Positions 1 to 64,000 of a stretch of DNA of 64,000 nucleotides are shown here, one piece after another. Both the position numbers and the translations under genes were made by a program. Where the stretch lies: the NCBI RefSeq assembly GCF_019039255.1, contig NZ_CP077062.1, positions 620,001 to 684,000 on the forward strand, written 5' to 3'. This DNA is from Nocardioides panacis. Lineage in GTDB: Bacteria > Actinomycetota > Actinomycetes > Propionibacteriales > Nocardioidaceae. The notes beneath the pieces were generated by a model. The model did not search any database and was not told the DNA's origin. It saw nothing but the letters and a program-made list of their open reading frames with translations. Numbering within the stretch: position 1 is the stretch's first letter; each line of letters begins with the position of its first letter.

Positions 1-293
1 GCTCCCACCAGCCGGCGGCGCAGGTGCGAGGTCACCGTCGACGACGCGCGCGCCGCGCACCGGTCGGCGACGTACGACGCCAGCGCGCGGGCCGCGACGA
101 CCAGGACCGCCAGCGCCGCGGCGAGCGGCACCCGGTCGACCTGGCCGTGCGCGACGACGACCAGCAGGTGCGCCACCGCGAACGCCTGGGCGACCAGCAG
201 GCCGCCGCCGACGAGCTGCGCGGCCACCACCCCGGTCAGCGACGGGGAGGCCGGCCCGAGCAGCGGCAGCAGCCGTGGGTCGAGCGGCCTCAT
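1..293 (-). CDS. cydD: Thiol reductant ABC exporter subunit CydD (N-terminal part)
   Basis: The first 97 codons of a membrane protein that runs off the left edge. The ATG (291-293) overlaps the cydB stop as ATGA, and the gene follows cydA and cydB on the same strand. The visible part starts MRPLDPRLLPLLGPASPSLT and has two hydrophobic segments (about residues 20-50 and 55-72), as at the start of an ABC-transporter permease domain. The family exports cysteine and glutathione to the periplasm and is needed to assemble cytochrome bd. The ATPase domain is outside the window, so the name rests on position and the N-terminal membrane pattern. In many actinobacteria this gene is a CydDC fusion, which cannot be judged here. 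Confidence 0.8.
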   Translation of the reverse strand, partial: MRPLDPRLLPLLGPASPSLTGVVAAQLVGGGLLVAQAFAVAHLLVVVAHGQVDRVPLAAALAVLVVAARALASYVADRCAARASSTVTSHLRRRLVG

Positions 294-1294
294 CCGACGG
301 GCACCGGGATGTGGTGCGTGGCGATGCGCTGCCGGAACACCCAGTAGGTCCAGCCCTGGTAGAGCAGCACGAGCGGGGTGAACACCGCCGCGACCCAGGT
401 CATCACGGTCAGCGTGTAGTCCGTCGCCGAGGCGTTGGTGGTGGTCAGGGACCAGGCGGGGTTCGTCGAGGACGGCATCACGTCGGGGAACAGCGCCGCG
501 AACAGGCCCGCGACCGCGAGACCGATCGTGAGCATCGTCGCGACGAACGCCCAGCCCTCCCGGCCGAGCCGCGCCGCGACCAGCCCGGCGACGAGCGCGG
601 CGGCGGCGACCAGGAACAGCACGGCCGAGGCGACGCTGCCGGTGAGCGCCTGGGTCCACGCCAGGAACGCCACGGCGGCCACCGCCGCCGCGGCACCCAG
701 CCGCACGGACAGCTCCCCGGCCCGGTGCCGGATCTCGCCGTCGGTCTTGAGGGACAGGAAGTTCGCGCCGTGCGTGAGGAACAGCAGGGTCGTGGTCACG
801 CCCCCGAGGAGGGCGTAGGGGTTCAGCAGCGTGAACAGGTTCCCGGTGAACTCCTTGTCCGCGTCGATGGGCACGCCGCGCACGATGTTCGCGAACGCCA
901 CGCCCCACAGCAGCGCGGGCACGAACGAGCCGACCACCAGCAGCACGTCCCAGCGCCGCCGCCAGTCGTCGTCGTCGCGCTTGGAGCGGTACTCGAACCC
1001 CAGGTTGCGCACGATCAGGGCGAGGAGGATCAGCAGCAGCGGCAGGTAGAACCCGCTGAACAGCGTGGCGTACCACTCCGGGAACGCGGCGAACGTCGCC
1101 CCACCGGCGACCAGCACCCACACCTCGTTGCCGTCCCAGACCGGGCCGACGGTGTTGATCATCACCCGGCGCTCGGTGTCGTTGCGGGCCAGCACCGGCA
1201 GCAGCATGCCGACCCCGAAGTCGAAGCCCTCCAGGCAGAAGTAGCCGATCCACAGCACGGCGATCAGGCCGAACCAGACAGTGGTCAGTTCCAT
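290..1294 (-). CDS. cydB: Cytochrome bd ubiquinol oxidase subunit II
   Basis: 334 residues, the usual size for the family. It is the second integral-membrane subunit of the high-affinity bd quinol oxidase that reduces O2 to water. The N terminus (WFGLIAVLWIGYFCLEGFDF) and the VGPVWDGNEVWVL segment near residue 50 are the classic CydB signatures, and 8-9 hydrophobic stretches follow. It lies 30 bp downstream of cydA and overlaps cydD by 4 bp, so the three form one operon. A DevR-like box upstream of cydA suggests the operon is switched on under low oxygen. Confidence 0.97.
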   Translation of the reverse strand: MELTTVWFGLIAVLWIGYFCLEGFDFGVGMLLPVLARNDTERRVMINTVGPVWDGNEVWVLVAGGATFAAFPEWYATLFSGFYLPLLLILLALIVRNLGFEYRSKRDDDDWRRRWDVLLVVGSFVPALLWGVAFANIVRGVPIDADKEFTGNLFTLLNPYALLGGVTTTLLFLTHGANFLSLKTDGEIRHRAGELSVRLGAAAAVAAVAFLAWTQALTGSVASAVLFLVAAAALVAGLVAARLGREGWAFVATMLTIGLAVAGLFAALFPDVMPSSTNPAWSLTTTNASATDYTLTVMTWVAAVFTPLVLLYQGWTYWVFRQRIATHHIPVPVG

Positions 1295-1324
1295 CGCGTT
1301 CTCCTCGTTCTCGGTCCGGTCGGC

Positions 1325-2764
1325 TCAGTAGGCGTAGGCGAGCGGCCGGTCGCGCGGGTCGCCCTCGTCGGTCGGCGCGACCGGAGCGGGGTCCGCCCCG
1401 GCGCGCACGATCTTCAACGTCAGCCCGATCTCGACGATCGCCAGGACGCCGTACAGCAGGGTGAGGGTGACCAGCGAGGTGAGCACCTCGCCGGCCCCGA
1501 CGCCGGGGGAGACCGCGCTCGCGGTCGTCATCAGCCCGAACACCGACCAGGGCTGCCGGCCCATCTCGGTGAACAGCCAGCCGAACGAGTTCGCGCCGAG
1601 CGGCAGCAGCGGCAGGGCGATCCCCACCCACGCCCAGCCGCGGGAGACGGGGACGCCGCCGCGGCGGGTGCGCCACAGCACCAGCGCGGCCAGGGCGGCG
1701 GCCACCAGGCCGAGCCCGATCATCAGCCGGAAGCTCCAGTAGGTCACCGGGATCACCGGCGTGTAGCCGCCGGCGGAGTAGTAGGCCGCGCCCGGGTCGG
1801 CGCCGTAGGTCTGCTGGTACTGCGCGCGCAGCTCGTCGATGCCCTCGACCCGGCCGTCCCAGGTGCCGGTGGCGAGGAAGGACAGCACGCCCGGCAGCTT
1901 CACCGACCACTTCTCCTGGCTGCCGTCGAGCGACCCGATGGTGAGGATCGAGAACGAGGCGGGCTGCTCGGAGTGGTAGAGCGCCTCGGCCGCCGCCATC
2001 TTCATCGGCTGGACCTCGGTCATCACCTTGCCGGAGACGTCCCCGGAGACCGCGACGCCGAGACCGGCGACGAGCAGCACCACCGAGGAGAGCCGGATCG
2101 CCGTGCGGTACATCGGAAGGTCCTCGGCCGGCGTCGTACGACGGACCGTCAGCCACAGTGCGACGCCGAGCATGAACGCCGCACCGGTGAGGTAGGCGGC
2201 GAGCACGGTGTGCGGGAAGGTCACGAGCTGGACCTTGTTGAACAGCACGGCCGCGAAGTCGTTGAGCTCGGCGCGTCCGGTGCGCGGGTTGTAGGAGTAG
2301 CCGACCGGGTGCTGCATCCAGGAGTTCGCGGCGAGGATGAAGTAGGCCGAGAGCAGCGTGCCGACGTGCACCACCCAGATGCAGCCCGCGTGGACCGCGC
2401 GCGGCAACCGGTCCCAGCCGAAGATCCACAGGCCGAGGAACGTGGACTCGAGGAAGAACGCGAGCAGGCCCTCGATGGCGAGCGGGGCGCCGAAGATGTC
2501 GCCGACGAAGCGCGAGTAGGCGCTCCAGTTCATCCCGAACTGGAACTCCTGCACGATGCCGGTCGCGACGCCGAGCGCGAAGTTGACCAGGAAGAGCTTC
2601 CCGAAGAACTTCGTCAGCCGTAGCCAGTGCTCGTGCCCGCGGCGCACCCACAGCGTCTCGCAGACCGCGACCAGCGCGGAGAGCCCGATGGTGATCGGCA
2701 CGAACAGGAAGTGGTAGACGGTGATGATGCCGAACTGCCAGCGTGCGAGGTCGAGAGGGTCCAC
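1325..2764 (-). CDS. cydA: Cytochrome bd ubiquinol oxidase subunit I
   Basis: 479 residues. CydA carries hemes b558, b595 and d and the quinol site. The start chosen is GTG at 2764 (VDPLDLARWQFGIITVYHF), preceded by GGAAGGCAGGG; a reading frame continues upstream but lacks family similarity. The His in the VYHFLF motif (residue about 19) matches the b595 ligand, and the conserved GWLFTEMGRQPW block lies near residue 380. About nine membrane spans are visible and the Q-loop is of the short type. It heads the cydA-cydB-cydD operon. The 231-bp gap to the divergent stress-protein gene holds two DevR-like palindromes, one of them 67 bp from this start. Confidence 0.97.
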   Translation of the reverse strand: MDPLDLARWQFGIITVYHFLFVPITIGLSALVAVCETLWVRRGHEHWLRLTKFFGKLFLVNFALGVATGIVQEFQFGMNWSAYSRFVGDIFGAPLAIEGLLAFFLESTFLGLWIFGWDRLPRAVHAGCIWVVHVGTLLSAYFILAANSWMQHPVGYSYNPRTGRAELNDFAAVLFNKVQLVTFPHTVLAAYLTGAAFMLGVALWLTVRRTTPAEDLPMYRTAIRLSSVVLLVAGLGVAVSGDVSGKVMTEVQPMKMAAAEALYHSEQPASFSILTIGSLDGSQEKWSVKLPGVLSFLATGTWDGRVEGIDELRAQYQQTYGADPGAAYYSAGGYTPVIPVTYWSFRLMIGLGLVAAALAALVLWRTRRGGVPVSRGWAWVGIALPLLPLGANSFGWLFTEMGRQPWSVFGLMTTASAVSPGVGAGEVLTSLVTLTLLYGVLAIVEIGLTLKIVRAGADPAPVAPTDEGDPRDRPLAYAY

Positions 2765-2830
2765 GGCCCTGCCTTCCGGTTCGTCGAAGTGATCCCTCCC
2801 GATCCTGGGAGCGCGCACACCGGCCGGACA

Positions 2831-2845
2831 GGGACCAATGACCCT
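2831..2845. promoter_or_regulatory. DevR/DosR-like box upstream of cydA
   Basis: GGGACCAATGACCCT, an imperfect palindrome of the GGGACC-N2-4-GGTCCC type. Its reverse complement resembles the mycobacterial DosR box form with AGGGTC and GGTCCC half-sites. It lies 67 bp upstream of the cydA start in the divergent cydA/stress-protein region. Function is inferred from the repeated motif and the devSR genes nearby. Confidence 0.65.
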
Positions 2846-2922
2846 CGCGCGGGCGCCGGAGGTCCCCAGGGCAGGGCGGCCGCACCGGCCGGCGCGCGTC
2901 CCCACGTTCGTCCCGGCCCGCC

Positions 2923-2936
2923 GGGACCTTGTGCCC
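2923..2936. promoter_or_regulatory. DevR/DosR-like box upstream of the USP-acg operon
   Basis: GGGACCTTGTGCCC, with two half-sites separated by four bases, 60 bp upstream of the stress-protein ATG at 2996. It is the second copy in this divergent region and is placed to activate the rightward operon. Confidence 0.6.
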
Positions 2937-2995
2937 TTCCAGGTCTGCGGGCGCCCCCAGCAGCCTGGAGGCAACCACACAGACGGGACAGCAGG

Positions 2996-3929
2996 ATGAC
3001 CGTTCACGAGCGCCTCCCGATCCTCGTCGCCGTGGGCGACTCCGACGCCCACGACGCCGCGCTCCGCTTCGCTGCCGAGCAGGCCGTGCGCGAGCACCGC
3101 CCGCTCCGGCTCGTGCACGTGCTGCCGTCGTCGGCCGGGGGGGATGTTCCCGGAGCAGATGCTGGTGAGCTTCGAGGCGGCCACGCTCGTCGCCCAGCAG
3201 CTGCTGACCGCCCAGGTCGAGCGCGCCGAGGACCTCGTGCGCGGTCAGGTCGCGGTGGACAGGACGCTGCGCCGCGGTCCGGTCGTCGAGCAGCTGCTCG
3301 AGCTGTCCCTCACCGCCGACCGGGTCGTGCTCCAGCACCGCCAGCAGGGCAAGGTGCGCCGCGTCTTCACCGGCTCGGTGTGCGCCGGGATGGCCGGCCG
3401 GGCCGCCGTACCGGTGGTGTCGGTGCCCGAGCTGTGGGTTCCGTCCGACCGGCCACCGGAGGTGCTGGTGGGCCTGGACGGCTCCGGTGACCACCGCGCC
3501 CTCCTCGCCCACGCGTTCGACGAGGCCGACCGTCGCAACGCCGCCCTGCGGGTGCTGCACGCCTGGTTCGTGCCGGCGATGTACGACAACGTGATCGTGG
3601 ACCGGGTCGCCCAGGACGAGTGGGAGGAGTCCGCGAGCCGGATCGTCGACGTCGAGCTGCAGCCCTACCGCCGGGCCCACCCGAGCGTGGACGTGCGGAT
3701 CGACGTCGTGCACAAGCGCCCGGCCGACGCCCTGGTCGAGCGCGCCGGGCACTGCACGCTGCTCGTCGTCGGCCGGCGCGGCGCCGCGCACGGGCTGACC
3801 CACCTCGGGTCGGTGACGCGTGCGGTGATCCGTGAGTCGCCCTGCCCGGTCACCATCGTGGCGCCGGCCGCCGTGGGCACCTCCGGCCGCGACGAGGCGG
3901 CCGTCGAGGAGCCGGTGATGTCCCCATGA
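2996..3929 (+). CDS. Universal stress protein, tandem UspA domains (frameshifted)
   Basis: Restored length 310 residues. The start MTVHERLPILVAVGDSD (ATG 2996) reads to a run of seven G at 3137-3143, after which the family frame continues one base later (MFPEQMLVSFEAATLV). Six G would join them as SSAGGMFPEQ, so one G is extra. The second domain (PPEVLVGLDGSGDHRALL) ends with the nucleotide-binding type loop VVGRRGAAHGLTHLGS. Tandem UspA proteins bind ATP and support survival in non-growing cells. It overlaps the next gene by ATGA, so the two form an operon, with a DevR-like box 60 bp upstream. The frameshift is probably a sequence error, though a slippery G7 tract could also give phase variation. 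Confidence 0.9.
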
Positions 3930-4909
3930 ACCCGGTGCCGCCCACGCCCGACGAGGTCGACGAGATCCTCGAGCTCGCCTGCCGCGCGCCCAGCGTGCAC
4001 AACACCCAGCCCTGGTCCTGGCGGGTCGCGGGCGGCCTGGTCGAGCTGTACGCCGACTTCCGCCGTCAGCTGGTGTACGCCGACCCGACCCGTCGCGACC
4101 TGATGCTCAGCTGCGGTGCCGCCCTGCACCACTTCCAGGTCGCCGCCGCCGGGAGGGGCTGGGCGACCAGGGTGCGCCGGCTGCCCGACCCCGGCGACGA
4201 GCGGCACGTCGCGACCGTGCTGCTGCGCCGGGCGCGCAGCTCCAGCGACTCCGCCGAGCTGCTGCGCGCGATCGTGGAGCGACGTACGGACCGGCGCCGG
4301 CTGTCCTCGTGGCCGGTGCCCGCCGAGCGCCTCAACAGCCTGTCGTCGACCGGCAGCGTGTGGGGCGCCCAGGTGCTTCCGGTCTCCGGCGAGGCGGCCC
4401 GCGAACGCCTGCACCGGCTCACCGAGCGCGCCGACGCGGTGCAGCGCGGCAACCAGAGGTACGTCGCCGAGCTGGCCGCCTGGACCGGCACGTCCGGTGC
4501 CCAGGGGGTGCCCGTCACGCACGTGCCCACCCGGGTCGGCGCCGACACCGCGGACCCGCTGAACCGGCGCTTCCCGGGCGGCGCGCTGGCCGACCCCGAG
4601 GTCGACCCCGGCGACGCCGAGGACGGCATGCTGCTGGTCTGCACGTCCTCCGACGACCCGATCTCCCGGGTCCGGGCCGGGGAGGCGCTCAGCGCGGTCT
4701 GGCTGCAGGCCACCCGCGAGAACCTGTCGGTGCTGCCGCTGAGCCAGGCCGTCGAGGTCGACGAGACCCGGCGCGAGCTGCAGGTCGACGTCCTCGGGGA
4801 CCTGGCGTTCCCGCAGATCCTGCTGCGCGTCGGCTGGCTGCCGACCACCCGCAGCAGCCTCGACCCGACCCCGCGCCGTCCCGTCGACGAGGTGCGCATC
4901 CGGTCCTAG
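3926..4909 (+). CDS. Acg-family FMN-binding nitroreductase-like protein
   Basis: 327 residues. The start MNPVPPTPDEVDEILELACRAPSVHNTQPW is typical of the Acg family of dormancy-associated nitroreductase homologues (Mycobacterium Rv2032 and Rv3131 types), including the APSVHNTQPW block near the N terminus. Family members bind FMN but several lack ordinary nitroreductase activity and have been proposed to sequester flavin. ATGA overlap with the upstream universal stress protein puts it in a probable DevR-controlled operon. In mycobacteria these genes are classic DosR targets, which fits this island. The exact substrate cannot be told from sequence. Confidence 0.88.
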   Translation: MNPVPPTPDEVDEILELACRAPSVHNTQPWSWRVAGGLVELYADFRRQLVYADPTRRDLMLSCGAALHHFQVAAAGRGWATRVRRLPDPGDERHVATVLLRRARSSSDSAELLRAIVERRTDRRRLSSWPVPAERLNSLSSTGSVWGAQVLPVSGEAARERLHRLTERADAVQRGNQRYVAELAAWTGTSGAQGVPVTHVPTRVGADTADPLNRRFPGGALADPEVDPGDAEDGMLLVCTSSDDPISRVRAGEALSAVWLQATRENLSVLPLSQAVEVDETRRELQVDVLGDLAFPQILLRVGWLPTTRSSLDPTPRRPVDEVRIRS

Positions 4910-4927
4910 CGGCCGGTCGGCGGTGGC

Positions 4928-5575
4928 TCACCGTCCGAGCACCGTGCAGACGCAGGCCCGGTTGCCCTCCGGGTCGGCGAGCACCACGAACGAGGGCGCC
5001 TCGGAGTCGTCGACCACCCGGCCGCCGGCGGTGACCGCGGCGGCGATCCGCTCGTCGGCGACGTCGTGCGGCACCCACACGTCGAGGTGGAAGCGCTGGC
5101 GGGGCGTCTCGTGGGCGTCGGTGTCCTGGAACCACAGCAGCGGGACCTGCCCCGTGGGGTCGACGACGTCGTCACCGTGGTGCGCGTCGGTGCTGCCGGT
5201 GAGCAGCGCGGCCCAGAAGGGGCCGGCCGCGGCGACGTCGGCGGTGTCCAGCGCGAGCTCGACCTCGGCCAGGCCCGCGGGCTCCGCGGGAACCCCGAGG
5301 CCACGGGCGATCTCGCTGACCCGGCGGGCGAGGTCGACGTCGCGCGAGGTGATCGCCCCGACGTCGTGGCTGACCAGCCGCAGGTCGACCCGGGGGTAGG
5401 TCAGCGTGACGTCGGGATGGTGGCCCGCGCTCTCGGCCGCCTCGCCGACGGCGGCGACGAACGCGAGGCCGGTCGCGAAGTCGCCGGTGCGGAACCGCGC
5501 GAACAGGGCCTGGGAGAGCCTGCGCCAGTCGGTCAGGCCGGCGTCGAGGATCTGCTGGTTGGTGAGCTTCTCCAT
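4928..5575 (-). CDS. Pterin-4a-carbinolamine dehydratase domain fused to glyoxalase-like domain
   Basis: 215 residues from ATG 5575 (MEKLTNQQILDAGLTDWRR); an in-frame start 24 bp further upstream lacks conservation. Residues 1-95 resemble PhhB/DCoH: AGHHPDVTLTYPRVDLRLVSHDVG has the conserved HHP and HDxG elements of 4a-hydroxytetrahydrobiopterin dehydratase. Residues 105-215 are glyoxalase/bleomycin-resistance-like (VELALDTADVAAAGPFW...VPLLWFQDTDA...FHLDVWV...VLADPEGNRACVC). The fusion occurs in actinobacteria, but its substrate is not known to me. It is convergent with the Acg-type gene and does not show a DevR-like box. Confidence 0.85.
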   Translation of the reverse strand: MEKLTNQQILDAGLTDWRRLSQALFARFRTGDFATGLAFVAAVGEAAESAGHHPDVTLTYPRVDLRLVSHDVGAITSRDVDLARRVSEIARGLGVPAEPAGLAEVELALDTADVAAAGPFWAALLTGSTDAHHGDDVVDPTGQVPLLWFQDTDAHETPRQRFHLDVWVPHDVADERIAAAVTAGGRVVDDSEAPSFVVLADPEGNRACVCTVLGR

Positions 5576-5635
5576 GCTCGCCAGTATGGTCCCGGGCACC
5601 GACAGCCGTCAGGACCCGCATCCGGCACGGCTGGG

Positions 5636-6235
5636 TCAGAACGGCTGGGTGACCCGCACCCCGCTGACCCCCGGGACGGTCGCCGCCAGGGTCTCCGCGA
5701 GCGCCCGGGCCCTGTCTCCCACCGGTCCGTCCACGGTGACCACGCCGTCCTGCACCGCGACCGTCCAGTCCATCCCGACGGCGCGGTACAGGTCGTCGAT
5801 CTCCCGCTCGAGCCGCTCGTCGGCGCGGGCGAGCACGTGCACCACGTCGCGGCGGCTGAGCATGCCCAGGACGTGCAGCCCGTCGTCCACGACCGGGACG
5901 CTCTTCACCGAGGTGCTGGTCATCAGCTCCACGGCCTCGGCCACGTCGAGCTGCGGGCCCACGGTGACGGGGTGGTGGTTCATGACCTCGCCCACCGTCC
6001 CGGGGCGGGACGGCTGGGCGGGCTCCCGGCTGATGTCCAGGTGGCCGCGCGGGTCGCCGGCCACCGCGTCCCGGACCAGGTCGGCCTCGCTGACCACGCC
6101 GACGATGCGGCCGTCCGGCCGCACGACCGGCATCGCCGTGATGGTGTGCTCGTCGAGGCGGCGCAGCGCCTCTCTCGTCGACGTCTCCGGGTGCACGGTG
6201 ATCGGCCACTGGGTCATGACCTCACGGACCAGCAT
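5636..6235 (-). CDS. CBS-domain pair plus BON domain protein
   Basis: 199 residues. Two CBS motifs occupy about residues 1-60 (MLVREVMTQWPITVHPE) and 80-135 (VGEVMNHHPVTVGPQ); a BON-like domain follows from about 145 (EIDDLYRAVGMDWTVAVQDGVVTVDGPV). CBS pairs bind adenosyl ligands and BON domains may bind phospholipids or other ligands. The gene overlaps the end of the upstream universal stress gene by 14 bp, so the two are probably co-translated. Its neighbours link it to the hypoxia response; CBS proteins are also members of the mycobacterial DosR regulon. Confidence 0.9.
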   Translation of the reverse strand: MLVREVMTQWPITVHPETSTREALRRLDEHTITAMPVVRPDGRIVGVVSEADLVRDAVAGDPRGHLDISREPAQPSRPGTVGEVMNHHPVTVGPQLDVAEAVELMTSTSVKSVPVVDDGLHVLGMLSRRDVVHVLARADERLEREIDDLYRAVGMDWTVAVQDGVVTVDGPVGDRARALAETLAATVPGVSGVRVTQPF

Positions 6236-6746
6236 GGCTGACTCCTCTCGGTGGTACGTCGACGAGGTTGGTGTGCAGCTCGTCGTACGACGACGGGGAC
6301 GGCGGCAACGGCGCCTCGGGCACGACCAGCACGGGGCAGCCGGCCGAGCGCAGGCACTCCTCGCGCACCGAGGCCCGCGACCGCTCCGCGCCCCACGGGC
6401 GCTCGGTCGCGCCGAGCACCAGCAGGGCGGCGCCCTCGGCGGCGCGGACCAGCACGTCGGCGGGCTGCCCCTCGACGATCACGGCGGTGACCGGGGGCTG
6501 GACGCCCACGACCCGGGCGGCCCGTGCGGCCACCGCGGACTGGGCGCGCAGGGCCCGGCGCCGCGCGGCCCGCGAGAGCACGAAGCCGCCGTCGTGGTGC
6601 CCGGGGTCCCGCCACGACCAGGCGGTCACGACCTCGACGACGAGCCCGCGGTCCCGGGCCTCGAGCAGCCCGGCGACGAGCGCGCAGACGCTGGCGGCAG
6701 ACCCGTCCACGCCGACGACCACGGTGCCGGACCGGTCGGAACTCAT
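6222..6746 (-). CDS. Universal stress protein, single UspA domain
   Basis: 174 residues, start MSSDRSGTVVVGVDGSAASV. One UspA domain with the VVVGVDGS first strand and a C-terminal region LLVLGATERPWGAERSRASV in which the usual G-x2-G-x9-G(S/T) loop is only partly kept, so ATP binding is uncertain. The C terminus is long and rich in Ser and Pro. It is the first gene of a two-gene leftward unit with the CBS-BON gene. The region upstream (6801-6836) contains two degenerate DevR-like sites. Confidence 0.9.
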   Translation of the reverse strand: MSSDRSGTVVVGVDGSAASVCALVAGLLEARDRGLVVEVVTAWSWRDPGHHDGGFVLSRAARRRALRAQSAVAARAARVVGVQPPVTAVIVEGQPADVLVRAAEGAALLVLGATERPWGAERSRASVREECLRSAGCPVLVVPEAPLPPSPSSYDELHTNLVDVPPRGVSHAGP

Positions 6747-6800
6747 GGCGGCCTCCTCTGGCTCTGCCCCCAGCCTGGGCGCCCTCCGCCCGCGTCGGAA

Positions 6801-6836
6801 GGGACCTTCGCCACGACTAGGGCCTACCGATGGCCC
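6801..6836. promoter_or_regulatory. Two degenerate DevR-like sites
   Basis: GGGACCTTCGCCAC (6801-6814) keeps a perfect left half-site but a poor right half. GGGCC-N7-GGCCC (6820-6836) is an inverted repeat with wider spacing. They lie between the leftward stress-protein gene (start 6746) and the rightward remnant/PPOX genes. Weaker matches than the other boxes in the island. Confidence 0.4.
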
Positions 6837-6901
6837 TCGGCGGCGCCGACCGTCCCCGCCACGCTGGGGAGGACGGGTACCGGCGCGCGAGGAGGACGGT
6901 C

Positions 6902-7087
6902 ATGCAGCGGAACGAGCACGCCGTACGGGTGGTCGTGGGGGTCGACGGGTCGGAGCGGAACCTCGCGGCGGTCGAGTGGGCGGCAGGGGAGTCCCGGGAC
7001 CGCAGCCACCGGCACCTGCGCTGCCGCAAGGTGCCGCACCACGCGACCTGCCCGGTGGCCGTCCAGGGAGCACCGTGCCCGAGCTGA
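6902..7087 (+). pseudogene. Universal stress protein remnant with internal deletion
   Basis: A 61-codon open frame that joins the first part of a UspA domain (VRVVVGVDGSERNLAAVEWAAGESRDR) directly to the last part (RKVPHHATCPVAV, as in the usual SRKVLHHAPCPV ending). About 80-100 residues of the domain core are missing, with the frame kept. It has no ATP-loop region and probably gives no working stress protein. Its end overlaps the start of the next gene by 13 bp, so it may now act only as a translated leader for the PPOX gene. Confidence 0.7.
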
Positions 7088-7533
7088 TCCGGCTGACCGA
7101 CGCCGAGTGCCGCTGGCTGCTGGCCGCCAACGTGGTGGGCCGGGTCGGCTTCGACGCGGGCGCCGGCCCGCGGATCCACCCGGTGAACTACGCGATGGAC
7201 GGCGACGCGGTGGTGCTGCGGACGGCCGAGGGCTCCGAGCTCGCCGGTCTCGCGGACCGGGGCGCGGCGCCGGCGGGCCCGCTGGTCGCGTTCGAGGTGG
7301 ACCACGTCGACTACGACCGGCACCAGGGCTGGAGCGTGCTGGCCGTCGGCCGGGTGAGCCGGGTCGTCGACGCCGCCGACCTGGAACGCATCGCCCGCGA
7401 GTGGTCCCCGCGGCCGTGGGCCGGCGGCGAGCGGGAGGTCGTGCTCCGCGTCGCCGTCCTGGAGCTGACCGGGCGGCGGCTCGGCAACGACTGGCCGCCG
7501 ACGACCGGGTCGCCGGTGAACCGCACCCTCTGA
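7075..7533 (+). CDS. Pyridoxamine 5'-phosphate oxidase family (FMN/F420-binding split barrel) protein
   Basis: 152 residues from GTG 7075 (VPELIRLTDAECRWLLAANVVGRVGFD). The segment VGRVGFDAGAGPRIHPVNYAMDGDAVVLRT is the common PPOX-like split-barrel start, and WSVLAVGRVSRVVD follows. Such proteins bind FMN or F420; several in mycobacteria (Rv2074-like, Rv3129-type) are linked to the dormancy response. It overlaps the stress-protein remnant and faces a paralogue (7559-7975) tail to tail, 25 bp away. Substrate unknown. Confidence 0.88.
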   Translation: MPELIRLTDAECRWLLAANVVGRVGFDAGAGPRIHPVNYAMDGDAVVLRTAEGSELAGLADRGAAPAGPLVAFEVDHVDYDRHQGWSVLAVGRVSRVVDAADLERIAREWSPRPWAGGEREVVLRVAVLELTGRRLGNDWPPTTGSPVNRTL

Positions 7534-7558
7534 GCCTGCGGTGAGCCGCTCGAGGGCC

Positions 7559-7975
7559 TCAGCCCGGGAACAGCCGACGGCCGGTCACCGAGGTGCCGGG
7601 CACGTGGACGAACAACGACCGGGTGCCCTCGGCCCACGGCACGGGACGTTCGTCGCGCAGCAGCGCGTGCACGTCGTCGACGAACCCGGCCGTGCCGCGC
7701 ACCAGCACGCTCCAGCCGGACTCGGTGAAGTCGTCGACCTCGTCGACCTCGAAGCACGCGGGCCTGCCGTTCAGGTGCTGCGCGATCGAGTTGTGCGGGG
7801 CGGTGCGGAACAGCACCCCGCCCTCGTACGGCACGAAGTTGACCGGGAGCACCACCGGCCCGTCGGCGGTGCAGAACGCGACGCGGCCGACGGACCGGCC
7901 GGTGAGCAGCTCGAGGCACTCGGCGCGGTCGAGCTCGGTGATCCGGCCGTGCACCCATCCTGGTGAGGTGGTCAT
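7559..7975 (-). CDS. Pyridoxamine 5'-phosphate oxidase family (FMN/F420-binding split barrel) protein
   Basis: 138 residues, start MTTSPGWVHGRITELDRAEC. Motifs VGRVAFCTADGPVVLPVNF and WSVLVRGTAGFVDD match the convergent paralogue at 7075-7533, which points to a local duplication followed by inversion. It starts 9 bp after the stop of the upstream stress-protein gene (7985-8953), so both are probably one leftward transcript controlled by the perfect DevR-like palindrome at 9033-9046. Confidence 0.9.
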   Translation of the reverse strand: MTTSPGWVHGRITELDRAECLELLTGRSVGRVAFCTADGPVVLPVNFVPYEGGVLFRTAPHNSIAQHLNGRPACFEVDEVDDFTESGWSVLVRGTAGFVDDVHALLRDERPVPWAEGTRSLFVHVPGTSVTGRRLFPG

Positions 7976-7984
7976 GGTGGGCTC

Positions 7985-8953
7985 CTAGATCATCGGTCCC
8001 CACGCGTCGCCCGAGGGCCGCGCGGAGGTGGGCTCGGTGCGGGCGGTGGTGGAGAGCGGCACGACGGCGACCGGGGTGTCGGCACGGTGCAGCACCGCGC
8101 GGGCCGTCGACCCGAGGCGGAGCCCGCGGTGCCGCGAGGCGGGCGTGTGCCGGCCCACGATCAGGAGCTGGGCGACCTTCCCGGCGTCGAGGACCGCGTC
8201 GCAGGCCCGCTCGGCCGCGGTGGTGGCGACGACCTCGACGTCGTCGTACTCCTCGCGCCACGGGACCAGGTGCTCCTCGAGGGCCGCGGTGATCCGGCTG
8301 CGGAAGTCGGCGATGTCGGTGGGCGACCAGCCGTAGAGGGCCGGGATCTCCCAGGCGTGCACGACGACGCAGGGGACGCGCAGCCCGCGGGCCTGCTCGA
8401 GCGCGAACCGCAGCACGGCGGTGTCGCTGTCGTCACCGAGGGTGGTGCCGACCACGACGGGCGCCGAGGCGTGGCTCGACGGCGTCCAGCTGTCGGGCAC
8501 CACCACCACAGGCACGGGGGAGCGGCCGGCCAGCGCGATCGACGTGCTGCCGAGCAGCGCGCGCCCCAGCGTGTGCAGCCCGCGCCGCCCGACGACGAGC
8601 ATCCGGGTGTCCTCCCCGGCCGCGTCGAGCAGCACCGCGGTGGGGGACCCGGCGGTGACCTTGGGCGGCAGCGTCGCGACGTCGGCGCCGAGCCGGTTGG
8701 TGAGCCGGGTCATCGACTCGCGCGTGGTGGCCTCGGTGTCCCCGCCCACGTAGACCTGGGCGCTCCCCGGAGCAGGACCGACCAGGGTCGGGCACGCGCT
8801 GACCACCTGCAGCAGGTCGTGGTGCCGGGCCGCCTCGGCGCTCGCCCACAGCACCGCACCGGTGCTCTGGTCCGCGAGCTCCAGGCCGACGGCGATCCGC
8901 GCGCGGCCGGTGGGGGTGCTGCCCGCACGGCTGGTGCTGGTCTGGGTGGTCAT
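7985..8953 (-). CDS. Universal stress protein, tandem UspA domains
   Basis: 322 residues from ATG 8953, chosen because AAGGAG lies just upstream; an open frame reaches 9121 without similarity. Domain 1 spans about 17-150 (ARIAVGLELADQS...MLVVGRRGLHTLGRALLGS) and domain 2 about 165-300 (APVVVGTTLGDDSDTAV...LLIVGRHTPASRHRGLRLGS). Domain 1 keeps the full G-x2-G-x9-G-S loop expected to bind ATP; domain 2 is a variant. It is divergent from devS, with a perfect DevR-like palindrome 80 bp upstream. Confidence 0.93.
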   Translation of the reverse strand: MTTQTSTSRAGSTPTGRARIAVGLELADQSTGAVLWASAEAARHHDLLQVVSACPTLVGPAPGSAQVYVGGDTEATTRESMTRLTNRLGADVATLPPKVTAGSPTAVLLDAAGEDTRMLVVGRRGLHTLGRALLGSTSIALAGRSPVPVVVVPDSWTPSSHASAPVVVGTTLGDDSDTAVLRFALEQARGLRVPCVVVHAWEIPALYGWSPTDIADFRSRITAALEEHLVPWREEYDDVEVVATTAAERACDAVLDAGKVAQLLIVGRHTPASRHRGLRLGSTARAVLHRADTPVAVVPLSTTARTEPTSARPSGDAWGPMI

Positions 8954-9032
8954 GGTGTGCTCCTTCGCTCTCCGGACCTCCATCGTGCGAGCCGCCCGGC
9001 CGCACCCGCCAGGGAGGACGGTCCTGCACACA

Positions 9033-9046
9033 GGGACCAAGGTCCC
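9033..9046. promoter_or_regulatory. Perfect DevR/DosR-like palindrome between USP and devS
   Basis: GGGACCAAGGTCCC, a perfect 14-bp palindrome midway between the leftward stress-protein start (8953) and the devS start (9094). It is the best match in the window and could control both directions, giving positive feedback on the sensor gene. Confidence 0.75.
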
Positions 9047-9093
9047 GTGACGGCTGACTAGGATGCGGACCGGAGACCGGACGAGGGAGCGCG

Positions 9094-10833
9094 ATGGGTT
9101 CGTCGAGCAACGAGGGGCCACCGAGCCCGTCGTCCGTGCTGCCGCCGCTGTCCGGGGCCGGCCTCGACGACCTGCTGCGCGAGCTGCTGGCCCGCGTCGA
9201 CGGCGTGGTCCAGGACCAGCGTCGGCTGCGGCTGCTGCTCGACGCGGTCGTGGGCATCGCCGCCGACCTGTCGCTGGACAGCGTGCTGGCCCGGATCGTG
9301 CAGGTCGCCAGCGAGCTCGCCGACGCGAGGTACGCCGCGCTCGGTGTGCTGGGCGGCGGCTCCGAGCAGCCGCTGCGCGCGTTCATCCACCACGGCATCA
9401 GCGAGCAGCAGGGGGAGCAGATCGGCGACCTGCCCTCGGGGCACGGCCTGCTGGGGCTGATCATCGACCGCCCCGAGCCGCTGCGGCTGCACGACATCGC
9501 CGAGCACGCCGCGTCGTACGGCTTCCCGGAGCACCACCCGGAGATGCGCTCCTTCCTGGGCGTCCCGGTTCGGATCGGCGACCGGGTGTTCGGCAACCTC
9601 TACCTCACCGAGAAGGCCGGCGACGGTGACTTCACCGAGCAGGACGAGGCGGTCGTCGTGGCGCTGGCCGCGGCCGCCGGCGTGGTCATCGAGAACGCCC
9701 TGCTCTACGAGGAGGGTGCCCGGCGCGAGCAGTGGCTGGAGGCCACCGCGGAGATCGCCGGCTCGCTGGTCGGCGGGGTCAGTCGCGTGGACGCCCTGCA
9801 GACGGTGGCCGACCGGGCCCGGCAGATCGCGTCCGCCGACCTGGCCACGGTGGTGGTGCGCGCCGAGGGCGACCACCTCGAGGTCGAGGTGATCTCCGGC
9901 GCGGCCACCCCCGAGCCCGGGGTGGACGCGCCGCTGAGCGTGCACTCCACCCTGGCCGGCACGGTGATCGCGACGGGCGAGACGGTCGTCGTCGAGAACG
10001 TCCTGACCGACGACCGGGTCGCGCGCCACGTGCTGCCGGACCACTGGCCCCCGACGCTCGGCCCGATGGTGCTGGTGCCGCTGCGGACCCCCGACGGCAT
10101 CGAGGGCGTGCTCACCCTGGCGTGGACCCGCGACCGGGTGACCGCCTTCCGCGGCCTCGACGTGCAGATGCCCGAGCGGTTCGCCGCCCAGGCCGCGCTG
10201 GCCCTGCAGGTCGACCGGGGCCGGGAGGACCGCGAGAAGCTCGCGGTCTTCGAGGACCGGGACCGGATCGGCCGCGACCTGCACGACCTGGTCATCCAAC
10301 GGCTGTTCGCGATCGGCCTCGGCCTGGAGAACACCGCCCGGGTGGCCGAGCAGCCGGAGGTCGCCGACCGGGTCGCCGCCGCCGTCGACGACATCGACGA
10401 GACCATCAAGGACATCCGGCGCTCGATCTTCGCGCTCAGCGTCGCCGCCGACTCCGCCGACGTGCGGGCGATGGTCGGCGACCTCGTCGAGCGGGCCGCC
10501 AAGGTGCTGGGGTTCGCCCCGACCCTGCGCTTCGAGGGCCCGGTCAACAGCGCCGTGTCCTCCCGGACCGCCCCGCACCTGGCCGCGGTCCTGGGGGAGG
10601 CCCTCACGAACGTCGCCCGGCACGCGGACGCCACCCGGGCGTGGGTGCACCTCGCGGCAGGCCGCCAGGTGGTGCTGACCGTCGGCGACGACGGCCGCGG
10701 CATCGCCCCGGACGTGACGCAGAGCGGGCTCCGCAACATCCGCGAGCGGGCCGAGGACCTCGAGGGCACCTGCTCGATCGAGTCGGCACCCGGCGACGGG
10801 ACCGTCGTCACCTGGACGGTCCCGGCCGGCTGA
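9094..10833 (+). CDS. devS: GAF-domain sensor histidine kinase DevS/DosS type
   Basis: 579 residues, cytosolic. GAF-A lies at about 55-195 and holds GFPEHHPEMRSFLGVPVRIGDRVFGNLYLT, the segment that in DosS carries the proximal heme histidine; both His are present. GAF-B lies at about 220-370. The HisKA_3 box is RDRIGRDLHDLVIQRLFAIGL (phosphorylated His in DLHD, about residue 397), followed by an HATPase domain with GEALTNVARHA and VGDDGRGI. Family members sense O2, NO, CO or redox state through heme and phosphorylate DevR. The devR gene is 61 bp downstream, with a DevR-like box spanning the devS stop. Heme binding is inferred from the conserved segment. Confidence 0.92.
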   Translation: MGSSSNEGPPSPSSVLPPLSGAGLDDLLRELLARVDGVVQDQRRLRLLLDAVVGIAADLSLDSVLARIVQVASELADARYAALGVLGGGSEQPLRAFIHHGISEQQGEQIGDLPSGHGLLGLIIDRPEPLRLHDIAEHAASYGFPEHHPEMRSFLGVPVRIGDRVFGNLYLTEKAGDGDFTEQDEAVVVALAAAAGVVIENALLYEEGARREQWLEATAEIAGSLVGGVSRVDALQTVADRARQIASADLATVVVRAEGDHLEVEVISGAATPEPGVDAPLSVHSTLAGTVIATGETVVVENVLTDDRVARHVLPDHWPPTLGPMVLVPLRTPDGIEGVLTLAWTRDRVTAFRGLDVQMPERFAAQAALALQVDRGREDREKLAVFEDRDRIGRDLHDLVIQRLFAIGLGLENTARVAEQPEVADRVAAAVDDIDETIKDIRRSIFALSVAADSADVRAMVGDLVERAAKVLGFAPTLRFEGPVNSAVSSRTAPHLAAVLGEALTNVARHADATRAWVHLAAGRQVVLTVGDDGRGIAPDVTQSGLRNIRERAEDLEGTCSIESAPGDGTVVTWTVPAG

Positions 10834-10846
10834 GGACCTAGGTCCC
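10833..10846. promoter_or_regulatory. DevR/DosR-like box before devR
   Basis: AGGACCTAGGTCCC, one mismatch from the perfect palindrome; it begins on the last base of the devS stop codon, 48 bp before the devR start. This suggests that DevR can reinforce its own transcription. Confidence 0.65.
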
Positions 10847-10894
10847 GCGCCGCGGGCCCGAAGGACCTCCTCCTGTGGGCGGCACAGGTCTACC

Positions 10895-11584
10895 GTGAGC
10901 GCCATGACTGCCGACTCCTCCGCGACCAACGCCGAGCCGAGCGCCTCGGATCCGATCCGGGTGTTCCTCCTCGACGACCACGAGATCGTGCGGCGAGGCC
11001 TCAAGGAGCTGCTCGAGAGCGAGGGCGACATCGTGGTCGTCGGCGAGTCGGGCCTCGCGCAGGAGGCGACCCGGCGGATCCCCGCGCTGCGACCCCACGT
11101 CGCGGTGCTCGACGGCCGGCTCCCGGACGGGTCGGGCATCGACGTGTGCCGGGAGATCCGCTCGAAGAACCCCGAGATCGCGGCGCTGATCCTCACGTCC
11201 TACGACGACGACGACGCGCTGTTCTCCGCGATCATGGCCGGCGCCGCGGGATACGTCCTCAAGCAGGTGCGGGGCAACGACCTCGTCGAGACCGTACGTC
11301 GCGTGGCGGCCGGCCAGTCCACCCTCGACCCGGGCGTCACCCAGCAGGTGCTGGACCGGCTGCGCCGCGGGCCCGAGGAGGACCCGGCCCTGGCGCCGCT
11401 GACCACGCAGGAGCGCCGGATCCTCGAGCTGATCGGCGAGGGCATGACCAACCGGCAGATCGGCGAGGCGATGTTCCTGGCCGAGAAGACCGTGAAGAAC
11501 TACGTGTCGGCGCTGCTGTCCAAGCTCGGTCTGGAGCGACGTACCCAGGCGGCGGTGTTCGCGGCCAAGCACCTCGGGCACTGA
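10895..11584 (+). CDS. devR: NarL/FixJ response regulator DevR/DosR type
   Basis: 229 residues from GTG 10895 (an ATG nine bases later is possible). Receiver domain about 20-135 with IRVFLLDDHEIVRRGL, the phospho-acceptor Asp in VAVLDGRLP and the Lys in YVLKQ. LuxR-type HTH about 165-225: LTTQERRILELIGEGMTNRQIGEAMFLAEKTVKNYVSALL. The MFLAEKTVKNYVS recognition helix is the same as in mycobacterial DosR as I recall it, including the Lys and Asn residues that contact DNA. This supports reading the GGGACC-type palindromes around it as its targets. It lies downstream of devS in the same direction. Confidence 0.94.
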   Translation: MSAMTADSSATNAEPSASDPIRVFLLDDHEIVRRGLKELLESEGDIVVVGESGLAQEATRRIPALRPHVAVLDGRLPDGSGIDVCREIRSKNPEIAALILTSYDDDDALFSAIMAGAAGYVLKQVRGNDLVETVRRVAAGQSTLDPGVTQQVLDRLRRGPEEDPALAPLTTQERRILELIGEGMTNRQIGEAMFLAEKTVKNYVSALLSKLGLERRTQAAVFAAKHLGH

Positions 11585-11594
11585 CAAAGGTCCC
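11582..11594. promoter_or_regulatory. DevR-like half-site box after devR
   Basis: On the minus strand GGGACCTTTGTCA: one strong half-site and one weak. It begins on the devR stop codon and lies about 95 bp upstream of the DoxX/TQO-like gene at 11689. Confidence 0.4.
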
Positions 11595-11688
11595 CTCATG
11601 TCCTGACTTCCTCCCCTTCCCGGGGCCTCCGCGGTCCGACAGCCTGAAGGCGTCAGACAACCGGGCTTCGAGCCCAGAGGAGGGCACC

Positions 11689-12279
11689 ATGAGCAGCATC
11701 CGTCAGCACCGGGACCGCCAGGACGAGAGCAGCACCCGTCTCCCGGACCCGAGCTTCGTGCACCCCGAGCTGGTGGCACCGGAGACCGGTGCGCAGCGGG
11801 TGGGTCGCTACGCCTTGGCCGCCGCGAGGCTCAGCCTGGGCTGGGTGTTCCTGTGGGCCTTCCTCGACAAGGCGTTCGGCTTCGGCCACGAGACCGCCCA
11901 CGCCGACGCGTGGATCCGCGGCGGCAGCCCGACCAAGGGCTTCCTCGCCTTCGGTGCGGCCGGCCCGTTCAAGGGCTTCTACCACTCGATCGCGGGTGCC
12001 GCCTGGGCCGACTGGCTGTTCATGGCCGCGCTCCTCGGCATCGGGCTCGCGCTGATGCTGGGCGTGGCGATGCGCATCGCGGCCGGCAGCGGCGCGCTGC
12101 TCCTGGTGATGATGTGGACCGCGGTCCTGCCGCCGGCGAACAACCTGTTCATGGACGACCACCTGATCTACGCGATGGTGCTCGTCGCGCTGGCGGCGCT
12201 CGGGGTGGGAGCCACGATGGGGCTGGGCCGGCAGTGGGAGCAGCTCCCGATCGTGCAGAAGCACCACTGGCTCCAGTAG
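11689..12279 (+). CDS. DoxX/TQO-like four-helix membrane protein
   Basis: 196 residues from ATG 11689 with AGAGGAGGG just upstream. After a charged N terminus of about 45 residues there are four hydrophobic segments (about 47-65, 108-130, 133-152, 165-185). The block LSLGWVFLWAFLDKAFGFGHET resembles DoxD/TQO-type proteins (thiosulfate:quinone oxidoreductase subunit family). Actinobacterial members of this group are often annotated only as DoxX family, and thiosulfate oxidation is not shown. A DevR-like half-site upstream and a strong terminator downstream make it a single-gene unit. Confidence 0.82.
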   Translation: MSSIRQHRDRQDESSTRLPDPSFVHPELVAPETGAQRVGRYALAAARLSLGWVFLWAFLDKAFGFGHETAHADAWIRGGSPTKGFLAFGAAGPFKGFYHSIAGAAWADWLFMAALLGIGLALMLGVAMRIAAGSGALLLVMMWTAVLPPANNLFMDDHLIYAMVLVALAALGVGATMGLGRQWEQLPIVQKHHWLQ

Positions 12280-12294
12280 CCGGGAACGCACCAG

Positions 12295-12320
12295 AGGGCC
12301 GGGTCGGCAGACCCGGCCCT
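12295..12320 (+). terminator. Rho-independent-like hairpin after the DoxX/TQO-like gene
   Basis: Perfect 11-bp inverted repeat AGGGCCGGGTC / GACCCGGCCCT with a 4-base loop (GGCA), 16 bp after the stop codon. There is no T tract, as is usual in high-GC actinobacteria. Confidence 0.75.
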
Positions 12321-12334
12321 GCTGCTGCGCGGAG

Positions 12335-12348
12335 GGGTCCTTGGTCCC
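12335..12348. promoter_or_regulatory. DevR/DosR-like box before USP
   Basis: GGGTCCTTGGTCCC (reverse complement GGGACCAAGGACCC), inside a wider GC-rich stretch, 58 bp upstream of the stress-protein ATG at 12406. One half-site differs from the perfect form at one position. Confidence 0.6.
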
Positions 12349-12405
12349 CTCCGGTCGTGGCCACGGACCCTGCCGTACGGCGCCGGGCGCGACGACGCTG
12401 GAGCC

Positions 12406-13275
12406 ATGAACACCACCATGAAGCAGGGGTCCGTCGTCGTCGGCGTGGACGGGTCGGCCGGCAGCGGCGCGGCCCTCGAGTGGGCCGTGGCCTACGCGCA
12501 GCAGCGCCGCCGGCCGCTGCTGCTGGTCAACGGGGCCGGCGACCCGCGCAAGAGCAGCTCGTTCATCGGCATCGACGACGCCCGGCACGATCTGCGCATG
12601 GAGGCACGGCGGGTCACGGACCAGGCCCTCGCGGTGGTGCGGCGGCTGGCACCCGACCTCGACGTCGAGGTCACCACCCCCCTGCACGACGCCCGCCAGG
12701 CCCTGCTGGACCTCACCGAGAAGGCCTCGATCCTGGTCGTCGGCACCCGCGGGCTCGGGCCCGTCAAGGCGCTGCTGCTCGGCTCGGTGAGCACCGCCCT
12801 CGCCGCGCACGCCGAGTGCCCGGTGGCCGTGGTCCGGCCCGCCGAGCGCGACCAGGACGGCCGGTCCCCGGTCGTCGTCGGCGCCGACGGCACCGAGGCC
12901 TCGACCGCTGCCCTCGAGCTGGCCTTCGAGCTGGCCTCCACCGACCGCCGCCCGCTCGTGGTGGTGCACAGCTGGTCCACCAACGACACGTTCGTCGACC
13001 TCGCGTCGTACCAGCAGCGGGTCGACGCGGTCGAGGAGCACTCCCGGATGCTGGCCGAGTCGCTGTCCGGCTACGAGGAGAAGTACCCCGACGTCAGCCT
13101 CGAGCGCCGGCTGCCCGACGCCGGCCCCCTCGACACCCTGGTCGACCTGTCCGCGACCGCCGCCGCCGTGGTCGTCGGGTCGCGCGGGCGCACCGGCCTG
13201 CACGCCCTGGGCGGCTCGGTGAGCCGCGCGGTCGTGGAGCACGCGCACTGCACCGTCGTCGTCGCCCGCCCGTGA
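12406..13275 (+). CDS. Universal stress protein, tandem UspA domains
   Basis: 289 residues, start MNTTMKQGSVVVGVDGSAGSG. Domain 1 about 8-145 (ILVVGTRGLGPVKALLLGSVS) and domain 2 about 155-288 (SPVVVGADGTEAS...VVVGSRGRTGLHALGGSVSRAV). Both keep the G-x2-G-x9-G(S) nucleotide loop, so both domains may bind ATP. It starts 57 bp after a DevR-like box and is followed 37 bp later by a flavodoxin gene, probably on one transcript. Confidence 0.94.
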   Translation: MNTTMKQGSVVVGVDGSAGSGAALEWAVAYAQQRRRPLLLVNGAGDPRKSSSFIGIDDARHDLRMEARRVTDQALAVVRRLAPDLDVEVTTPLHDARQALLDLTEKASILVVGTRGLGPVKALLLGSVSTALAAHAECPVAVVRPAERDQDGRSPVVVGADGTEASTAALELAFELASTDRRPLVVVHSWSTNDTFVDLASYQQRVDAVEEHSRMLAESLSGYEEKYPDVSLERRLPDAGPLDTLVDLSATAAAVVVGSRGRTGLHALGGSVSRAVVEHAHCTVVVARP

Positions 13276-13312
13276 CGGGGCCGTGAACCACCTCGAGCAG
13301 AAGGAGATCGTG

Positions 13313-13864
13313 ATGAGGGCACTGGTCGTCTACGAGTCGATGTTCGGCAACACCGAGCGGGTGGCGCGGACGGTGGCCGACGAGCTGTCCCGGTCGATGG
13401 AGGTGGACCTCCGCGAGGTCTCGCAGGCGCAGGCCGCGATCCACGACCTGGCCGACATGGTGGACCTGATCGTGGTCGGCGGTCCCACCCACGCCTTCTC
13501 GCTGAGCCGCCCCAGCACCCGGGAGGAGGCCCTCGGGCGCGGCGCCACCCAGGGCTCGGCCGAGGTCGGGGTGCGGGAGTGGCTCGAGGCGCTGCCCTGC
13601 GGCCCGCACTCGGAGAGCCTCGCGACCTTCGACACGCGCGTCACCAAGGTCCGGCACCTGCCGGGCTCCGCGGCCAAGAAGGCCGAGCGGATCTCCCGGT
13701 CGCACGGCTACCCGCGGGCGCTGTCCCGGGAGAGCTTCTACGTCGCGGACGTCAACGGTCCGCTGCTGCCCGGCGAGCTGGACCGGGCGCGGGAGTGGGG
13801 ACGGGACCTCGCGCTGCGGGTCGCGGACCTGGCGGAGGGCCGCCGGCAGTCCCAGGCGACCTGA
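13313..13864 (+). CDS. Flavodoxin domain protein
   Basis: 183 residues from ATG 13313, with AAGGAG 7 bp upstream; the ATG lies inside a slightly longer open frame. The N terminus MRALVVYESMFGNTERVA is the FMN phosphate-binding loop of flavodoxins, and VVGGPTHAF marks the second FMN loop. Flavodoxins move electrons at low potential. Placement behind a DevR-like-controlled stress gene suggests a role in anaerobic redox balance. The redox partner cannot be named from this window. Confidence 0.9.
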   Translation: MRALVVYESMFGNTERVARTVADELSRSMEVDLREVSQAQAAIHDLADMVDLIVVGGPTHAFSLSRPSTREEALGRGATQGSAEVGVREWLEALPCGPHSESLATFDTRVTKVRHLPGSAAKKAERISRSHGYPRALSRESFYVADVNGPLLPGELDRAREWGRDLALRVADLAEGRRQSQAT

Positions 13865-13865
13865 C

Positions 13866-15341
13866 CTACGTCCCCGAGGGGGCGTAGGGCACCGGCAGCA
13901 CGTGCGCCACGACGCAGTACGGCTCACCCTCCGCGGTGTGCACGCTCGCGGCGAACACCTCGACCGCCAGCGTGCCGCCGTCGGCGTGCACGTAGCGCTT
14001 GAACACCCGGTGCTGGTTGACCAGCCCGGTGCGGACCTCGGCGAGGTTCAGGGCGTCGTTGCGGAGGTCGTCGGGGTGCGTGATGTCCGCGACGTTCATC
14101 CGGAGCAGCTCGGAGACCGACCGGCCGAGCAGCTCGGCGAGCGCCGGGTTCACGCGCAGCAGCCGACCTTCGTAGTCGCTGAGCGCGATGCCGATCGGGG
14201 CGCCGCTGAACGCGCTGCGGAACAGCTCCTCGCTGTCGGCGAGCGCCTTCTCGCGGTCCACGGTCGAGGTCACGTCGGAGAGCACGCAGAGGATCTCGCG
14301 GACGTCGCCGGAGGCGTCGTGCATCGGCTGCACGATGCCGCGCAGCCAGCGGGAGGTGCCGTCCTTGTGCGCGACGCGCAGGGTCGCCGGCCCCTCGTCG
14401 TGGCCGTCCCCGAGCAGCTCCCCGAGCGGGCGGCCGACGACCTCCGACGGCATCCGGCCGAGCATCCGCCGGCAGGACGCGGACACGTAGGTGACGCGAC
14501 GGTCCCGGTCGGTGACCACCACGAGGTCCTCGCTGCCGGAGAGCGCCACCGGGGCCGGCGTCGACGTGGCCAGCAGCGGCGAGCCGCCCGCGGTCTGCGG
14601 CGACCCCGACGCGGGCGCGGGGACCGGCCGCCCGAACAGCCAGCCCTGGGCGGTGTCGCAGCCCATCGACACGAGCTGCTGGGCCTGGTCGAGGTCCTCG
14701 ATGCCTTCGGCGCACACCCGCAGCCCGAGCGTGTGCGCGGCGTCGATCACCAGCTGCACCAGCACGGCGTCCTGGGCCTCGGTGGCGACCCGGCGGATCA
14801 GCGAGCGGTCGATCTTGACGGTCTGGAGCGGCAGGTTGCGCAGCAGCGTGAGCGAGGAGTGGCCGGTGCCGAAGTCGTCGAGGGCGAACTGGACCCCGAG
14901 GTCGCACACCCGCCGCAGCACCGCGGCCGCGTCGGCGACGTCGGTGACGATCGCGGTCTCGGTGACTTCCAGGCACAGCCGTTCCGGGCCGAGCCCGCTG
15001 TCGCCGAGGGCGATCTTCACGTCGTCGACGAACATCGGGTCGCGCAGCTGGACGGGGGAGACGTTGACCGAGACGACCAGGTCGTCCGGCCACGAGGCCG
15101 CCTGGCGGCAGGCCCGGTCCAGCACCCAGCGGCCGAGCTCCACGATCAGACCCGTGGACTCCGCGAGCGGGATGAACTCGTCCGGGGGTACGGCGCCGAG
15201 CTCGGCGTCCTGCCAGCGGGCGAGCGCCTCGACGCCGACCATGGAGCCGTTCGAGAGGTCCACGACAGGCTGGTAGTGCAGGCACAAGCCACCCGTGAGG
15301 ATCGCCTCACGCAGTCGTGCCTCCATGGCACCCGGGTCCAC
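13866..15341 (-). CDS. EAL-domain c-di-GMP phosphodiesterase with C-terminal PAS domains
   Basis: 491 residues from GTG 15341 (VDPGAMEARLREAIL), with AGGAG six bases upstream. The EAL domain comes first (about 5-250): VEALARW (EAL motif), NVSPVQL, EVTETA, ALDDFGTGHSSL, VKIDRSLI and AEGIE are all present, so it should hydrolyse c-di-GMP. Two PAS domains follow (about 275-385 and 395-490, e.g. FSGAPIGIALSDYEGRLLRVNPAL). The order EAL then PAS, without a GGDEF domain, is the reverse of the common layout. No membrane segment is visible, so it is probably a soluble sensor of an internal signal. Confidence 0.92.
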   Translation of the reverse strand: MDPGAMEARLREAILTGGLCLHYQPVVDLSNGSMVGVEALARWQDAELGAVPPDEFIPLAESTGLIVELGRWVLDRACRQAASWPDDLVVSVNVSPVQLRDPMFVDDVKIALGDSGLGPERLCLEVTETAIVTDVADAAAVLRRVCDLGVQFALDDFGTGHSSLTLLRNLPLQTVKIDRSLIRRVATEAQDAVLVQLVIDAAHTLGLRVCAEGIEDLDQAQQLVSMGCDTAQGWLFGRPVPAPASGSPQTAGGSPLLATSTPAPVALSGSEDLVVVTDRDRRVTYVSASCRRMLGRMPSEVVGRPLGELLGDGHDEGPATLRVAHKDGTSRWLRGIVQPMHDASGDVREILCVLSDVTSTVDREKALADSEELFRSAFSGAPIGIALSDYEGRLLRVNPALAELLGRSVSELLRMNVADITHPDDLRNDALNLAEVRTGLVNQHRVFKRYVHADGGTLAVEVFAASVHTAEGEPYCVVAHVLPVPYAPSGT

Positions 15342-15474
15342 GACGTTCTCCTGCCCAGGCCTCCGGTGCGCCGTCAGGGGGGTTCGGCGTCGGAGAGCGC
15401 TGACTCTCAGGGCACCAGCATGGCCCACTTCAGGGCGCCGTACCCGCGATATCGCCGGTTTGGTGGGTCCCGGT

Positions 15475-15669
15475 TCAGGAGGCGAGCGCGTGCTCCGGGT
15501 CGCGGGTCGCGGACCGGGTGGCCGCGCGGCCGGTGCGCACCGTCGCCGGGGCGCCGCACCAGCAGGTCAGCAGCACGGTGATGCCGTGCTCGTCGTTGAT
15601 CATCCCGGTGACCTGGGAGGCGAAGAGCAGCTGCCGCTTCCCGCACGCGGGGCAGTGGTGGTCGAACAT
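15475..15669 (-). CDS. Small zinc-ribbon-like protein, function unknown
   Basis: 64 residues, start MFDHHCPACGKRQLLFASQV. A CPAC pair near the N terminus and CWC (about residues 36-38) form a plausible four-Cys zinc site. Short actinobacterial proteins of this kind are usually hypothetical. A hairpin (15697-15718) lies in its leader, and the gene is divergent from the LysR regulator. Confidence 0.65.
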   Translation of the reverse strand: MFDHHCPACGKRQLLFASQVTGMINDEHGITVLLTCWCGAPATVRTGRAATRSATRDPEHALAS

Positions 15670-15696
15670 CAGGGCTCCTCCTCCGGATCGGGTGGT

Positions 15697-15718
15697 GGAC
15701 GGGTCCTGCGACCCGTCC
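15697..15718. other. Perfect hairpin in the zinc-ribbon/LysR divergent region
   Basis: GGACGGGTC and GACCCGTCC (9 bp each) flank a 4-base loop. It lies 28 bp upstream of the zinc-ribbon start and 72 bp upstream of the LysR start. It could be a protein-binding palindrome or a leader hairpin; nothing shows which. Confidence 0.45.
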
Positions 15719-15789
15719 CGGGACCAGCGTAGGCAGCGTCTAGGTCTAGCGGTAGCCTCTCTTTCCTGGCTCTACCCAAGGGAAATCCT

Positions 15790-16732
15790 ATGGCTACCAT
15801 TCATCAGCTGCGCTGCTTCCATGGCGACCTACGAGCTGGGGTCGCTGACCGCGGCCGCGGACGAGCTCGGCTACGCCCAGCCCTCGGTCTCCGAGCAGGT
15901 CCGGTTGCTGGAGCGCGGCATGGGGGTGTCGCTGTTCCGGCGGGTCGGCCGCGGGGTGGTGCCGACCGAGGCGGCCGAGGCGCTGCGTCCGCACGCCGGG
16001 CGGACCCTGGCCTCGGTGGAGGCCGGTCGCCAGGCGGTCTCCGAGGTCGCCGGGCTGATCACCGGCACGGTGCGCTTCGGGACCTTCGGCACCGCCCGGC
16101 TCTACTTCGGGGCCCAGCTGGTGGCCGACCTGCTGGCCCGGCACCCCGGGGTGCGCGTCGAGCTGGTCGGGCAGAACTCGGTGGCCGTGCAGGAGGACCT
16201 GCACCGGGGCCGGCTCGAGGCGGCGCTGATCGCGATCCCGCTGGCCACCGAGCGGATGACCGTCACGCCGGTGGCCCGCGACGAGCTGGTCTTCGTGAGC
16301 AGCGACCCGGACAAGCTGCGGAAGCCGGTGAGCGTGGCGACGCTGGCCCGGGCCACCCTGGTGATGGCCGAGACCAGCTACCGCGAGACGGACTCGGCCC
16401 GCCGGCTGCTGCGCGAGGCGCTGCAGCGGTCCGGGCACACCCTGCGCACCAAGATCGAGGTCGAGGACGTCGAGACCGCCGTGGAGGTGGTCGGGCTGGG
16501 ACTCGCCGACTCGGTGCTGCCGCGGGGTGCGGTCGAGCAGCTCGCGCCGCGGCTGGCGCCCGGGGTCGGCTGGGTGTCCCTGCGTCCCCGGGCCTACGAG
16601 ACGATGGCGGTGGTGCACCGCCAGGACGCCGAGCTGTCCGCCGCCGCCCGGCTCGTCATCGAGCTGGCCACCCAGCGCGTGCAGGCGGTCTGCGAGCCGG
16701 TGCACGCGACCCCGGCGCGCCGGGCGGACTAG
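15790..16732 (+). CDS. LysR-family transcriptional regulator (frameshifted near the start)
   Basis: Restored length 313 residues. ATG 15790 reads MATIHQLRCF, then one extra C at 15819-15820 (TTCC for TTC) breaks the frame; the family frame resumes as MATYELGSLTAAADELGYAQPSVSEQVRLLE, the HTH of LysR proteins. The effector domain runs from about residue 90 (GTVRFGTFGTARLYFGAQLVADLL). Without the extra base the protein reads RCFMATYELGS and fits the family length. The region upstream holds a TAG-rich stretch suited to LysR binding. The sulfatase gene follows 35 bp later in the same direction; its regulation by this protein is possible only. Confidence 0.88.
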
Positions 16733-16767
16733 CGGCCGGTCGCCCGCGGGTGTGGTGACATGTCCCC

Positions 16768-19063
16768 GTGCCCGACCTGGACCGCACCCGCCTGCCCCTC
16801 GACCTCCTGCGCGACCCGGTGCGGGCGGTCCGGCCGCCGACCGGGGCGCCGAACGTGCTGGTCGTGGTGGTCGACGACATGGGCTTCGGGGCGTCCAGCG
16901 CGTACGGCGGCCCGTGCCGGATGCCCACCGCGGACCGGCTCGCGGACACCGGGCTGCGCTACAGCCGGTTCCACGTCACCTCGCTGTGCTCGCCGACCCG
17001 GCAGGCGCTGATGACCGGGCGCAACCACCACTCGGTGGGCATGGGCGTCACCTCCGAGATGGCCACCTCCGAGCCCGGCTACACCGGCTACCGGCCGGCC
17101 AGCGCGGCGACGCTGGCCCAGGTGCTCGGGGGGCAACGGCTGGAGCACCGCGGCGTTCGGCAAGTGGCACCAGACCCCGCCGGTCGAGGTCAACGCGTCC
17201 GGGCCGTTCACCCGCTGGCCGACGGGCGAGGGCTTCGACGCGTTCTACGGCTTCATGGGCGCCGAGATGAACCACTGGTACCCCCAGCTCTACGACGGCA
17301 CCACGCCGGTGGAGCCGGACCGGCTGCCCGAGGACGGCTACCACCTCACCGAGGACCTGGTGGACCACGCCGTCGACTGGGTCACCGCGCAGCAGGAGCT
17401 GACCCCGGACAAGCCGTTCCTGTGCTACCTCGCGCTCGGCGCGACCCACGCGCCCTTCCACGTGGCGCCGGAGTGGATCGAGCGGTACGCCGGCGCGTTC
17501 GACGACGGCTGGGACGTGCAGCGCGAGCGGACCCTGGTCCGGCAGAAGCAGCTCGGGCTGGTGCCGGAGGACGCCGAGCTCGCACCGTGGGCGGAGGGGG
17601 TGCCGCACTGGGACGAGCTCGACCCGGTCGCGCGCCGGGTGGCCGCACGGTTCATGGAGACCTACGCCGGCTTCGCCGAGCACGCCGACCACCACGTGGG
17701 CCGGCTCGTCGACCGGCTCCAGCACCTCGGCGTCCTCGACGACACGCTGGTGCTCTACCTGCTCGGCGACAACGGCGCCTCGGGGGAGGGCGGTCCCGAG
17801 GGGACGATCCGCGAGCACCTCGTCGGGCACGGCTTCGCCGACGACGTGCCGGCGATGGACGCGGTCCGCGACCGGATCGGCGACGCGTCGACCTACGGCA
17901 TCTACCCGGTCGGCTGGGCGCTGGCGATGAACACCCCGTACCAGTGGACCAAGCAGGTGGCCTCGCACTTCGGCGGCACGCGCGACGGGCTCGTCGTGCA
18001 CTGGCCGGCCGGCATCGAGGCCTACGGCGAGGTGCGGCACCAGTTCCACCACGTCATCGACGTGCTGCCCACCGTGCTCGACGCCTGCGGGGTGCCCGCG
18101 CCGGCGACGGTCGACGGCGTCCCGCAGCAGCCGGTCGAGGGCACGTCGATGCGCTACTCCTTCGACGACGCGAGGGCCGCGGACCGCCGTACGACGCAGT
18201 ACTTCGAGATGGTCGGCAACCGGGGGATCTACCACGACGGTTGGACCGCGGTGACCCGGCACGGGACGCCCTGGCTGATGGTCGGGGCGCAGCGGTCGTT
18301 CGACACCGACGTGTGGGAGCTCTACGACACCCGCACCGACTGGACCCAGGCCCACGACCTCGCGGCGCAGCACCCGCAGCTGCTGGCCGAGCTGCAGGGG
18401 GTGTTCGCCGCAGAGGCGGACAAGCACCAGGTGTTCCCGCTCGACGACCGGGTCACCGAGCGGGAGAACCCGGCCGTCGCCGGCCGGGTCGACCTGCACC
18501 ACGGCCGCACCTCGCTGCGGTTCGGCCCGCGGGCCGGCCGGCTGACCGAGGAGGCCGCCCCGAACGTCAAGAACCGCTCGCACACCGTGACCGTCCAGGT
18601 CGCGGTCGACGGTCCCGCCGAGGGCGTCCTGGTCGCCCAGGGCGGCCGGTTCGGCGGCTGGTCGCTCTACTGCCACGACGGGCGGCTCTGCTACGCCTAC
18701 AACCTCCACGGTCGCACCCTGACCACGGTGCGGGCCGACCGGGTGCTGGAGCCCGGGGAGCACGAGCTGCTCCTCGACGTGGCGTACGACGGGGGGCCGC
18801 CCGGCGACGGCGCGGAGGTCGCGCTGGTCGTGGACGGCGCCGAGGTCGGTCGTGGCCACGTGCCGGCCACCACGGCCTACTACTTCAGCTTCGACGAGAC
18901 CTTCAACGTCGGCGTGGACCGTGGCACGCCGGTGACCGACGACTACCCGCCCGTGCGCAACGCGTTCACCGGCACGCTCTACGGCGTCCGGGTCGACCTC
19001 GCCCCGCAGGTCCCGCTCGACGACGCGGGCCGGCAGCGGGTCGTCACCGCCACCCGCGACTGA
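16768..19063 (+). CDS. Type I arylsulfatase (frameshifted)
   Basis: Restored length 764 residues from GTG 16768. NVLVVVVDDMGFG is the metal-site start of sulfatases, and CSPTRQALMTGRNHHSVGMG has the CxPxR signature whose Cys becomes formylglycine. A run of six G at 17128-17133 breaks the frame; five G restores VLGGNGWSTAAFGKWHQTPP. The later part has GDNGASGEGGPEGT and DVLPTVLDACG blocks. Its long C-terminal part is like AtsA-type arylsulfatases. It hydrolyses sulfate esters and needs a formylglycine-generating enzyme encoded elsewhere. No signal peptide is seen, so it may be cytosolic. Confidence 0.9.
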
Positions 19064-19069
19064 GCCCGT

Positions 19070-19480
19070 TCAGGCCGCGTCGTCCAGCCGGAAGCCGACC
19101 TGCTCCAGGACCCGCTCGACCCGCCGTCGCTCGGCGTCCAGCTCGACGCCCGGCGGCAGCACCGCGAGCAGGTGCTCCACCGACAGCGAGTCGCACGCCT
19201 CCGCGAGCACCAGGTCGTAGGCGCGGCGGCGACCCTCGAACTGCGCGAAGGACACCCCGCCCTGCTGCACGTGCCGGAAGCCCAGCCCGAGCCGCTGCGC
19301 GTCGCGGGCGATCAGCTCGATCGGCCGTCGCGGGCGGGCCGGGACCGCGGCCGGCGGGAGGGGCCGGCCGAGCCGACCGGAGAGGCGCCGCCGGAGCTGC
19401 CCCAGCCGCTGCGGACCCAGCACGGAGACCGTGACCACCGCCGCCAGCAGCGCCACGCCACCGAGGGGTTGCGCGTCCAT
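19070..19480 (-). CDS. Membrane-anchored protein of unknown function
   Basis: 136 residues, start MDAQPLGGVALLAAVVTVSVLGP: one N-terminal hydrophobic segment, then a basic, proline-rich stretch and a predicted helical domain (residues 50-136) without motifs known to me. It is convergent with the sulfatase (7 bp) and divergent from the PspC-like gene. Coding is supported by codon-position GC bias and a typical start; I do not recognise a family. Confidence 0.6.
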   Translation of the reverse strand: MDAQPLGGVALLAAVVTVSVLGPQRLGQLRRRLSGRLGRPLPPAAVPARPRRPIELIARDAQRLGLGFRHVQQGGVSFAQFEGRRRAYDLVLAEACDSLSVEHLLAVLPPGVELDAERRRVERVLEQVGFRLDDAA

Positions 19481-19562
19481 CCTTCGATGGTAGGTCGGTG
19501 CTCACCGTGCGCACCAGGCTGCTCGCTAGGCTCGGAGCACGCCACCGGGAGGGAACCCCACC

Positions 19563-19754
19563 ATGAGCCCCGCATCGAGCACCGCACTCGTCCGTCCGCG
19601 CCACCGCGTCATCGCCGGGGTCTGCGCCGGGATCGCCGACCGCTTCGGCTGGTCGCCCAACCTGGTGCGGTTCCTGTTCCTGCTCAGCTGCATCCTGCCG
19701 GGACCGCAGTTCCTGGTCTACATCGTGCTCTGGGTGACGATCCCCTCCGAGTAG
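19563..19754 (+). CDS. PspC-domain membrane protein
   Basis: 63 residues. RPRHRVIAGVCAGIADRFGWSPNLVRFLF and FLVYIVLWVTIPSE make up a complete PspC domain: an amphipathic part followed by one or two membrane helices. PspC proteins act in envelope-stress signalling. The start MSPASSTALV is preceded by GGAGGG. It is a single small gene; partner PspA genes are not in the window. Confidence 0.9.
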   Translation: MSPASSTALVRPRHRVIAGVCAGIADRFGWSPNLVRFLFLLSCILPGPQFLVYIVLWVTIPSE

Positions 19755-19794
19755 CGAGTGGCGGCCGGCACCCGCGGCGGGCAGAGTGGCGGCC

Positions 19795-20106
19795 ATGAGC
19801 TACCAGCTGACCGTCATCTACCACCACCCCGAGGACCCGGCCGCGTTCGACGCGTACTACGAGTCGACGCACGCCCCCCTCGCCTCGAAGATCCCCGGCC
19901 TGCGCAGCTACACCTCGCAGAAGCCCGGCCAGGGGCCCGAGGGGGACCCGGCGGAGTACCTCGTCGCGATGCTCGTCTTCGACGACCAGGCCGCCTTCGG
20001 GGCCGGCATGGGCAGCGAGCAGGGCCGCGCGGCCGGCGGTGACGTCGCCAACTTCGCCACCGGCGGGGTGACCATGCTGGCCGGTGAGGTCACGACCTAC
20101 GTCTAG
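19795..20106 (+). CDS. EthD-family protein
   Basis: 103 residues from ATG 19795 (MSYQLTVIYHHPEDPAAFDAYYESTHAPLASKIPGL). This is the EthD dimeric alpha-beta barrel fold: Y-H-P, DAYYxxTHxPL and a Gly-rich C-terminal strand. EthD was found next to an ether-degrading P450, but most homologues have no known reaction. The gene touches the stop of the convergent helicase gene. Confidence 0.88.
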   Translation: MSYQLTVIYHHPEDPAAFDAYYESTHAPLASKIPGLRSYTSQKPGQGPEGDPAEYLVAMLVFDDQAAFGAGMGSEQGRAAGGDVANFATGGVTMLAGEVTTYV

Positions 20107-21900
20107 CTAGTCGCGGTTCTTGGTGCGGGGCTTCGTGCGCTCCTTCGCGGCGCCCGGGCTCCGCGCCGGCGCGCTGGCGTCCGGGGTGATCTCGATCAGC
20201 TTGCCGCTGATCCGGGTGCGGTCGAGCAGCGCCAGGGTCTGCGGCGTGAGGTTCGCCGGCAGCTCCACGATCGAGTGGTCGCCACGGATGTCGATGTGCC
20301 CGAAGTCCGAGCGCTGCAGGCCGCCCTCGTTGGCGATCGCGCCGACGATCTGCCGGGGCTCGACCTTGTGCCGCTTGCCCACCGAGATGCGGTACGCCGC
20401 CATCGGCACGTCCGAGCGGGGACGGCGCGGGCCCTTCGGGGACTCGCGGCGCGGGGGCCGGTCGCCCTGGTCGCGGCGCTGGCCCTTCTCGTGGTCCCAG
20501 CCGCCGGCCCTCTCGCGCTTGCCCTCGAACACCTTGGGCGGCGTCTCCGGCTCCGGCTCCATCAGCAGCGGCTGGTCGTCCTGCATCAGCACGGCCAGCG
20601 CCGCCGCGATGTCGGTGGCCGGCACGTCGTGCTGGTTCTCGTAGTCGGTGATCAGGTCCCGGTAGAACCCGACCTGGTCGGAGCCCAGCGCCTCGGTGAT
20701 CGAGTCGCGGAACTTCGCGACCCGGGTCTCGTTGACGTCCTCGACCGTGGGCAGCCGCATCGGCGTCAGCGGCTGCCGGGTGGCCCGCTCGATGGACTTC
20801 AGCAGGTGCCGCTCGCGCGGGGTGATGAACGAGATCGCGTCGCCCGCGCGGCCCGCGCGTCCGGTGCGGCCGATCCGGTGCACGTAGGACTCGGTGTCGG
20901 TGGGGATGTCGAAGTTCACGACGTGCGAGATGCGCTCGACGTCGAGACCCCGGGCGGCGACGTCGGTGGCCACCAGGATGTCCAGCTTGGCCTCGCGCAG
21001 CTGGTTGATGGTGCGCTCGCGCTGGGCCTGCACGATGTCGCCGTTGATCGCCGCGGCCGAGAACCCGCGGGCCCGCAGCCTCTCGGCGAGCTGCTCGGTG
21101 ACCTGCTTGGTGCGGACGAACACGATCATGCCCTCGAAGTTCTCGACCTCGAGGATCCGGGTGAGGGCGTCGACCTTCTGCGGGTAGCTGACCATCAGGT
21201 AGCGCTGGTTGGTGTTCGCCGACGTCGTGGTCTTGTTCTTGACGGTGATCTCGGCGGCGTCGGTGAGGTACTTCTTGGAGATCCGGCGGATCTGCGGCGG
21301 CATCGTCGCGGAGAACAGCGCGACGTGCTTGTCGTCGGGGGTGTCGGACAGGATCTTCTCGACGTCCTCGGCGAAGCCCATCTTGAGCATCTCGTCGGCC
21401 TCGTCGAGCACCAGGAAGCGCAGCTCGGACAGGTCGAGCGTGCCCTTCTCCAGGTGGTCCATGATCCGGCCCGGCGTGCCGACGACCACGTGCACGCCCC
21501 GGCGCAGCGCGGACAGCTGGACGCCGTACCCCTGGCCGCCGTAGATCGGCAGCACGTGCAGGCCGGGGAGGTGCGCGGCGTACCGCTCGAACGCCTCGGA
21601 GACCTGCAGCGCGAGCTCACGGGTGGGCGCGAGGACCAGCGCCTGGGGCGTCTTCTGCTTGAGGTCGATCTTGGACAGGATCGGGACCGCGAAGGCGGCC
21701 GTCTTGCCGGTGCCGGTCTGCGCCAGCCCGACCACGTGGCGGCCCGCGAGCAGCGCCGGGATGGTCGCGGCCTGGATCGGGGACGGCGACTCGTAGCCGA
21801 CGTCGGAGAGCGCGCGCAGCACCCGCTTGTCGATCCCGAGCTCCGCGAAGGTGACGCCGGGCTCGGTCTGGTCGTTCTCGTTCTCGTCCTGCGGGGGCAT
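20107..21900 (-). CDS. deaD: DEAD-box ATP-dependent RNA helicase, DeaD/CsdA type
   Basis: 597 residues. It has all helicase motifs: Q motif (FAELGIDKRVLRALSDVGYESPSPIQ across residues 18-43), AQTGTGKT, PTREL, VLDEADEML, SATMP, ARGLDVERISHVVNFDIP and HRIGRTGRAG. A linker and a DbpA/CsdA-type RNA-binding domain follow (about 485-565: YRISVGKRHKVEPRQIVGAIANEGGL), then a basic tail. Such helicases unwind RNA during ribosome assembly and mRNA decay, chiefly in the cold. It is divergent from thrC. Confidence 0.96.
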   Translation of the reverse strand: MPPQDENENDQTEPGVTFAELGIDKRVLRALSDVGYESPSPIQAATIPALLAGRHVVGLAQTGTGKTAAFAVPILSKIDLKQKTPQALVLAPTRELALQVSEAFERYAAHLPGLHVLPIYGGQGYGVQLSALRRGVHVVVGTPGRIMDHLEKGTLDLSELRFLVLDEADEMLKMGFAEDVEKILSDTPDDKHVALFSATMPPQIRRISKKYLTDAAEITVKNKTTTSANTNQRYLMVSYPQKVDALTRILEVENFEGMIVFVRTKQVTEQLAERLRARGFSAAAINGDIVQAQRERTINQLREAKLDILVATDVAARGLDVERISHVVNFDIPTDTESYVHRIGRTGRAGRAGDAISFITPRERHLLKSIERATRQPLTPMRLPTVEDVNETRVAKFRDSITEALGSDQVGFYRDLITDYENQHDVPATDIAAALAVLMQDDQPLLMEPEPETPPKVFEGKRERAGGWDHEKGQRRDQGDRPPRRESPKGPRRPRSDVPMAAYRISVGKRHKVEPRQIVGAIANEGGLQRSDFGHIDIRGDHSIVELPANLTPQTLALLDRTRISGKLIEITPDASAPARSPGAAKERTKPRTKNRD

Positions 21901-22007
21901 CCCGCAAGCGTAGTGCCGCGCAGATGCGCCCGGAACCTCGGTGGAGCACCACGGCCCGGGCTACCGCCGGGACTGCGACCCAGGTCACGCGTGCGAGGGT
22001 GGAGCGC

Positions 22008-23225
22008 ATGTCCTTCTCCCACTTGTCCCACCTCGAGTGCTCGAGGACCGGAGCCCGCTACGACGCCGACCAGGTGCAGGGCGTCAGCGACGTGGGCGCC
22101 CCGCTGCTGGTGCGCTACGACCTCGACGGGGTCCGGGCGAGCGTCACGCCGGCCGAGATCGCGGGGCGGCCGCACGACCTGTGGCGCTACCACGAGGTGC
22201 TGCCGGTCCGGGACCCCGCGCACGTGACCACCCTCGGCGAGGGCATGACGCCGCTGCTCCCGCTCCCGTCGTACGGCGCCCACATCGGCGTGCCCGGGCT
22301 GCTGATGAAGGACGAGGGCCTGGTGCCCACCGGCAGCTTCAAGGCGCGCGGCGCGGCCGTCGGCGTGTCCCGGGCCCGGGAGCTGGGCGTCGAGGCCGTC
22401 GCGATGCCCACGAACGGCAACGCCGGGGCGGCCTGGTCGGTCTACGCGGCCCGCGCCGGCCTGGGGTCGCTGATCGTGATGCCGGTGGACGCCCCGGAGA
22501 TCACCCGGCGCGAGTGCGTCGTGTCCGGCGCCGAGCTCTACCTGGTGGACGGGCTGATCAACCACGCCGGTGCGCTGGTCAAGGCCGCGGTCGCCGAGCG
22601 GCCCGGGACCCAGGAGGTCTCGACGCTCAAGGAGCCCTACCGCATCGAGGGCAAGAAGACGATGGGCTACGAGATCGCCGAGCAGCTCGGCTGGCGGGTG
22701 CCCGACGTGATCCTCTACCCGGCCGGGGGCGGTGTCGGACTGATCGGGATCCACAAGGCGATGCTGGAGATGCGCGAGCTGGGCTGGATCGGCGCCAAGC
22801 TGCCCCGGCTGGTCGCCGTGCAGGCCGACGGGTGCAAGCCGATCGTCGACGCGTTCGACGCCGGGCTGGACGAGAGCACGCTGGTCGAGGGCACGCACAC
22901 GCTGGCGTTCGGCATCAACGTGCCCAAGGCGCTCGGAGACTTCCTGGTCCTGCAGGCCGTCCGGGAGTCCGGCGGCACGGCGGTGGCGGTGACCGACGAG
23001 GAGATCCTCACCGAGCTCGGCGAGCTGGCCACCCGGGAGGGCGCGTGGGTCTGCCCGGAGGGCGCGGCCTGCTTCGTCGCCGCCCGGCAGCTGCGCGAGC
23101 GCGGCTGGATCGCCGAGGGGGAGGAGGTCGTGGTGCTGAACACCGGCACCGGCCTGAAGTACCCCGACACGGTGAGCGTCGACGTCCCCACCCTCGCCCG
23201 GGACGGGGCCGTGCCCGCCCGCTGA
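22008..23225 (+). CDS. thrC: Threonine synthase
   Basis: 405 residues from ATG 22008 (MSFSHLSHLECSRTGARYDAD); in-frame sequence further upstream has no similarity. A pyridoxal-phosphate enzyme that converts O-phosphohomoserine to threonine. PTGSFKARG contains the PLP-binding Lys, PTNGNAGAA follows the cofactor phosphate-binding pattern, and PAGGGVGLIG is the Gly-rich loop. The N terminus carries a Cys-containing LECSxTG motif typical of this class. No hom or thrB gene is adjacent. An inverted repeat 10 bp after the stop may end transcription. Confidence 0.94.
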   Translation: MSFSHLSHLECSRTGARYDADQVQGVSDVGAPLLVRYDLDGVRASVTPAEIAGRPHDLWRYHEVLPVRDPAHVTTLGEGMTPLLPLPSYGAHIGVPGLLMKDEGLVPTGSFKARGAAVGVSRARELGVEAVAMPTNGNAGAAWSVYAARAGLGSLIVMPVDAPEITRRECVVSGAELYLVDGLINHAGALVKAAVAERPGTQEVSTLKEPYRIEGKKTMGYEIAEQLGWRVPDVILYPAGGGVGLIGIHKAMLEMRELGWIGAKLPRLVAVQADGCKPIVDAFDAGLDESTLVEGTHTLAFGINVPKALGDFLVLQAVRESGGTAVAVTDEEILTELGELATREGAWVCPEGAACFVAARQLRERGWIAEGEEVVVLNTGTGLKYPDTVSVDVPTLARDGAVPAR

Positions 23226-23234
23226 CACGCCGGT

Positions 23235-23251
23235 CCGGGTGCTGGACCCGG
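23235..23251 (+). terminator. Short hairpin after thrC
   Basis: CCGGGT / ACCCGG with a 5-base loop, 10 bp after the thrC stop, without a T tract. Short for a terminator but well placed. Confidence 0.4.
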
Positions 23252-23276
23252 CTCCTCGCGGCCGCTAATCTCTATA

Positions 23277-23290
23277 AACTCAGTTGAGTT
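23277..23290. promoter_or_regulatory. Operator-like inverted repeat upstream of the amidohydrolase-cdo operon
   Basis: AACTCAGTTGAGTT: 6-bp arms and 2-bp spacer in an AT-rich patch (23262-23300) that stands out from about 70% GC surroundings. A TAGGGT -10-like element follows at 23299-23304, so the repeat covers the -35 area. This is the place for a repressor or activator of the operon that starts at 23327. Confidence 0.6.
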
Positions 23291-23326
23291 ACTTTGGTTA
23301 GGGTACGATGGGAGGAAGAGGTGGAC

Positions 23327-24289
23327 ATGGCAGAGACGCAAGCGACGGACGTGCACCAGCACCTCTGGCCGGAACCCCTCGTCGACCGTCTCCGCGCCCG
23401 CTCGCGCGTGCCCTACCTGCGGGGCTGGACCCTCTTCACCCGCGACGAGCTGCCCTTCGAGGTCGACCCCGCCCACCACGACGTGCGCACGCGGGTCGCG
23501 GCGGACCACGCCGACGGCATCGGCCGGGCCTGCGTCTCGCTGTCGGCGCCCCTGGGCATCGAGAGCCTGGAGCGCCCGGAGGCGGACGCACTGCTGGCCG
23601 CCTGGCACGACGGCGCCCGGGCGTTGCCGGCGCACTTCGCCGCGTGGGCCTCCGCACCGACGACCGACCCCGACCTCGACGAGCTCGCAGGCCTGCTGCG
23701 CGAGGGCTTCGTCGGCGTGCAGCTCCCGGCCACCGAGCTGCTCACCCCCGACGCCTGGGAGCGTCTGGGGGACCTGCTGCGGGTCGCGGAGCGCGCCGAC
23801 AAGCCGGTCTTCGTGCACCCCGGGCCCGAGCCGGTGCGCGCGTCGGCAGGCGCCCTGCCCGCGTGGTGGGCGCCCGTCGTCGGCTACGCCACCCAGATGC
23901 AGGCCGCCTGGTGGGGCTGGCAGGCCGCCGGAGGTCGCGAGCTGTTCCCGACGCTGCGCGTGCTCTTCGGGGCCGGCGCCGGGCTGGCCCCGGTCCACCA
24001 CGAGCGGCACGTCGCCCGCGGCGGCGACTCGCCGACCATCGACCCCGGCCTGTACGTCGACACGTCGTCGTACGGTCCGCAGGCGCTCGACGCCCTGGTC
24101 CGGGTCCTCGGCATCGACGTACTCGCGCTGGGCAGCGACAGGCCCTACGCCCGTCCCCTCGACCGGCTCCTCGGCGACGCGGCCACCCACGCCATCCGGG
24201 TCGTCAACCCGGTGCGACTCCTCGACGGACACCACACGACGCAGCACCAGGAGAGAGTGGAGGGACGGACATGGCCCCGAGCCAGCTGA
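23327..24289 (+). CDS. Amidohydrolase family 2 protein
   Basis: 320 residues from ATG 23327 with GGAGGAAGAGG upstream. TDVHQHLWPE carries the HxH metal motif at the start of the TIM barrel, DKPVFVHPGPEP the next metal His (about residue 167) and LALGSDRPYA the Asp of the last strand. Several usual metal-ligand positions vary, so the reaction is open; relatives are decarboxylases or lactone hydrolases. It overlaps the cysteine dioxygenase start by 19 bp, so the two are translationally coupled and probably act on the same sulfur-amino-acid route. Confidence 0.85.
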   Translation: MAETQATDVHQHLWPEPLVDRLRARSRVPYLRGWTLFTRDELPFEVDPAHHDVRTRVAADHADGIGRACVSLSAPLGIESLERPEADALLAAWHDGARALPAHFAAWASAPTTDPDLDELAGLLREGFVGVQLPATELLTPDAWERLGDLLRVAERADKPVFVHPGPEPVRASAGALPAWWAPVVGYATQMQAAWWGWQAAGGRELFPTLRVLFGAGAGLAPVHHERHVARGGDSPTIDPGLYVDTSSYGPQALDALVRVLGIDVLALGSDRPYARPLDRLLGDAATHAIRVVNPVRLLDGHHTTQHQERVEGRTWPRAS

Positions 24290-24924
24290 CCGCAGCACTG
24301 CCCGCGCACCGTGCGGTCGACTACGCACCCGAGGCCGGGCGTCTCACCCTGGACGACCTGCCCGCCCGGGACCTCGACTACGAGGAGCTCCGGCAGCTCG
24401 CCGCGTCCATCGCGTCCGACCCGGACTCCTGGGCGCACCTCGTCGGCTTCGACGACCAGGAGCGGGTGTACGCCTCGCTGCACCGCGACGCGCACGTCGA
24501 CGTCTGGCTGCTGTGCTGGACGCCCGAGAACGACACCGGCTGGCACGACCACGACATCTCCTCCGGTGCGGTCGCGGTCGTCGCCGGCGAGCTCGTCGAG
24601 AACAACCTGACCGTGGGCTCCGGGGCGCTGGAGACCCGGATCGGGGCCGGCAAGGCCTTCTCCTTCGGCCCCGAGCACATCCACCGGCTCAACGGCGCGC
24701 AGGCCGGCTCGGTCTCGGTGCACGCGTACTCCCCGCCGCTGTGGCGGATGGGCCAGTACGCCGTCAGCGACGCCGGCGTCCTGCGCCGGGTGTCGGTGTC
24801 CTACGCCGACGAGCTCCGCCCCCTCCCCCTGACGAGCCACCCACCCGGGCCTGAATCAAGCCCGACCCGGGCCAAAGTCAAGCCCGACCCGGGCCTGAGT
24901 CAAGCCCGACCCGGGTCGGGGTGA
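24271..24924 (+). CDS. Cysteine dioxygenase family protein
   Basis: 217 residues. The cupin motif GWHDHDISSGAVAVVAGEL (two His of the iron triad) and FGPEHIHRL (third His) match bacterial cysteine dioxygenase, which oxidises cysteine to cysteine sulfinate. The fold is complete by about residue 190. The last 25-30 residues (PPGPESSPTRAKVKPDPGLS...) are encoded by a 22-bp DNA repeat and are probably not part of the enzyme. It is translationally coupled to the amidohydrolase gene and controlled by the AT-rich promoter at 23277. Confidence 0.88.
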   Translation: MAPSQLTAALPAHRAVDYAPEAGRLTLDDLPARDLDYEELRQLAASIASDPDSWAHLVGFDDQERVYASLHRDAHVDVWLLCWTPENDTGWHDHDISSGAVAVVAGELVENNLTVGSGALETRIGAGKAFSFGPEHIHRLNGAQAGSVSVHAYSPPLWRMGQYAVSDAGVLRRVSVSYADELRPLPLTSHPPGPESSPTRAKVKPDPGLSQARPGSG

Positions 24925-24985
24925 CATCAGGCCCGGGTCGGCGTTACTTAGGCCCCGGGTCGGGGTGGTGTGAGGCCCGGGTCAG
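24843..24985. repeat. 22-bp repeat array with inverted second half
   Basis: Three direct copies of AGCCCGACCCGGG start at 24859, 24881 and 24903 (period exactly 22 bp), preceded by a partial copy at 24843. Three copies of the inverted type AGGCCCGGGTCGG follow at 24929, 24950 and 24973. The two arms can fold into a long GC-rich stem between the convergent cdo and MFS genes, so the array may act as a two-way terminator. It begins inside the cdo coding region and reaches the MFS stop codon. Confidence 0.85.
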
Positions 24986-26295
24986 CCTCGGGCCAGGCCG
25001 GGGGCGGGGCTGGCCGCGGGGACGAGGTCGTCGAGGGTCCGGGCGCCCGGGATGCCCGAGCCGCGCAGCCAGAGCACGCACAACGAGCCGCCGACGGCCG
25101 CGAACCACAGCGTGGGGCGCAGCCCGACCAGGGTGGCGAGCAGCCCGCCGGTGAGCGCACCGAGCGGCCGGATGCCGTAGTTGACCGCGGAGAACGCCCC
25201 GGACACCCGGCTGCGCAGGTGGTCAGGGATCACCGTCGCCATCACGGAGTTCAGGTTGACGTCGTAGAGCATCACGCCCAGCCCCGAGAAGAACTCCGAG
25301 ACCACCAGCAGCCCGATCCGGGACCACGAGGGTCCGGACGCGAGCGCCAGGATCGCGATCGAGGCCGGGAACATCACCCCGCCGACGATCGCGGTGCGGC
25401 CCACCCCGAACCGGCCGGACAGCACCGGGGCGGCAATGGCGCCGAGCAGCGCCCCGACGGCGCCGATGCCGAGGCCGAGACCGATCATCCCCGCGGACAG
25501 GTCCAGGCCCCGGCTGGCGAAGAGCACGACCAGCGCGCCGGAGGCGAAGGTGAAGTAGTTGACCGTGGTCGCGCAGCCGAGGATGCCGCGCAGCACCCGG
25601 TCGTGCAGCACGTAGGACAGACCGGAGCGGGCGTCCTGCCACAGCGTCGCCGGGGTCGCGCCCTCCTCCTCGGCGGGGCCGGGCGTCGGGGTCCGGGTGA
25701 TCTTGACCCGGGCGATGAGCAGCGCCGACCAGAGGAACGACACGGCGTCGGCGAGCAGCGCGACCGGTGCGGACAGCGCCTGCACCAGGACGCCGCCCAG
25801 CGCCGGGCCGGCGACGAACGACGCCGAGCGGCTGGCACTCAGCTTGCTGTTCGCGTCGAGGTAGTCCGCCCGGTCGACGAGCAGGATGAAGAAGGACGGG
25901 TACGTCGTGTTGAACAGCACCGCCGCCGCGCCGGTGAGGAGCGCGACGACGTACAGCTGGACCAGCGTGATGCCGTCGAGCGCGAACGCGACCGGCACGG
26001 TGAGCAGCAGCGCCGCGCGCAGCAGGTCCGCGACCACCAGCAGCCGCTTCTTGTGCGGCTGCCGGTCGATCCAGGCACCGACGAACACCGAGGCCAGGTT
26101 GGGCAGCCACACCAGCGCGGTGAGCACCGACACCTGGGCCGGCGTCGCGTGCAGGACGAGCACCGCGATCAGCGGGAACGCCAGCTCGGAGACGCGGTCC
26201 CCGAGCTGGGACACCGTGTCGGCGAGGAAGAAGGACCGGAACGACCGGTCCCGCAGAAGCGACCGCCGGACGGCGGTCGACGAGTCGCTGCTCAC
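24982..26295 (-). CDS. MFS transporter, MFS_3 (EntS-like exporter) type
   Basis: 437 residues from GTG 26295 (VSSDSSTAVRRSLLRDRSFRSFFLADTVSQLGDRVSE), chosen for the G-rich ribosome site just upstream; a GTG at 26319 would add eight residues. About 12 membrane segments; the loop GAWIDRQPHKKRLLVVADLLRA is the motif-A region after TM2. Similar proteins export siderophores or macrolides. Substrate unknown. It is convergent with cdo, across the repeat array, and divergent from the phosphoribosyltransferase gene. Confidence 0.9.
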   Translation of the reverse strand: MSSDSSTAVRRSLLRDRSFRSFFLADTVSQLGDRVSELAFPLIAVLVLHATPAQVSVLTALVWLPNLASVFVGAWIDRQPHKKRLLVVADLLRAALLLTVPVAFALDGITLVQLYVVALLTGAAAVLFNTTYPSFFILLVDRADYLDANSKLSASRSASFVAGPALGGVLVQALSAPVALLADAVSFLWSALLIARVKITRTPTPGPAEEEGATPATLWQDARSGLSYVLHDRVLRGILGCATTVNYFTFASGALVVLFASRGLDLSAGMIGLGLGIGAVGALLGAIAAPVLSGRFGVGRTAIVGGVMFPASIAILALASGPSWSRIGLLVVSEFFSGLGVMLYDVNLNSVMATVIPDHLRSRVSGAFSAVNYGIRPLGALTGGLLATLVGLRPTLWFAAVGGSLCVLWLRGSGIPGARTLDDLVPAASPAPGLARG

Positions 26296-26436
26296 GATGT
26301 GTCCCCCCTGGTGCCTCACGTGGCGAGCAGCATAGGTGCGACCTGCCCGGCTTGTCTTGGGTGTCGGTCGTCACCGCGCGTCGGTGAAGGGGTGCGCGGA
26401 CGCGGACCACGTCGTTCGGCCCTTCCGGTGGGCAGG

Positions 26437-26450
26437 TGGACCTTCGGCCC
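26437..26450. promoter_or_regulatory. DevR/DosR-like box upstream of phosphoribosyltransferase gene
   Basis: TGGACCTTCGGCCC (one mismatch in the first half-site), 79 bp before the GTG at 26529. It is the only good copy of the motif outside the first 13 kb. In mycobacteria a phosphoribosyltransferase gene (Rv0571c type) is also a DosR target, which supports the reading. Confidence 0.6.
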
Positions 26451-26528
26451 TGGGAGGACCCGCAGGTCGGGGGACAGCCTGGGAGCAGGCGCCCCCGCCT
26501 CGGGGGTGCGTGCCCGGAGGTGACCGCC

Positions 26529-27188
26529 GTGACCCGCTTCCTGAACCGCGCGGACGCGGGCCGACAGCTGGCCTCGCACCTCACCCACCTCGTCCGGGAC
26601 CACCCGCTCGTGCTCGGTGTGCCCCGCGGCGGGGTGGCGGTCGCGGCCGAGGTGGCCGCCGAGCTCGGCCTGCCCCTCGACGTGCTGGTGGTCCGCAAGC
26701 TCGGCGTGCCGGGCCAGCCCGAGCTGGCCATGGGGGCGGTGGGCGAGGAGGGCGTGCGGGTGCTCGACGACCGCGTGCTCCGCTCCACCCGGGTCGACCC
26801 CCGCGAGCTGGCCGAGGTGGAGCGCCGGGAGCGCGCCGAGGTCGTGGCCCGGGCCCGGCGGTTCCGGGGCGCCGCCGCCGCGACGTCGCTGCGCGGCCGG
26901 GTGGTGGTCGTCGTCGACGACGGGATCGCCACCGGGTCGACGATGCGGGCCGCCTGCGCCGTGGCCCGGGCTCGGGGCTCCCGGCGGGTGGTGGTCGCCG
27001 TGCCGGTGGCCGCGATCGGTGCGCTCGCCCAGGTCGGCGAGGAGGCCGACGACCTGGTGTGTCTCGCGTCGCCGGAGCCGTTCGTCAGCGTCAGCCGGTG
27101 GTACGCCACCTTCGGCCAGGTGCCCGACGAGGACGTGGTGCTGATGCTCGCGGCCGACCGGGTCCGGCCCGGCCCGGGCGTGCCCTGA
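26529..27188 (+). CDS. Phosphoribosyltransferase-domain protein
   Basis: 219 residues from GTG 26529 with GGAGG eight bases upstream. LVLGVPRGGVAVAAEVA and VVVVVDDGIATGSTMRAA (PRPP-binding motif) give a complete type I phosphoribosyltransferase fold. The DLVCLASPEPFVSVSRWYATFGQ ending is shared with the Rv0571c-type domain. The acceptor base is unknown. The upstream DevR-like box and the known dormancy link of the family suggest induction in low oxygen. Confidence 0.9.
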   Translation: MTRFLNRADAGRQLASHLTHLVRDHPLVLGVPRGGVAVAAEVAAELGLPLDVLVVRKLGVPGQPELAMGAVGEEGVRVLDDRVLRSTRVDPRELAEVERRERAEVVARARRFRGAAAATSLRGRVVVVVDDGIATGSTMRAACAVARARGSRRVVVAVPVAAIGALAQVGEEADDLVCLASPEPFVSVSRWYATFGQVPDEDVVLMLAADRVRPGPGVP

Positions 27189-27193
27189 CCCGC

Positions 27194-28901
27194 TCAGCTG
27201 CCGCGCAGCCCCGGGAAGTCGTCGTCCTTCCACTCGCGGGTGCCCGCCCCGAACTGCGCCGACCCGGCGGCCAGGTCGTTCTCCCGGCCGCGCAGCTCGA
27301 CCCGGCGGATCTTCCCGGAGATCGTCTTGGGCAGCTCGAAGAACTCCACCCGCCGGACCCGGAGGTACGGCGCCAGGTGCTCGCGTGCGTACTTCAGGAT
27401 CTCGTAGGCCGTCTCCTCGGTCGGCTCGTAGCCGGGGGCCAGGGCGACGTACGCCTTGGGGACCGCGAGCCGCACCGGGTCGGGCGCGGGCACGACGGCC
27501 GCCTCGGCCACCGCCGGATGCTCGATGAGCACCGACTCGAGCTCGAACGGGCTGATCTTGTAGTCGCTGGCCTTGAACACGTCGTCGGTGCGCCCGACGT
27601 AGGTGATGTAGCCGTCCTCGTCCCGGTTGGCGACGTCGCCGGTGTGGTAGAAACCGCCGGCCATCGCCTCCGCGTTGCGCACGTCGTCCCCCCTGGTAGC
27701 CGGTCATCAGCGACAGCGGACGGCCGTGCCGGCCGGAGAGGTCCAGGCAGAGCTCGCCCTCGCCGACGCCCTCGACCAGCTCGCCGGTCAGCGGGTCGAC
27801 GAGCACCACCGGCAGGCCCGGCAGCGGCTTGCCCATCGAGCCCGGCTTCACCGTCGTGCCCGGCGTGTTGCCGACCTGCGCGCTGGTCTCGGTCTGCCCG
27901 TAGCCGTCGCGGATCGTCAGCCCCCACTGGGCCTTCACCTGCTCGATGACCTCCGGGTTCAACGGCTCGCCGGCGCCGATCAGCTCGCGCAGCGTCCCGG
28001 GCCCGCCGGAGAGGTCCGAGGTGATCAGCATCCGCCACACGGTCGGCGGCGCGCAGAACGACGTCACCTCCCGCTCGCGGAGCTGGCCGAGCAGTGCGGC
28101 CGCGTCGAAGCGCTTGTAGTTGTAGAGAAAGATCGTCGCCTCCGCGATCCACGGCGCGAAGAAGCAGGACCACGCGTGCTTGGCCCAGCCGGGGGAGGAG
28201 ATGTTCAGGTGCACGTCACCGGGGCGCAGGCCGAGCCAGTACATCGTGGCGAGGTGGCCGACCGGGTAGGACACCTGGGTGTGCTCGACCAGCTTGGGCC
28301 GCGAGGTCGTGCCGGAGGTGAAGTAGAGCAGCAGCCGGTCGCCGGGCGCGGTCCCCGGGTGCGGGCTCGGCGGTACGGCGGCGGCGTACGCCTCGTGCAG
28401 CTGCTCGGTGGTGAGCACCGTGTAGTCGCCGGGCACCGCCTCGAACTTGGTCGCGTCGACCGGGTTGCAGACCACGAAGCGCGCACCGCCGCGCTCGATC
28501 CGGTCGGCCAGGTCGGCCGGCCCGACGGCGGTGGTGGTCGGCATGATCACGGCCCCGAGCTTCATCACCGCGAGCATCGTCTCCCAGAGCTCGACCTGGT
28601 TGCCCAGCATCACGATCACGGCGTCCCCGCGGCCCACGCCGTGCCCGGCCAGCCAGGCGGCGACCTGGTCGGAGGCCACCGCCATCTCCGCGTACGACCG
28701 CTCGGTGGAGCTGCCGTCCTCCTCCACGATCACCAGCGCCGGCTTGTCGTTGCCCCGGGCGATCGCGTCGAACCAGTCGACGGCCCAGTTGAAGGTGTCC
28801 CCAACGTCGGGCCAGCGGAACTCGGCGTGCGCCCGGTCCGGGTCCTCGCGCAGGTCGAGCAGCAGGTCACGGGCGGCGCGGTAGCTCTCGGTGACGTTCA
28901 C
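27194..28901 (-). CDS. AMP-dependent acyl-CoA synthetase (frameshifted)
   Basis: Restored length 568 residues from GTG 28901 (VNVTESYRAARDLLLDLREDP). LLYFTSGTTSRPKLVEHT is the P-loop, GYGQTE the A5 motif, and YHTGDVANRDEDGYITYVGRTDDVFKASDYKISPFELE the A7-A8 hinge, with PKTISGKIRR holding the catalytic Lys. Six C at 27688-27693 split the frame just after LSLMTGYQG; five restore TGYQGDDVRNAEAM. The sequence resembles medium-chain acyl-CoA or acetyl-CoA-synthetase-like enzymes that activate carboxylates. It is convergent with the phosphoribosyltransferase gene (5 bp). Confidence 0.9.
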
Positions 28902-28921
28902 GGCTCAGACTCTGGCACCGG

Positions 28922-29686
28922 TCACGCGCGGACGCCACCACCGTACGGCGAGGTCGCGACGGCATAGCGCTGCACGAACGTCCGCAGCATCCGGGGAGGC
29001 TCGAAGACCCGGCCGGCCCGGGCCATCTCCTTGACCGACTCGGCCTGGTCGGGCTCGAAGTAGCCGGCGTGCTTGTAGACGTCGATGCGGGTGCAGAGCC
29101 CGTGGATGTCGAGCTCGGGGTGGAACTGGGTGGCGTAGACGTTGCGCCCGACCCGGAAGGCCTGCACCGGGCAGCCCGGCGAGGAGGCGAGGTGCACCGC
29201 GCCCGGCGGCAGGTCGCGGATCGCCTCCTTGTGCCCGACGAACGCCTCGAACGTGTCGGAGAGGTCCGCGAGCAGTCCGTCGGCGCGTCCCGCGCCGGTG
29301 AGGGTGACCGGCACCCGACCGATCGGCTCGCTGTACGTCGCGTCGACCGACCCGCCCTGGTGGCTGCCGATGACGCCGATGCCGTAGCAGGCGCCGAGGA
29401 ACGGGAAGTCGCGGGCGACGACGGCGTCGAGGAGCGCGGCGAGCTCACCCTCGACCCGCTGCTGCACCGGCGACTTGGCGGCGGGCGGGTCGCTGGCGTT
29501 GAACGGCCCGCCGCCGAGGAAGATCCCCGACCAGGCGTCGAGGTCGACCGGCCCGAGCGGCCGGCGCTCCAGCCGCACCCGGTGCAGAGACGACTCGTCC
29601 AGTCCCGTGAAGCCGAGGAAGGCGTCGTACTCGTTGTCGGCCGCTGCGTCCTCGTCACGCGTGCCCAGCAGCAGGAAGGGCTTCAC
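28922..29686 (-). CDS. Class I glutamine amidotransferase-like protein
   Basis: 254 residues from GTG 29686 (VKPFLLLGTRDEDAAADNEY). FLGACYGIGVIG has the nucleophile Cys in GxCxG, and YATQFHPELD the catalytic His-x-Glu. Stand-alone domains of this type (GuaA-like) may act as glutaminases or gamma-glutamyl hydrolases; none of the usual partner synthase domains is adjacent. It is followed leftward by the acyl-CoA synthetase (20 bp) and may share its transcript. Confidence 0.88.
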   Translation of the reverse strand: MKPFLLLGTRDEDAAADNEYDAFLGFTGLDESSLHRVRLERRPLGPVDLDAWSGIFLGGGPFNASDPPAAKSPVQQRVEGELAALLDAVVARDFPFLGACYGIGVIGSHQGGSVDATYSEPIGRVPVTLTGAGRADGLLADLSDTFEAFVGHKEAIRDLPPGAVHLASSPGCPVQAFRVGRNVYATQFHPELDIHGLCTRIDVYKHAGYFEPDQAESVKEMARAGRVFEPPRMLRTFVQRYAVATSPYGGGVRA

Positions 29687-29759
29687 ACCCCCGACCCTAG
29701 CCGTCTCCGGAGTCTGGACACTGGGTTTCCGTCCGCGACGCCGCGGGCACAGCCTCCTC

Positions 29760-30716
29760 ATGGCTGAGCAGGCGGAGAAGAAGGACGGGTCGTTCGCGAC
29801 CGTGCTCCTGGCGGGCGGGGCGAACCTCGCGATCGCGGTCGCGAAGCTCGTGGCAGGCGCCCTGACCGGCTCGTCGGCGATGCTGGCGGAGGGCGCGCAC
29901 TCGGTGGCGGACACCGTGAACCAGCTGTTCCTGCTGACCGCGCTCTCGCGCAGCAAGAAGCCGGCCGACAGCCGTCACCCGTTCGGCTACGGCATGGAGC
30001 GGTACTTCTGGTCGCTGCTCGCCGCCGTCGGGATCTTCGTGCTCGGCGCCGGGTTCTCGATCTACGAGGGCATCCACTCCCTGGTCCACCCGGCGCCGGT
30101 CGAGTCGCTGATGGTCGCCTACGTCGTGCTGGGCGTCTCGTTCCTCTTCGAGGGCGCGTCCTGGCTCAAGGCGCTGATGCAGCTGCGCAGGGAGGCGGGG
30201 GAGCGGCAGATCGGGCTGTTCCGGCACGTGTTCACCACCCCGGACCCCACCGCCAAGACGGTGGCGTTCGAGGACACCGCCGCGCTGATCGGGCTCCTGC
30301 TGGCCGCCGGGGGCATCACCGCCCACGAGCTGACCGGATCGGGCATCTGGGACGGCATCGCCTCGATCGCGATCGGCGTGCTGCTCGTCGGGGTCGCGGT
30401 CTCCCTGGGGTCGGCGAGCAAGCGCAACCTGATCGGCGAGGCGCTCCCGGAGGCCAAGCGGCAGGGCCTGACCAAGGTCATCAACGACTCGCTCGGCGTC
30501 GACGTGGTCGTGGAGCTGCTGACCATGCGCCTGGGCCCGGAGGACGTGCTGGTCGCGGCCCGGGTCGACGTCGACGACTCCGCGTCGGGGGGAGACGTCG
30601 AGCAGGTCGCCGACGACGTCGAGCGGCGGATCCGGGAGGCCTACCCGGAGGTCCGGCACGTCTTCCTCGACCCCACCGCCGCGACGAGGGACGGCACCCA
30701 CGCCCCCAGCGCCTGA
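29760..30716 (+). CDS. Cation diffusion facilitator metal transporter
   Basis: 318 residues from ATG 29760. Six membrane helices; EGAHSVADTVNQ carries the His-x3-Asp metal site in TM2, while TM5 has VAFEDTAALIG in place of the usual HxxxD. The C-terminal cytosolic part (about 210-310) holds VVVELLTMRLGPEDVLVAARVD, the ferredoxin-like regulatory domain. It exports divalent metals such as zinc, iron or manganese. The changed TM5 site may alter metal choice. A CCGGAC/GTCCGG hairpin at 30724-30741 lies 7 bp after the stop. Confidence 0.92.
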   Translation: MAEQAEKKDGSFATVLLAGGANLAIAVAKLVAGALTGSSAMLAEGAHSVADTVNQLFLLTALSRSKKPADSRHPFGYGMERYFWSLLAAVGIFVLGAGFSIYEGIHSLVHPAPVESLMVAYVVLGVSFLFEGASWLKALMQLRREAGERQIGLFRHVFTTPDPTAKTVAFEDTAALIGLLLAAGGITAHELTGSGIWDGIASIAIGVLLVGVAVSLGSASKRNLIGEALPEAKRQGLTKVINDSLGVDVVVELLTMRLGPEDVLVAARVDVDDSASGGDVEQVADDVERRIREAYPEVRHVFLDPTAATRDGTHAPSA

Positions 30717-30817
30717 CCGGTCCCCGGACGGCGGTGTCCGGAAAGGTGCATGATCCCACCTCGGGATGGGTATCCGCCTCCGCAGGACGTCAGCGTGACG
30801 CCACGGAGGAGGATCGC

Positions 30818-32314
30818 ATGGCCAGCGGAGTGGAGACAGGGCGGATCACCACGAGCATCCCCGCCCGGATGGACCGGCTTCCCTGGGCCAAGTGGCACTG
30901 GATCATCGTGCTCGGGCTGGGCACCGTGTGGATCCTCGACGGCATCGAGGTGACGATCGTCGGGTCGCTGTCCGACGCCCTCAAGCCGGAGGGCACCGGC
31001 CTCGGGCTGAGCAGCTCCGACATCGGGCTGGCCGGCGCGGTGTACGTCGCCGGCGCCTGCCTCGGCGCGCTGTTCTTCGGACAGCTCACCGACCGGTTCG
31101 GCCGCAAGAAGCTGTTCATGCTGACCCTCGGCGTCTACCTGGTCGGCACCGTGCTGACCGCCTTCTCGATGAACCCGCTGTGGTACTTCGTCTGCCGCGC
31201 GATCACCGGGGCCGGCATCGGCGGCGAGTACGCCGCGATCAACTCCGCCATCGACGAGCTGATCCCCGCGAAGTACCGCGGCCGCATCGACATCGCGATC
31301 AACGGCTCGTTCTGGGTCGGCGCAGGCGTCGGCGCCCTGCTCACCATCCCGCTGACCGACAAGACCGTGATCGACCCGGAGATCGGCTGGCGCGCGGCGT
31401 TCGCGCTCGGCGCGGTGCTGGCGCTCGGGGTGCTGCTGGTGCGCCGCAACGTGCCGGAGAGCCCCCGCTGGCTGTTCATCCACGGCCGGGAGGAGGAGGC
31501 CGAGCGGATCGTCTCCGAGATCGAGCACACCGTCGAGTCCGAGTCGGGCAAGAAGCTGTCGACGGTCTCGGACACGCTGACCATCCGGCAGCGCAAGACG
31601 ATCCCGCTGACCACGATCGCCAAGACCGTCTTCACGCTCTACCCGAAGCGCACGGTGCTCTGCCTGGCGCTGTTCATCGGCCAGGCGTTCCTCTACAACG
31701 CCTTCTTCTTCACCTACGGCGACAGCCTGTCCACGTTCCTCGACGTGAAGCAGACCGGCTACTACATCGCGGCGTTCGCGGCCAGCAACTTCGTCGGTGC
31801 CCTGCTGCTCGGCTCGCTGTTCGACACCGTCGGCCGGGTCAAGATGATCGCCGGCACCTACATCCTGTCCGGGGTGCTGCTCGCGGTCGCCGGGTTCATG
31901 CTCGGCGACCTCACCGCGCTGACGCTGACCATCTTCGGCATGGTGATCTTCTTCTTCGCCTCCGCGGGTGCCAGCGCGGCGTACCTCACCGCCAGCGAGG
32001 TGTTCCCGATGGAGACCCGCGCCCTGTGCATCGCGTTCTTCTACGCCGTCGGCACGGCGGTCGGCGGCATCTCCGGCCCGCTGTACTTCGGCAAGCTGAT
32101 CGAGGACGCCTCGGCCGCCAAGGACATCACCGGCATCGCGCCGGGCTACTTCATCGGCGCCGCGCTGATGGTGGCCGGCGGCATCATCGCGATCTTCCTC
32201 GGGGTGCACGCCGAGGGCGAGACCCTGGAGAACATCGCCAAGCCGCTCACCGCGGAGGACGACGACGGGGCCGGCGGGTCCGGGCACGAGGAGCCCAGCC
32301 ACCAGCCCGCCTGA
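30818..32314 (+). CDS. MFS transporter, sugar-porter-like
   Basis: 498 residues from ATG 30818, with GGAGGAGG upstream. Twelve membrane segments; GQLTDRFGRKKLFMLT is motif A, PESPRWL the sugar-porter signature after TM6, and RGRIDIAINGSFWVGAG the TM4-5 region. A long cytosolic loop (about 240-275) sits between the halves and the C-terminal tail is acidic. Similar proteins carry sugars, organic acids or aromatic acids. No catabolic genes adjoin it, so the substrate stays open. Confidence 0.92.
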   Translation: MASGVETGRITTSIPARMDRLPWAKWHWIIVLGLGTVWILDGIEVTIVGSLSDALKPEGTGLGLSSSDIGLAGAVYVAGACLGALFFGQLTDRFGRKKLFMLTLGVYLVGTVLTAFSMNPLWYFVCRAITGAGIGGEYAAINSAIDELIPAKYRGRIDIAINGSFWVGAGVGALLTIPLTDKTVIDPEIGWRAAFALGAVLALGVLLVRRNVPESPRWLFIHGREEEAERIVSEIEHTVESESGKKLSTVSDTLTIRQRKTIPLTTIAKTVFTLYPKRTVLCLALFIGQAFLYNAFFFTYGDSLSTFLDVKQTGYYIAAFAASNFVGALLLGSLFDTVGRVKMIAGTYILSGVLLAVAGFMLGDLTALTLTIFGMVIFFFASAGASAAYLTASEVFPMETRALCIAFFYAVGTAVGGISGPLYFGKLIEDASAAKDITGIAPGYFIGAALMVAGGIIAIFLGVHAEGETLENIAKPLTAEDDDGAGGSGHEEPSHQPA

Positions 32315-32357
32315 CCCCGCCGGCACCCACCCGCTGCACGCCAGAGAGGACCGCGCC

Positions 32358-32594
32358 ATGCCGATGCCCCCACCGAAGCCCACCACCGAGGGCCGCCGCG
32401 ACCGTCAGACCTTCCACGAGATGGGCCAGGTCGTGCGGGCCCTCGAGGCCAACGGGCCCAGCAGCCCGGAGGAGCTGGCGGCGCACGTCGGGGCCACCTA
32501 CTGGGAGGAGCACCGCTTCCAGCGGGCGCTCGACCTGGCGGTCACCGACGGGCTGGTCTCCCGCGCGGGCGACGGCACCCTTCACCCGGTCTGA
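32358..32594 (+). CDS. Small winged-helix-like protein, function unknown
   Basis: 78 residues, start MPMPPPKPTTEGRRDRQTFHEM. The segment MGQVVRALEANGPSSPEELAAHVGATYWEEHRFQRALDLAVTDGLVSRAGDG reads like a winged-helix fold (HTH then a short wing). It follows the transporter by 43 bp in the same direction and has GAGAGGA upstream. It could be a small DNA-binding protein; no family name is certain. Its 3' end overlaps the convergent membrane-protein gene by 13 bp. Confidence 0.7.
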   Translation: MPMPPPKPTTEGRRDRQTFHEMGQVVRALEANGPSSPEELAAHVGATYWEEHRFQRALDLAVTDGLVSRAGDGTLHPV

Positions 32595-33481
32595 CGGACG
32601 CGGACGACGCTGCGCGCGAGCGTCGCGACGTACCCGAGGGCCAGGACGGCCAGTCCGGCCACCGCGACGGCCGGCAGGCTGTCCCAGGGCCGCTGCCCGA
32701 AGGCGGCCACCGCGAGCCCGGCCAACCCGGCGACGACCAGGACGGTCATCGTCGCCACGAGCCGGAGCCGGGTCCGCTCCGGCACGCCGGCCCGCGCCAG
32801 CCCCAGCGCGGGCAGGGTCAGCAGCACCATGCCGTGCACGCCGACCGCGTGCAGCAGCACCAGGTCGCCGCCGTGGGTGTGCGGCCGCAGCAGGAGGTAC
32901 TCCCGGCCCACGGTGGCCGCGGCCGGCCCCAGGTAGCCGACCTGCGGCTCGGCGAACCCGGACGCGAAGGCGCCCTGGAACACCCCGCTCATGTTGGAGA
33001 TCATCACGAACCCGACCAGGCAGCCCACGAGCAGCACGCCCACCCCGGCGCGGACGCCCAGCAGCACGCTCGGTGGTGCGGTGCTGCCGCGGGTCCCGGT
33101 GAGCAGGACGACGAGCCCGGCCAGCAGCACGAAGGCCAGCCCCCCGGCGCCGGCCCGCATCAGCACCGCGTCGAACGGGGTCGTGAAGTTGTAGTGGCTC
33201 GGCACCCCGCGCCAGGCCTGCACCGCCATGATCGTGGTCTCCCCGATCCCGAACGCGAGGACGGAGGCGACCACGAGGCGTCGGCGGACCCGGCCGAGGC
33301 GGAGCCAGGGGAGGGCCAGCCCGACCGACCAGCACAGCAGCCAGCTGGTCTCGGCGAACGTCGCCGGCTTGCGCAGCGAGACCGGCCCGGTCACCGCGCC
33401 GCCGGTGGCGACCAGCGCGACCACGTGCACGACAATCGCCGCGAGCAGCACCCAGCCCGCCCACCACAGTGCCCGGTTCAC
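32582..33481 (-). CDS. Seven- to eight-helix membrane protein, function unknown
   Basis: 299 residues from GTG 33481 (VNRALWWAGWVLLAAIVVHVVALV). About eight hydrophobic segments, with a conserved-looking stretch FGIGETTIMAVQAWRGVPSHYNFTTPFDAVLMRAG. It resembles actinobacterial integral-membrane proteins without assigned function. It is divergent from the TetR gene, with two operator-like repeats in the 116-bp gap, so it is the likely target of that regulator. Confidence 0.75.
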   Translation of the reverse strand: MNRALWWAGWVLLAAIVVHVVALVATGGAVTGPVSLRKPATFAETSWLLCWSVGLALPWLRLGRVRRRLVVASVLAFGIGETTIMAVQAWRGVPSHYNFTTPFDAVLMRAGAGGLAFVLLAGLVVLLTGTRGSTAPPSVLLGVRAGVGVLLVGCLVGFVMISNMSGVFQGAFASGFAEPQVGYLGPAAATVGREYLLLRPHTHGGDLVLLHAVGVHGMVLLTLPALGLARAGVPERTRLRLVATMTVLVVAGLAGLAVAAFGQRPWDSLPAVAVAGLAVLALGYVATLARSVVRVRQTG

Positions 33482-33501
33482 GGTGATGCTGTCTCCCGAT
33501 G

Positions 33502-33577
33502 AGCGGAGGAAATCTCTCCGCTTCAACCTGGCACATCTCCTCGGACCGATGCAAGAGGAAGTGGAGGATCTCCCTCC
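33502..33577. promoter_or_regulatory. Two operator copies in the TetR/membrane-protein divergent region
   Basis: GGAGGAAATCTCTCC (33505-33519, within AGCGGAG-N7-CTCCGCT) and GGAGGATCTCCCTCC (33563-33577) share the same 15-bp geometry: GGAG arms around a 7-bp centre. One copy lies near each start codon. This fits a TetR dimer that represses both its own gene and the divergent membrane-protein gene. Confidence 0.7.
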
Positions 33578-33597
33578 GGTTTCGCTAGGCTGCCCGC

Positions 33598-34245
33598 ATG
33601 GACGTGCCCCGCCGCGCCGACGCCCGCCGCAACCTCGAGCAGCTGCTCGCCGCAGCCCGCGAGGTCTTCGTCGAGCGCGGGGCCGGAGCCCCGCTCGAGG
33701 AGGTGGCACGCCGCGCCGGCGTGGGCATCGGCACGCTCTACCGGCGGTTCCCGGACCGGCAGGCGTTGCTCCGGGCCGTCGTGCTCGACGCCCTGGAGCA
33801 GTCCCGGGCGTGCGCCGAGGAGGCCGCGAGGGGTGCCGAGGACGGGCTCGCCGGGCTGGCCCGCTACATGCACGCCGTGCTGGACCTCCGGGTGTCGGCG
33901 GTCATGCCGCTGGTGCTGGACCGTCTCGACCTCGACGATCCCCCGATGGGGCCGGCGCGGGAGGCGTCCGCCGCGGCGGTCGAACGACTCGTCGACGCGG
34001 CCCACGAGGACGGCACGCTGCCGCGGGAGATGACGTTCGGGGATGTCGGCACCCTGCTGGTGCGGCTCTCCCGGCCGCTGCCCGGCCCGATCCCGACCGA
34101 CCTCGACGTCGAGCTGGCCCACCGGCACCTCGACCTCGTGCTGGCCGGCCTGCGGGCCGCCCCGGGCACGCTCTCCGGCAAGGGCGTCTCCCGCCAGGAG
34201 CTCGCGACGCTGCGCGAGCGGGCGGGTCAGCCGAAGATCAAGTAG
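33598..34245 (+). CDS. TetR-family transcriptional regulator
   Basis: 215 residues. MDVPRRADARRNLEQLLAAAREVFVERGAGAPLEEVARRAGVGIGTLYRRFPDRQALLRAVV is a standard TetR HTH; the ligand domain follows (about 75-200). A TAGGCT -10-like element ends 6 bp before the ATG, so the mRNA is probably leaderless. It is divergent from the membrane-protein gene it probably represses, with two operator copies between them. Ligand unknown. Confidence 0.93.
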   Translation: MDVPRRADARRNLEQLLAAAREVFVERGAGAPLEEVARRAGVGIGTLYRRFPDRQALLRAVVLDALEQSRACAEEAARGAEDGLAGLARYMHAVLDLRVSAVMPLVLDRLDLDDPPMGPAREASAAAVERLVDAAHEDGTLPREMTFGDVGTLLVRLSRPLPGPIPTDLDVELAHRHLDLVLAGLRAAPGTLSGKGVSRQELATLRERAGQPKIK

Positions 34246-34572
34246 GCGCCGACCAGGGCCGGCAGCAGCCCGGGCAGCAGCCACAGCGACACCGGGCGGT
34301 GCCGGTGGATCAGCAGCGCCGCCTCGAACGCGATCAGCCCGAACAGCGCGGAGATCACCAGCAGGCCGACCTGCGAGACGACCTTGTCCGAGAAGTACGC
34401 CGCGACCACGACGCCGGCTGACAGGTGCAGGATCGTCGTGGTGACCAGCACCGACATGACCCACTTCTGGACCGAGCCGATGCTCATCGACTCGCGCCGC
34501 GGGGGGCCGCGGCTGCCCCGGGGTCATCAGGTGCTTGCGGACCGTGGGCGGGCCGGACTGGCCAGTGGACAT
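34227..34572 (-). CDS. Small three-helix membrane protein (frameshifted near the start)
   Basis: Restored length 114 residues from ATG 34572: MSTGQSGPPTVRKHLMTPGQP, then a six-G run (34501-34506; C on this strand) that needs one base fewer to read RPPRRESMSIGSVQKWVMSVLV. Three hydrophobic segments follow (about 42-62, 70-90 and 97-112). If the frameshift is real, translation could still start at ATG 34487 and give 86 residues with the three helices intact. Family unknown; it overlaps the TetR gene 3' end by 19 bp. Confidence 0.65.
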
Positions 34573-34642
34573 GTCCTCAGGGTAGGCGCTCCCCGGGCCC
34601 GCGACCGCCGTACCGTGGCCGGGCGGACGTAGCGTGAGACAC

Positions 34643-34861
34643 ATGCCGGACAGCGACCCGCGGAGCGAGCCCTTGGGGGAGCCGCCGCCGGGCCGCAAGA
34701 GGGCCTACTTCTGGCTGATGGGCACCTGCGTGGCGCTGATCGTGCTGGCCTGGAACGTGGTGCGCTTCTGGTCCATGCCGGCGGCGGTCGCGATGAGCGT
34801 GGTGGCCGCGGTGATCCCGCCGGTCGCGGTGATCATCGCCAACTGGGGCCGCGGCGGTTGA
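34643..34861 (+). CDS. DUF3099 membrane protein
   Basis: 72 residues from ATG 34643. RKRAYFWLMGTCVALIVLAWNVVRFWSMPAAVAMSVVAAVIPPVAVIIANWG is the DUF3099 domain: two membrane helices with a short loop. Conserved in actinobacteria; function unknown. It is divergent from the small membrane-protein gene at 34572. Confidence 0.88.
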   Translation: MPDSDPRSEPLGEPPPGRKRAYFWLMGTCVALIVLAWNVVRFWSMPAAVAMSVVAAVIPPVAVIIANWGRGG

Positions 34862-34863
34862 GT

Positions 34864-35262
34864 CTAGGAGCCGGCGGAGATCTTCTCGATCAGCGCCGTG
34901 GTGGAGATCGCCGGCGTGCGGGTGAGGTAGTGCACCTCGCAGATGTCCTCGAACTCGTCGAACTTCCCGGCCCAGTCGTCGCCCATCACGAGGATGTCGG
35001 CCCGGTGCTCGAGGATGTACTCGCGCTTGAGCTCGAGGCTCTCCTCCACGAACACCGCGTCGACGGGCTTCAGGGCGGCGACGATCTCGAGGCGCTCCGC
35101 CTGGGAGAAGACCGGCGAGCGGCCCTTCTTGCGCTCGTTGAGGGCGTCCGCGGAGACGCCGACGACGAGCCGGTCGCCGAGGGCGGCGGCGCGCTCGATG
35201 ACGCGGAGGTGGCCCACGTGGAAGACGTCGAAGGTGCCGAAGGTGATGACGGTCTTGCTCAT
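34864..35262 (-). CDS. Glycerol-3-phosphate cytidylyltransferase-like nucleotidyltransferase
   Basis: 132 residues. VITFGTFDVFHVGHLRVIERAA holds the HxGH nucleotide-binding motif and RTPAISTTALIEKI the RTxGISTT-type motif of TagD-like enzymes. They transfer CMP to glycerol 3-phosphate or a related alcohol phosphate, giving precursors for teichoic acid or other polyol-phosphate polymers. No polymerase genes are adjacent. The Gly of the RTxGISTT motif is Pro-Ala here, so substrate choice may differ. Confidence 0.88.
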   Translation of the reverse strand: MSKTVITFGTFDVFHVGHLRVIERAAALGDRLVVGVSADALNERKKGRSPVFSQAERLEIVAALKPVDAVFVEESLELKREYILEHRADILVMGDDWAGKFDEFEDICEVHYLTRTPAISTTALIEKISAGS

Positions 35263-35334
35263 GGCCGAATCCTGTCATGTCCCCGCCGATCGGGCGTGCC
35301 CAGGTGGACGGCGGCCTCGGATAGAGTGTCCCGG

Positions 35335-36531
35335 GTGACGTTCTCTACCGGTACAGTCAACCCGGCGGTGCTCACCGCGCGCAACGCGGTGCTGGCCACC
35401 TTCTTCCTCAACGGGTTCGCCTTCGCCACCTGGGCCTCGCGGATCCCGTCGGTCCGGCACGCCCTGGGCCTCGGCCCGGCGCAGCTCGGGCTGCTGCTGC
35501 TCGCCGCCTCCATCGGCGCCGTCCTGGCGCTGCCGTCCTCCGGTGGGTCCGTCCAGCGCTTCGGTGCCCGCCGGGTGGTGATGGTGGCCGCCGGGGTGGA
35601 GGCCCTCGGCCTGATGCTCGTCGCCGTCGGCGCCGGGGTGCTCGAGACGGTGCCGCTGACCGCAGTCGGCCTGTTCCTCGTCGGGTTCGGCACCGGCACC
35701 TGGGACGTGGCGATGAACGTGGAGGGCGCCGAGGTCGAGCGGCTCCTGGGGCGCTCGATCATGCCGCGCTTCCACGCGTCGTTCAGCCTCGGCACGGTGG
35801 CCGGCGCCGGTGTCGGCGCCCTGGTCACCTTCGCCGGGCTGGGCATCTCCTGGCACGTCGGCGCGGTCGCCCTGCTGGTGCTCGCCCTCGGCGGCGCCTC
35901 CGTGCGCGGCTTCCTCGCCGTCGAGCCGCACGCCGACGACGCGCCGCCGAGCCACGCGCTCAAGGCCTGGACCGAGCCGCGCACCCTGCTGATCGGCGTG
36001 ATGGTGCTCGCGATGGCCCTCACCGAGGGCGTCGCCAACGACTGGCTGGGCGTCGCGATGGTGGACGGGTACGGCGCACCCGCCTGGCTGGGCGCCGCCG
36101 CGTTCGCCCTGTTCGTCGCGGCGATGACCACCGGGCGGGTGTTCGGCACGAACCTGCTCGACACCTTCGGGCGGCTGCCGGTGCTGTGGGGGAGCATGGC
36201 GGTGGCCGGCGTCGGGGTGCTGCTCGTGGTGCTCGGCCAGGTGACGGTGCTCGTCGTGCTGGGGATCGTGCTGTGGGGCATCGGTGCCTCGCTCGGCTTC
36301 CCGGTGGGCATGAGCGCCGCGGCCGACGACCCGGCCAAGGCCGCCGCCCGGGTCAGCGTGGTCTCCACGATCGGCTACACCGCGTTCCTCGGCGGCCCGC
36401 CGCTGCTCGGCTTCCTGGGCAGCCACTTCGGGGTGCTCGAGGCCCTTCTCGTGGTGTCGCTGATCCTGGTGCCCTCGGCGTTCGCCGTACCCGCCGCGCG
36501 CAAGCAGGAAGCCGCCGGTCCCGCCCTGTAG
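35335..36531 (+). CDS. MFS transporter (FucP/YbjJ-like)
   Basis: 398 residues from GTG 35335; the exact start is uncertain. Twelve membrane segments; FFLNGFAFATWASRIPSVRHALGLGPAQLGLLLL resembles the YbjJ/FucP branch, and GTGTWDVAMNVEGAEVERLLGRSIMPRFHASFSLG has the conserved DxxMNxE region. Substrate unknown, perhaps a sugar. The DUF445 gene follows after 11 bp, so both are probably one transcript. Confidence 0.9.
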   Translation: MTFSTGTVNPAVLTARNAVLATFFLNGFAFATWASRIPSVRHALGLGPAQLGLLLLAASIGAVLALPSSGGSVQRFGARRVVMVAAGVEALGLMLVAVGAGVLETVPLTAVGLFLVGFGTGTWDVAMNVEGAEVERLLGRSIMPRFHASFSLGTVAGAGVGALVTFAGLGISWHVGAVALLVLALGGASVRGFLAVEPHADDAPPSHALKAWTEPRTLLIGVMVLAMALTEGVANDWLGVAMVDGYGAPAWLGAAAFALFVAAMTTGRVFGTNLLDTFGRLPVLWGSMAVAGVGVLLVVLGQVTVLVVLGIVLWGIGASLGFPVGMSAAADDPAKAAARVSVVSTIGYTAFLGGPPLLGFLGSHFGVLEALLVVSLILVPSAFAVPAARKQEAAGPAL

Positions 36532-36542
36532 GTTCGGCCCCG

Positions 36543-37799
36543 ATGAGCGCCGACATCGTCACCGCCAACCCCGAGCTCGACGAGCAGCGCCGCCGTGCCC
36601 TGCGCCGGATGCGGACGCTCGCCGTCTCGCTGCTGCTGCTCGCGGCCGTGGTCTACCTCGCGACCCTGCGCCTCGGGGGCTTCTGGGGGTTCGTGAACGC
36701 CGGCGCCGAGGCGTCGATGGTGGGCGCGATCGCCGACTGGTTCGCGGTGACGGCACTGTTCAAGCACCCGCTGGGCCTCCCGATCCCGCACACCGCGCTG
36801 ATCCCGCGCCGCAAGGAGGAGCTCGGCCGCAGCCTCGAGGAGTTCGTCGGTGAGAACTTCCTGCAGGAGACGATCATCCGCGAGCGCCTGGACGCCGCGC
36901 GGCTGAGCAGCCGGGCCGGCGCCTGGCTGGCCGAGGAGACCAACGCCCGGCGGGTCGTCGACGAGGCGGCCGCCGTGCTGCTCATCGGGCTGTCCCGGAT
37001 CCGCGACGAGGACATGGTCTCCCTGGTCCAGGAGGCGCTGCTGCCGCGGTTCCTGGCCGAGCCGGTCAGCCCGGTGGCCGGCAGCCTGCTGGAGGAGATC
37101 GTCCGGGACGGTGCGCACCACGGGCTGGTCGACCTGGCCCTGGAGGAGGCGCACCGCTGGCTGACCCAGAACGAGCAGGTGTTCGTCGAGATCGTGCTGG
37201 AGCGGGCGCCCTGGTGGTCCCCGTCGGCGGTCAACGACCGGGTCACCCACCGGCTGCACCTCGAGGTGGTCTCCTGGGTCGACGACATCCGCCGCGACCC
37301 GTACCACCACGCCCGGGGTGCCCTCGACGGGGCGCTCGAGCAGCTCGCCCAGGACCTGCTGCACGACCCGGCCACCCAGGAGCGCATGGAGCGCCTGAAG
37401 AACCGGGTGCTCAGCCACCCCCAGCTGCTGGTCACCGCGACCTCGCTGTGGAACGCCTTCCGCCGGGCCCTGATGGAGTCCCTGGACGACGCCGACGGGC
37501 CGCTGCGCAGCCGCGCGGTCGACGAGCTGCGCAGCTTCGGCGACCGGCTCACCCACGACGACGCGCTGCGGGCCCGGGCCGACCGCTACGCCGCCGACCT
37601 GGTGGTCTTCGCCGTCGGGAGGTACGGCGACGAGCTGACCGCCGTGATCACCCACACGGTGAACCGCTGGGACGGCAAGGAGGCGGCCCGCAAGATCGAG
37701 CTGCACGTCGGACGGGACCTGCAGTTCATCCGGATCAACGGCACCATCGTCGGCGGCCTGGTCGGCGTGCTGATCCACACCGTCAGCGTGCTGCTCTGA
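36543..37799 (+). CDS. DUF445 membrane-associated protein
   Basis: 418 residues. MRTLAVSLLLLAAVVYLATL is an N-terminal membrane helix, followed by the DUF445 signature GAEASMVGAIADWFAVTALFKHPLGLPIPHTALIPRRKEELGRSLEEFV, and a second helix at the very C terminus (INGTIVGGLVGVLIHTVSVLL). The middle is mostly alpha-helical. Family function is unknown. It lies between an MFS gene (11 bp before) and an S4-domain gene (19 bp after). Confidence 0.92.
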   Translation: MSADIVTANPELDEQRRRALRRMRTLAVSLLLLAAVVYLATLRLGGFWGFVNAGAEASMVGAIADWFAVTALFKHPLGLPIPHTALIPRRKEELGRSLEEFVGENFLQETIIRERLDAARLSSRAGAWLAEETNARRVVDEAAAVLLIGLSRIRDEDMVSLVQEALLPRFLAEPVSPVAGSLLEEIVRDGAHHGLVDLALEEAHRWLTQNEQVFVEIVLERAPWWSPSAVNDRVTHRLHLEVVSWVDDIRRDPYHHARGALDGALEQLAQDLLHDPATQERMERLKNRVLSHPQLLVTATSLWNAFRRALMESLDDADGPLRSRAVDELRSFGDRLTHDDALRARADRYAADLVVFAVGRYGDELTAVITHTVNRWDGKEAARKIELHVGRDLQFIRINGTIVGGLVGVLIHTVSVLL

Positions 37800-37818
37800 C
37801 CGGTGGGAGGATGGACTC

Positions 37819-38034
37819 GTGAGTGCACCCCGAGACGTCCCGATCCGCGAGGACTCGATCCGCCTGGGCCAGTTCCTCAAGCTGGCCGACCTCATCGACA
37901 ACGGCGCCGAGGTCAAGCCCCTGATGATCCAGGGCGAGGTCGCCGTGAACGGCGAGGTGGAGACCCGGCGCGGCCGCCAGCTCGCGAAGGGCGACGTGGT
38001 CACCCTCGGCGGCGAGGCCGTCCGGGTCTCCTGA
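37819..38034 (+). CDS. S4-domain RNA-binding protein (YbcJ/RlbA type)
   Basis: 71 residues from GTG 37819. IRLGQFLKLADLIDNGAEVKPLMIQGEVAVNGEVETRRGRQLAKGDVVTL is a complete S4 domain of the small stand-alone type. Such proteins bind structured RNA and are thought to act on ribosome or tRNA quality control. It follows DUF445 in the same direction and is convergent with the FKBP gene. Confidence 0.92.
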   Translation: MSAPRDVPIREDSIRLGQFLKLADLIDNGAEVKPLMIQGEVAVNGEVETRRGRQLAKGDVVTLGGEAVRVS

Positions 38035-38042
38035 GGCTCAGG

Positions 38043-38417
38043 TCAGCGCACGTCGACGAGGTCGACCACGAAGATCAGCGTCTCGCCCGGCTTGATCACA
38101 CCACCGGCGCCCCGGTCGCCGTAGCCCAGGTGCGGCGGGATGACGAGCCGGCGGCGGCCGCCGACCTTCATGCCCGTGACGCCCTGGTCCCAGCCGGCGA
38201 TGACCTGGCCGACGCCGAGGCGGAAGGCCAGCGGCTCGCCCCGGTTGTACGACGCGTCGAACTCCTCGCCGGTGGAGTGCGCGACCCCGACGTAGTGCAC
38301 GTGCACGGTCTTGCCGGCGACCGCCTCGGCGCCGTCGCCCGGGGCCAGCTCGGTGACCTCCAGGTCGGTCGGCGGGGGGCCGTCGGGGAAGTCGATCTCG
38401 GGCTTCTCGTGCGTCAC
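38043..38417 (-). CDS. FKBP-type peptidyl-prolyl cis-trans isomerase
   Basis: 124 residues from GTG 38417 (VTHEKPEIDFPDGPPPTDLEV) with GAGAGGAA upstream. The FKBP core runs from about 30 to 124: VHVHYVGVAHSTGEEFDASYNRGEPLAFRLGVGQVIAGWDQGVTGMKVGGRRRLVIPPHLGYGDRG, with the usual active-site Tyr, Asp, Phe and Trp. It is cytosolic (no signal peptide) and helps proline isomerisation during folding. Confidence 0.95.
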   Translation of the reverse strand: MTHEKPEIDFPDGPPPTDLEVTELAPGDGAEAVAGKTVHVHYVGVAHSTGEEFDASYNRGEPLAFRLGVGQVIAGWDQGVTGMKVGGRRRLVIPPHLGYGDRGAGGVIKPGETLIFVVDLVDVR

Positions 38418-38468
38418 GGGGGTTCCTCTCGGACGGGGGCGGATGTGCGGCCCCACATTACGGGAGGC

Positions 38469-38906
38469 TCAGGTCTGGCTGCTGTGCACGTAGGAGTCGA
38501 GCTGGTCACGCTCGAACTGCAGCTCGCTCATCCGGCTCTTCACCACGTCGCCGATGCTCATGATCCCGAGCAGCCGGCCGTCGACGACCACCGGGACGTG
38601 CCGGAAGCGCCGCTCGGTCATCACCTCCATCAGCTCGTTGACGGTGGCGTCGGTGCCGCAGGTGTGCACCGGGGAGGACATGATCGAGGAGACCGGGGAC
38701 TCCAGCAGCGACTCGTCCGCGTGCAGCCGGCGCACCACGTCCCGCTCGGAGACGATGCCGTCGACGCTCGCGCCGTCCTCGCTCACCACGAGGGCGCCGA
38801 TGTTGTGCTGGGCCAGCAGGCCGAGCAGGTCGCGGACGGTCGCGTCCGGCCTGACCGTCACGACGTCGTGGGTGGGTTTGCTTGCGAGGACCTCTTTGAT
38901 GCGCAT
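38469..38906 (-). CDS. CBS-domain pair protein
   Basis: 145 residues from ATG 38906 (MRIKEVLASKPTHDVVTVRPDATVRDL), with GGGAGG upstream; an in-frame start at 38933 is less likely. Two CBS motifs (about 8-60 and 72-128), e.g. GIVSERDVVRRLH and GIMSIGDVVKSRM, form one Bateman module that binds an adenosine nucleotide. No effector domain is attached. This arrangement is common in actinobacteria, usually without a known target. Confidence 0.92.
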   Translation of the reverse strand: MRIKEVLASKPTHDVVTVRPDATVRDLLGLLAQHNIGALVVSEDGASVDGIVSERDVVRRLHADESLLESPVSSIMSSPVHTCGTDATVNELMEVMTERRFRHVPVVVDGRLLGIMSIGDVVKSRMSELQFERDQLDSYVHSSQT

Positions 38907-39020
38907 GGGTCGACCTCCCGGCGTTGCTGACACGAGCTCGCGGTCGGAGCAGGTGGCTCAGGGTAGTCACATCGGACCCGGTCGGCTAGGGGCTCAGGTC
39001 CCGGCTGCGAGGATGTCCGG

Positions 39021-39788
39021 GTGCGACGCGAGCTGCCGGTCGGGGTGGGCCCCTGGGTGTGCCCCGCCCTGATGGGCTGGCTGACCGTCGTGCTCTGGCT
39101 GGACCGCTCGGGCGGGGGCGGCGGGTTGTGGCAGCAGCGCGGCCTCGGGGTGCTCACCTGGGGGGTGCTGGCGCTGGCGCTGACCCGGGTCAGCCCCACC
39201 GTGCGGGCCCAGACGGCGGTCGTCGTGGTGTTCGCGACCGTGGTGGAGTACGTCTTCAGCCCCACGCTCGAGGTGTACACCTACCGCTTCCACAACGTGC
39301 CGGCGTTCGTGCCCCCGGGCCACGGCCTGGTCTACCTCTCGGCCTACGCCCTGGGCCACGCCGCGTTCGTCGAGCGGCACCGGCGCACGGCGGTCGGGGC
39401 CGTCCTGGTGCTCGGCGGCGCCTGGGCGGCGTACGGCGTCCTGGTGGCCGAGCGGACCGACGTGCTCGGCGCGTTCTGGTACGCCTGCCTGGCGCTGTTC
39501 CTGCTCTTCGGGCCGTCGCAGCCGGTCTACGTCGGGGCGTTCGTGGCGGTCAGCTGGCTGGAGATCGCCGGCACGCATCTGGGCACCTGGGCGTGGGGGA
39601 CCCACGACCCGACCGGCGCGGTGTCGATCGGCAACCCGCCGTCGGGAGCCGCGGGCGGCTACGGCTGGTTCGACCTCGCCGGGCTGCTCGCCGCGCCGCT
39701 CGTGCTCCGGCTCTGGGCCCGGGTCACCCGCGACCGTCGGGGTCCGCGGGACCCGCAGGCTCGGCCGGCGGCCGCCGACGTGCGCTGA
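39021..39788 (+). CDS. Multi-pass membrane protein of unknown function
   Basis: 255 residues, start MRRELPVGVGPWVCPALMGWL (GTG at 39021 in the CGGGTGCGACGC context). About seven hydrophobic segments with conserved-looking polar spots (FATVVEYVFSPTLEVYTYRFHNVPAFVPPGHGLVYL and WLEIAGTHLGTWAWGTHDPTG). The mix of E, H, P and Y inside helices recalls carotenoid-pathway or prenyl-acting membrane enzymes, but no family is certain. Its end overlaps the convergent hisN gene by 65 bp. Confidence 0.72.
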   Translation: MRRELPVGVGPWVCPALMGWLTVVLWLDRSGGGGGLWQQRGLGVLTWGVLALALTRVSPTVRAQTAVVVVFATVVEYVFSPTLEVYTYRFHNVPAFVPPGHGLVYLSAYALGHAAFVERHRRTAVGAVLVLGGAWAAYGVLVAERTDVLGAFWYACLALFLLFGPSQPVYVGAFVAVSWLEIAGTHLGTWAWGTHDPTGAVSIGNPPSGAAGGYGWFDLAGLLAAPLVLRLWARVTRDRRGPRDPQARPAAADVR

Positions 39789-40632
39789 GGTCGTGCAGCG
39801 ACCCGTGCCGGCGCGGGGCCACGTCCGGGTCGTGCTCGTCGTCGGGCAGCGAGCCCAAGAACGCCAGGGCCTGGTCGTGCAGCCGGCCGTTGCTGGCCAG
39901 CGCGTTGCCGCCGTGGGGGCCGGGGGTGCCGTCCAGGGAGGTGAACGTGCCGCCGGCCTCCCGGACGATCACGTCGAGCGCGGCCATGTCGTAGAGCTCC
40001 AGCTCCGGCTCGGCGGCCAGGTCCACCGCGCCCTCCGCGAGCAGCATGTAGGACCAGAAGTCGCCGTACGCCCGGGTCCGCCAGCACCGCCGCGACAGGG
40101 CGAGGAAGGCGTCGAGCCGGTCCCGCTCGTCCCAGCCGGAGAACGACGAGTAGGACAGCGACGCGTCGTCGAGGCGGGACACGTCCGAGACGTGGCACTC
40201 GGAGGCCTTCAGCAGCGAGCGGCCGGTCCAGGCGCCGCCGTCCTTGGACGCCCACCAGCGGCGCTGCAGCATCGGCGCGGAGACGCAGCCCACGACCACC
40301 TCGTCGTCGACCATCAGCGCGATCAGGGTCGCCCACACCGGCACGCCGCGGACGTAGTTCTTGGTGCCGTCGATCGGGTCGACGACCCAGCGGCGCTGGC
40401 TGTGCCCGGTCGAGCCGGTCTCCTCGCCCAGGACGGCGTCCCGCGGCCGGGCGCGGGACAGGGTCCGCCGGATGCCCTCCTCGACGGACTTGTCGGCGTC
40501 GGTGACCGGGGTGAGGTCGGGCTTGTTCACCACGTGCAGGTCCAGCGCCTTGTACCGGTTCGTGGACAGCGAGTCGGCGTCGTCCGCGAGGACGTGGGCG
40601 AGGCGCAGGTCGTCGGTGAAGGAGGTGGGCAT
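39724..40632 (-). CDS. hisN: Histidinol-phosphatase, inositol-monophosphatase family
   Basis: 302 residues from ATG 40632 (MPTSFTDDLRLAHVLADDADSLSTNRYKALDL). DAVLGEE and WVVDPIDGTKNYVRG carry the metal ligands (Glu, Asp, Asp) of the IMPase fold, and ELYDMAALDVIVREAGG the last Asp. The length without the long C-terminal tail (about 260) and the YKALDLHVVNKPDLTPVTDADKSVE start match actinobacterial HisN, which removes phosphate from histidinol phosphate. The last 40 residues are a polar tail that overlaps the neighbouring gene. Position near rsgA-aroA fits actinobacterial gene order. Confidence 0.92.
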   Translation of the reverse strand: MPTSFTDDLRLAHVLADDADSLSTNRYKALDLHVVNKPDLTPVTDADKSVEEGIRRTLSRARPRDAVLGEETGSTGHSQRRWVVDPIDGTKNYVRGVPVWATLIALMVDDEVVVGCVSAPMLQRRWWASKDGGAWTGRSLLKASECHVSDVSRLDDASLSYSSFSGWDERDRLDAFLALSRRCWRTRAYGDFWSYMLLAEGAVDLAAEPELELYDMAALDVIVREAGGTFTSLDGTPGPHGGNALASNGRLHDQALAFLGSLPDDEHDPDVAPRRHGSLHDLSARRRPPAEPAGPADPDGRG

Positions 40633-40749
40633 GGGCCACAGGCTATGCCCCGCGGGGCCGGTCGCGGCCAGGCGTGCCGGGGGTACTAGCACCATCGGCC
40701 ACCCGACGGACACTGACGACCCGCCGGTGGACCGCCTAGCGTCGGGGGC

Positions 40750-41220
40750 ATGGAGATCGCCGGACTGCCCCTGCACCCGCTCGTCGTCCACGGGGCGGTG
40801 GTGCTGATCCCGCTCACCGCGCTGCTCGCGATCGGGTTCGCCGTGCTGCCCCGGTGGCGGTGGCTGCTGCGCTGGCCGACCGCCGTCGCGTCGGTGCTGG
40901 GCATCGCGCTGGGCTTCCTGGCGACCACCACCGGCGACGCCCTCGAGGAGGCCCGGCCCGAGCTGGAGGCCCTGGTGCACGAGCACGCCGAGCGCGGGGA
41001 GCTGCTCGCGAACCTCACCGTCGTGCTCGCGGTCGTCGTGGTCGCCGCGGCGTTCATGCTGCCGGGGCCGTCCGCCCTGGCCAGCGGCCGCGGCGAGGTG
41101 TCCCGCCGGGTGGTCTACGCCGACAAGGTGCTGCCGGTCCTGCTGGTGCTGGCCGCGGTGGTGGTGCTGGTGCAGGTGGTGCTGACCGGGGACTCCGGGG
41201 CCCGCGCCGTCTGGGGCTAG
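40750..41220 (+). CDS. DUF2231 membrane protein
   Basis: 156 residues. MEIAGLPLHPLVVHGAVVLIPLTALLAIG has the family's conserved LPLHPLVVHF-type start with two His, then four membrane helices. The fold is thought to bind metal or heme-like cofactors in some members, but its function is unknown. It is divergent from hisN and its stop overlaps the rsgA stop by 4 bp. Confidence 0.9.
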   Translation: MEIAGLPLHPLVVHGAVVLIPLTALLAIGFAVLPRWRWLLRWPTAVASVLGIALGFLATTTGDALEEARPELEALVHEHAERGELLANLTVVLAVVVVAAAFMLPGPSALASGRGEVSRRVVYADKVLPVLLVLAAVVVLVQVVLTGDSGARAVWG

Positions 41221-42200
41221 TAGTCCGAGCTCTCCCGGCTCGCCAGCAGCCGCCGGAAGGAGTCCACCCGGGCGGCCTCCGTGCGGCCCTCGGCGACCGC
41301 CTCGTCCAGCCCGCACTCCGGGGCACCCTCGCCGTGCGTGCAGCCGCGCGGGCACGGGCCGGTGAGCTCGGCCAGGTCGGGGAACGCGTGGATCAGGGTG
41401 GCCGGCTCGACGTGTGCGAGCCCGAAGGACCGGATGCCGGGGGTGTCCACGATCCAGCCGCCGTCCGGCAGCGCCAGCATCAGCACCGACGTGGAGGTCT
41501 GCCGGCCCCGCCCGGTGACCGCGTTGACGTGCCCGATCGCCCGGTCGCTGCCGGGCACCAGCGCGTTGACCAGCGTGGACTTGCCGACGCCGCTGTGACC
41601 GACCAGCACGCTGACCCGGTCGTGCAGCCGCTCACGCACCTCGGTTAGGTCGTCGCCGCGCTGGGTGACGACGTAGGGCACGCCGAGCGGGCGGTAGACC
41701 GAGAGCAGCGTCTCCGGGTCGGCCAGGTCGGCCTTGGTCACGCAGAGCAGGGGGGTGAGGCCCGCGTCGTACGCCGCGACCAGGGCCCGGTCGATCAGCC
41801 GCGGGCGGGGCTCCGGGTCGGCCAGGGCGGCCACGATCACCAGCTGCTCGGCGTTCGCCACGATCACCCGCTCGACCGGGTCGTCGTCGTCCGCGGTGCG
41901 CCGGAGCACGGTACGGCGCTCGTCGACCGACACGATCCGGGCCAGCGAGCCGTCGTCGCCCGTGACGTCGCCGACCAGCCGGACCTCGTCCCCGACGACC
42001 ACGCCCTTGCGGCCGAGCGGACGGGACTTCATCGCGGTGACCAGGTGGCCGTCGACCAACGTCGTGTAGCGGCCCCGGTCCACGGTGACCACCCGGCCGG
42101 CGACGGCGTCGTCGTAGGCGGGGCGGTCCTTGGTGCGCGGACGCGTGCGGCGACGGGGACGGTCGTAGGACTCGATGTCGTTCTCGTCGTACCGCGGCAT
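41217..42200 (-). CDS. rsgA: Ribosome small-subunit-dependent GTPase A
   Basis: 327 residues from ATG 42200 (MPRYDENDIESYDRPRRR). An OB-fold comes first (about 35-95), then a circularly permuted GTPase: TKAD (G4), GHSGVGKSTLVN (G1) and DTPG (G3), and finally a zinc finger CPRGCTHGEGAPEC. RsgA helps mature the 30S subunit. It starts 2 bp after the aroA stop; aroA-rsgA is a conserved actinobacterial pair. Confidence 0.97.
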   Translation of the reverse strand: MPRYDENDIESYDRPRRRTRPRTKDRPAYDDAVAGRVVTVDRGRYTTLVDGHLVTAMKSRPLGRKGVVVGDEVRLVGDVTGDDGSLARIVSVDERRTVLRRTADDDDPVERVIVANAEQLVIVAALADPEPRPRLIDRALVAAYDAGLTPLLCVTKADLADPETLLSVYRPLGVPYVVTQRGDDLTEVRERLHDRVSVLVGHSGVGKSTLVNALVPGSDRAIGHVNAVTGRGRQTSTSVLMLALPDGGWIVDTPGIRSFGLAHVEPATLIHAFPDLAELTGPCPRGCTHGEGAPECGLDEAVAEGRTEAARVDSFRRLLASRESSDY

Positions 42201-42202
42201 CG

Positions 42203-43486
42203 TCAGCGGCTCGAGCCGAGGAACGTCGACCAGACCCCGGCGAAGTCGGGGAACGTCTTGGAGGTGGTCGCGATGTTCTCGACCTCCACGCCGTCCACCG
42301 CGAGCCCCAGGATGACCCCGGCATGTGCCATCCGGTGGTCGGCGTAGGTGCGGAAGGCGCCGCCGTTGAGCGCGGTGGGCCGGATCGTCAGGCCGTCCTC
42401 GGTCTCGGTCACGTGCCCGCCCATCGAGTTGAACTCGGTGGCCAGCGCGGCGAGCCGGTCGGTCTCGTGCCCGCGGATGTGCGCGATCCCGCGCAGGTGC
42501 GAGGGGGAGTCGGCCATCAGGCACAGCGCGGCCACCGCGGGGGTCAGCTCCCCGACGTCGTGCAGGTCGTAGTCCAGCCCGTGCAGCGTGCCCGAGCCGG
42601 TGACCGTCAGGCCCTCGTCGGTGAGCTCGGTGCTGCCGCCCATCAGCGTGACGATCTCGCGCAGCGCGTCCCCGGCCTGCGTGGTGGCCCGCGGCCAGTC
42701 CAGGACGGTCACGCTGCCGCCGGTCACCAGGCCGGCGGCCAGGAAGGGGGCGGCGTTCGACAGGTCCGGCTCCACCTGTACGTCGACCGCCCGGATCGCC
42801 GACGGCAGCACCCGCCAGCGGTTGACGTCGGAGTCGTCGACCTCGACGCCGCGCATCCGCAGCTGCTCGACGGTCATGTCGATGTGCGGCAGCGAGGGGA
42901 CCGGCTTGCCCTCGTGACGGACGTCGACGCCCTCGTCGTACCGGGCGCCGGCGAGCAGCAGGGCGGAGATGAACTGGCTCGAGGCGGACGCGTCGATGGT
43001 GACCTGGCCGCCCCGCACGCGGCCGGTGCCGACCACCGTGAACGGCAGCGACCCGCGGTCCTCGTCCTCGACCACGACGCCGAGCCCGCGCAGGCCCTGC
43101 AGGATCTCGTGCATCGGCCGGAGCCGGGCGTGCGGGTCACCGTCGAAGACGACCGGCCCGTCGGCCAGCGCGGCGACCGGCGGCACGAACCGCATCACGG
43201 TGCCGGCCAGTCCGCAGTCGATCGTCTCGCGGCCGCGCAGCCGCCCGGGGGTGACCTTCCAGTCCACGCCGGTGGTGTCGACACCGATGCCCAGCTCGGT
43301 GAGCGCGTCGGCCATCAGCCGGGTGTCGCGCGAGCGCAGCGCCTGGCGGACGACGCTGGGGCCGTCGGACAGCGCGGCGAGCACGAGGGCCCGGTTGGTG
43401 ATCGACTTCGAGCCGGGCAGCCGGACGGTGGCACGCACCGGTCCGGTGGGGTGCGGGGCAGGCCAGAGTGTGCGGTGCTCGTTCAT
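42203..43486 (-). CDS. aroA: 3-phosphoshikimate 1-carboxyvinyltransferase (EPSP synthase)
   Basis: 427 residues, full length. [20 protein letters not shown] holds the phosphate-binding KSxTNR motif; [35 protein letters not shown] and YADHRMAHA are the standard EPSP synthase blocks. It joins shikimate 3-phosphate and PEP in the sixth step of the shikimate route. The LAGTVMR loop (GTxxR) is of class I type with Thr rather than Ala, suggesting glyphosate sensitivity. Paired with rsgA. Confidence 0.97.
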
Positions 43487-43517
43487 CGCGACTGAGCGTA
43501 GCGGCCCCGGGGTCGGC

Positions 43518-44051
43518 TCAGGAGGTCACGCTCTTGCGGGCCAGCTTCGCCTGCGCCTTCGCCTCGCGCCGCAGGTGCTTGGCCTCCCGCTTCGCGGAGC
43601 CCACGGCGTGCTGGGCGCGCCAGGCGACGCCCGGACGGCCCTCGGTGTCGACGCCGGCCAGCACGAGGCCGCCGAGCATCGAGACGTTCTTGAAGAAGTG
43701 CGTCATCTGCTGGGCCCGGGCGGCCTTGTCCTTATGCTCCCAGAAGCGGTGCCCGGCCAGCGTCGTGGGGACCACGGTGGCGGCCAGCGCCAGGGCCGAC
43801 AGCCGGGGCGCGCGACCGGTGGCGAGCGCGAAGCCCGCGACGATGTGCACGCCGGCGTTCAGCCGGACCATGGTCTTGTCGTCCTGGGGGACCGGCAGCT
43901 GCGGGGCGACCTTGCCCGCGAGGCCGCGGATCTCGTCGTTGACCGGCTTGGAGGCCTCCGCGAGCGCGGCGGTGTTCTGCAGGGCGTTGATGCCGCCGTA
44001 GATGAACGTGGAGGCGAGCATCGGACGCGCGACGAGTCGGATCAGAGTCAT
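43518..44051 (-). CDS. DoxX-family membrane protein
   Basis: 177 residues from ATG 44051 ([24 protein letters not shown]). Four membrane helices of the DoxX fold: [57 protein letters not shown] and [17 protein letters not shown]. The C-terminal tail is Lys/Arg-rich ([19 protein letters not shown]). Some DoxX proteins work with superoxide dismutase or sulfurtransferase partners in mycobacteria; none is adjacent here. It follows aspS leftward after 60 bp. Confidence 0.9.
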
Positions 44052-44111
44052 GGTGCCTTCATACCCCAATCCGGCCCCGTCACGCGTCCGGGCGCCGACG
44101 GCCTGGCCCGG

Positions 44112-45401
44112 CTAGGGCGCCAGCCGGTGCAGGTCGCGCGGGAACAGCGTGACCTCCCGGACGTTGGCGGCCCCGGCCAGCCGGGACACCCACCGCTCGA
44201 GCCCGATGGCGAAACCTCCGTGCGGCGGGACGCCGTACCGGAAGGCGTCGGTGTAGGAGGTGTACGCCGCCGGGTCGTGGCCGCGCGCGGCCAGCGTCTC
44301 GACGTAGTCGGCGTGCCGGTGCAGCCGCTGCGCGCCGCTGACCAGCTCGACCCCCCGGAAGATCAGGTCGAACGAGCGCGACCAGTGCGGGTCCTCGGGG
44401 TCGGGATGGCTGTAGAACGCCCGGCTCGCGGTCGGGTAGCCCTCCACGACGACCAGGTCGCTGCCGTGCTCGCGCAGCCCCCAGGCCCCGACGGCCCGCT
44501 CGTGGGCGGGGGACAGGTCGGGCTCGTCGGCCGGGGCACCGGCGACCTCCAGGGCCTCGCGGAAGTGCAGCACCGGCAGCTCCGCGGGCACCACGGGTAC
44601 GTCGATCCCGAGCAGGCGCACCGCCTCGGACGCGTGCTCGTGCACCGCGGCCACCATCCCCGCGACCACGTCGCGCAGCACCGCCACGACGTCGCGGTGG
44701 TCGCGGACGAACCCGAGCTCGACGTCGAGCGAGACGTACTCCGCGAGGTGCCGCACGGTGTCGTGCGGCTCGGCGCGGAACACCGGCCCCACCTCGTAGA
44801 CCCGCTCGAACACCCCGACCAGCACCTGCTTGTAGAGCTGCGGCGACTGGGCGAGGTAGGCCGGCCGCCCGAAGTAGTCGACCTCGAACACGTTCGCGCC
44901 GCTCTCGGTGGCCGAGCCGACCAGCTTGGGGGTGTGCACCTCGGTGAAGTCCCGGGCGTCGAGCGTGTCCCGGAAGCCCCGGAGGCTGGCCGCGGCGAGC
45001 TTCCAGCGGGCCTGGCGCACCGGGTGCCGCAGGCTCACCCCGGCGTGGTCGAGCTGGGACGGCAGCCCCGCGGTCAGGGTCGGCCGCCAGAGCTCGACCG
45101 GCGGCGTCTGGGCGGGGTCGGTCAGCGCCTCGAACACCGGGTGGACCACCTCCACGCCGCCCGGCGCGGACGCGTTCGCCGCGACGGTGCCGGTGACCGA
45201 GACGACGGTCTCCTCGCCGTACCCCGCGACCGCGGCCAGCGTGGTCGGGTCCTTGACCACCACCTGGGCCAGCCCGGACCGGTCCCGCAGCACCACGAAC
45301 GTGACGCCGGACAGCGCCCTGCGGCGGTGCACCCAGCCCTGGATCGTGACGGTCGAGCCCGGCTCGTGGCCGGTCAGCCCGCGTGCGAGTGTGCGTTGCA
45401 T
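44112..45401 (-). CDS. aspS: Aspartyl-tRNA synthetase, short archaeal-type (AspS2-like)
   Basis: 429 residues from ATG 45401 (MQRTLARGLTGHEPGSTVTIQGWVHRRRALSGVTFVVLRDRSG). An OB-fold anticodon domain (about 1-105) is followed by a class II core: motif 2 YEVGPVFRAEPHDTVRHLAEY, motif 3 GGFAIGLERWVSRLAG. It lacks the GAD insertion of the 590-residue bacterial AspRS, so it is of archaeal/eukaryotic or nondiscriminating type, or possibly an AsnRS. The SD lies inside a hairpin and the leader is a T-box with a GAC specifier, which points to Asp. A standard bacterial AspRS is expected elsewhere in the genome; this may be a stress or resistance copy. Confidence 0.88.
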   Translation of the reverse strand: MQRTLARGLTGHEPGSTVTIQGWVHRRRALSGVTFVVLRDRSGLAQVVVKDPTTLAAVAGYGEETVVSVTGTVAANASAPGGVEVVHPVFEALTDPAQTPPVELWRPTLTAGLPSQLDHAGVSLRHPVRQARWKLAAASLRGFRDTLDARDFTEVHTPKLVGSATESGANVFEVDYFGRPAYLAQSPQLYKQVLVGVFERVYEVGPVFRAEPHDTVRHLAEYVSLDVELGFVRDHRDVVAVLRDVVAGMVAAVHEHASEAVRLLGIDVPVVPAELPVLHFREALEVAGAPADEPDLSPAHERAVGAWGLREHGSDLVVVEGYPTASRAFYSHPDPEDPHWSRSFDLIFRGVELVSGAQRLHRHADYVETLAARGHDPAAYTSYTDAFRYGVPPHGGFAIGLERWVSRLAGAANVREVTLFPRDLHRLAP

Positions 45402-45630
45402 CGCTTCACCTCCTGAAGGAACCCCAGGAGGTGTGGGCGACGGGGGAGCTCGCTGTGCCACCACACCTTCGTCGTGACCGGACCGGCCGCGACCTCGTTG
45501 CTCGTGCTCTGCTCGGGAGTGTCTTCGTCGCCGCGACGGACCCCGCCCTCTCAGCAGTGCCTTCTCAGGCCGGGCGGTTCTCTGTGCTCCGTCGGTCGGC
45601 GACTACTCGTCTCCGTCCACGCATTGCCCG
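45402..45630 (-). promoter_or_regulatory. Translational T-box riboswitch, Asp (GAC) specifier, aspS leader
   Basis: Read 5' to 3' on the minus strand. GGAG (45611-45614) pairs with CUCC (45516-45519). Between them and the next stem GUCGCC/GGCGAC (45598-45603 / 45527-45532) is a 7x7 specifier loop: ACGAGUA (45604-45610) opposite GAAGACA (45520-45526), in which GAC (45521-45523) is an Asp codon. An AGAGA bulge (45579-45583) and a CCGCCC/GGGCGG stem form the distal part. The antisequestrator GGUGUGG / CCACACC holds the UGGC bulge that would pair with the GCCA end of tRNA-Asp. Its 3' strand overlaps CACCUCCUG, which otherwise pairs perfectly with CAGGAGGUG and hides the SD (45407-45415 / 45425-45433). 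Confidence 0.85.
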
Positions 45631-45640
45631 GAGCCTAGCC

Positions 45641-48600
45641 TCAGTGGACGGTGAGGGCACGCGAGTTGTTGCCGCCGTGGGTGCCCTCGTCGACGCCGAC
45701 GGGAATGACGGTGAGGTCGACCTGGCTGACGCCCGGGTGCCGGTGGGCGAGCCGGGTGTCGACGTAGAACGCGCCCGCGGTCGCGGTCCCGACCCCCGTG
45801 CAGGTGGCGTAGAGCCCGTTGGTGGCGGCGTTCCCGGACGCGTCGCTGGTGTAGCAGTCCACGTTCCCCTCGCCGTCGGCGCCGCTGGCGCCTTGGGCGA
45901 AGTGGGTCTGACCGGTCCCGAGCCCGGCGTCGGCACCGCCCAGCCGCAGTCGGACCGTGGTGGCGCCCGGCGGCACGCCGCTGACGGAGACCCGGACCGA
46001 GGCGTACTGCGTGCTGTCGGCGGTCTGGGTGACGGCGCCCAGCACGACGTCGGGGGCCAGCGTGGCGGTGACGCTGTTGTCGGCCGGTGCCAGCTCGACG
46101 TACGGCGCGACCGGTGCGAGGTCGACGGTCACCGGGGTCGCGGCCCGGGGGTTCGCCGGCGTGAGCGTGAACGTGACCACGTGCCCGTCGGCGGGTCCGG
46201 TGCAGGTGACCGTCGTGCCCGACAGGCTGCACCCGGTGCCGGTCACGGCGGTCGGCGCCGCGCCGGTCACCGTGTAGCGCACCGAGCCGAGCCCGGGACG
46301 GACGCCGCTCATCGTGGTGGCCACCCGGTAGGTCGTGCGGTCGGCCTGCGGGGCCGGGTCGGCGGGCGTCGGCGGGGAGGTGGCCAGGTCGACGCCGGGG
46401 GTGAGGCCCGCGATGCTGCCGGACTCGTTGCCCGGGCTGGTGTCGTCGTAGCCCGCGGGCACGTCGAGCGCGATCGTCACGTCGGGCCGGGTGGTGCCGT
46501 CGGCGTCGACCGCGAAGTCGACGGCCCGGGCGCTCCCCAGGTCGCCGCACGAGACGGTCCGTGCGTCCTGGACGGTGCAGCCGGGGTCCTGGCCGGCGGT
46601 CACGAAGGAGCCGCCGGTGAGCCGGAAGGTCAGCCGGTCCACCGCCGCCGGGACCGCCGCGACCCGGCTGCGCAGCGTGTAGTGGTCGGTGCCGCCGGTG
46701 ACGGTGTGTCCGACCTGGGTGAGGGCGCCCATCGAGAAGTCGTGGGCCGCCGCCAGGGAGCCGGTCGCGGTGCCGGACGTGCCGAGCTGCTCGAAGTCGC
46801 CGCCGGGGGCGACCGAGACGGTGAGCGGTGTGGTCCGTGCCGGGGTCGCGGAGCGGACGGTGAACCTCACGTCGGCAGGCACCGGCGCCGGGCAGGTGAG
46901 GCCGCCGGGGGTGCTGGTGCAGCCCGGCGTGGACGAGCCGGTGACCGTGGTGCCGTCCCCGACGGTGTAGGTCACGCCCGGCACCCCGGAGCGGACGTCC
47001 GAGAGGTGCAGCGTCACCGGGTAGTCGCCCTGCGCGGCGTGCAGCGCGCCCAGGTCGGACGGGGTCAGCGCCAGCGCGCTGCCCGGGCGCACCGTGACCG
47101 GCCTGGTGGTGTTGTTAGAGGTGTCCGGGTCGTCGAACGGGTCGCCCGGCAGCAGCGTCACCGACAGCGGGTGCGCCGAGGGGGCGGTCGACTCGACCAG
47201 CAGGGCGAGGCGCTCGCCCTCCACCAGCGAGGTGCAGTGCACCGTGCCGCCGGTCGTGCGGCAGCGGCCGTCGGGCTGCGAGGCGGCGAAGCTGCCGCCG
47301 TCGGTGACCGCGAAGTCGGCCGAGCTGCCGCTGGACGGGAGCGGGCCGACGACCCCGGTGAGCGTGTAGCGGTCGGTGTCGCCGGACACGGTGTGCGCGG
47401 TGACGGTCGGGTCGCCGAAGGCGTAGTCCTGGGTAGGGCGCCCGGGCAGCGTGACGCCGACCGCGTGCGGGCCGTCACCGACCGCCTCGAACGGCGCCGC
47501 CGGGACCACCGAGACGGTGACCGGGGTCGGACGGGTGGCGTCGGCGGCCAGCAGGCTCACCGTGAGCGGGCCGTCGGACGGCGGGCAGGCCATCGTGGCG
47601 CCCGCGACGCTGCAGCCGTCGTTGCCGGCGCCGGCGAAGGTCGCCCCCGACGTCACCGCGTAGGTCACCGAGCCCAGGCCGGCCCGCGTCCCGGTGAGCC
47701 GGCCGTCGAGCTCGACCAGCCCGTCCCGGCCGGGGTTCGCCGACAGCACCGACAGGTCGAGCCCGAGGTCGGCGCCCGGGGCCAGCGTGAGGGTGTCGGT
47801 CCGGTCGTCCGGCGTGGTGTCCACGACGTCGTCGAGCGAGGAGACCGCGACGGTGGTGGCGGTGGCGCCGGTCAGCCCTCCGGCGTCGACCGGGAGGGAC
47901 ACGGTGTCCCCGCGCCGTACGGCGGGACAGCGCAGCACCGAGCGGTCGTCGGAGGCGGTGCAGCCCTCAGCGTCGGCGGGACGGAACCGGCCCGGGCCGG
48001 TGAGCTCGTAGCGCAGGCCGGTGACCCGCGGCGGCAGCGACGCGGTGGTCCCGAAGCGGAAGTGGTCGACGTCCCCGGTGACGGTGTGCGCGTCCGGGCC
48101 GGTGACCCGCAGCGCCGCGAAGTCGTACGCCGCCGGGCGGGCCGGCCGGAAGCTCCGGACCGCGCCGCTGGAGCCCGCCTGCCCGTCGACCGACACCTGG
48201 ACCGAGACGTCGTCGGAGACCATGTAGCCGGGGAAGTCCAGCGCCAGCCTGATCGTGTAGTCGCCGATCACCACGGTGGGGACCGCCTGGCCGCCACCCT
48301 GCAGGTCGGCGGCCCCCGGCGTGCACACCGCGTGCCGGCCGCTCACCACGCGGCAGGAGGCGTCGGTGGCCGGGTCGGTCAGCGTGGTCTCGTCGGAGAC
48401 GAGGCTGACGTCCACGACGTCGTCCGCGCGGAGGTTCCGGGTCTCCACGGTGACGAACCCGGCCGGGTCGACGACCGGGTCCCCGATGAACCGGTCGGGC
48501 AGGGCGGCGGGCTCGACGGTGTCCGACACGGCCGGCTCGCCCGGGGCCTCCGTGGACAGGGCGCCCGGGGCCCCGGTCGGCGCGTCGGTCGGCAGCACCG

Positions 48601-49728
48601 GGAGCGCGGACACGGTCGTGCTGGGGGCGACCGCGGTCGGCGGTGCCCCGGGGGTGGTGGTGGCCGGGGCGCCCGGGCTCCTGCTCGGCCGGTCGCCGGG
48701 CGAGGCGCCGGGCGAGGCGCCGGGCGAGGCGCCGGGGGACGCCGGCGCGGTGGTCACGGTGCCGCGCGACGGGTCGGCGACGACCTTGTCCGGGGACGGG
48801 CCGCCCGTGGTGATCACGACCGCGGCGACGGCGGCCGCGGCGCTCACGCCGGCGGCGACCCCGGCGGCGGTGGCCACCCCGGTGTGGGCGAGCACGAGGT
48901 CCTTGGCCCGGGACAGCAGCCCGACGAGCCCGGCCGCGCCGGCCCCGCCGCTGGCGAGGTAGCCGGTCGCGGCGGCGCCGAGCAGCAGCGGGCCGATGAT
49001 GCCGGCCAGGTTCGAGTTGACCTCGTTGAGCTCGAGGTACATCGCCGTGCACCGGCGGCAGCCGTCGAGGTGCTGCTGCACCTTGCCGGTGTCCCGCTTG
49101 GACAGCCCCGACCGGATGAACGCGCCGAGGTGCTCGTTGACCCACCGGCAGTCGGTCTCGGTCAGGTCCGAGATGTGCATGGTCAAGAAGGCCTGGCGGA
49201 GCCCCTCCCGGGCCCGGTAGGCGAGCGCGGACACCGAGTTCGCGCTCATCCCGAGCAGCGGGGCGATGTCGGCGGGCTTCTGGTCCTCGACCTCGAGGTG
49301 CCAGAGCACGAGCTGCCACCGCTCGGGCAGCGAGGCGAACGCCTTCGCGGCCGCGCCGCTCTCGAAGCCGGCGACGGCGGTGTCCTGGAACGGCACGCCC
49401 GGGTCGAACGGCGTCAGGTCGTCGGTGGTGTGCAGCCGCTGCCCGGCGCGCAGCCGGTCGACGTGCAGCCGGCGGACGGCGGTCAGCAGGTAGGCGCGGA
49501 AGGCGACGTCCGGGCCGCCACCGCCCTGCAGCACCACGAGCACCTTGGCGAACGCCTCGGAGACCAGGTCGTCGGAGTCGGGGCCGCGGACCAGCTGGCG
49601 GGCCAGCCGGTTCGCGGCGGCCTGGTGCCGGCTGAACAGGTCGCCGTAGGCAGCGACGTCCCCCCGCGCACGCGCGAGATCAGCTCGGCGTCGCTGGGCG
49701 TGTCTACGTCGCTCAGGAGATCGGTCAT
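45641..49728 (-). CDS. Giant ECF sigma factor fused to zinc-finger, membrane and extracellular repeat domains (frameshifted)
   Basis: Restored length 1,362 residues from ATG 49728 (MTDLLSDVDTPSDAELISRVRGG). A six-C run at 49660-49665 needs one more base to read RVRGGDVAAYGDLFSRHQ. Sigma2 is about 14-90, sigma4 about 130-182 (LPERWQLVLWHLEVEDQKPADIAPLLGMSANSVSALAYRAREGL). A ZAS-like finger follows with Cys194, His220, Cys224 and Cys227 (HLDGCRRC), then membrane segments at about 243-272 and 283-307, a Pro/Ser/Thr linker, and some 1,000 residues of beta-rich DUF11-like repeats, most with a GC...C cysteine pair. The layout suggests a membrane-held sigma factor released by a surface signal. The promoter targets are unknown. 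Confidence 0.85.
48693..48740 (-). repeat. 12-bp tandem repeat in the ECF sigma linker
   Basis: Four copies of GCGCCGGGCGAG or close variants (48693, 48705, 48717, 48729) encode the repeated SPGA units of the linker after the membrane segments. In-frame, so copy changes would only lengthen or shorten the linker. Confidence 0.85.
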
Positions 49729-49991
49729 GGCCACTCGGTGGAGGGACGGGCCCGGCACGCCGTCATGACGCGGAACGGGCAGGTCACTCCACACGACACG
49801 GTAGTCGCCAGGCACCGATTCCGGGATGCAACGCCGGAACTTGCCAATTCGGGCGGCGTCCACGACCCGGGTGGCCGGAAAAACCGCCGAACCCGCGTCA
49901 TGCACCCGCCGGGTGGCCGTCTCCTTCCTGCACGACCGTGGTGGCGCTGCCGTGGGGGCAGCAGGACGGACGACGTGAAGGAGGCGGTCGC

Positions 49992-50744
49992 ATGCCGATC
50001 TTCCCGACGTCGGTGTTCCGCCGCAGTCCCGTCGACCCGGCCCCGGTGGGGCCGGACCTGCCCGACGACGTCCGGCACGCGCTGCCGATGCGTTTCGAGG
50101 CGGTGGGGGAGTCCCTGGTGTCGGGCGCGGACGTCACCGCGGCGTGCAGCGTGGTGGGACGTGACGTGGCCCGCGACGGTGCCGCCCTGGGAGAGGCACT
50201 GTCCGGGCTGCGCACGACCTACGAGCTGGTGCTCGGCGAGCCCCCGGCCTTCGACGCGACCGAGGCGCTGTCGGTGGCCTGGAGCGACGCCACGCTGGAG
50301 TACCTGCACGACCTGTCGTGCGAGGACCCGCTCACCGGGCTGGCCAGCCTGGCCCACGTGCGCACCCGCCTGGACGAGATCTACCGCGAGGCCGAGCTCA
50401 CCGACGTCGGGGTCGCCGGCAGCCACGCCCTGGTCATCGTCGAGCTGTGCTTCCGGGAGCCCGCCGCCGGCCCGGGCCGCCCCTTCACCCGGGCGCTGCG
50501 CCTGGTCCAGGTGACCGAGGCGATCCGCGCCGTCTACTCCGGCGGGCAGACGATCGGCCGGCTCGGCCTGGACCGGGCGGTGGCCCTGGTGCCGCGGACC
50601 GTCGACCTCGGCACGTCGGTGGCGCTGCTGCGGGAGTTCCTCGACGACCTCGACCTCGGCGAGGCCGACGTACGCGTCTGGATCGAGGGCCTGCCCCGGT
50701 CGGCGGCCTCCGCCACGCTCCTCGTGGACGACCTGGCCCGCTAG
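49992..50744 (+). CDS. Degenerate GGDEF-domain protein
   Basis: 250 residues from ATG 49992 (MPIFPTSVFRRSPVDPAPVGPDLPDDV) with GAAGGAGG upstream. After a helical N-terminal half, CEDPLTGLASLAHVRTRLDEIYRE matches the start of GGDEF domains. The active site GGDEF reads GLDRA (in IGRLGLDRAVALVPR), so it should not make c-di-GMP. Such domains can act as GTP or c-di-GMP sensors. It is divergent from the giant sigma factor gene and 9 bp ahead of the YedK gene, so it probably shares that transcript. Confidence 0.8.
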   Translation: MPIFPTSVFRRSPVDPAPVGPDLPDDVRHALPMRFEAVGESLVSGADVTAACSVVGRDVARDGAALGEALSGLRTTYELVLGEPPAFDATEALSVAWSDATLEYLHDLSCEDPLTGLASLAHVRTRLDEIYREAELTDVGVAGSHALVIVELCFREPAAGPGRPFTRALRLVQVTEAIRAVYSGGQTIGRLGLDRAVALVPRTVDLGTSVALLREFLDDLDLGEADVRVWIEGLPRSAASATLLVDDLAR

Positions 50745-50753
50745 CCTGGCCCC

Positions 50754-51510
50754 ATGTGTGGCCGCTACGCGTCCAGCCGGAAGCCGGAGGACCTCGTCGA
50801 GGAGTTCGAGATCGACAAGGTCGAGGTCGCCGAGACCCTCGTGCCGGACTACAACGTCGCGCCCACCAAGCAGGTGTACGCCGTGGTGCAGCGCCCGCAG
50901 TCGTCGGAGGACAAGGCCGGCCCGTCCGAGCGCCAGTTGCGCACGCTGAAGTGGGGTCTGGTGCCGTTCTGGGCCAAGGACCCCTCGATCGGCAGCCGGC
51001 TGATCAACGCGCGCATGGAGACGGTCCACGAGAAGCCGGCCTTCCGGCGGGCGTTCGCGTCGCGGCGCTGCCTGCTGCCCGCCGACGGCTACTACGAGTG
51101 GTACGCCACCGAGCAGCGGACCAAGGCCGGGAAGCCCGTGGAAGCAGCCGTTCTTCATCCACCCCGCCGACGGCGGCGTGCTGGCGATGGCCGGGCTCTA
51201 CGAGATCTGGCGGGACCCCACCCGCGAGGACGACGACCCGGCGCGGTTCAGCTGGACCTGCACGGTGCTGACCACCACCGCCGAGGACGCGGTCGGGCAC
51301 ATCCACGACCGGATGCCGCTGCTGGTGGAGCCCGAGCGGTACGCCGCCTGGCTCGACCCCTCGGTCTCCGCGGTCGACGAGCTCACCGGGCTGCTGGTGC
51401 CCGCTGCACCGGGACGGCTCGAGGCCTACCCGGTCAGCACCCAGGTCAACAACGTGCGCAACAACGGGCCCGAGCTGCTCGACGCGCTGCAGACCGAGCC
51501 CTCCGCATGA
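50754..51510 (+). CDS. SOS response-associated peptidase, YedK/HMCES family (frameshifted)
   Basis: Restored length 251 residues. MCGRYA carries Cys2, the residue that links to abasic sites in single-stranded DNA. LKWGLVPFWAKDP, INARMETVHEKPAFRRAF, CLLPADGYYEWY and HDRMPLLVEPE are the SRAP blocks with the Asn, Glu and His active-site residues. One extra G at 51140-51141 splits the frame; without it the protein reads GKPVKQPFFIHPADGGVLAMAGLYEIW. Overlap ATGA with the hydrolase downstream. In mycobacteria this gene also lies near aroA and sigH. Confidence 0.92.
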
Positions 51511-52163
51511 CCGACGTCTCGATCGTGGCCACCCCGCACGGCGACGCCCGTCTGCACCGCGACCGGTCGCGGCACCCGGTCGCGACGCTGCTGCTCGGGC
51601 ACGGCGCGGGCGGGGGAGTGGAGTCCGCCGACCTCGCCGCGCTCGCCGCCGCCCTGCCGCGCAACGGCATCTCCGTGGTGCGCGTCGAGCAGCCCTGGCG
51701 GGTCGCCGGCAAGAAGATCGCCCCCCGTCCCGCGGTGCTCGACGAGTGCTTCGTCGCGGCCGCCGACAAGCTCCGGGTGCGCACCCCGCTCGTCGTCGGC
51801 GGGCGCTCGGCGGGGGCCCGGTCCGCCGCGCGCACCGCCCGCGAGCTCGGTGCGTCGGGGTTCGTCGCCCTCGCGTTCCCGCTGCACCCGCCCGGCCGGC
51901 CGGAGCGCTCACGGCTCGACGAGCTGCAGGCCGTGCGGGTCCCGGCGCTGGTCGTCCAGGGGGAGCGGGACGCCTTCGGCCGGCCCGAGGAGTTCCCGTC
52001 CGACCTCGAGCTGACGGTCGTGCCGGGAGCGGACCACGGCTTCAAGGTCCCCCGGCGGGGACCGGTCACCGACGAGGAGGCGATGGCGATCATCGTCGAG
52101 GCGGTGCTCGAGTTCGTGGTCCGCGACGTGGTCGGCGCGGCCGGGAATCAGATCCCACGATGA
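51507..52163 (+). CDS. Alpha/beta-hydrolase family protein (KAN/YccC-like, TEX30 type)
   Basis: 218 residues. ATLLLGHGAGGGVES is the oxyanion strand-loop, VVGGRSAGARSAARTA holds the nucleophile Ser (G-R-S-A-G), LVVQGERDAFGRP the acid and PGADHGFKVP the catalytic His. The set matches the small TEX30/KANL3-like hydrolase group. Substrate unknown. It overlaps the YedK gene by ATGA, and its last 20 bp contain the SigR promoter of the next gene. Confidence 0.88.
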   Translation: MTDVSIVATPHGDARLHRDRSRHPVATLLLGHGAGGGVESADLAALAAALPRNGISVVRVEQPWRVAGKKIAPRPAVLDECFVAAADKLRVRTPLVVGGRSAGARSAARTARELGASGFVALAFPLHPPGRPERSRLDELQAVRVPALVVQGERDAFGRPEEFPSDLELTVVPGADHGFKVPRRGPVTDEEAMAIIVEAVLEFVVRDVVGAAGNQIPR

Positions 52164-52169
52164 CGCGTT
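52143..52169 (+). promoter_or_regulatory. SigR/SigH-type promoter of sigR
   Basis: GGGAAT (52143-52148), 18 bp, then GTT (52167-52169): an exact match to the GGGAAT-N18-GTT consensus of the actinobacterial thiol-stress sigma factor. It lies across the hydrolase stop codon, about 130 bp upstream of the sigma gene, which indicates autoregulation. Confidence 0.8.
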
Positions 52170-52300
52170 GGGCCAAGTGATCGACTCACCAGCAGCACAC
52201 TCGCGAAGGGAGCAGGATGTCAGCGAGCAGCACCTGCGGCGTTCGGCCACGAAGGAGCGGACGGTCGTCGTACCCCACCCTGCCGGTAGGCTGGGAGGCA

Positions 52301-52945
52301 ATGACTGACATCCCCGCACCGGACCTCGCTCCCGAGGTCGACGTCGCCACGGAGACCGAGGCCGAACGGTCGCTGCGTTTCGAGGCAGACGCCATGCAGT
52401 ACCTCGACCAGCTCTACTCGGCCGCGATGCGGATGACCCGCAACCCGGCCGACGCCGAGGACCTGGTCCAGGAGACGTTCGCCAAGGCCTTCGCGGCGTT
52501 CCACCAGTTCAAGCCCGGCACGAACCTGAAGGCCTGGCTGTACCGGATCCTCACCAACACCTTCATCAACACCTACCGCAAGAAGCAGCGTGAGCCCCAG
52601 CAGTCGATGGCCGAGGACGTCGAGGACTGGCAGCTCGCCCGCGCCGAGTCGCACTCCTCGACCGGGCTGAAGTCGGCCGAGGCCGAGGCGCTGGACCACC
52701 TCCCCGACAGCGACGTGAAGGACGCCCTCCAGCAGCTTCCGGAGGACTTCCGGCTCGCGGTGTACCTCGCGGACGTCGAGGGATTCCCGTACAAGGAGAT
52801 CGCGGAGATCATGGACACCCCGATCGGAACCGTCATGTCCCGGCTGCACCGCGGCCGGCGCCAGCTGCGCGAGAAGCTCTCGGACTACGCCCAGAACCGC
52901 GGCCTGTCCGCGGCGGGCACAGCGCCGAAGGGGGACCCGTCATGA
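52301..52945 (+). CDS. sigR: RNA polymerase sigma factor SigR/SigH (thiol oxidative stress)
   Basis: 214 residues from ATG 52301 ([32 protein letters not shown]). A start at 52217 exists and would give a longer form, as in SigR of Streptomyces, where a long unstable isoform is known. Sigma2: [60 protein letters not shown]; sigma4: [44 protein letters not shown]. It directs thiol-repair genes during disulfide stress. The rsrA gene overlaps its 3' end by ATGA. Confidence 0.95.
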
Positions 52946-53208
52946 GCTGCGGCAGCCCCCACGACAAGGACTGCTCCGAGGTTCTCGAGCGGGTCTTCTT
53001 CTTCATCGACAACGAGCTCCCCACCGCGGACTTCTCCGAGATCCAGGTGCACCTCGAGGAGTGCGGGCCGTGCCTGCAGAAGTACGACCTCGAGCGCACC
53101 GTGAAGGCGCTGGTCCAGCGGTCCTGCTCCGAGCACGCGCCCGAGACGCTGCGCGACAAGGTGCTGCTGCGGATCCGTCAGGTCCAGGTGGAGATCACCG
53201 ACGTCTGA
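52942..53208 (+). CDS. rsrA: Zinc-binding anti-sigma factor RsrA
   Basis: 88 residues. Cys11, His37, Cys41 and Cys44 (HLEECGPC) fall at exactly the RsrA positions that bind zinc and form the redox switch; Cys3 is also near that of the family. In the reduced state it holds SigR; disulfide formation releases zinc and the sigma factor. It overlaps the sigR stop as ATGA and is followed by a strong terminator. Confidence 0.95.
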
Positions 53209-53220
53209 CCCCGGACGCAC

Positions 53221-53255
53221 GAAGACCCCGTTGCCTTCTCGGCTCCGGGGTCTTC
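53221..53255 (+). terminator. Terminator after sigR-rsrA
   Basis: Perfect 10-bp inverted repeat GAAGACCCCG / CGGGGTCTTC with a 15-base loop, 12 bp after the rsrA stop. It lies between convergent units (rsrA and the bL37 gene) and could serve both. Confidence 0.8.
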
Positions 53256-53288
53256 TGCTGTGCGCGTGCTGCGCAAGAAACGCCTGGA

Positions 53289-53363
53289 TCAGGCGTTGGG
53301 GCGCTTACCGTGGTTCGCGGCCTTCTTCTTGCGGGCGCGGCGCTTGCGGCCGGTCTTACCCAT
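53289..53363 (-). CDS. Ribosomal protein bL37 (AURKAIP1/COX24-domain)
   Basis: 24 residues: MGKTGRKRRARKKKAANHGK then RPNA. Almost all basic, with the conserved ANHGKRPN ending of the actinobacterial bL37 protein of the 50S subunit. GAGGAGG lies upstream of the ATG at 53363. It is too short for usual gene calling but the match is strong. It stands alone on the minus strand between rsrA and a thioesterase gene. Confidence 0.92.
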   Translation of the reverse strand: MGKTGRKRRARKKKAANHGKRPNA

Positions 53364-53471
53364 GGTGTCCTCCTCAACGCTGATCAGTCAGCAACCCCGA
53401 CCGTGACGGTCAGGGCGCGGACCATTCTCGCATCCGGTCGTGGACTGAGGCGAATCGGGCAGGATGGCCGG

Positions 53472-53867
53472 ATGCAGACGCCGACCACGACCGGAGACAG
53501 CGCGACCCTGGAGTTCACGGTCACCGACGACGACACGGCCCTCGCCCTGGGGTCGGGGAGCCTCGAGGTGCTGGCCACGCCCCGGCTGCTCGCCTGGTGC
53601 GAGGCGGCCACCTGCGCGGCGCTGGAGGGGGCGCTGGCCGACGAGCAGACCAGCGTCGGGACCCGCGTCCAGCTCGAGCACGTCGGCGCCAGCACGGTCG
53701 GTGCCGCGGTCCGGGTCACCGCCACCGTGGTGTACGTCGACGGGCGGCTGCTGCGCTTCGAGGTGGTCGCCGAGCAGGCGCCGGACGACAAGGTCGTCGC
53801 GCACGGCGAGGTGACCCGGGTGGTCGTGGACCGCGATCGGTTCCTGGCCCGGCTGCCTAGGCCGTGA
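53472..53867 (+). CDS. Hotdog-fold thioesterase (FlK-like)
   Basis: 131 residues from ATG 53472 (MQTPTTTGDSATLEFTVTDDDTALALGSGSLEVLATPRLLAWCEAATCAAL). The LEVLATPRLLAWCEAA segment with a downstream VGTRVQLEHVGASTVGA block is the usual start of FlK-type thioesterases; the Glu in CEAA and the His in LEHVG are the likely catalytic residues. It cleaves acyl-CoA thioesters; substrate unknown. Its end overlaps the convergent 2H-phosphoesterase gene by 11 bp. Confidence 0.88.
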   Translation: MQTPTTTGDSATLEFTVTDDDTALALGSGSLEVLATPRLLAWCEAATCAALEGALADEQTSVGTRVQLEHVGASTVGAAVRVTATVVYVDGRLLRFEVVAEQAPDDKVVAHGEVTRVVVDRDRFLARLPRP

Positions 53868-54495
53868 GCGGCAGGGAGGCGCGCACGCTCCACTGGTAGT
53901 GCCGGTCGCGGCGGGTGACCGCGGCGAGCGTCAGCCGGGGGACCGAGACGGTCAGCGTCTCCCCGGCCAGCGTCGCCAGCGCGGCCAGCACCGACGCCGC
54001 GTCGCACGGCTGGTTCGTGTAGGCCAGGCTGACGTGCCCCCAGAAGGGCAGCGGCTCGTAGCCGGGGTCGCGGGCAAGCACCGCGGTCGTCGCGGTGCGC
54101 AGCCGGCCGCAGAGCTCGTCGAGGTCGGCGGCCGAGGTGGCCGCGAGGACGATCGCGTCCTCCATCGTGGTGACCGGGCCGAGGTGGATCGGGCCGGACC
54201 GCCAGTCCTCGATCACGGCGCGCACGGACTCGACCACCCGGTCCACGTCGTCGGGCGCGAGCGCGTCGACGAAGCCCACCTCGTCGAGGGTGAGGTGCAG
54301 CCAGGGCACGGGGATCAGGTCGACGGCGGCCAGCGGCCGCAGCCGCTCGTGCGAGCGGCGCGCGAGGTCGGCGAGCTCCGGCTGGTCCTCGAAGGTGAGG
54401 TACCACATCAGGCACGGCCGCTCGACGTGCCAGTCGGGGCGCCAGCCCCAGTGGTCGACCAGCTGGGTCGCCTCCGGCCGTGCGGTCTGCTCCAC
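53857..54495 (-). CDS. 2H-phosphoesterase-like (2'-5' RNA ligase family) protein
   Basis: 212 residues from GTG 54495 (VEQTARPEATQLVDHWGWRPDWHVERPCLMWYLTF), with GGGAG upstream. Two HxTL/HxSL signatures are visible: PWLHLTLDEVG and WGHVSLAYTNQ, the paired His of the 2H superfamily that act on 2'-5' bonds or cyclic phosphates. The mycobacterial and Streptomyces counterparts have no assigned role. Convergent with the thioesterase gene. Confidence 0.87.
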   Translation of the reverse strand: MEQTARPEATQLVDHWGWRPDWHVERPCLMWYLTFEDQPELADLARRSHERLRPLAAVDLIPVPWLHLTLDEVGFVDALAPDDVDRVVESVRAVIEDWRSGPIHLGPVTTMEDAIVLAATSAADLDELCGRLRTATTAVLARDPGYEPLPFWGHVSLAYTNQPCDAASVLAALATLAGETLTVSVPRLTLAAVTRRDRHYQWSVRASLPLTA

Positions 54496-54583
54496 CAGAG
54501 ACTCCCAGCGACAGGGTCCCGAGCGGTCCGGGGCCGGCACCGAAAACGCTACTGAGCCGGCGGCTCCCGTGTCTGCGACACGC

Positions 54584-55072
54584 TCACAGGGCGAGACGGA
54601 ACGCCAGCAGCTCGAACCCCGGGGAGGGCGACCAGTCGCGCTCGGGCAGCCGGCGGAAACCGAGCCGCTCGTAGATGCGGTGCGCGTCGGCCTGCTCCGG
54701 GAGGCTGCAGAGCAGCACCGCGGTGTAGCCCAGCTCCCGGGACCGCTCGAGGCAGACGCCGACCAGCGCCTCGCCGACGCCGCGCCGCCGGAACGCCGGC
54801 GCGACGGCGAGCATCCGGAACTCGCCCTCGTCCTGCCCGGCGACCTCGCTCCACGGCGACCCCTGCGGGCAGAACGTCACGGTCCCGGCCAGTTCGCCGG
54901 TGACCTCCGCGACGTACACCTCGGCCTCGCGGGAGCGGGTCACCGCGTCGCGCAGGTGGGCGGCGTAGGGGTCGTCCTCGACCAGCACCCCGTCGGCGAC
55001 GTACGCCGCGACCGTCAGCCGGCCGACCTCGCGGAGCTCGTCGACGTGCGCGGGCCGCACGGTCACCGTCAC
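54584..55072 (-). CDS. GNAT-family N-acetyltransferase
   Basis: 162 residues from GTG 55072 (VTVTVRPAHVDELREVGRLTVAAYVADG). MLAVAPAFRRRGVGEALVGVCL is the acetyl-CoA pyrophosphate loop, and HRIYERLGFRRLPERD the end of the fold. Acceptor unknown. It starts 7 bp after the TPP-enzyme stop, so it is the last gene of the DUF3311-symporter-TPP-enzyme unit. Confidence 0.92.
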   Translation of the reverse strand: MTVTVRPAHVDELREVGRLTVAAYVADGVLVEDDPYAAHLRDAVTRSREAEVYVAEVTGELAGTVTFCPQGSPWSEVAGQDEGEFRMLAVAPAFRRRGVGEALVGVCLERSRELGYTAVLLCSLPEQADAHRIYERLGFRRLPERDWSPSPGFELLAFRLAL

Positions 55073-55079
55073 GGCGCGC

Positions 55080-56741
55080 TCACACCCCGAACGTGGCGCG
55101 CGGGTAGGCCGCGTCCACGTCCGTGATGACGTTGACGAGGTAGGGCGTGCCGGCGGCGAACGCCCGGTCCAGGGCCGGGCCGATCTGGGCCGGGTCGGTG
55201 ACCGTCTCACCGCCCCCGCCGAGCGCGGTGACGACCTGGTCGTAGCGGGTCTGCGGGGCGAGGTCGGCCGCGACGTCGTACCCGTAGAGCATCTGCATCG
55301 GGCCCTTCTCCAGCCCCCACGCGGAGTTGTTGCCGCAGACCATCACCACCGGCAGGTCGTGGCGGACCAGGGTGTCCACGTCCATCAGCGACATCCCCGC
55401 CGCGCCGTCGCCGAGCAGCAGCACGACCTGCGCCGAGGGCCGGGCGAGGCGGGCGGCGATCGCGGCCCCCAGCCCGGCGCCGAGGCAGCCGTAGGGGCCG
55501 GGGTCCAGCCAACCGCCGGGGCGCCTCGGCTCGACGAACTTGCCGGCGAAGGACACGAAGTCGCCGCCGTCCCCGATCACCACGGAGTCGTCGGCCAGGC
55601 GGGGCACCAGCTCGCCGTAGATGCGGGCCGGGTGGATCGGGTCGGCCTCGGACCGCAGCAGCGCGGAGTCCCGCTCCACGGCGGCGGCGACGCCGGCCTG
55701 CAGGTCGCCGAGCCAGGTGGACCAGTCCGGCCGGTGCGGCTGCGCCTCCAGGGCCGCCTGCACGCCGTCGAGGACCGAGGTCAGGTCGCCGGACGCGGAG
55801 GCCGCCAGCTCGGCGTGCCCCGACACCTGGCCGGGGGAGTCGGCGAGGTGCACGACCTGGGCCTGGGGTGCGCCGTCCTTGCCGCCGAAGACGCCGTAGC
55901 CGAGCCGGAAGTCCAGCGGGGTCCCGACCACCACGACCAGGTCGGCGGTGCCGAACGCCTTCGAGCGTGCCTTGGTGACCAGCAGCGGGTGGCCGCCGGG
56001 GACCACGCCGCGGCCCATGCCGTTGGTGACGACCGGGACGCCGGTCTCCTCCACGAAGCGCAGCGCGGCCTCCTCGGCCCCGTCCGCCCAGACATCGGTG
56101 CCCAGCACCAGCAGCGGGCGCGCGGCCTCGGCGAGCAGCTTCCCGACGCGGGCCAGCGCGTCCGGGTCGGCCTCGAGCCGCTGCCGGGGCCCGACGGCGG
56201 GGAGGTCGACGGTGGCCTGGTCGAAGAACTGGTCCATCGGTACGTCGAGGAAGGTCGGCCCCCGGTGCGAGGAGCCGGCCAGCGTGAACGCCTCGCCGAC
56301 CGCGCCGGCGATCTCGCCGACCCGCGCCACGGTCCGGGCGGACTTGGTGACAGTCGCGAGCAGCGGCGGGTGGTCGAGCTCCTGCAGGCTGCCCGTGCCC
56401 CAGCGGTTCTCCGGCGCCCGTCCGCCCACGACGACCAGCGGCGAGCCGCTGAACTGCGCCTGGGTGACGGCGCTGACCCCGTTGGTAACACCGGGACCGG
56501 CCGTCAGCACGGCCAGCCCCGGCACCCGGGTCAGCTTGCCGACGGCCTCGGCGGCGAACACGGCGGTCTGCTCGTGCCGCACGTCGAGGATCCGCATCGG
56601 CGGCTCGGCCTTGACGGCGCCGTCGTACATCGGGAAGACGTGGGCGCCGGACAGCGTGAACAGCGTGTCCACGCCGTGCGCGGCCGCGACGGCGACGGCG
56701 TGGTCGCCGCCGTGGCCCTGGAGGGAGGTGACGTCGGTCAT
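55080..56741 (-). CDS. Thiamine-pyrophosphate enzyme, acetolactate-synthase-like
   Basis: 553 residues. The N-terminal domain has RHEQTAVFAAEAVGKLT with the catalytic Glu; the cofactor domain has GDGAAGMSLMDVDTLVRHDLPVVMVCGNNSAWG, the GDG-N-N TPP motif. Relatives include acetolactate synthase, oxalyl-CoA decarboxylase and 2-hydroxyacyl-CoA lyase; no regulatory subunit gene is present, so catabolic acetolactate synthesis or a lyase/decarboxylase role is more likely than isoleucine synthesis. It is 9 bp downstream of the monocarboxylate-type symporter gene. Confidence 0.88.
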   Translation of the reverse strand: MTDVTSLQGHGGDHAVAVAAAHGVDTLFTLSGAHVFPMYDGAVKAEPPMRILDVRHEQTAVFAAEAVGKLTRVPGLAVLTAGPGVTNGVSAVTQAQFSGSPLVVVGGRAPENRWGTGSLQELDHPPLLATVTKSARTVARVGEIAGAVGEAFTLAGSSHRGPTFLDVPMDQFFDQATVDLPAVGPRQRLEADPDALARVGKLLAEAARPLLVLGTDVWADGAEEAALRFVEETGVPVVTNGMGRGVVPGGHPLLVTKARSKAFGTADLVVVVGTPLDFRLGYGVFGGKDGAPQAQVVHLADSPGQVSGHAELAASASGDLTSVLDGVQAALEAQPHRPDWSTWLGDLQAGVAAAVERDSALLRSEADPIHPARIYGELVPRLADDSVVIGDGGDFVSFAGKFVEPRRPGGWLDPGPYGCLGAGLGAAIAARLARPSAQVVLLLGDGAAGMSLMDVDTLVRHDLPVVMVCGNNSAWGLEKGPMQMLYGYDVAADLAPQTRYDQVVTALGGGGETVTDPAQIGPALDRAFAAGTPYLVNVITDVDAAYPRATFGV

Positions 56742-56750
56742 ACCCGGAGG

Positions 56751-58410
56751 TTACGGGGTGGTCGGTGCGGTGCCCGGCTCGCCTTCCAGCACGTCCTCGA
56801 CGCCCCGGTCGCCGGCGTCCGCGTGGTAGTCGGACGGCGACGTCTCGTCGGTGCCCTCCGGGAGCTTCATCGCCCGGAACACGAGCGTCAGCAGCACCGC
56901 CACGACCACGTTGATCGCGAACGCGGTCAGCGCGATGTAGCCCTTGGTGTCGGTGAACGGGATCAGCTGCAGCGGGCCGCCGAAGTGCGACCCGGGCTTG
57001 CCGACCGCCGGGACCATGTAGGCCGTCCAGGTGCCGTAGACCATCCCGACCGCCCAGCCCGCGAGCAGCGCGTTGCGGTGGAACCAGCGGGTGTAGAGCG
57101 AGAAGACCAGCGCCGGCATCGTCTGGAGGATCCACACGCCGCCGAGCAGCTGGAAGTTGATCGCCTCCTGGGTGCCCAGGCCGAGCACGAAGGCCAGCGC
57201 GCCGAACTTCACGACCAGGGAGATCAGCTTGCTCTGCTGGGCCTCCTGCTTGGGGGTGGCCGCCGGGTTGATGAACGCCTTGTAGATGTTGCGTGTCCAG
57301 AGGTTCGCCGCCGCGATCGACATGATCGCGGCCGGCACGAGCGCGCCGATCGCGATGGCCGCGAACGCGATGCCGGCGAACCAGCTCGGGAACTGCGACT
57401 CGAACAGCGCCGGCACCGACTGCTGCGGGTTGTCCACCTTGATGCCGGCGGCGATGGCCGCGAAGCCGAGCAGCGCCAGCAGGCCGAGCAGGAAGGAGTA
57501 CGCCGGCAGCAGCGCGGCGTTGCGGCGGATCACCGAGCGGTTCTTCGACGCGAGCACGCCGGTCAGCGAGTGCGGGTACATGAACAGCGCCAGCGCCGAG
57601 CCGAGGGCCAGCGACGCGTAGGCCCAGTGCGCGGCCGGCGGCGGCATGATGCCCTTGGCCTGGGCCGTGCCGGCGGCGATCGCGTCGGCGTTCTCGGTGT
57701 TGAAGGCCGTGGAAGGAGTCCCGCGCCGAGGCGAAGATGTTGTCCCAGCCGCCGAGCTGGGAGGGCAGGTAGAACACCGCCACGATGATCACGAGGTAGA
57801 TCAGGCCGTCCTTGACGAACGCGATCAGCGCCGGCGCCCGCAGCCCCGAGGCGTAGGTGTACGCCGCCAGCACCGCGAACGCGATCAGCAGAGGAGCGTC
57901 CCTCTCGAGCCAGGAGGAGCTCGCGTCGCCGCCGATGCCCATGATCTCGAGCACCACCTGGATGCCGACCAGCTGCAGGGCGATGTAGGGCATCGTCGCG
58001 AGCAGGCCGGTGACCGCCACCGCGAGGGCGAGCGGCTTGGAGTCGAAGCGGCCGCGCACGAAGTCGGCGGGGGTGACGTAGCCGTGCCGGTGCGAGACCG
58101 ACCAGAACCGCGGCAGGAAGATGAAGATGATCGGGTAGAGCACGATCGTGTAGGGCACCGCGAAGAACCCGACCACGGAGCCGGCGTACAGCGTCGCCGG
58201 CACCGCGATGAACGTGTAGGCGGTGTAGATGTCGCCGCCGATCAGGAACCACGAGATGAACGTGCCGAAGCCGCGGCCGCCCAGGCCCCACTCGTCGAGG
58301 CTGTCCATGGAGTCCGCGCGCCGCCAGCGCGCGGCCAGGAAGCCCATCACGGTGACCAGCAGGAAGAAGAACAGGAAGATGCCCAGCTCGACGCCGTTGA
58401 CGTCCTTCAT
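56751..58410 (-). CDS. Sodium:solute symporter, MctC/monocarboxylate-like (frameshifted)
   Basis: Restored length 552 residues from ATG 58410 (MKDVNGVELGIFLFFFLLVTVMGFLAARWRRADSMDSLDEWGLGGRGFGTFISWFLIGGDIYTAYTF). About 13 membrane helices; the WGLGGRGFGTFISWFLIGGD start is typical of actinobacterial MctC-like carriers for acetate, propionate or pyruvate. One extra base (TTCCAC for TTCAC at about 57710-57712) splits it; without it the protein reads ARDSFTAFNTENADAIAAG. It overlaps the DUF3311 gene by ATGA and precedes the TPP-enzyme gene. Confidence 0.92.
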
Positions 58411-58715
58411 CGGTCGTCCTCCGGGGACTCGGGCTCGGCGGGGAGGCCGAAGGTCGGTCGGTCCTTGGCGGTCGCGGACAGCGACAGCCGGAACGCCACG
58501 AAGGTGAGCACGGAGACCACCGGGATCATCGCGAACTGGAACCAGTAGAAGAACGGGAAGCCCCACAGCGTGGGCGTCTCGCGGTCGTAGAGGCCGACGA
58601 GCAGCGGGACGACGATGCCGATGCCGAGCAGCACGGCGACCACCGCCCAGGTGCCGGTGGCGCGACGTCGCGGGGGAGACCCGGACCCGTCGGACGCGGG
58701 GTTACGTTGCGACAT
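58407..58715 (-). CDS. DUF3311 small membrane subunit of the symporter
   Basis: 102 residues from ATG 58715 (MSQRNPASDGSGSPPRRRATGTWAVVAVLLGIGIVVPLLVGLYDRETPTLWGFPFFYWFQFAMIPVVSVLTFVAFRL). Two membrane helices with the DUF3311 PxLxGxPFFYWxQ core. Genes of this family usually sit directly before a sodium:solute symporter, as here, and are thought to help its assembly or activity. ATGA overlap with the symporter gene. Confidence 0.92.
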   Translation of the reverse strand: MSQRNPASDGSGSPPRRRATGTWAVVAVLLGIGIVVPLLVGLYDRETPTLWGFPFFYWFQFAMIPVVSVLTFVAFRLSLSATAKDRPTFGLPAEPESPEDDR

Positions 58716-58778
58716 GTGCGTTCCACCTCCGAGTGAGCAGACAACCGCAGCGACCGTAGCCACATCCAGGGCAGATGG

Positions 58779-59627
58779 CTACTGCAGGTAGGTGGGGTTC
58801 GCCGCGCGGAGGTGCCCGATCAGCACCAGCAGGAGGTCGGCCCGGCAGGCCGGGGACCGCGGGGCGAGCGCCAGCTGCAGGTGCAGGGCGCGCAGGTAGG
58901 ACTGCACGTTGCCGGTCACCAGGAAAGGGTCGTCGACCCCCTCGGGGGTCGGCGTGGACAGGTCCGCGAGGCGGGCCACCCACGGCTCCAGCACCTCCAT
59001 GCCCACCAGGTCGCGGCGCAGGATGCACAGCGTCGCGGCGGCGAACCGGTCGTCCTCGCCGTGCACCAGCCGGGACCGGGTCGGCTCGAGCAGCCGGTCC
59101 GCGATCACGTCGAGCAGCACGGTGAGCTCCAGGCGGCCCATCACCGGGGCCTCGGCGAGCGCGCCGAGCGCGTCGGCGCCGTGCGCCAGGGCGTGCGCCC
59201 AGCCCTTGCCCAGCACGAACCCGCGCAGGTCCCGCTCGCGCACCAGCCAGCCCGCGAGGCGGTCGCCCCAGCGGAGCAGCGTGTCGTCCGGCAGGCCCGC
59301 CCCGGTGCCCGCCAGGGTGCCGGCCCGCTCGAGCACGACGGCGAGCACGAGCGCCGAGAAGCTGCGGCGGAACACGGTGTCGGTGCCGTCCTCGCCGAGG
59401 CCCACCGCGAGGCCGGCGGTCATGCCGTCGCCGAGGCCCTCCAGCAGGTCGTCGTACACGCCCTCGGAGACCCAGGCGGCCAGGGTGGGGAAGGCGACCA
59501 TGTCCCGCTGGTAGGGGTCCGCGGAGCCGAGCATCGTGGTCAGCTCGACGGTCAGGTCGGCGAGCGGGAGGTCGGTCGGGAGCCGGTGGCCCTCGGCCAC
59601 CACCCGGTCCCAGAACGCCGCTTCCAT
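58779..59627 (-). CDS. DUF2785 protein
   Basis: 282 residues. MEAAFWDRVVAEGHRLPTDLPLADLTVELTTMLGSADPYQRDMVAFPTLAAWV opens a helical protein of the DUF2785 type; RGFVLGKGWAHALAHGADALGALAE is its most conserved block. Function unknown. It is divergent from pdtaS. Confidence 0.85.
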   Translation of the reverse strand: MEAAFWDRVVAEGHRLPTDLPLADLTVELTTMLGSADPYQRDMVAFPTLAAWVSEGVYDDLLEGLGDGMTAGLAVGLGEDGTDTVFRRSFSALVLAVVLERAGTLAGTGAGLPDDTLLRWGDRLAGWLVRERDLRGFVLGKGWAHALAHGADALGALAEAPVMGRLELTVLLDVIADRLLEPTRSRLVHGEDDRFAAATLCILRRDLVGMEVLEPWVARLADLSTPTPEGVDDPFLVTGNVQSYLRALHLQLALAPRSPACRADLLLVLIGHLRAANPTYLQ

Positions 59628-59704
59628 GGGGGCATCCTCTCACTGCCGTCCACGCCCGGCAGGAGCGGGCCGACCGGGTGCCCGGCCCTCCTATGCTGAC
59701 CTGC

Positions 59705-61186
59705 GTGCCGTCGCTGACCGAGCTCGTCCGGGCCCACACCGACCTCGACGCCGAGGACGTGGCGTGGCTCCAGCTGCTCCTCGCCGACTGGCAGATCATC
59801 GCCGACCTCTCGTTCGCGGACCTGGTGCTCTGGCTGCCCGACCGGGAGGGCTCCGGCTACTGGGCGGCGGCCCAGATGCGTCCGACGACCGGCCCCACGG
59901 CGTACGTCGACGACCTGGTCGGAGCGTTCGTGCCGAAGGGCCGCCGGCCGCTGATCGACTCGGCCCACGAGCACGAGCGGGTGGCCCGCGAGGGCGACCC
60001 GGAGTGGCGCGACGACATCCCGGTGCGGGTGGAGGCGATCCCGGTCCGCCGGGGGAGCAGGATCCTGGGGGTCATCGCCCGCAACACCAACCTGCTCGGG
60101 GTGCGCACGCCCAGCCGGCTGGAGCTGGCCTACCTGCAGACCGCCACCGACCTCGCCCAGATGATCGCGGGCGGGCACTTCCCGTTCCCCGGGCAGCGCT
60201 CGGACCACGCGGACTCGCCCCGGGTGGGGGACGGCTTCGTGCGGATCGACGCGGCCGGCCGGGTCACCTACGCCAGCCCCAACGCGCTGTCGGTCTACCG
60301 CCGGCTCGGGCTCTCGGCGGACCTGACCGGCCTCGACCTCGCCGAGACCACCCGCTCGCTGGTGCCGCCCGGTCGCCGTCCCGACGAGGAGACGCTGAGC
60401 GCGGTGCTCGGCGGCACGGCCCCCCGCGACACGGAGACCGGCACCGAGGACACCACCCTGATCCTCCGGGCGATCCCGCTGCGGCCGACCGGCGAGCACC
60501 TGGGTGCGCTGGTGCTGCTGCGAGACGTCACCGACCTGCGCCGCCGCGACCGGGAGCTGGTCACCAAGGACGCCACGATCCGCGAGATCCACCACCGGGT
60601 GAAGAACAACCTGCAGACCGTCGCGGCGCTGCTGCGGCTCCAGGCCCGTCGGATCGAGTCGCCGGAGGGCCGCGAGGCCCTCGAGGAGGCGGTCCGCCGG
60701 GTCGGCTCGATCGCGATCGTGCACGAGACGCTGAGCCAGGCCTTCGACGAGTACGTCGACTTCGACGACGTCGCGGACCGGCTGCGGGTGATGGTCACCG
60801 AGGTCAGCTCGCGCGGGGCGACGGTGTCCTCACGGCGCGAGGGCCGGTTCGGGACGCTGACCGCGGAGGTGGCCACCCCGCTGGCCATGGTGCTCACCGA
60901 GGTGCTCCAGAACGCCGTCGAGCACGGTTTCGGGGAGGGCGCGGGCGCCATCACGGTCACCGCCCGGCGTCGCCCGGGCCGGTTGCAGGTGACCGTGGTC
61001 GACGACGGGCGGGGACTGCCGGCCGGGTTCGACCTCGCGGGGTCGACGAGCCTCGGGCTGTCGATCGTCCGGACCCTCGTCGAGTCCGAGCTCGACGGGG
61101 TCCTCGAGATGGGGCCGGGGCCGCAGGGCGGCACCCGGGTGATGATCGACGTCCCGATCGAGCGGGACGTCGATCGGTCGGTCTAG
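59705..61186 (+). CDS. pdtaS: Sensor histidine kinase PdtaS
   Basis: 493 residues from GTG 59705 (VPSLTELVRAHTDLDAEDVAWLQLLLADWQIIADLSFADLVLWL); a longer start (59678) is less like the family. GAF-like domain about 10-165, PAS about 175-285, then HisKA_2 with EIHHRVKNNLQTVAALLRLQARR (phospho-His) and HATPase with VLTEVLQNAVEHGF and DDGRGLP. PdtaS phosphorylates PdtaR, an RNA-binding response regulator that acts by antitermination. It is soluble. The pdtaS-whiB1 neighbourhood is conserved in actinobacteria; its stop overlaps that of whiB1 by 4 bp. Confidence 0.93.
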   Translation: MPSLTELVRAHTDLDAEDVAWLQLLLADWQIIADLSFADLVLWLPDREGSGYWAAAQMRPTTGPTAYVDDLVGAFVPKGRRPLIDSAHEHERVAREGDPEWRDDIPVRVEAIPVRRGSRILGVIARNTNLLGVRTPSRLELAYLQTATDLAQMIAGGHFPFPGQRSDHADSPRVGDGFVRIDAAGRVTYASPNALSVYRRLGLSADLTGLDLAETTRSLVPPGRRPDEETLSAVLGGTAPRDTETGTEDTTLILRAIPLRPTGEHLGALVLLRDVTDLRRRDRELVTKDATIREIHHRVKNNLQTVAALLRLQARRIESPEGREALEEAVRRVGSIAIVHETLSQAFDEYVDFDDVADRLRVMVTEVSSRGATVSSRREGRFGTLTAEVATPLAMVLTEVLQNAVEHGFGEGAGAITVTARRRPGRLQVTVVDDGRGLPAGFDLAGSTSLGLSIVRTLVESELDGVLEMGPGPQGGTRVMIDVPIERDVDRSV

Positions 61187-61434
61187 GCGGTGCGGACCTT
61201 GGCACGGGCGTTGCGACGCTTGAGCGCGCGGCGCTCGTCCTCGCTCATCCCGCCCCAGACACCGTGGTCCTGCCCGGCCTCGAGGGCCCATGCGAGGCAC
61301 TGTTCGCGCACGTCGCAACGACGGCACACCTGCTTGGCTTCCTCGATCTGTAGGATGGCCGGACCGGTGTTGCCGATCGGGAAGAACAGCTCCGGGTCCT
61401 CTTCGAGGCACGCAGAGCGGTGGCGCCAATCCAT
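61183..61434 (-). CDS. whiB1: WhiB1 iron-sulfur transcription factor
   Basis: 83 residues from ATG 61434 (MDWRHRSACLEEDPELFFPIGNTGPAI), with AAGGAG nine bases upstream. Cys9, Cys37, Cys40 and Cys46 are the 4Fe-4S ligands at the WhiB1 positions; GVWGG and the basic tail MSEDERRALKRRNARAKVRTA complete the match. WhiB1 is essential in mycobacteria, senses NO and binds the housekeeping sigma factor. A CRP-like site lies 75 bp upstream, as known for mycobacterial whiB1. Confidence 0.96.
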   Translation of the reverse strand: MDWRHRSACLEEDPELFFPIGNTGPAILQIEEAKQVCRRCDVREQCLAWALEAGQDHGVWGGMSEDERRALKRRNARAKVRTA

Positions 61435-61508
61435 GGCGGACGACTCCTTCAGTCGAGGGGTGGCGGCGGTGGCCGACCATTGGTCGTTCGGTATGGGCGT
61501 TCCCCCGT

Positions 61509-61524
61509 TGTGAACGCTTTCACG
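61509..61524. promoter_or_regulatory. CRP-like site upstream of whiB1
   Basis: TGTGAACGCTTTCACG, which differs from TGTGA-N6-TCACA only in the last base. Mycobacterial whiB1 is controlled by the cAMP receptor protein through this kind of site, and the spacing to the gene is plausible. Confidence 0.7.
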
Positions 61525-61781
61525 AGCAGCTCCTGCCTCCGCCCGGTGGGGCAGGAGGTGGGAGATCACCATCGTGACAGGTCCATACGCCTGATGACCG
61601 ATGACAAGCCTCGCAAGAGTTCGGTGCTCGTTCAACCCTTCGTGATCGTCACGTTGGTCACAGCCGATGACAGTAACGGACCTGATACCCGTTTCCCAGT
61701 CTCATCTAGGCCGCGCGGCGGGTTTTTCCCGTAGCCGTGTGAACCGGGCAGCGACGGGTAACGGCTTGGCCGGGCGGCGGG

Positions 61782-61809
61782 CGCGGGGCGCGGGGCGCGG
61801 GGCGCGGGG
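61782..61809 (+). repeat. Tandem 7-bp repeat (CGCGGGG)4
   Basis: Four exact copies of CGCGGGG (61782, 61789, 61796, 61803), 21 bp upstream of the next start codon. It lies where the ribosome site and promoter of that gene would be expected. Copy number may vary or be affected by sequencing. Confidence 0.9.
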
Positions 61810-61830
61810 CGGTGCGTAGCATGCTCGACC

Positions 61831-62247
61831 GTGACCACCCCCGCCCAGCCGCCGCTGCCGAGCCCCGACCGGCGCCGCGTGCCGCCCCCGCTCGTCGTCG
61901 CGTGCTCCCTCGTCGGGCTCGAGGCGGTCTCGCTGGTGATCTTCGGCGTCGTCGAGCTGCGCTCGCTGGAGACCAGCAAGCTCACCATGGGACTGACCAC
62001 CTCGCTGTTCTTCGCGCTGTACGGCGTCGGGCTGGCGGTGTTCGCCTGGCTGCTCTACCGGCTGCAGTCCTGGACCCGGGCGCCGGTCGTGCTCGCCCAG
62101 CTGATCCAGCTCGGCGTGGCCTGGAGCTTCCGGACCGGGGCGACCGCGGTCATCTCGGTGGTGCTCACCGTGGTCGCGGTCGTCGTGCTCGTCGGGGTGT
62201 TCCACCCGGCCTCGCTGCGTGCGGTCGAGGAGGCCGACCGGCCCTAG
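61831..62247 (+). CDS. Four-helix membrane protein of unknown function
   Basis: 138 residues from GTG 61831 (VTTPAQPPLPSPDRRRVPPPLVVACSLVGLEAVSL). Four membrane segments after a proline-rich N terminus (about 22-42, 53-77, 84-103 and 108-128). This pattern is common in small actinobacterial membrane proteins of unknown role. Convergent with the SigB/SigF-type gene (12 bp). Confidence 0.75.
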   Translation: MTTPAQPPLPSPDRRRVPPPLVVACSLVGLEAVSLVIFGVVELRSLETSKLTMGLTTSLFFALYGVGLAVFAWLLYRLQSWTRAPVVLAQLIQLGVAWSFRTGATAVISVVLTVVAVVVLVGVFHPASLRAVEEADRP

Positions 62248-62259
62248 GGTCCCGGCGCG

Positions 62260-63066
62260 TCAGTCGCCGGGGAGCGACTCGGCCTCGAGCGAGTCGCGCA
62301 GCCGGGCGAGGGTGCGGGCCAGCAGCCGCGAGACGTGCATCTGGGAGATGCCGATCTCCGCGGCGATCTGCGACTGGGTCATCCCGCGGAAGAACCGCAG
62401 GGTCAAGATGTGCTTCTCGCGGGGGTCCAGCGCCTCGAGGAGCGGCTTGATGGTCTCGCGGTTCTCGACGTGCTCCAGGGCCTCGTCGTCGCCGCCGATC
62501 ACGTCGATCATCGACAGCGCGCTGTCGTCGCCGGAGTCCGGCGCGTCCAGTGAGAGCGTGGAGTAGGCGTTCGAGGACTCGAGGCCCTCGAGGATCTCCT
62601 CGTCCGACACGCCGATGCGCACCGCCAGCTCGGAGATGGTGGGGGAGCGGCCGTGCTGCTGGGTGAGGTCGGCGGTCGCGGTGGTGATCGACAGCCGCAG
62701 CTCCTGGAGCCGGCGGGGCACCCGGATCGCCCAGCCGCGGTCCCGGAAGTGCCGCTTGATCTCGCCCACGATCGTGGGCGTGGCGTACGTCGAGAACTCC
62801 ACGCCGCGCTCGGTGTCGAACCGGTCGATCGCCTTGATCAGGCCGATGGTGCCCACCTGCAGCAGGTCGTCGAACGGCTCGCCGCGGTTCAGGAAGCGGC
62901 GGGCGAAGTGCTCGACCAGCGGCAGGTGCAGGTGCACCAGCTGGTCGCGGTAGTGGCTCCGCTCCGCCTCGCTGGCACCGTCCTCGCGCAGGCGTGCGAA
63001 CAGCTCGGCGCTCCTGGCCCGCATCTGGGTCAGGTCTCCGTGGTGCTGTCGAGAGCCCCCGATCAC
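62260..63066 (-). CDS. SigB/SigF/SigG-family RNA polymerase sigma factor
   Basis: 268 residues from GTG 63066 (VIGGSRQHHGDLTQMRARSAELFARL). Sigma2 (LVEHFARRFLNRGEPFDDLLQVGTIGLIKAIDRFDTERGVEFSTYATPTIVGEIKRHFRDRGWAIRVPRRLQEL), sigma3 (LTQQHGRSPTISELAVRIG) and sigma4 (LDPREKHILTLRFFRGMTQSQIAAEIGISQMHVSRLLARTLARLRD) are complete. This is the general-stress or sporulation-type branch. The anti-sigma kinase gene lies 4 bp before it. Confidence 0.94.
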   Translation of the reverse strand: MIGGSRQHHGDLTQMRARSAELFARLREDGASEAERSHYRDQLVHLHLPLVEHFARRFLNRGEPFDDLLQVGTIGLIKAIDRFDTERGVEFSTYATPTIVGEIKRHFRDRGWAIRVPRRLQELRLSITTATADLTQQHGRSPTISELAVRIGVSDEEILEGLESSNAYSTLSLDAPDSGDDSALSMIDVIGGDDEALEHVENRETIKPLLEALDPREKHILTLRFFRGMTQSQIAAEIGISQMHVSRLLARTLARLRDSLEAESLPGD

Positions 63067-63070
63067 GCCC

Positions 63071-63454
63071 CTACTCCGCGTCGGTGGTTCCGCGCGCGAG
63101 CGTCACGGTGAGCCGGTCCCCGTCGACGTCCGCCGTGACCTCGTTGGTGAGCGCGGCGAGCACGGTCCAGGCGAAGCCGTCCCGGTTGGGCGGGCGCGGG
63201 GAGTCGCACAGCGCGGTCACGGCCACCGTGAGCCGGGTGGGCTCGAGGTCGAACGTGCAGGTCAGGTCCGAGTGCTCGCGGGCCTGCGGGAGGACCATCG
63301 CGCACGCCTCGTCCACGGCGATCCGCAGGTCCTCGATGTCGTCGAGGGTGAAGTCGAGACGGGCCGCGAGGCCGGCGGTGGCGGTGCGGAGCACGGCCAG
63401 GTAGGCGCTGTCGGCCGGGATGCGCAGCTCCACGTCCGGGTGTTTCTGTCCCAC
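63071..63454 (-). CDS. rsbW: Anti-sigma factor kinase, RsbW type
   Basis: 127 residues from GTG 63454 (VGQKHPDVELRIPADSAYLAVLRTATAGLAARLDFTLDDIEDLRIAVDEACAMVL). DLRIAVDEAC is the N box of the GHKL kinase fold; SDLTCTFDLEPTRLTVAV follows. It binds the sigma factor encoded just downstream and phosphorylates an RsbV-type antagonist, but no rsbV gene lies in this window. The 4-bp spacing shows co-expression with the sigma factor gene. Confidence 0.9.
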   Translation of the reverse strand: MGQKHPDVELRIPADSAYLAVLRTATAGLAARLDFTLDDIEDLRIAVDEACAMVLPQAREHSDLTCTFDLEPTRLTVAVTALCDSPRPPNRDGFAWTVLAALTNEVTADVDGDRLTVTLARGTTDAE

Positions 63455-63567
63455 GGAGTCGTTAACCCTTCGTCGCTCTAGCGCGAAGGAAGGCCGGACG
63501 CGCCTGCGCCCGACCCTCCTTCTGCGTCGTTCGTTGCTGTCCTTCGGCGGAGACAGGGTGAAGTCTG

Positions 63568-63969
63568 TCAGGACTTCTTGGTCTCCCAGAAGATTTCGGC
63601 AATCTCGTCGATCTTGGCCAGCAGGTCGTCGGCCACCTTGGCGTCGAGCGAGCCCTTCGCGCCGGTCGCGCCGGCGAGCTTGGTGGCCTCGTTCACGAGC
63701 TGGTGCAGCTGGGGGTACTTCTCGAAGTGCGGGGGCTTGAAGTAGTCGGTCCACAGCACCCAGAGGTGGTGCTTGACCAGCTCGGCCCGCTGCTCCTTGA
63801 TCAAGATGGCGCGGGTGCGGAAGTCGGGGTCGTCGTTTTCGTCGACCTTGGCGATGATGCCCTTGATCGACTCGGCCTCGATGCGTGCCTGTGCCGGGTC
63901 GTAGACGCCGCAGGGCAGATCGCAGTGGGCCTGGACTTCGAGGGTCTGAGCGAAGATTCGCGCGAACAT
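63568..63969 (-). CDS. sodN: Nickel superoxide dismutase
   Basis: 133 residues. A 14-residue leader MFARIFAQTLEVQA precedes HCDLPCGVYDP, the nickel hook: after cleavage His1, Cys2 and Cys6 of the mature chain bind Ni. The following helices (ARIEAESIKGIIAKVDENDDPDFRTRAILIKEQRAELVKHHLWVLWTDYFKPPHFEKYPQL) are typical of the hexameric enzyme that converts superoxide to O2 and H2O2. The processing peptidase gene sodX, often next to sodN, is not on its downstream side; it may lie beyond the right edge. Confidence 0.96.
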   Translation of the reverse strand: MFARIFAQTLEVQAHCDLPCGVYDPAQARIEAESIKGIIAKVDENDDPDFRTRAILIKEQRAELVKHHLWVLWTDYFKPPHFEKYPQLHQLVNEATKLAGATGAKGSLDAKVADDLLAKIDEIAEIFWETKKS

Positions 63970-64000
63970 GCGGGTCCTTTCGTTACTGAGATGATGACGC

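Follow-up and report, generated by a model that had tools for sequence, protein, structure and literature searches.

The window analyzed in this study is a 64,000-nucleotide stretch of Nocardioides panacis DNA (contig NZ_CP077062.1). Positions 44112..45401 on its minus strand encode AspS2, a 429-aa archaeal-type aspartate--tRNA(Asn) ligase whose scores of 532 and 379 bits exceed the cut-offs of the protein families NF003483 (353) and TIGR00458 (368), in agreement with an earlier note on this DNA, which had called the enzyme archaeal-type from the sequence alone. The best solved relative of AspS2 was the non-discriminating archaeal-type AspRS2 (entries 1n9w and 3kfu), and AspS2 aligned with 1n9w at GWVH/GFLH and APGG, positions at which the enzyme of entry 3nel carries W and K. 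The histidine and proline at these sites of the anticodon-binding domain are what we take to be the mark of a non-discriminating AspRS. AspS2 is predicted to be a second, archaeal-type, non-discriminating AspRS. A bacterial AspRS family match was obtained in 58 of 58 genomes, above the cut-off in 55 of them, including the genome under study (G000:C1:1295363-1297096). Because a bacterial-type AspRS is also present, the switch described below would control an extra, or spare, AspRS; the earlier note, which referred to control of aspS, was correct insofar as the archaeal-type aspS2 lies downstream, but this gene is not the only aspS of the genome. The genome also carries GatB, no AsnRS above the cut-off was found in it, and the cell probably makes Asn-tRNA from Asp-tRNA(Asn). 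The gene upstream of the leader (45641-49543, minus strand) exhibited, by eye, a sigma-factor-like N-terminus followed by approximately 1000 residues of repeated secreted-type domains.

Structure of the aspS2 leader

A leader of approximately 230 nt lies on the minus strand between the upstream gene, whose stop codon is at 45643-45641, and the start codon of aspS2 (45401-45399). Judged from its sequence, the segment 45628-45402 is a translational T-box riboswitch ahead of aspS2. Its elements, all on the minus strand, follow one another in the order TAGGCT box, Stem I, a linker of only 14 nt, Stem III, antisequestrator, and a hairpin, CACCUCCUG/CAGGAGGUG, that covers the Shine-Dalgarno (SD) sequence. 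The TAGGCT box (45632..45637), a −10-like TANNNT box 5' of Stem I, was conserved in relatives; it was located 8-11 nt 5' of the common alignment point in 25 of 25 aspS2 leaders, and no second TANNNT box was found within the 72 nt scanned in these leaders. This near-fixed distance makes a transcript start at Stem I very probable.

Stem I (45507..45628) is of the long form, with a kink-turn-like base, a specifier loop, and a distal bulge. The specifier loop is a 7x7 internal loop, ACGAGUA (45604..45610) opposite GAA-GAC-A (45520..45526), enclosed by the helices GGAG/CUCC and GUCGCCG/CGGCGAC; the minimum-energy fold agreed with this reading, and the AGUA of the 5' side was invariant in 25 relatives. 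The 3' side contains the specifier triplet GAC (Asp; 45521..45523), which was kept in related leaders. In the distal (AG) bulge, AGAGA (45579..45583), four of the five positions were invariant in relatives and the fifth was almost so. The leader lacks Stem II and the IIA/B pseudoknot, as do many relatives; both elements are also missing from glycyl T-boxes (PMC7583486). The tRNA affinity of the leader is uncertain because of this absence.

Stem III (45471..45493), a covarying helix with GUCG/CGAC ends, has GAG on its 5' side and GAA on its 3' side (GAGGUCG...CGACGAA), and thus exhibits the 5' purines and 3' AA of this element. The antisequestrator (45430..45467) consists of the helices GGUGUGG/CCACACC and GCGA/UCGC flanking a 7-nt T-box bulge, UGGCACA, in which UGGC (45457..45460) complements the 3' GCCA of tRNA-Asp. 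The sequestrator hairpin (45407..45433) contains the SD sequence GGAGG (45409..45413) and is closed by a 9-bp stem in which 45433-45425 pairs with 45415-45407, extended in the computed fold to 12 bp including G-U pairs. The segment CACACC is common to the antisequestrator and the sequestrator, and the two folds are mutually exclusive, both being conserved. Direct reading placed the 7x7 loop, the GAC triplet, the AGAGA bulge, the UGGC bulge, and the 9-bp SD-hiding stem exactly where the earlier note had described them.

Conservation and covariation

At the Rfam gathering score, which is a threshold of the library rather than a biological definition, no match was obtained across the window. A permissive scan with the Rfam T-box model RF00230, which the earlier note had proposed for the leader, matched Stem I only, with 19 bits (E 0.03) and therefore under the gathering threshold of 93. 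The ileS T-box of the same genome scored approximately 30 bits, also below the threshold, and none of 15 actinobacterial leader loci used as a comparison set yielded a gathering-score match. Because the ileS T-box and these 15 leaders were all missed, the RF00230 threshold is non-discriminating in this phylum.

We then used covariance models built from relatives, with the genome under study excluded. The Stem I model (R1; 25 relatives) matched the site with 72 bits (E 2.6e-18), the runner-up elsewhere in the window scoring 16 bits, and the model of the 3' module (R2) matched 45516-45402 with 89 bits (E 4.4e-20), with no second match in the genome beyond the aspS2 leader. These E values, obtained with models derived only from relatives, place the site beyond chance. 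Both-side changes were identified in 17 of 24 Stem I pairs, and the covariation of Stem I exceeded that of every one of 500 shuffles and of every slid control. For Stem III, such changes were present in three of four pairs in the A2 alignment. Among 18 relatives, the antisequestrator was paired in 100% of the cells and the sequestrator in 94%, with compensating changes at the innermost counted pair of the latter. Folding energy compared with shuffled sequences was uninformative (z −1.38).

Of 58 related genomes searched for the AspS2 protein, 33 gave a match, and 30 loci were fetched. A leader carrying GAAGAC and the TGGTGGCAC box was present in 26 of these 30 aspS2 loci, with the specifier loop, GAC, and UGGC kept. 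In the earlier note, the T-box reading was said to fail if an Rfam match were lacking and the homologous leaders were also unconserved; the homologous leaders are conserved and covary, and this objection fails. GAC occupied the long-Stem-I position in 26 of the 27 T-box-bearing fetched aspS2 leaders, and the variable base of the T-box bulge was C in 51 of 52 leaders. For the aspS2 genes of at least two relatives, L006 and L022, no T-box was detectable.

The form of Stem I differed among relatives. Some genomes combine a long Stem I ahead of aspS2 with Stem II and a IIA/B-like segment. The aspS2 leaders of many Nocardioides, as well as those of Oerskovia, Myceligenerans, and Actinotalea, matched R2 strongly and R1 not at all; their Stem I consists of a short hairpin, typically GAGG-NNUGACRAN-CCUC, whose loop contains GAC. 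Ultrashort Stem I hairpins with a UGAC loop were observed approximately 75-100 nt 5' of the T-box bulge at loci L096-L115 (except L098 and L103), L118, L122, and L123; the ultrashort-form aspS2 leaders share a conserved CCGCGCGU-NCGGCGUACCGACGAGAGG segment, which may be a small IIA/B-like pseudoknot. At L137 (genome G182), an ultrashort Asp-type T-box with GAC precedes a bacterial-type aspS rather than aspS2. The aspS2 leader of an Acidimicrobiaceae MAG (L121, ~2820-2936) carries a short Stem I (GGAGAUGGACCCUCC) and a segment resembling a Stem II S-turn and IIA/B, and is possibly an intermediate Stem I form.

Predicted specificity for tRNA-Asp

The tRNA-Asp of the genome has the anticodon GUC and the 3' end G73-CCA. 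Both fit the leader, the anticodon matching GAC and the 3' end matching UGGC, and this supports specificity for tRNA-Asp; the pairing of the fourth base of the bulge, C, with the discriminator G73, which the earlier note had pointed out, thus applies to the organism's own tRNA. The GAC triplet also fits the aspartyl-tRNA synthetase gene downstream. Since the tRNA-Asn of the genome likewise carries G73, the specifier alone separates Asp from Asn.

R1 was also run against 395 genomes of the class to find sister T-boxes, the downstream genes being named from N-terminal sequence. Leaders with GAAG-AUC-A and UGGU were identified before IleRS-reading genes. At L072 (genome G279; the same locus as L139), a GAA-UCC-A specifier and UGGC precede a SerRS-like gene, in what is apparently a Ser-specific translational T-box. 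The specifier and the bulge therefore shift together with the gene, which supports the T-box reading. A further R1 match, L077 (genome G112), is a UCC-type Stem I fused to a SerRS-like C-terminal end with the T-box bulge absent, and looks like the leftover of a deleted serS copy. Alignment from the 5' side with the ileS sequence GAAG-AUC-A would give a specifier frame of ACA (Thr); this frame was rejected, since the serS sequence GAA-UCC-A shares the frame of GAA-GAC-A and the ultrashort hairpins read U-GAC-R. The retention of GAC across Stem I architectures provides the strongest support for the predicted Asp specificity.

Discussion

Sequence and comparison show the elements of the leader, how far these are conserved and covary, the fit to the tRNA, and the gene; from them we infer tRNA binding, switching, the start of transcription, and a physiological role. 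With a probability of roughly 0.93, we consider the leader to be a tRNA-Asp-specific translational T-box that would switch aspS2 on when uncharged tRNA-Asp accumulates. The RNA would start just 5' of Stem I, which would read the anticodon GUC of tRNA-Asp through GAC, while the distal AGAGA region would probably contact the tRNA elbow. The free 3' GCCA of an uncharged tRNA would pair with UGGC and stabilize the antisequestrator GGUGUGG/CCACACC; CACACC would thereby be drawn off the sequestrator CACCUCCUG/CAGGAGGUG, the SD sequence would be exposed, and aspS2 would be translated. Charged tRNA could not pair with the bulge, and the more stable sequestrator would keep translation off. The computed fold of the 106-nt 3' part had an energy of −47.6 kcal/mol with the sequestrator versus −36.9 kcal/mol with the antisequestrator forced, suggesting that off is the default state. 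The outcome would be induction of a second AspRS as the charging of Asp-tRNA drops. The proposed mechanism parallels that described for actinobacterial ileS (PMC1262725; PMC7583486).

The choice of tRNA deserves the most attention among the alternatives. A member of the aspartate--tRNA(Asn) ligase family, the enzyme is predicted to charge both tRNAs, and the switch might accordingly sense mainly tRNA-Asn, or tRNA-Asp together with tRNA-Asn. The presence of GatB, the lack of an AsnRS above the cut-off in the genome, and the G73 of tRNA-Asn are in keeping with this idea, as is the B. cereus lysK T-box, which answers partly to tRNA-Asn (PMC2916919). However, the specifier is GAC, and not AAC, in leaders with a long Stem I as well as in the ultrashort hairpins, and its frame is set by the sister T-boxes (UCC with serS and AUC with ileS); we therefore regard sensing of tRNA-Asn as unlikely.

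The remaining alternatives concern whether and at which level the leader acts, and both appear less probable still. A T-box-derived leader that has lost its function here and persists merely as a constitutive structured 5' UTR would explain the missing Stem II and IIA/B and would be in line with the loss of the T-box in some relatives, but no contact element is damaged in the window, and the same elements are retained under covariation in many relatives that lack Stem II, which renders such a relic very improbable. Transcriptional attenuation might be expected from the fact that the majority of T-boxes regulate transcription (PMC7583486). At this locus, however, no U-run follows the competing hairpin, the SD sequence is located within that hairpin directly 5' of the start codon, its pairing is conserved, and actinobacterial ileS T-boxes also act on the SD (PMC1262725); of all these alternatives, we give attenuation the least credence. 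The conserved competition between the SD sequestrator and the antisequestrator thus bears out the translational output that the earlier note had proposed for this tRNA-Asp-specific T-box.

Second synthetases elsewhere in bacteria are inhibitor-resistant or stress copies (reviewed in PMC9437257), and in B. cereus an archaeal-type LysRS is under T-box control (PMC2916919). The patchy occurrence of aspS2, next to a bacterial AspRS in every genome searched, would fit a possible backup role. Since the cell apparently makes Asn-tRNA through Asp-tRNA(Asn), a switch acting on a spare AspRS would protect the supply of two amino acids. A broader proposal, to which we give somewhat less than an even chance, is that Actinobacteria possess an undescribed family of Asp- (and Ser-) specific translational T-boxes that induce spare synthetases. 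Stem I would have been rebuilt more than once in this family (from long with Stem II, through long without it, to an ultrashort GAC hairpin) around a nearly constant switch module, and the enzymes may be inducible backups against synthetase inhibitors.

The T-box class is known; the combination of this specificity, the phylum and output, and the target is probably undescribed. The literature on actinobacterial translational T-boxes names ileS only (PMC1262725, PMC7583486), and a literature search, with the TBDB tables outside its scope, returned no account of a T-box on aspS from either Actinobacteria or Nocardioides. The models of TBDB have been applied to the phylum, and the database gives GAC specifiers overall, its main text not breaking them down by gene and phylum, so an existing unremarked entry is quite possible. 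The novelty that the earlier note had supposed probably holds for this phylum, but not for T-box control of aspS2 as such, since a Firmicute example exists (see below). If our reading is correct, actinobacterial translational T-box control reaches beyond ileS to tRNA-Asp and apparently to tRNA-Ser, and the Rfam threshold conceals a whole set of actinobacterial T-boxes. The aspS2 leaders form a natural series in which the tRNA-reading part is shortened and specificity retained, so that the separate contributions of Stem I and Stem II become directly testable.

Among known systems, the actinobacterial translational ileS T-boxes, such as that of Nocardia farcinica, share with the aspS2 leader the competition of an SD sequestrator with an antisequestrator, the T-box bulge, the Stem I specifier, and the phylum. 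They differ in carrying AUC and UGGU where the aspS2 leader carries GAC and UGGC ahead of a second aspS, and the N. farcinica ileS leader has a short Stem I with Stem II and IIA/B, in contrast to the long Stem I with AGAGA and without Stem II described here. The genome under study has a second T-box of the AUC and UGGU type before ileS (L001, ~1493-1705, near G000:C1:2420530-2420742). The canonical, mostly transcriptional RF00230 T-box has the AGUA/GAA specifier loop, AG bulge, UGGN bulge, and Stem III in common with the leader, whose output is translational and whose score is far below the gathering score. Closest in target is the Firmicute Paenibacillus dendritiformis (L124, 2604-2824), in which a T-box with an apparent GAC specifier also precedes an archaeal-type aspS2; unlike the leader described here, it has a terminator with a U-run and is transcriptional, carries UGGU, and exceeds the RF00230 threshold with 128.6 bits. 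Saad et al. (2012/2013; cited in PMC4206432) are said to have described T-box control of tRNA-dependent amidation in Clostridium acetobutylicum. That system, in which aspS2 takes part, also has a T-box acting on the ND-AspRS/GatCAB route to Asn-tRNA and differs in its Asn/Glu codons and its Firmicute host. The B. cereus lysK T-box (PMC2916919), although specific for Lys, acting by antitermination, and found in Firmicutes, likewise places a second, archaeal-type synthetase under T-box control beside a bacterial-type copy.
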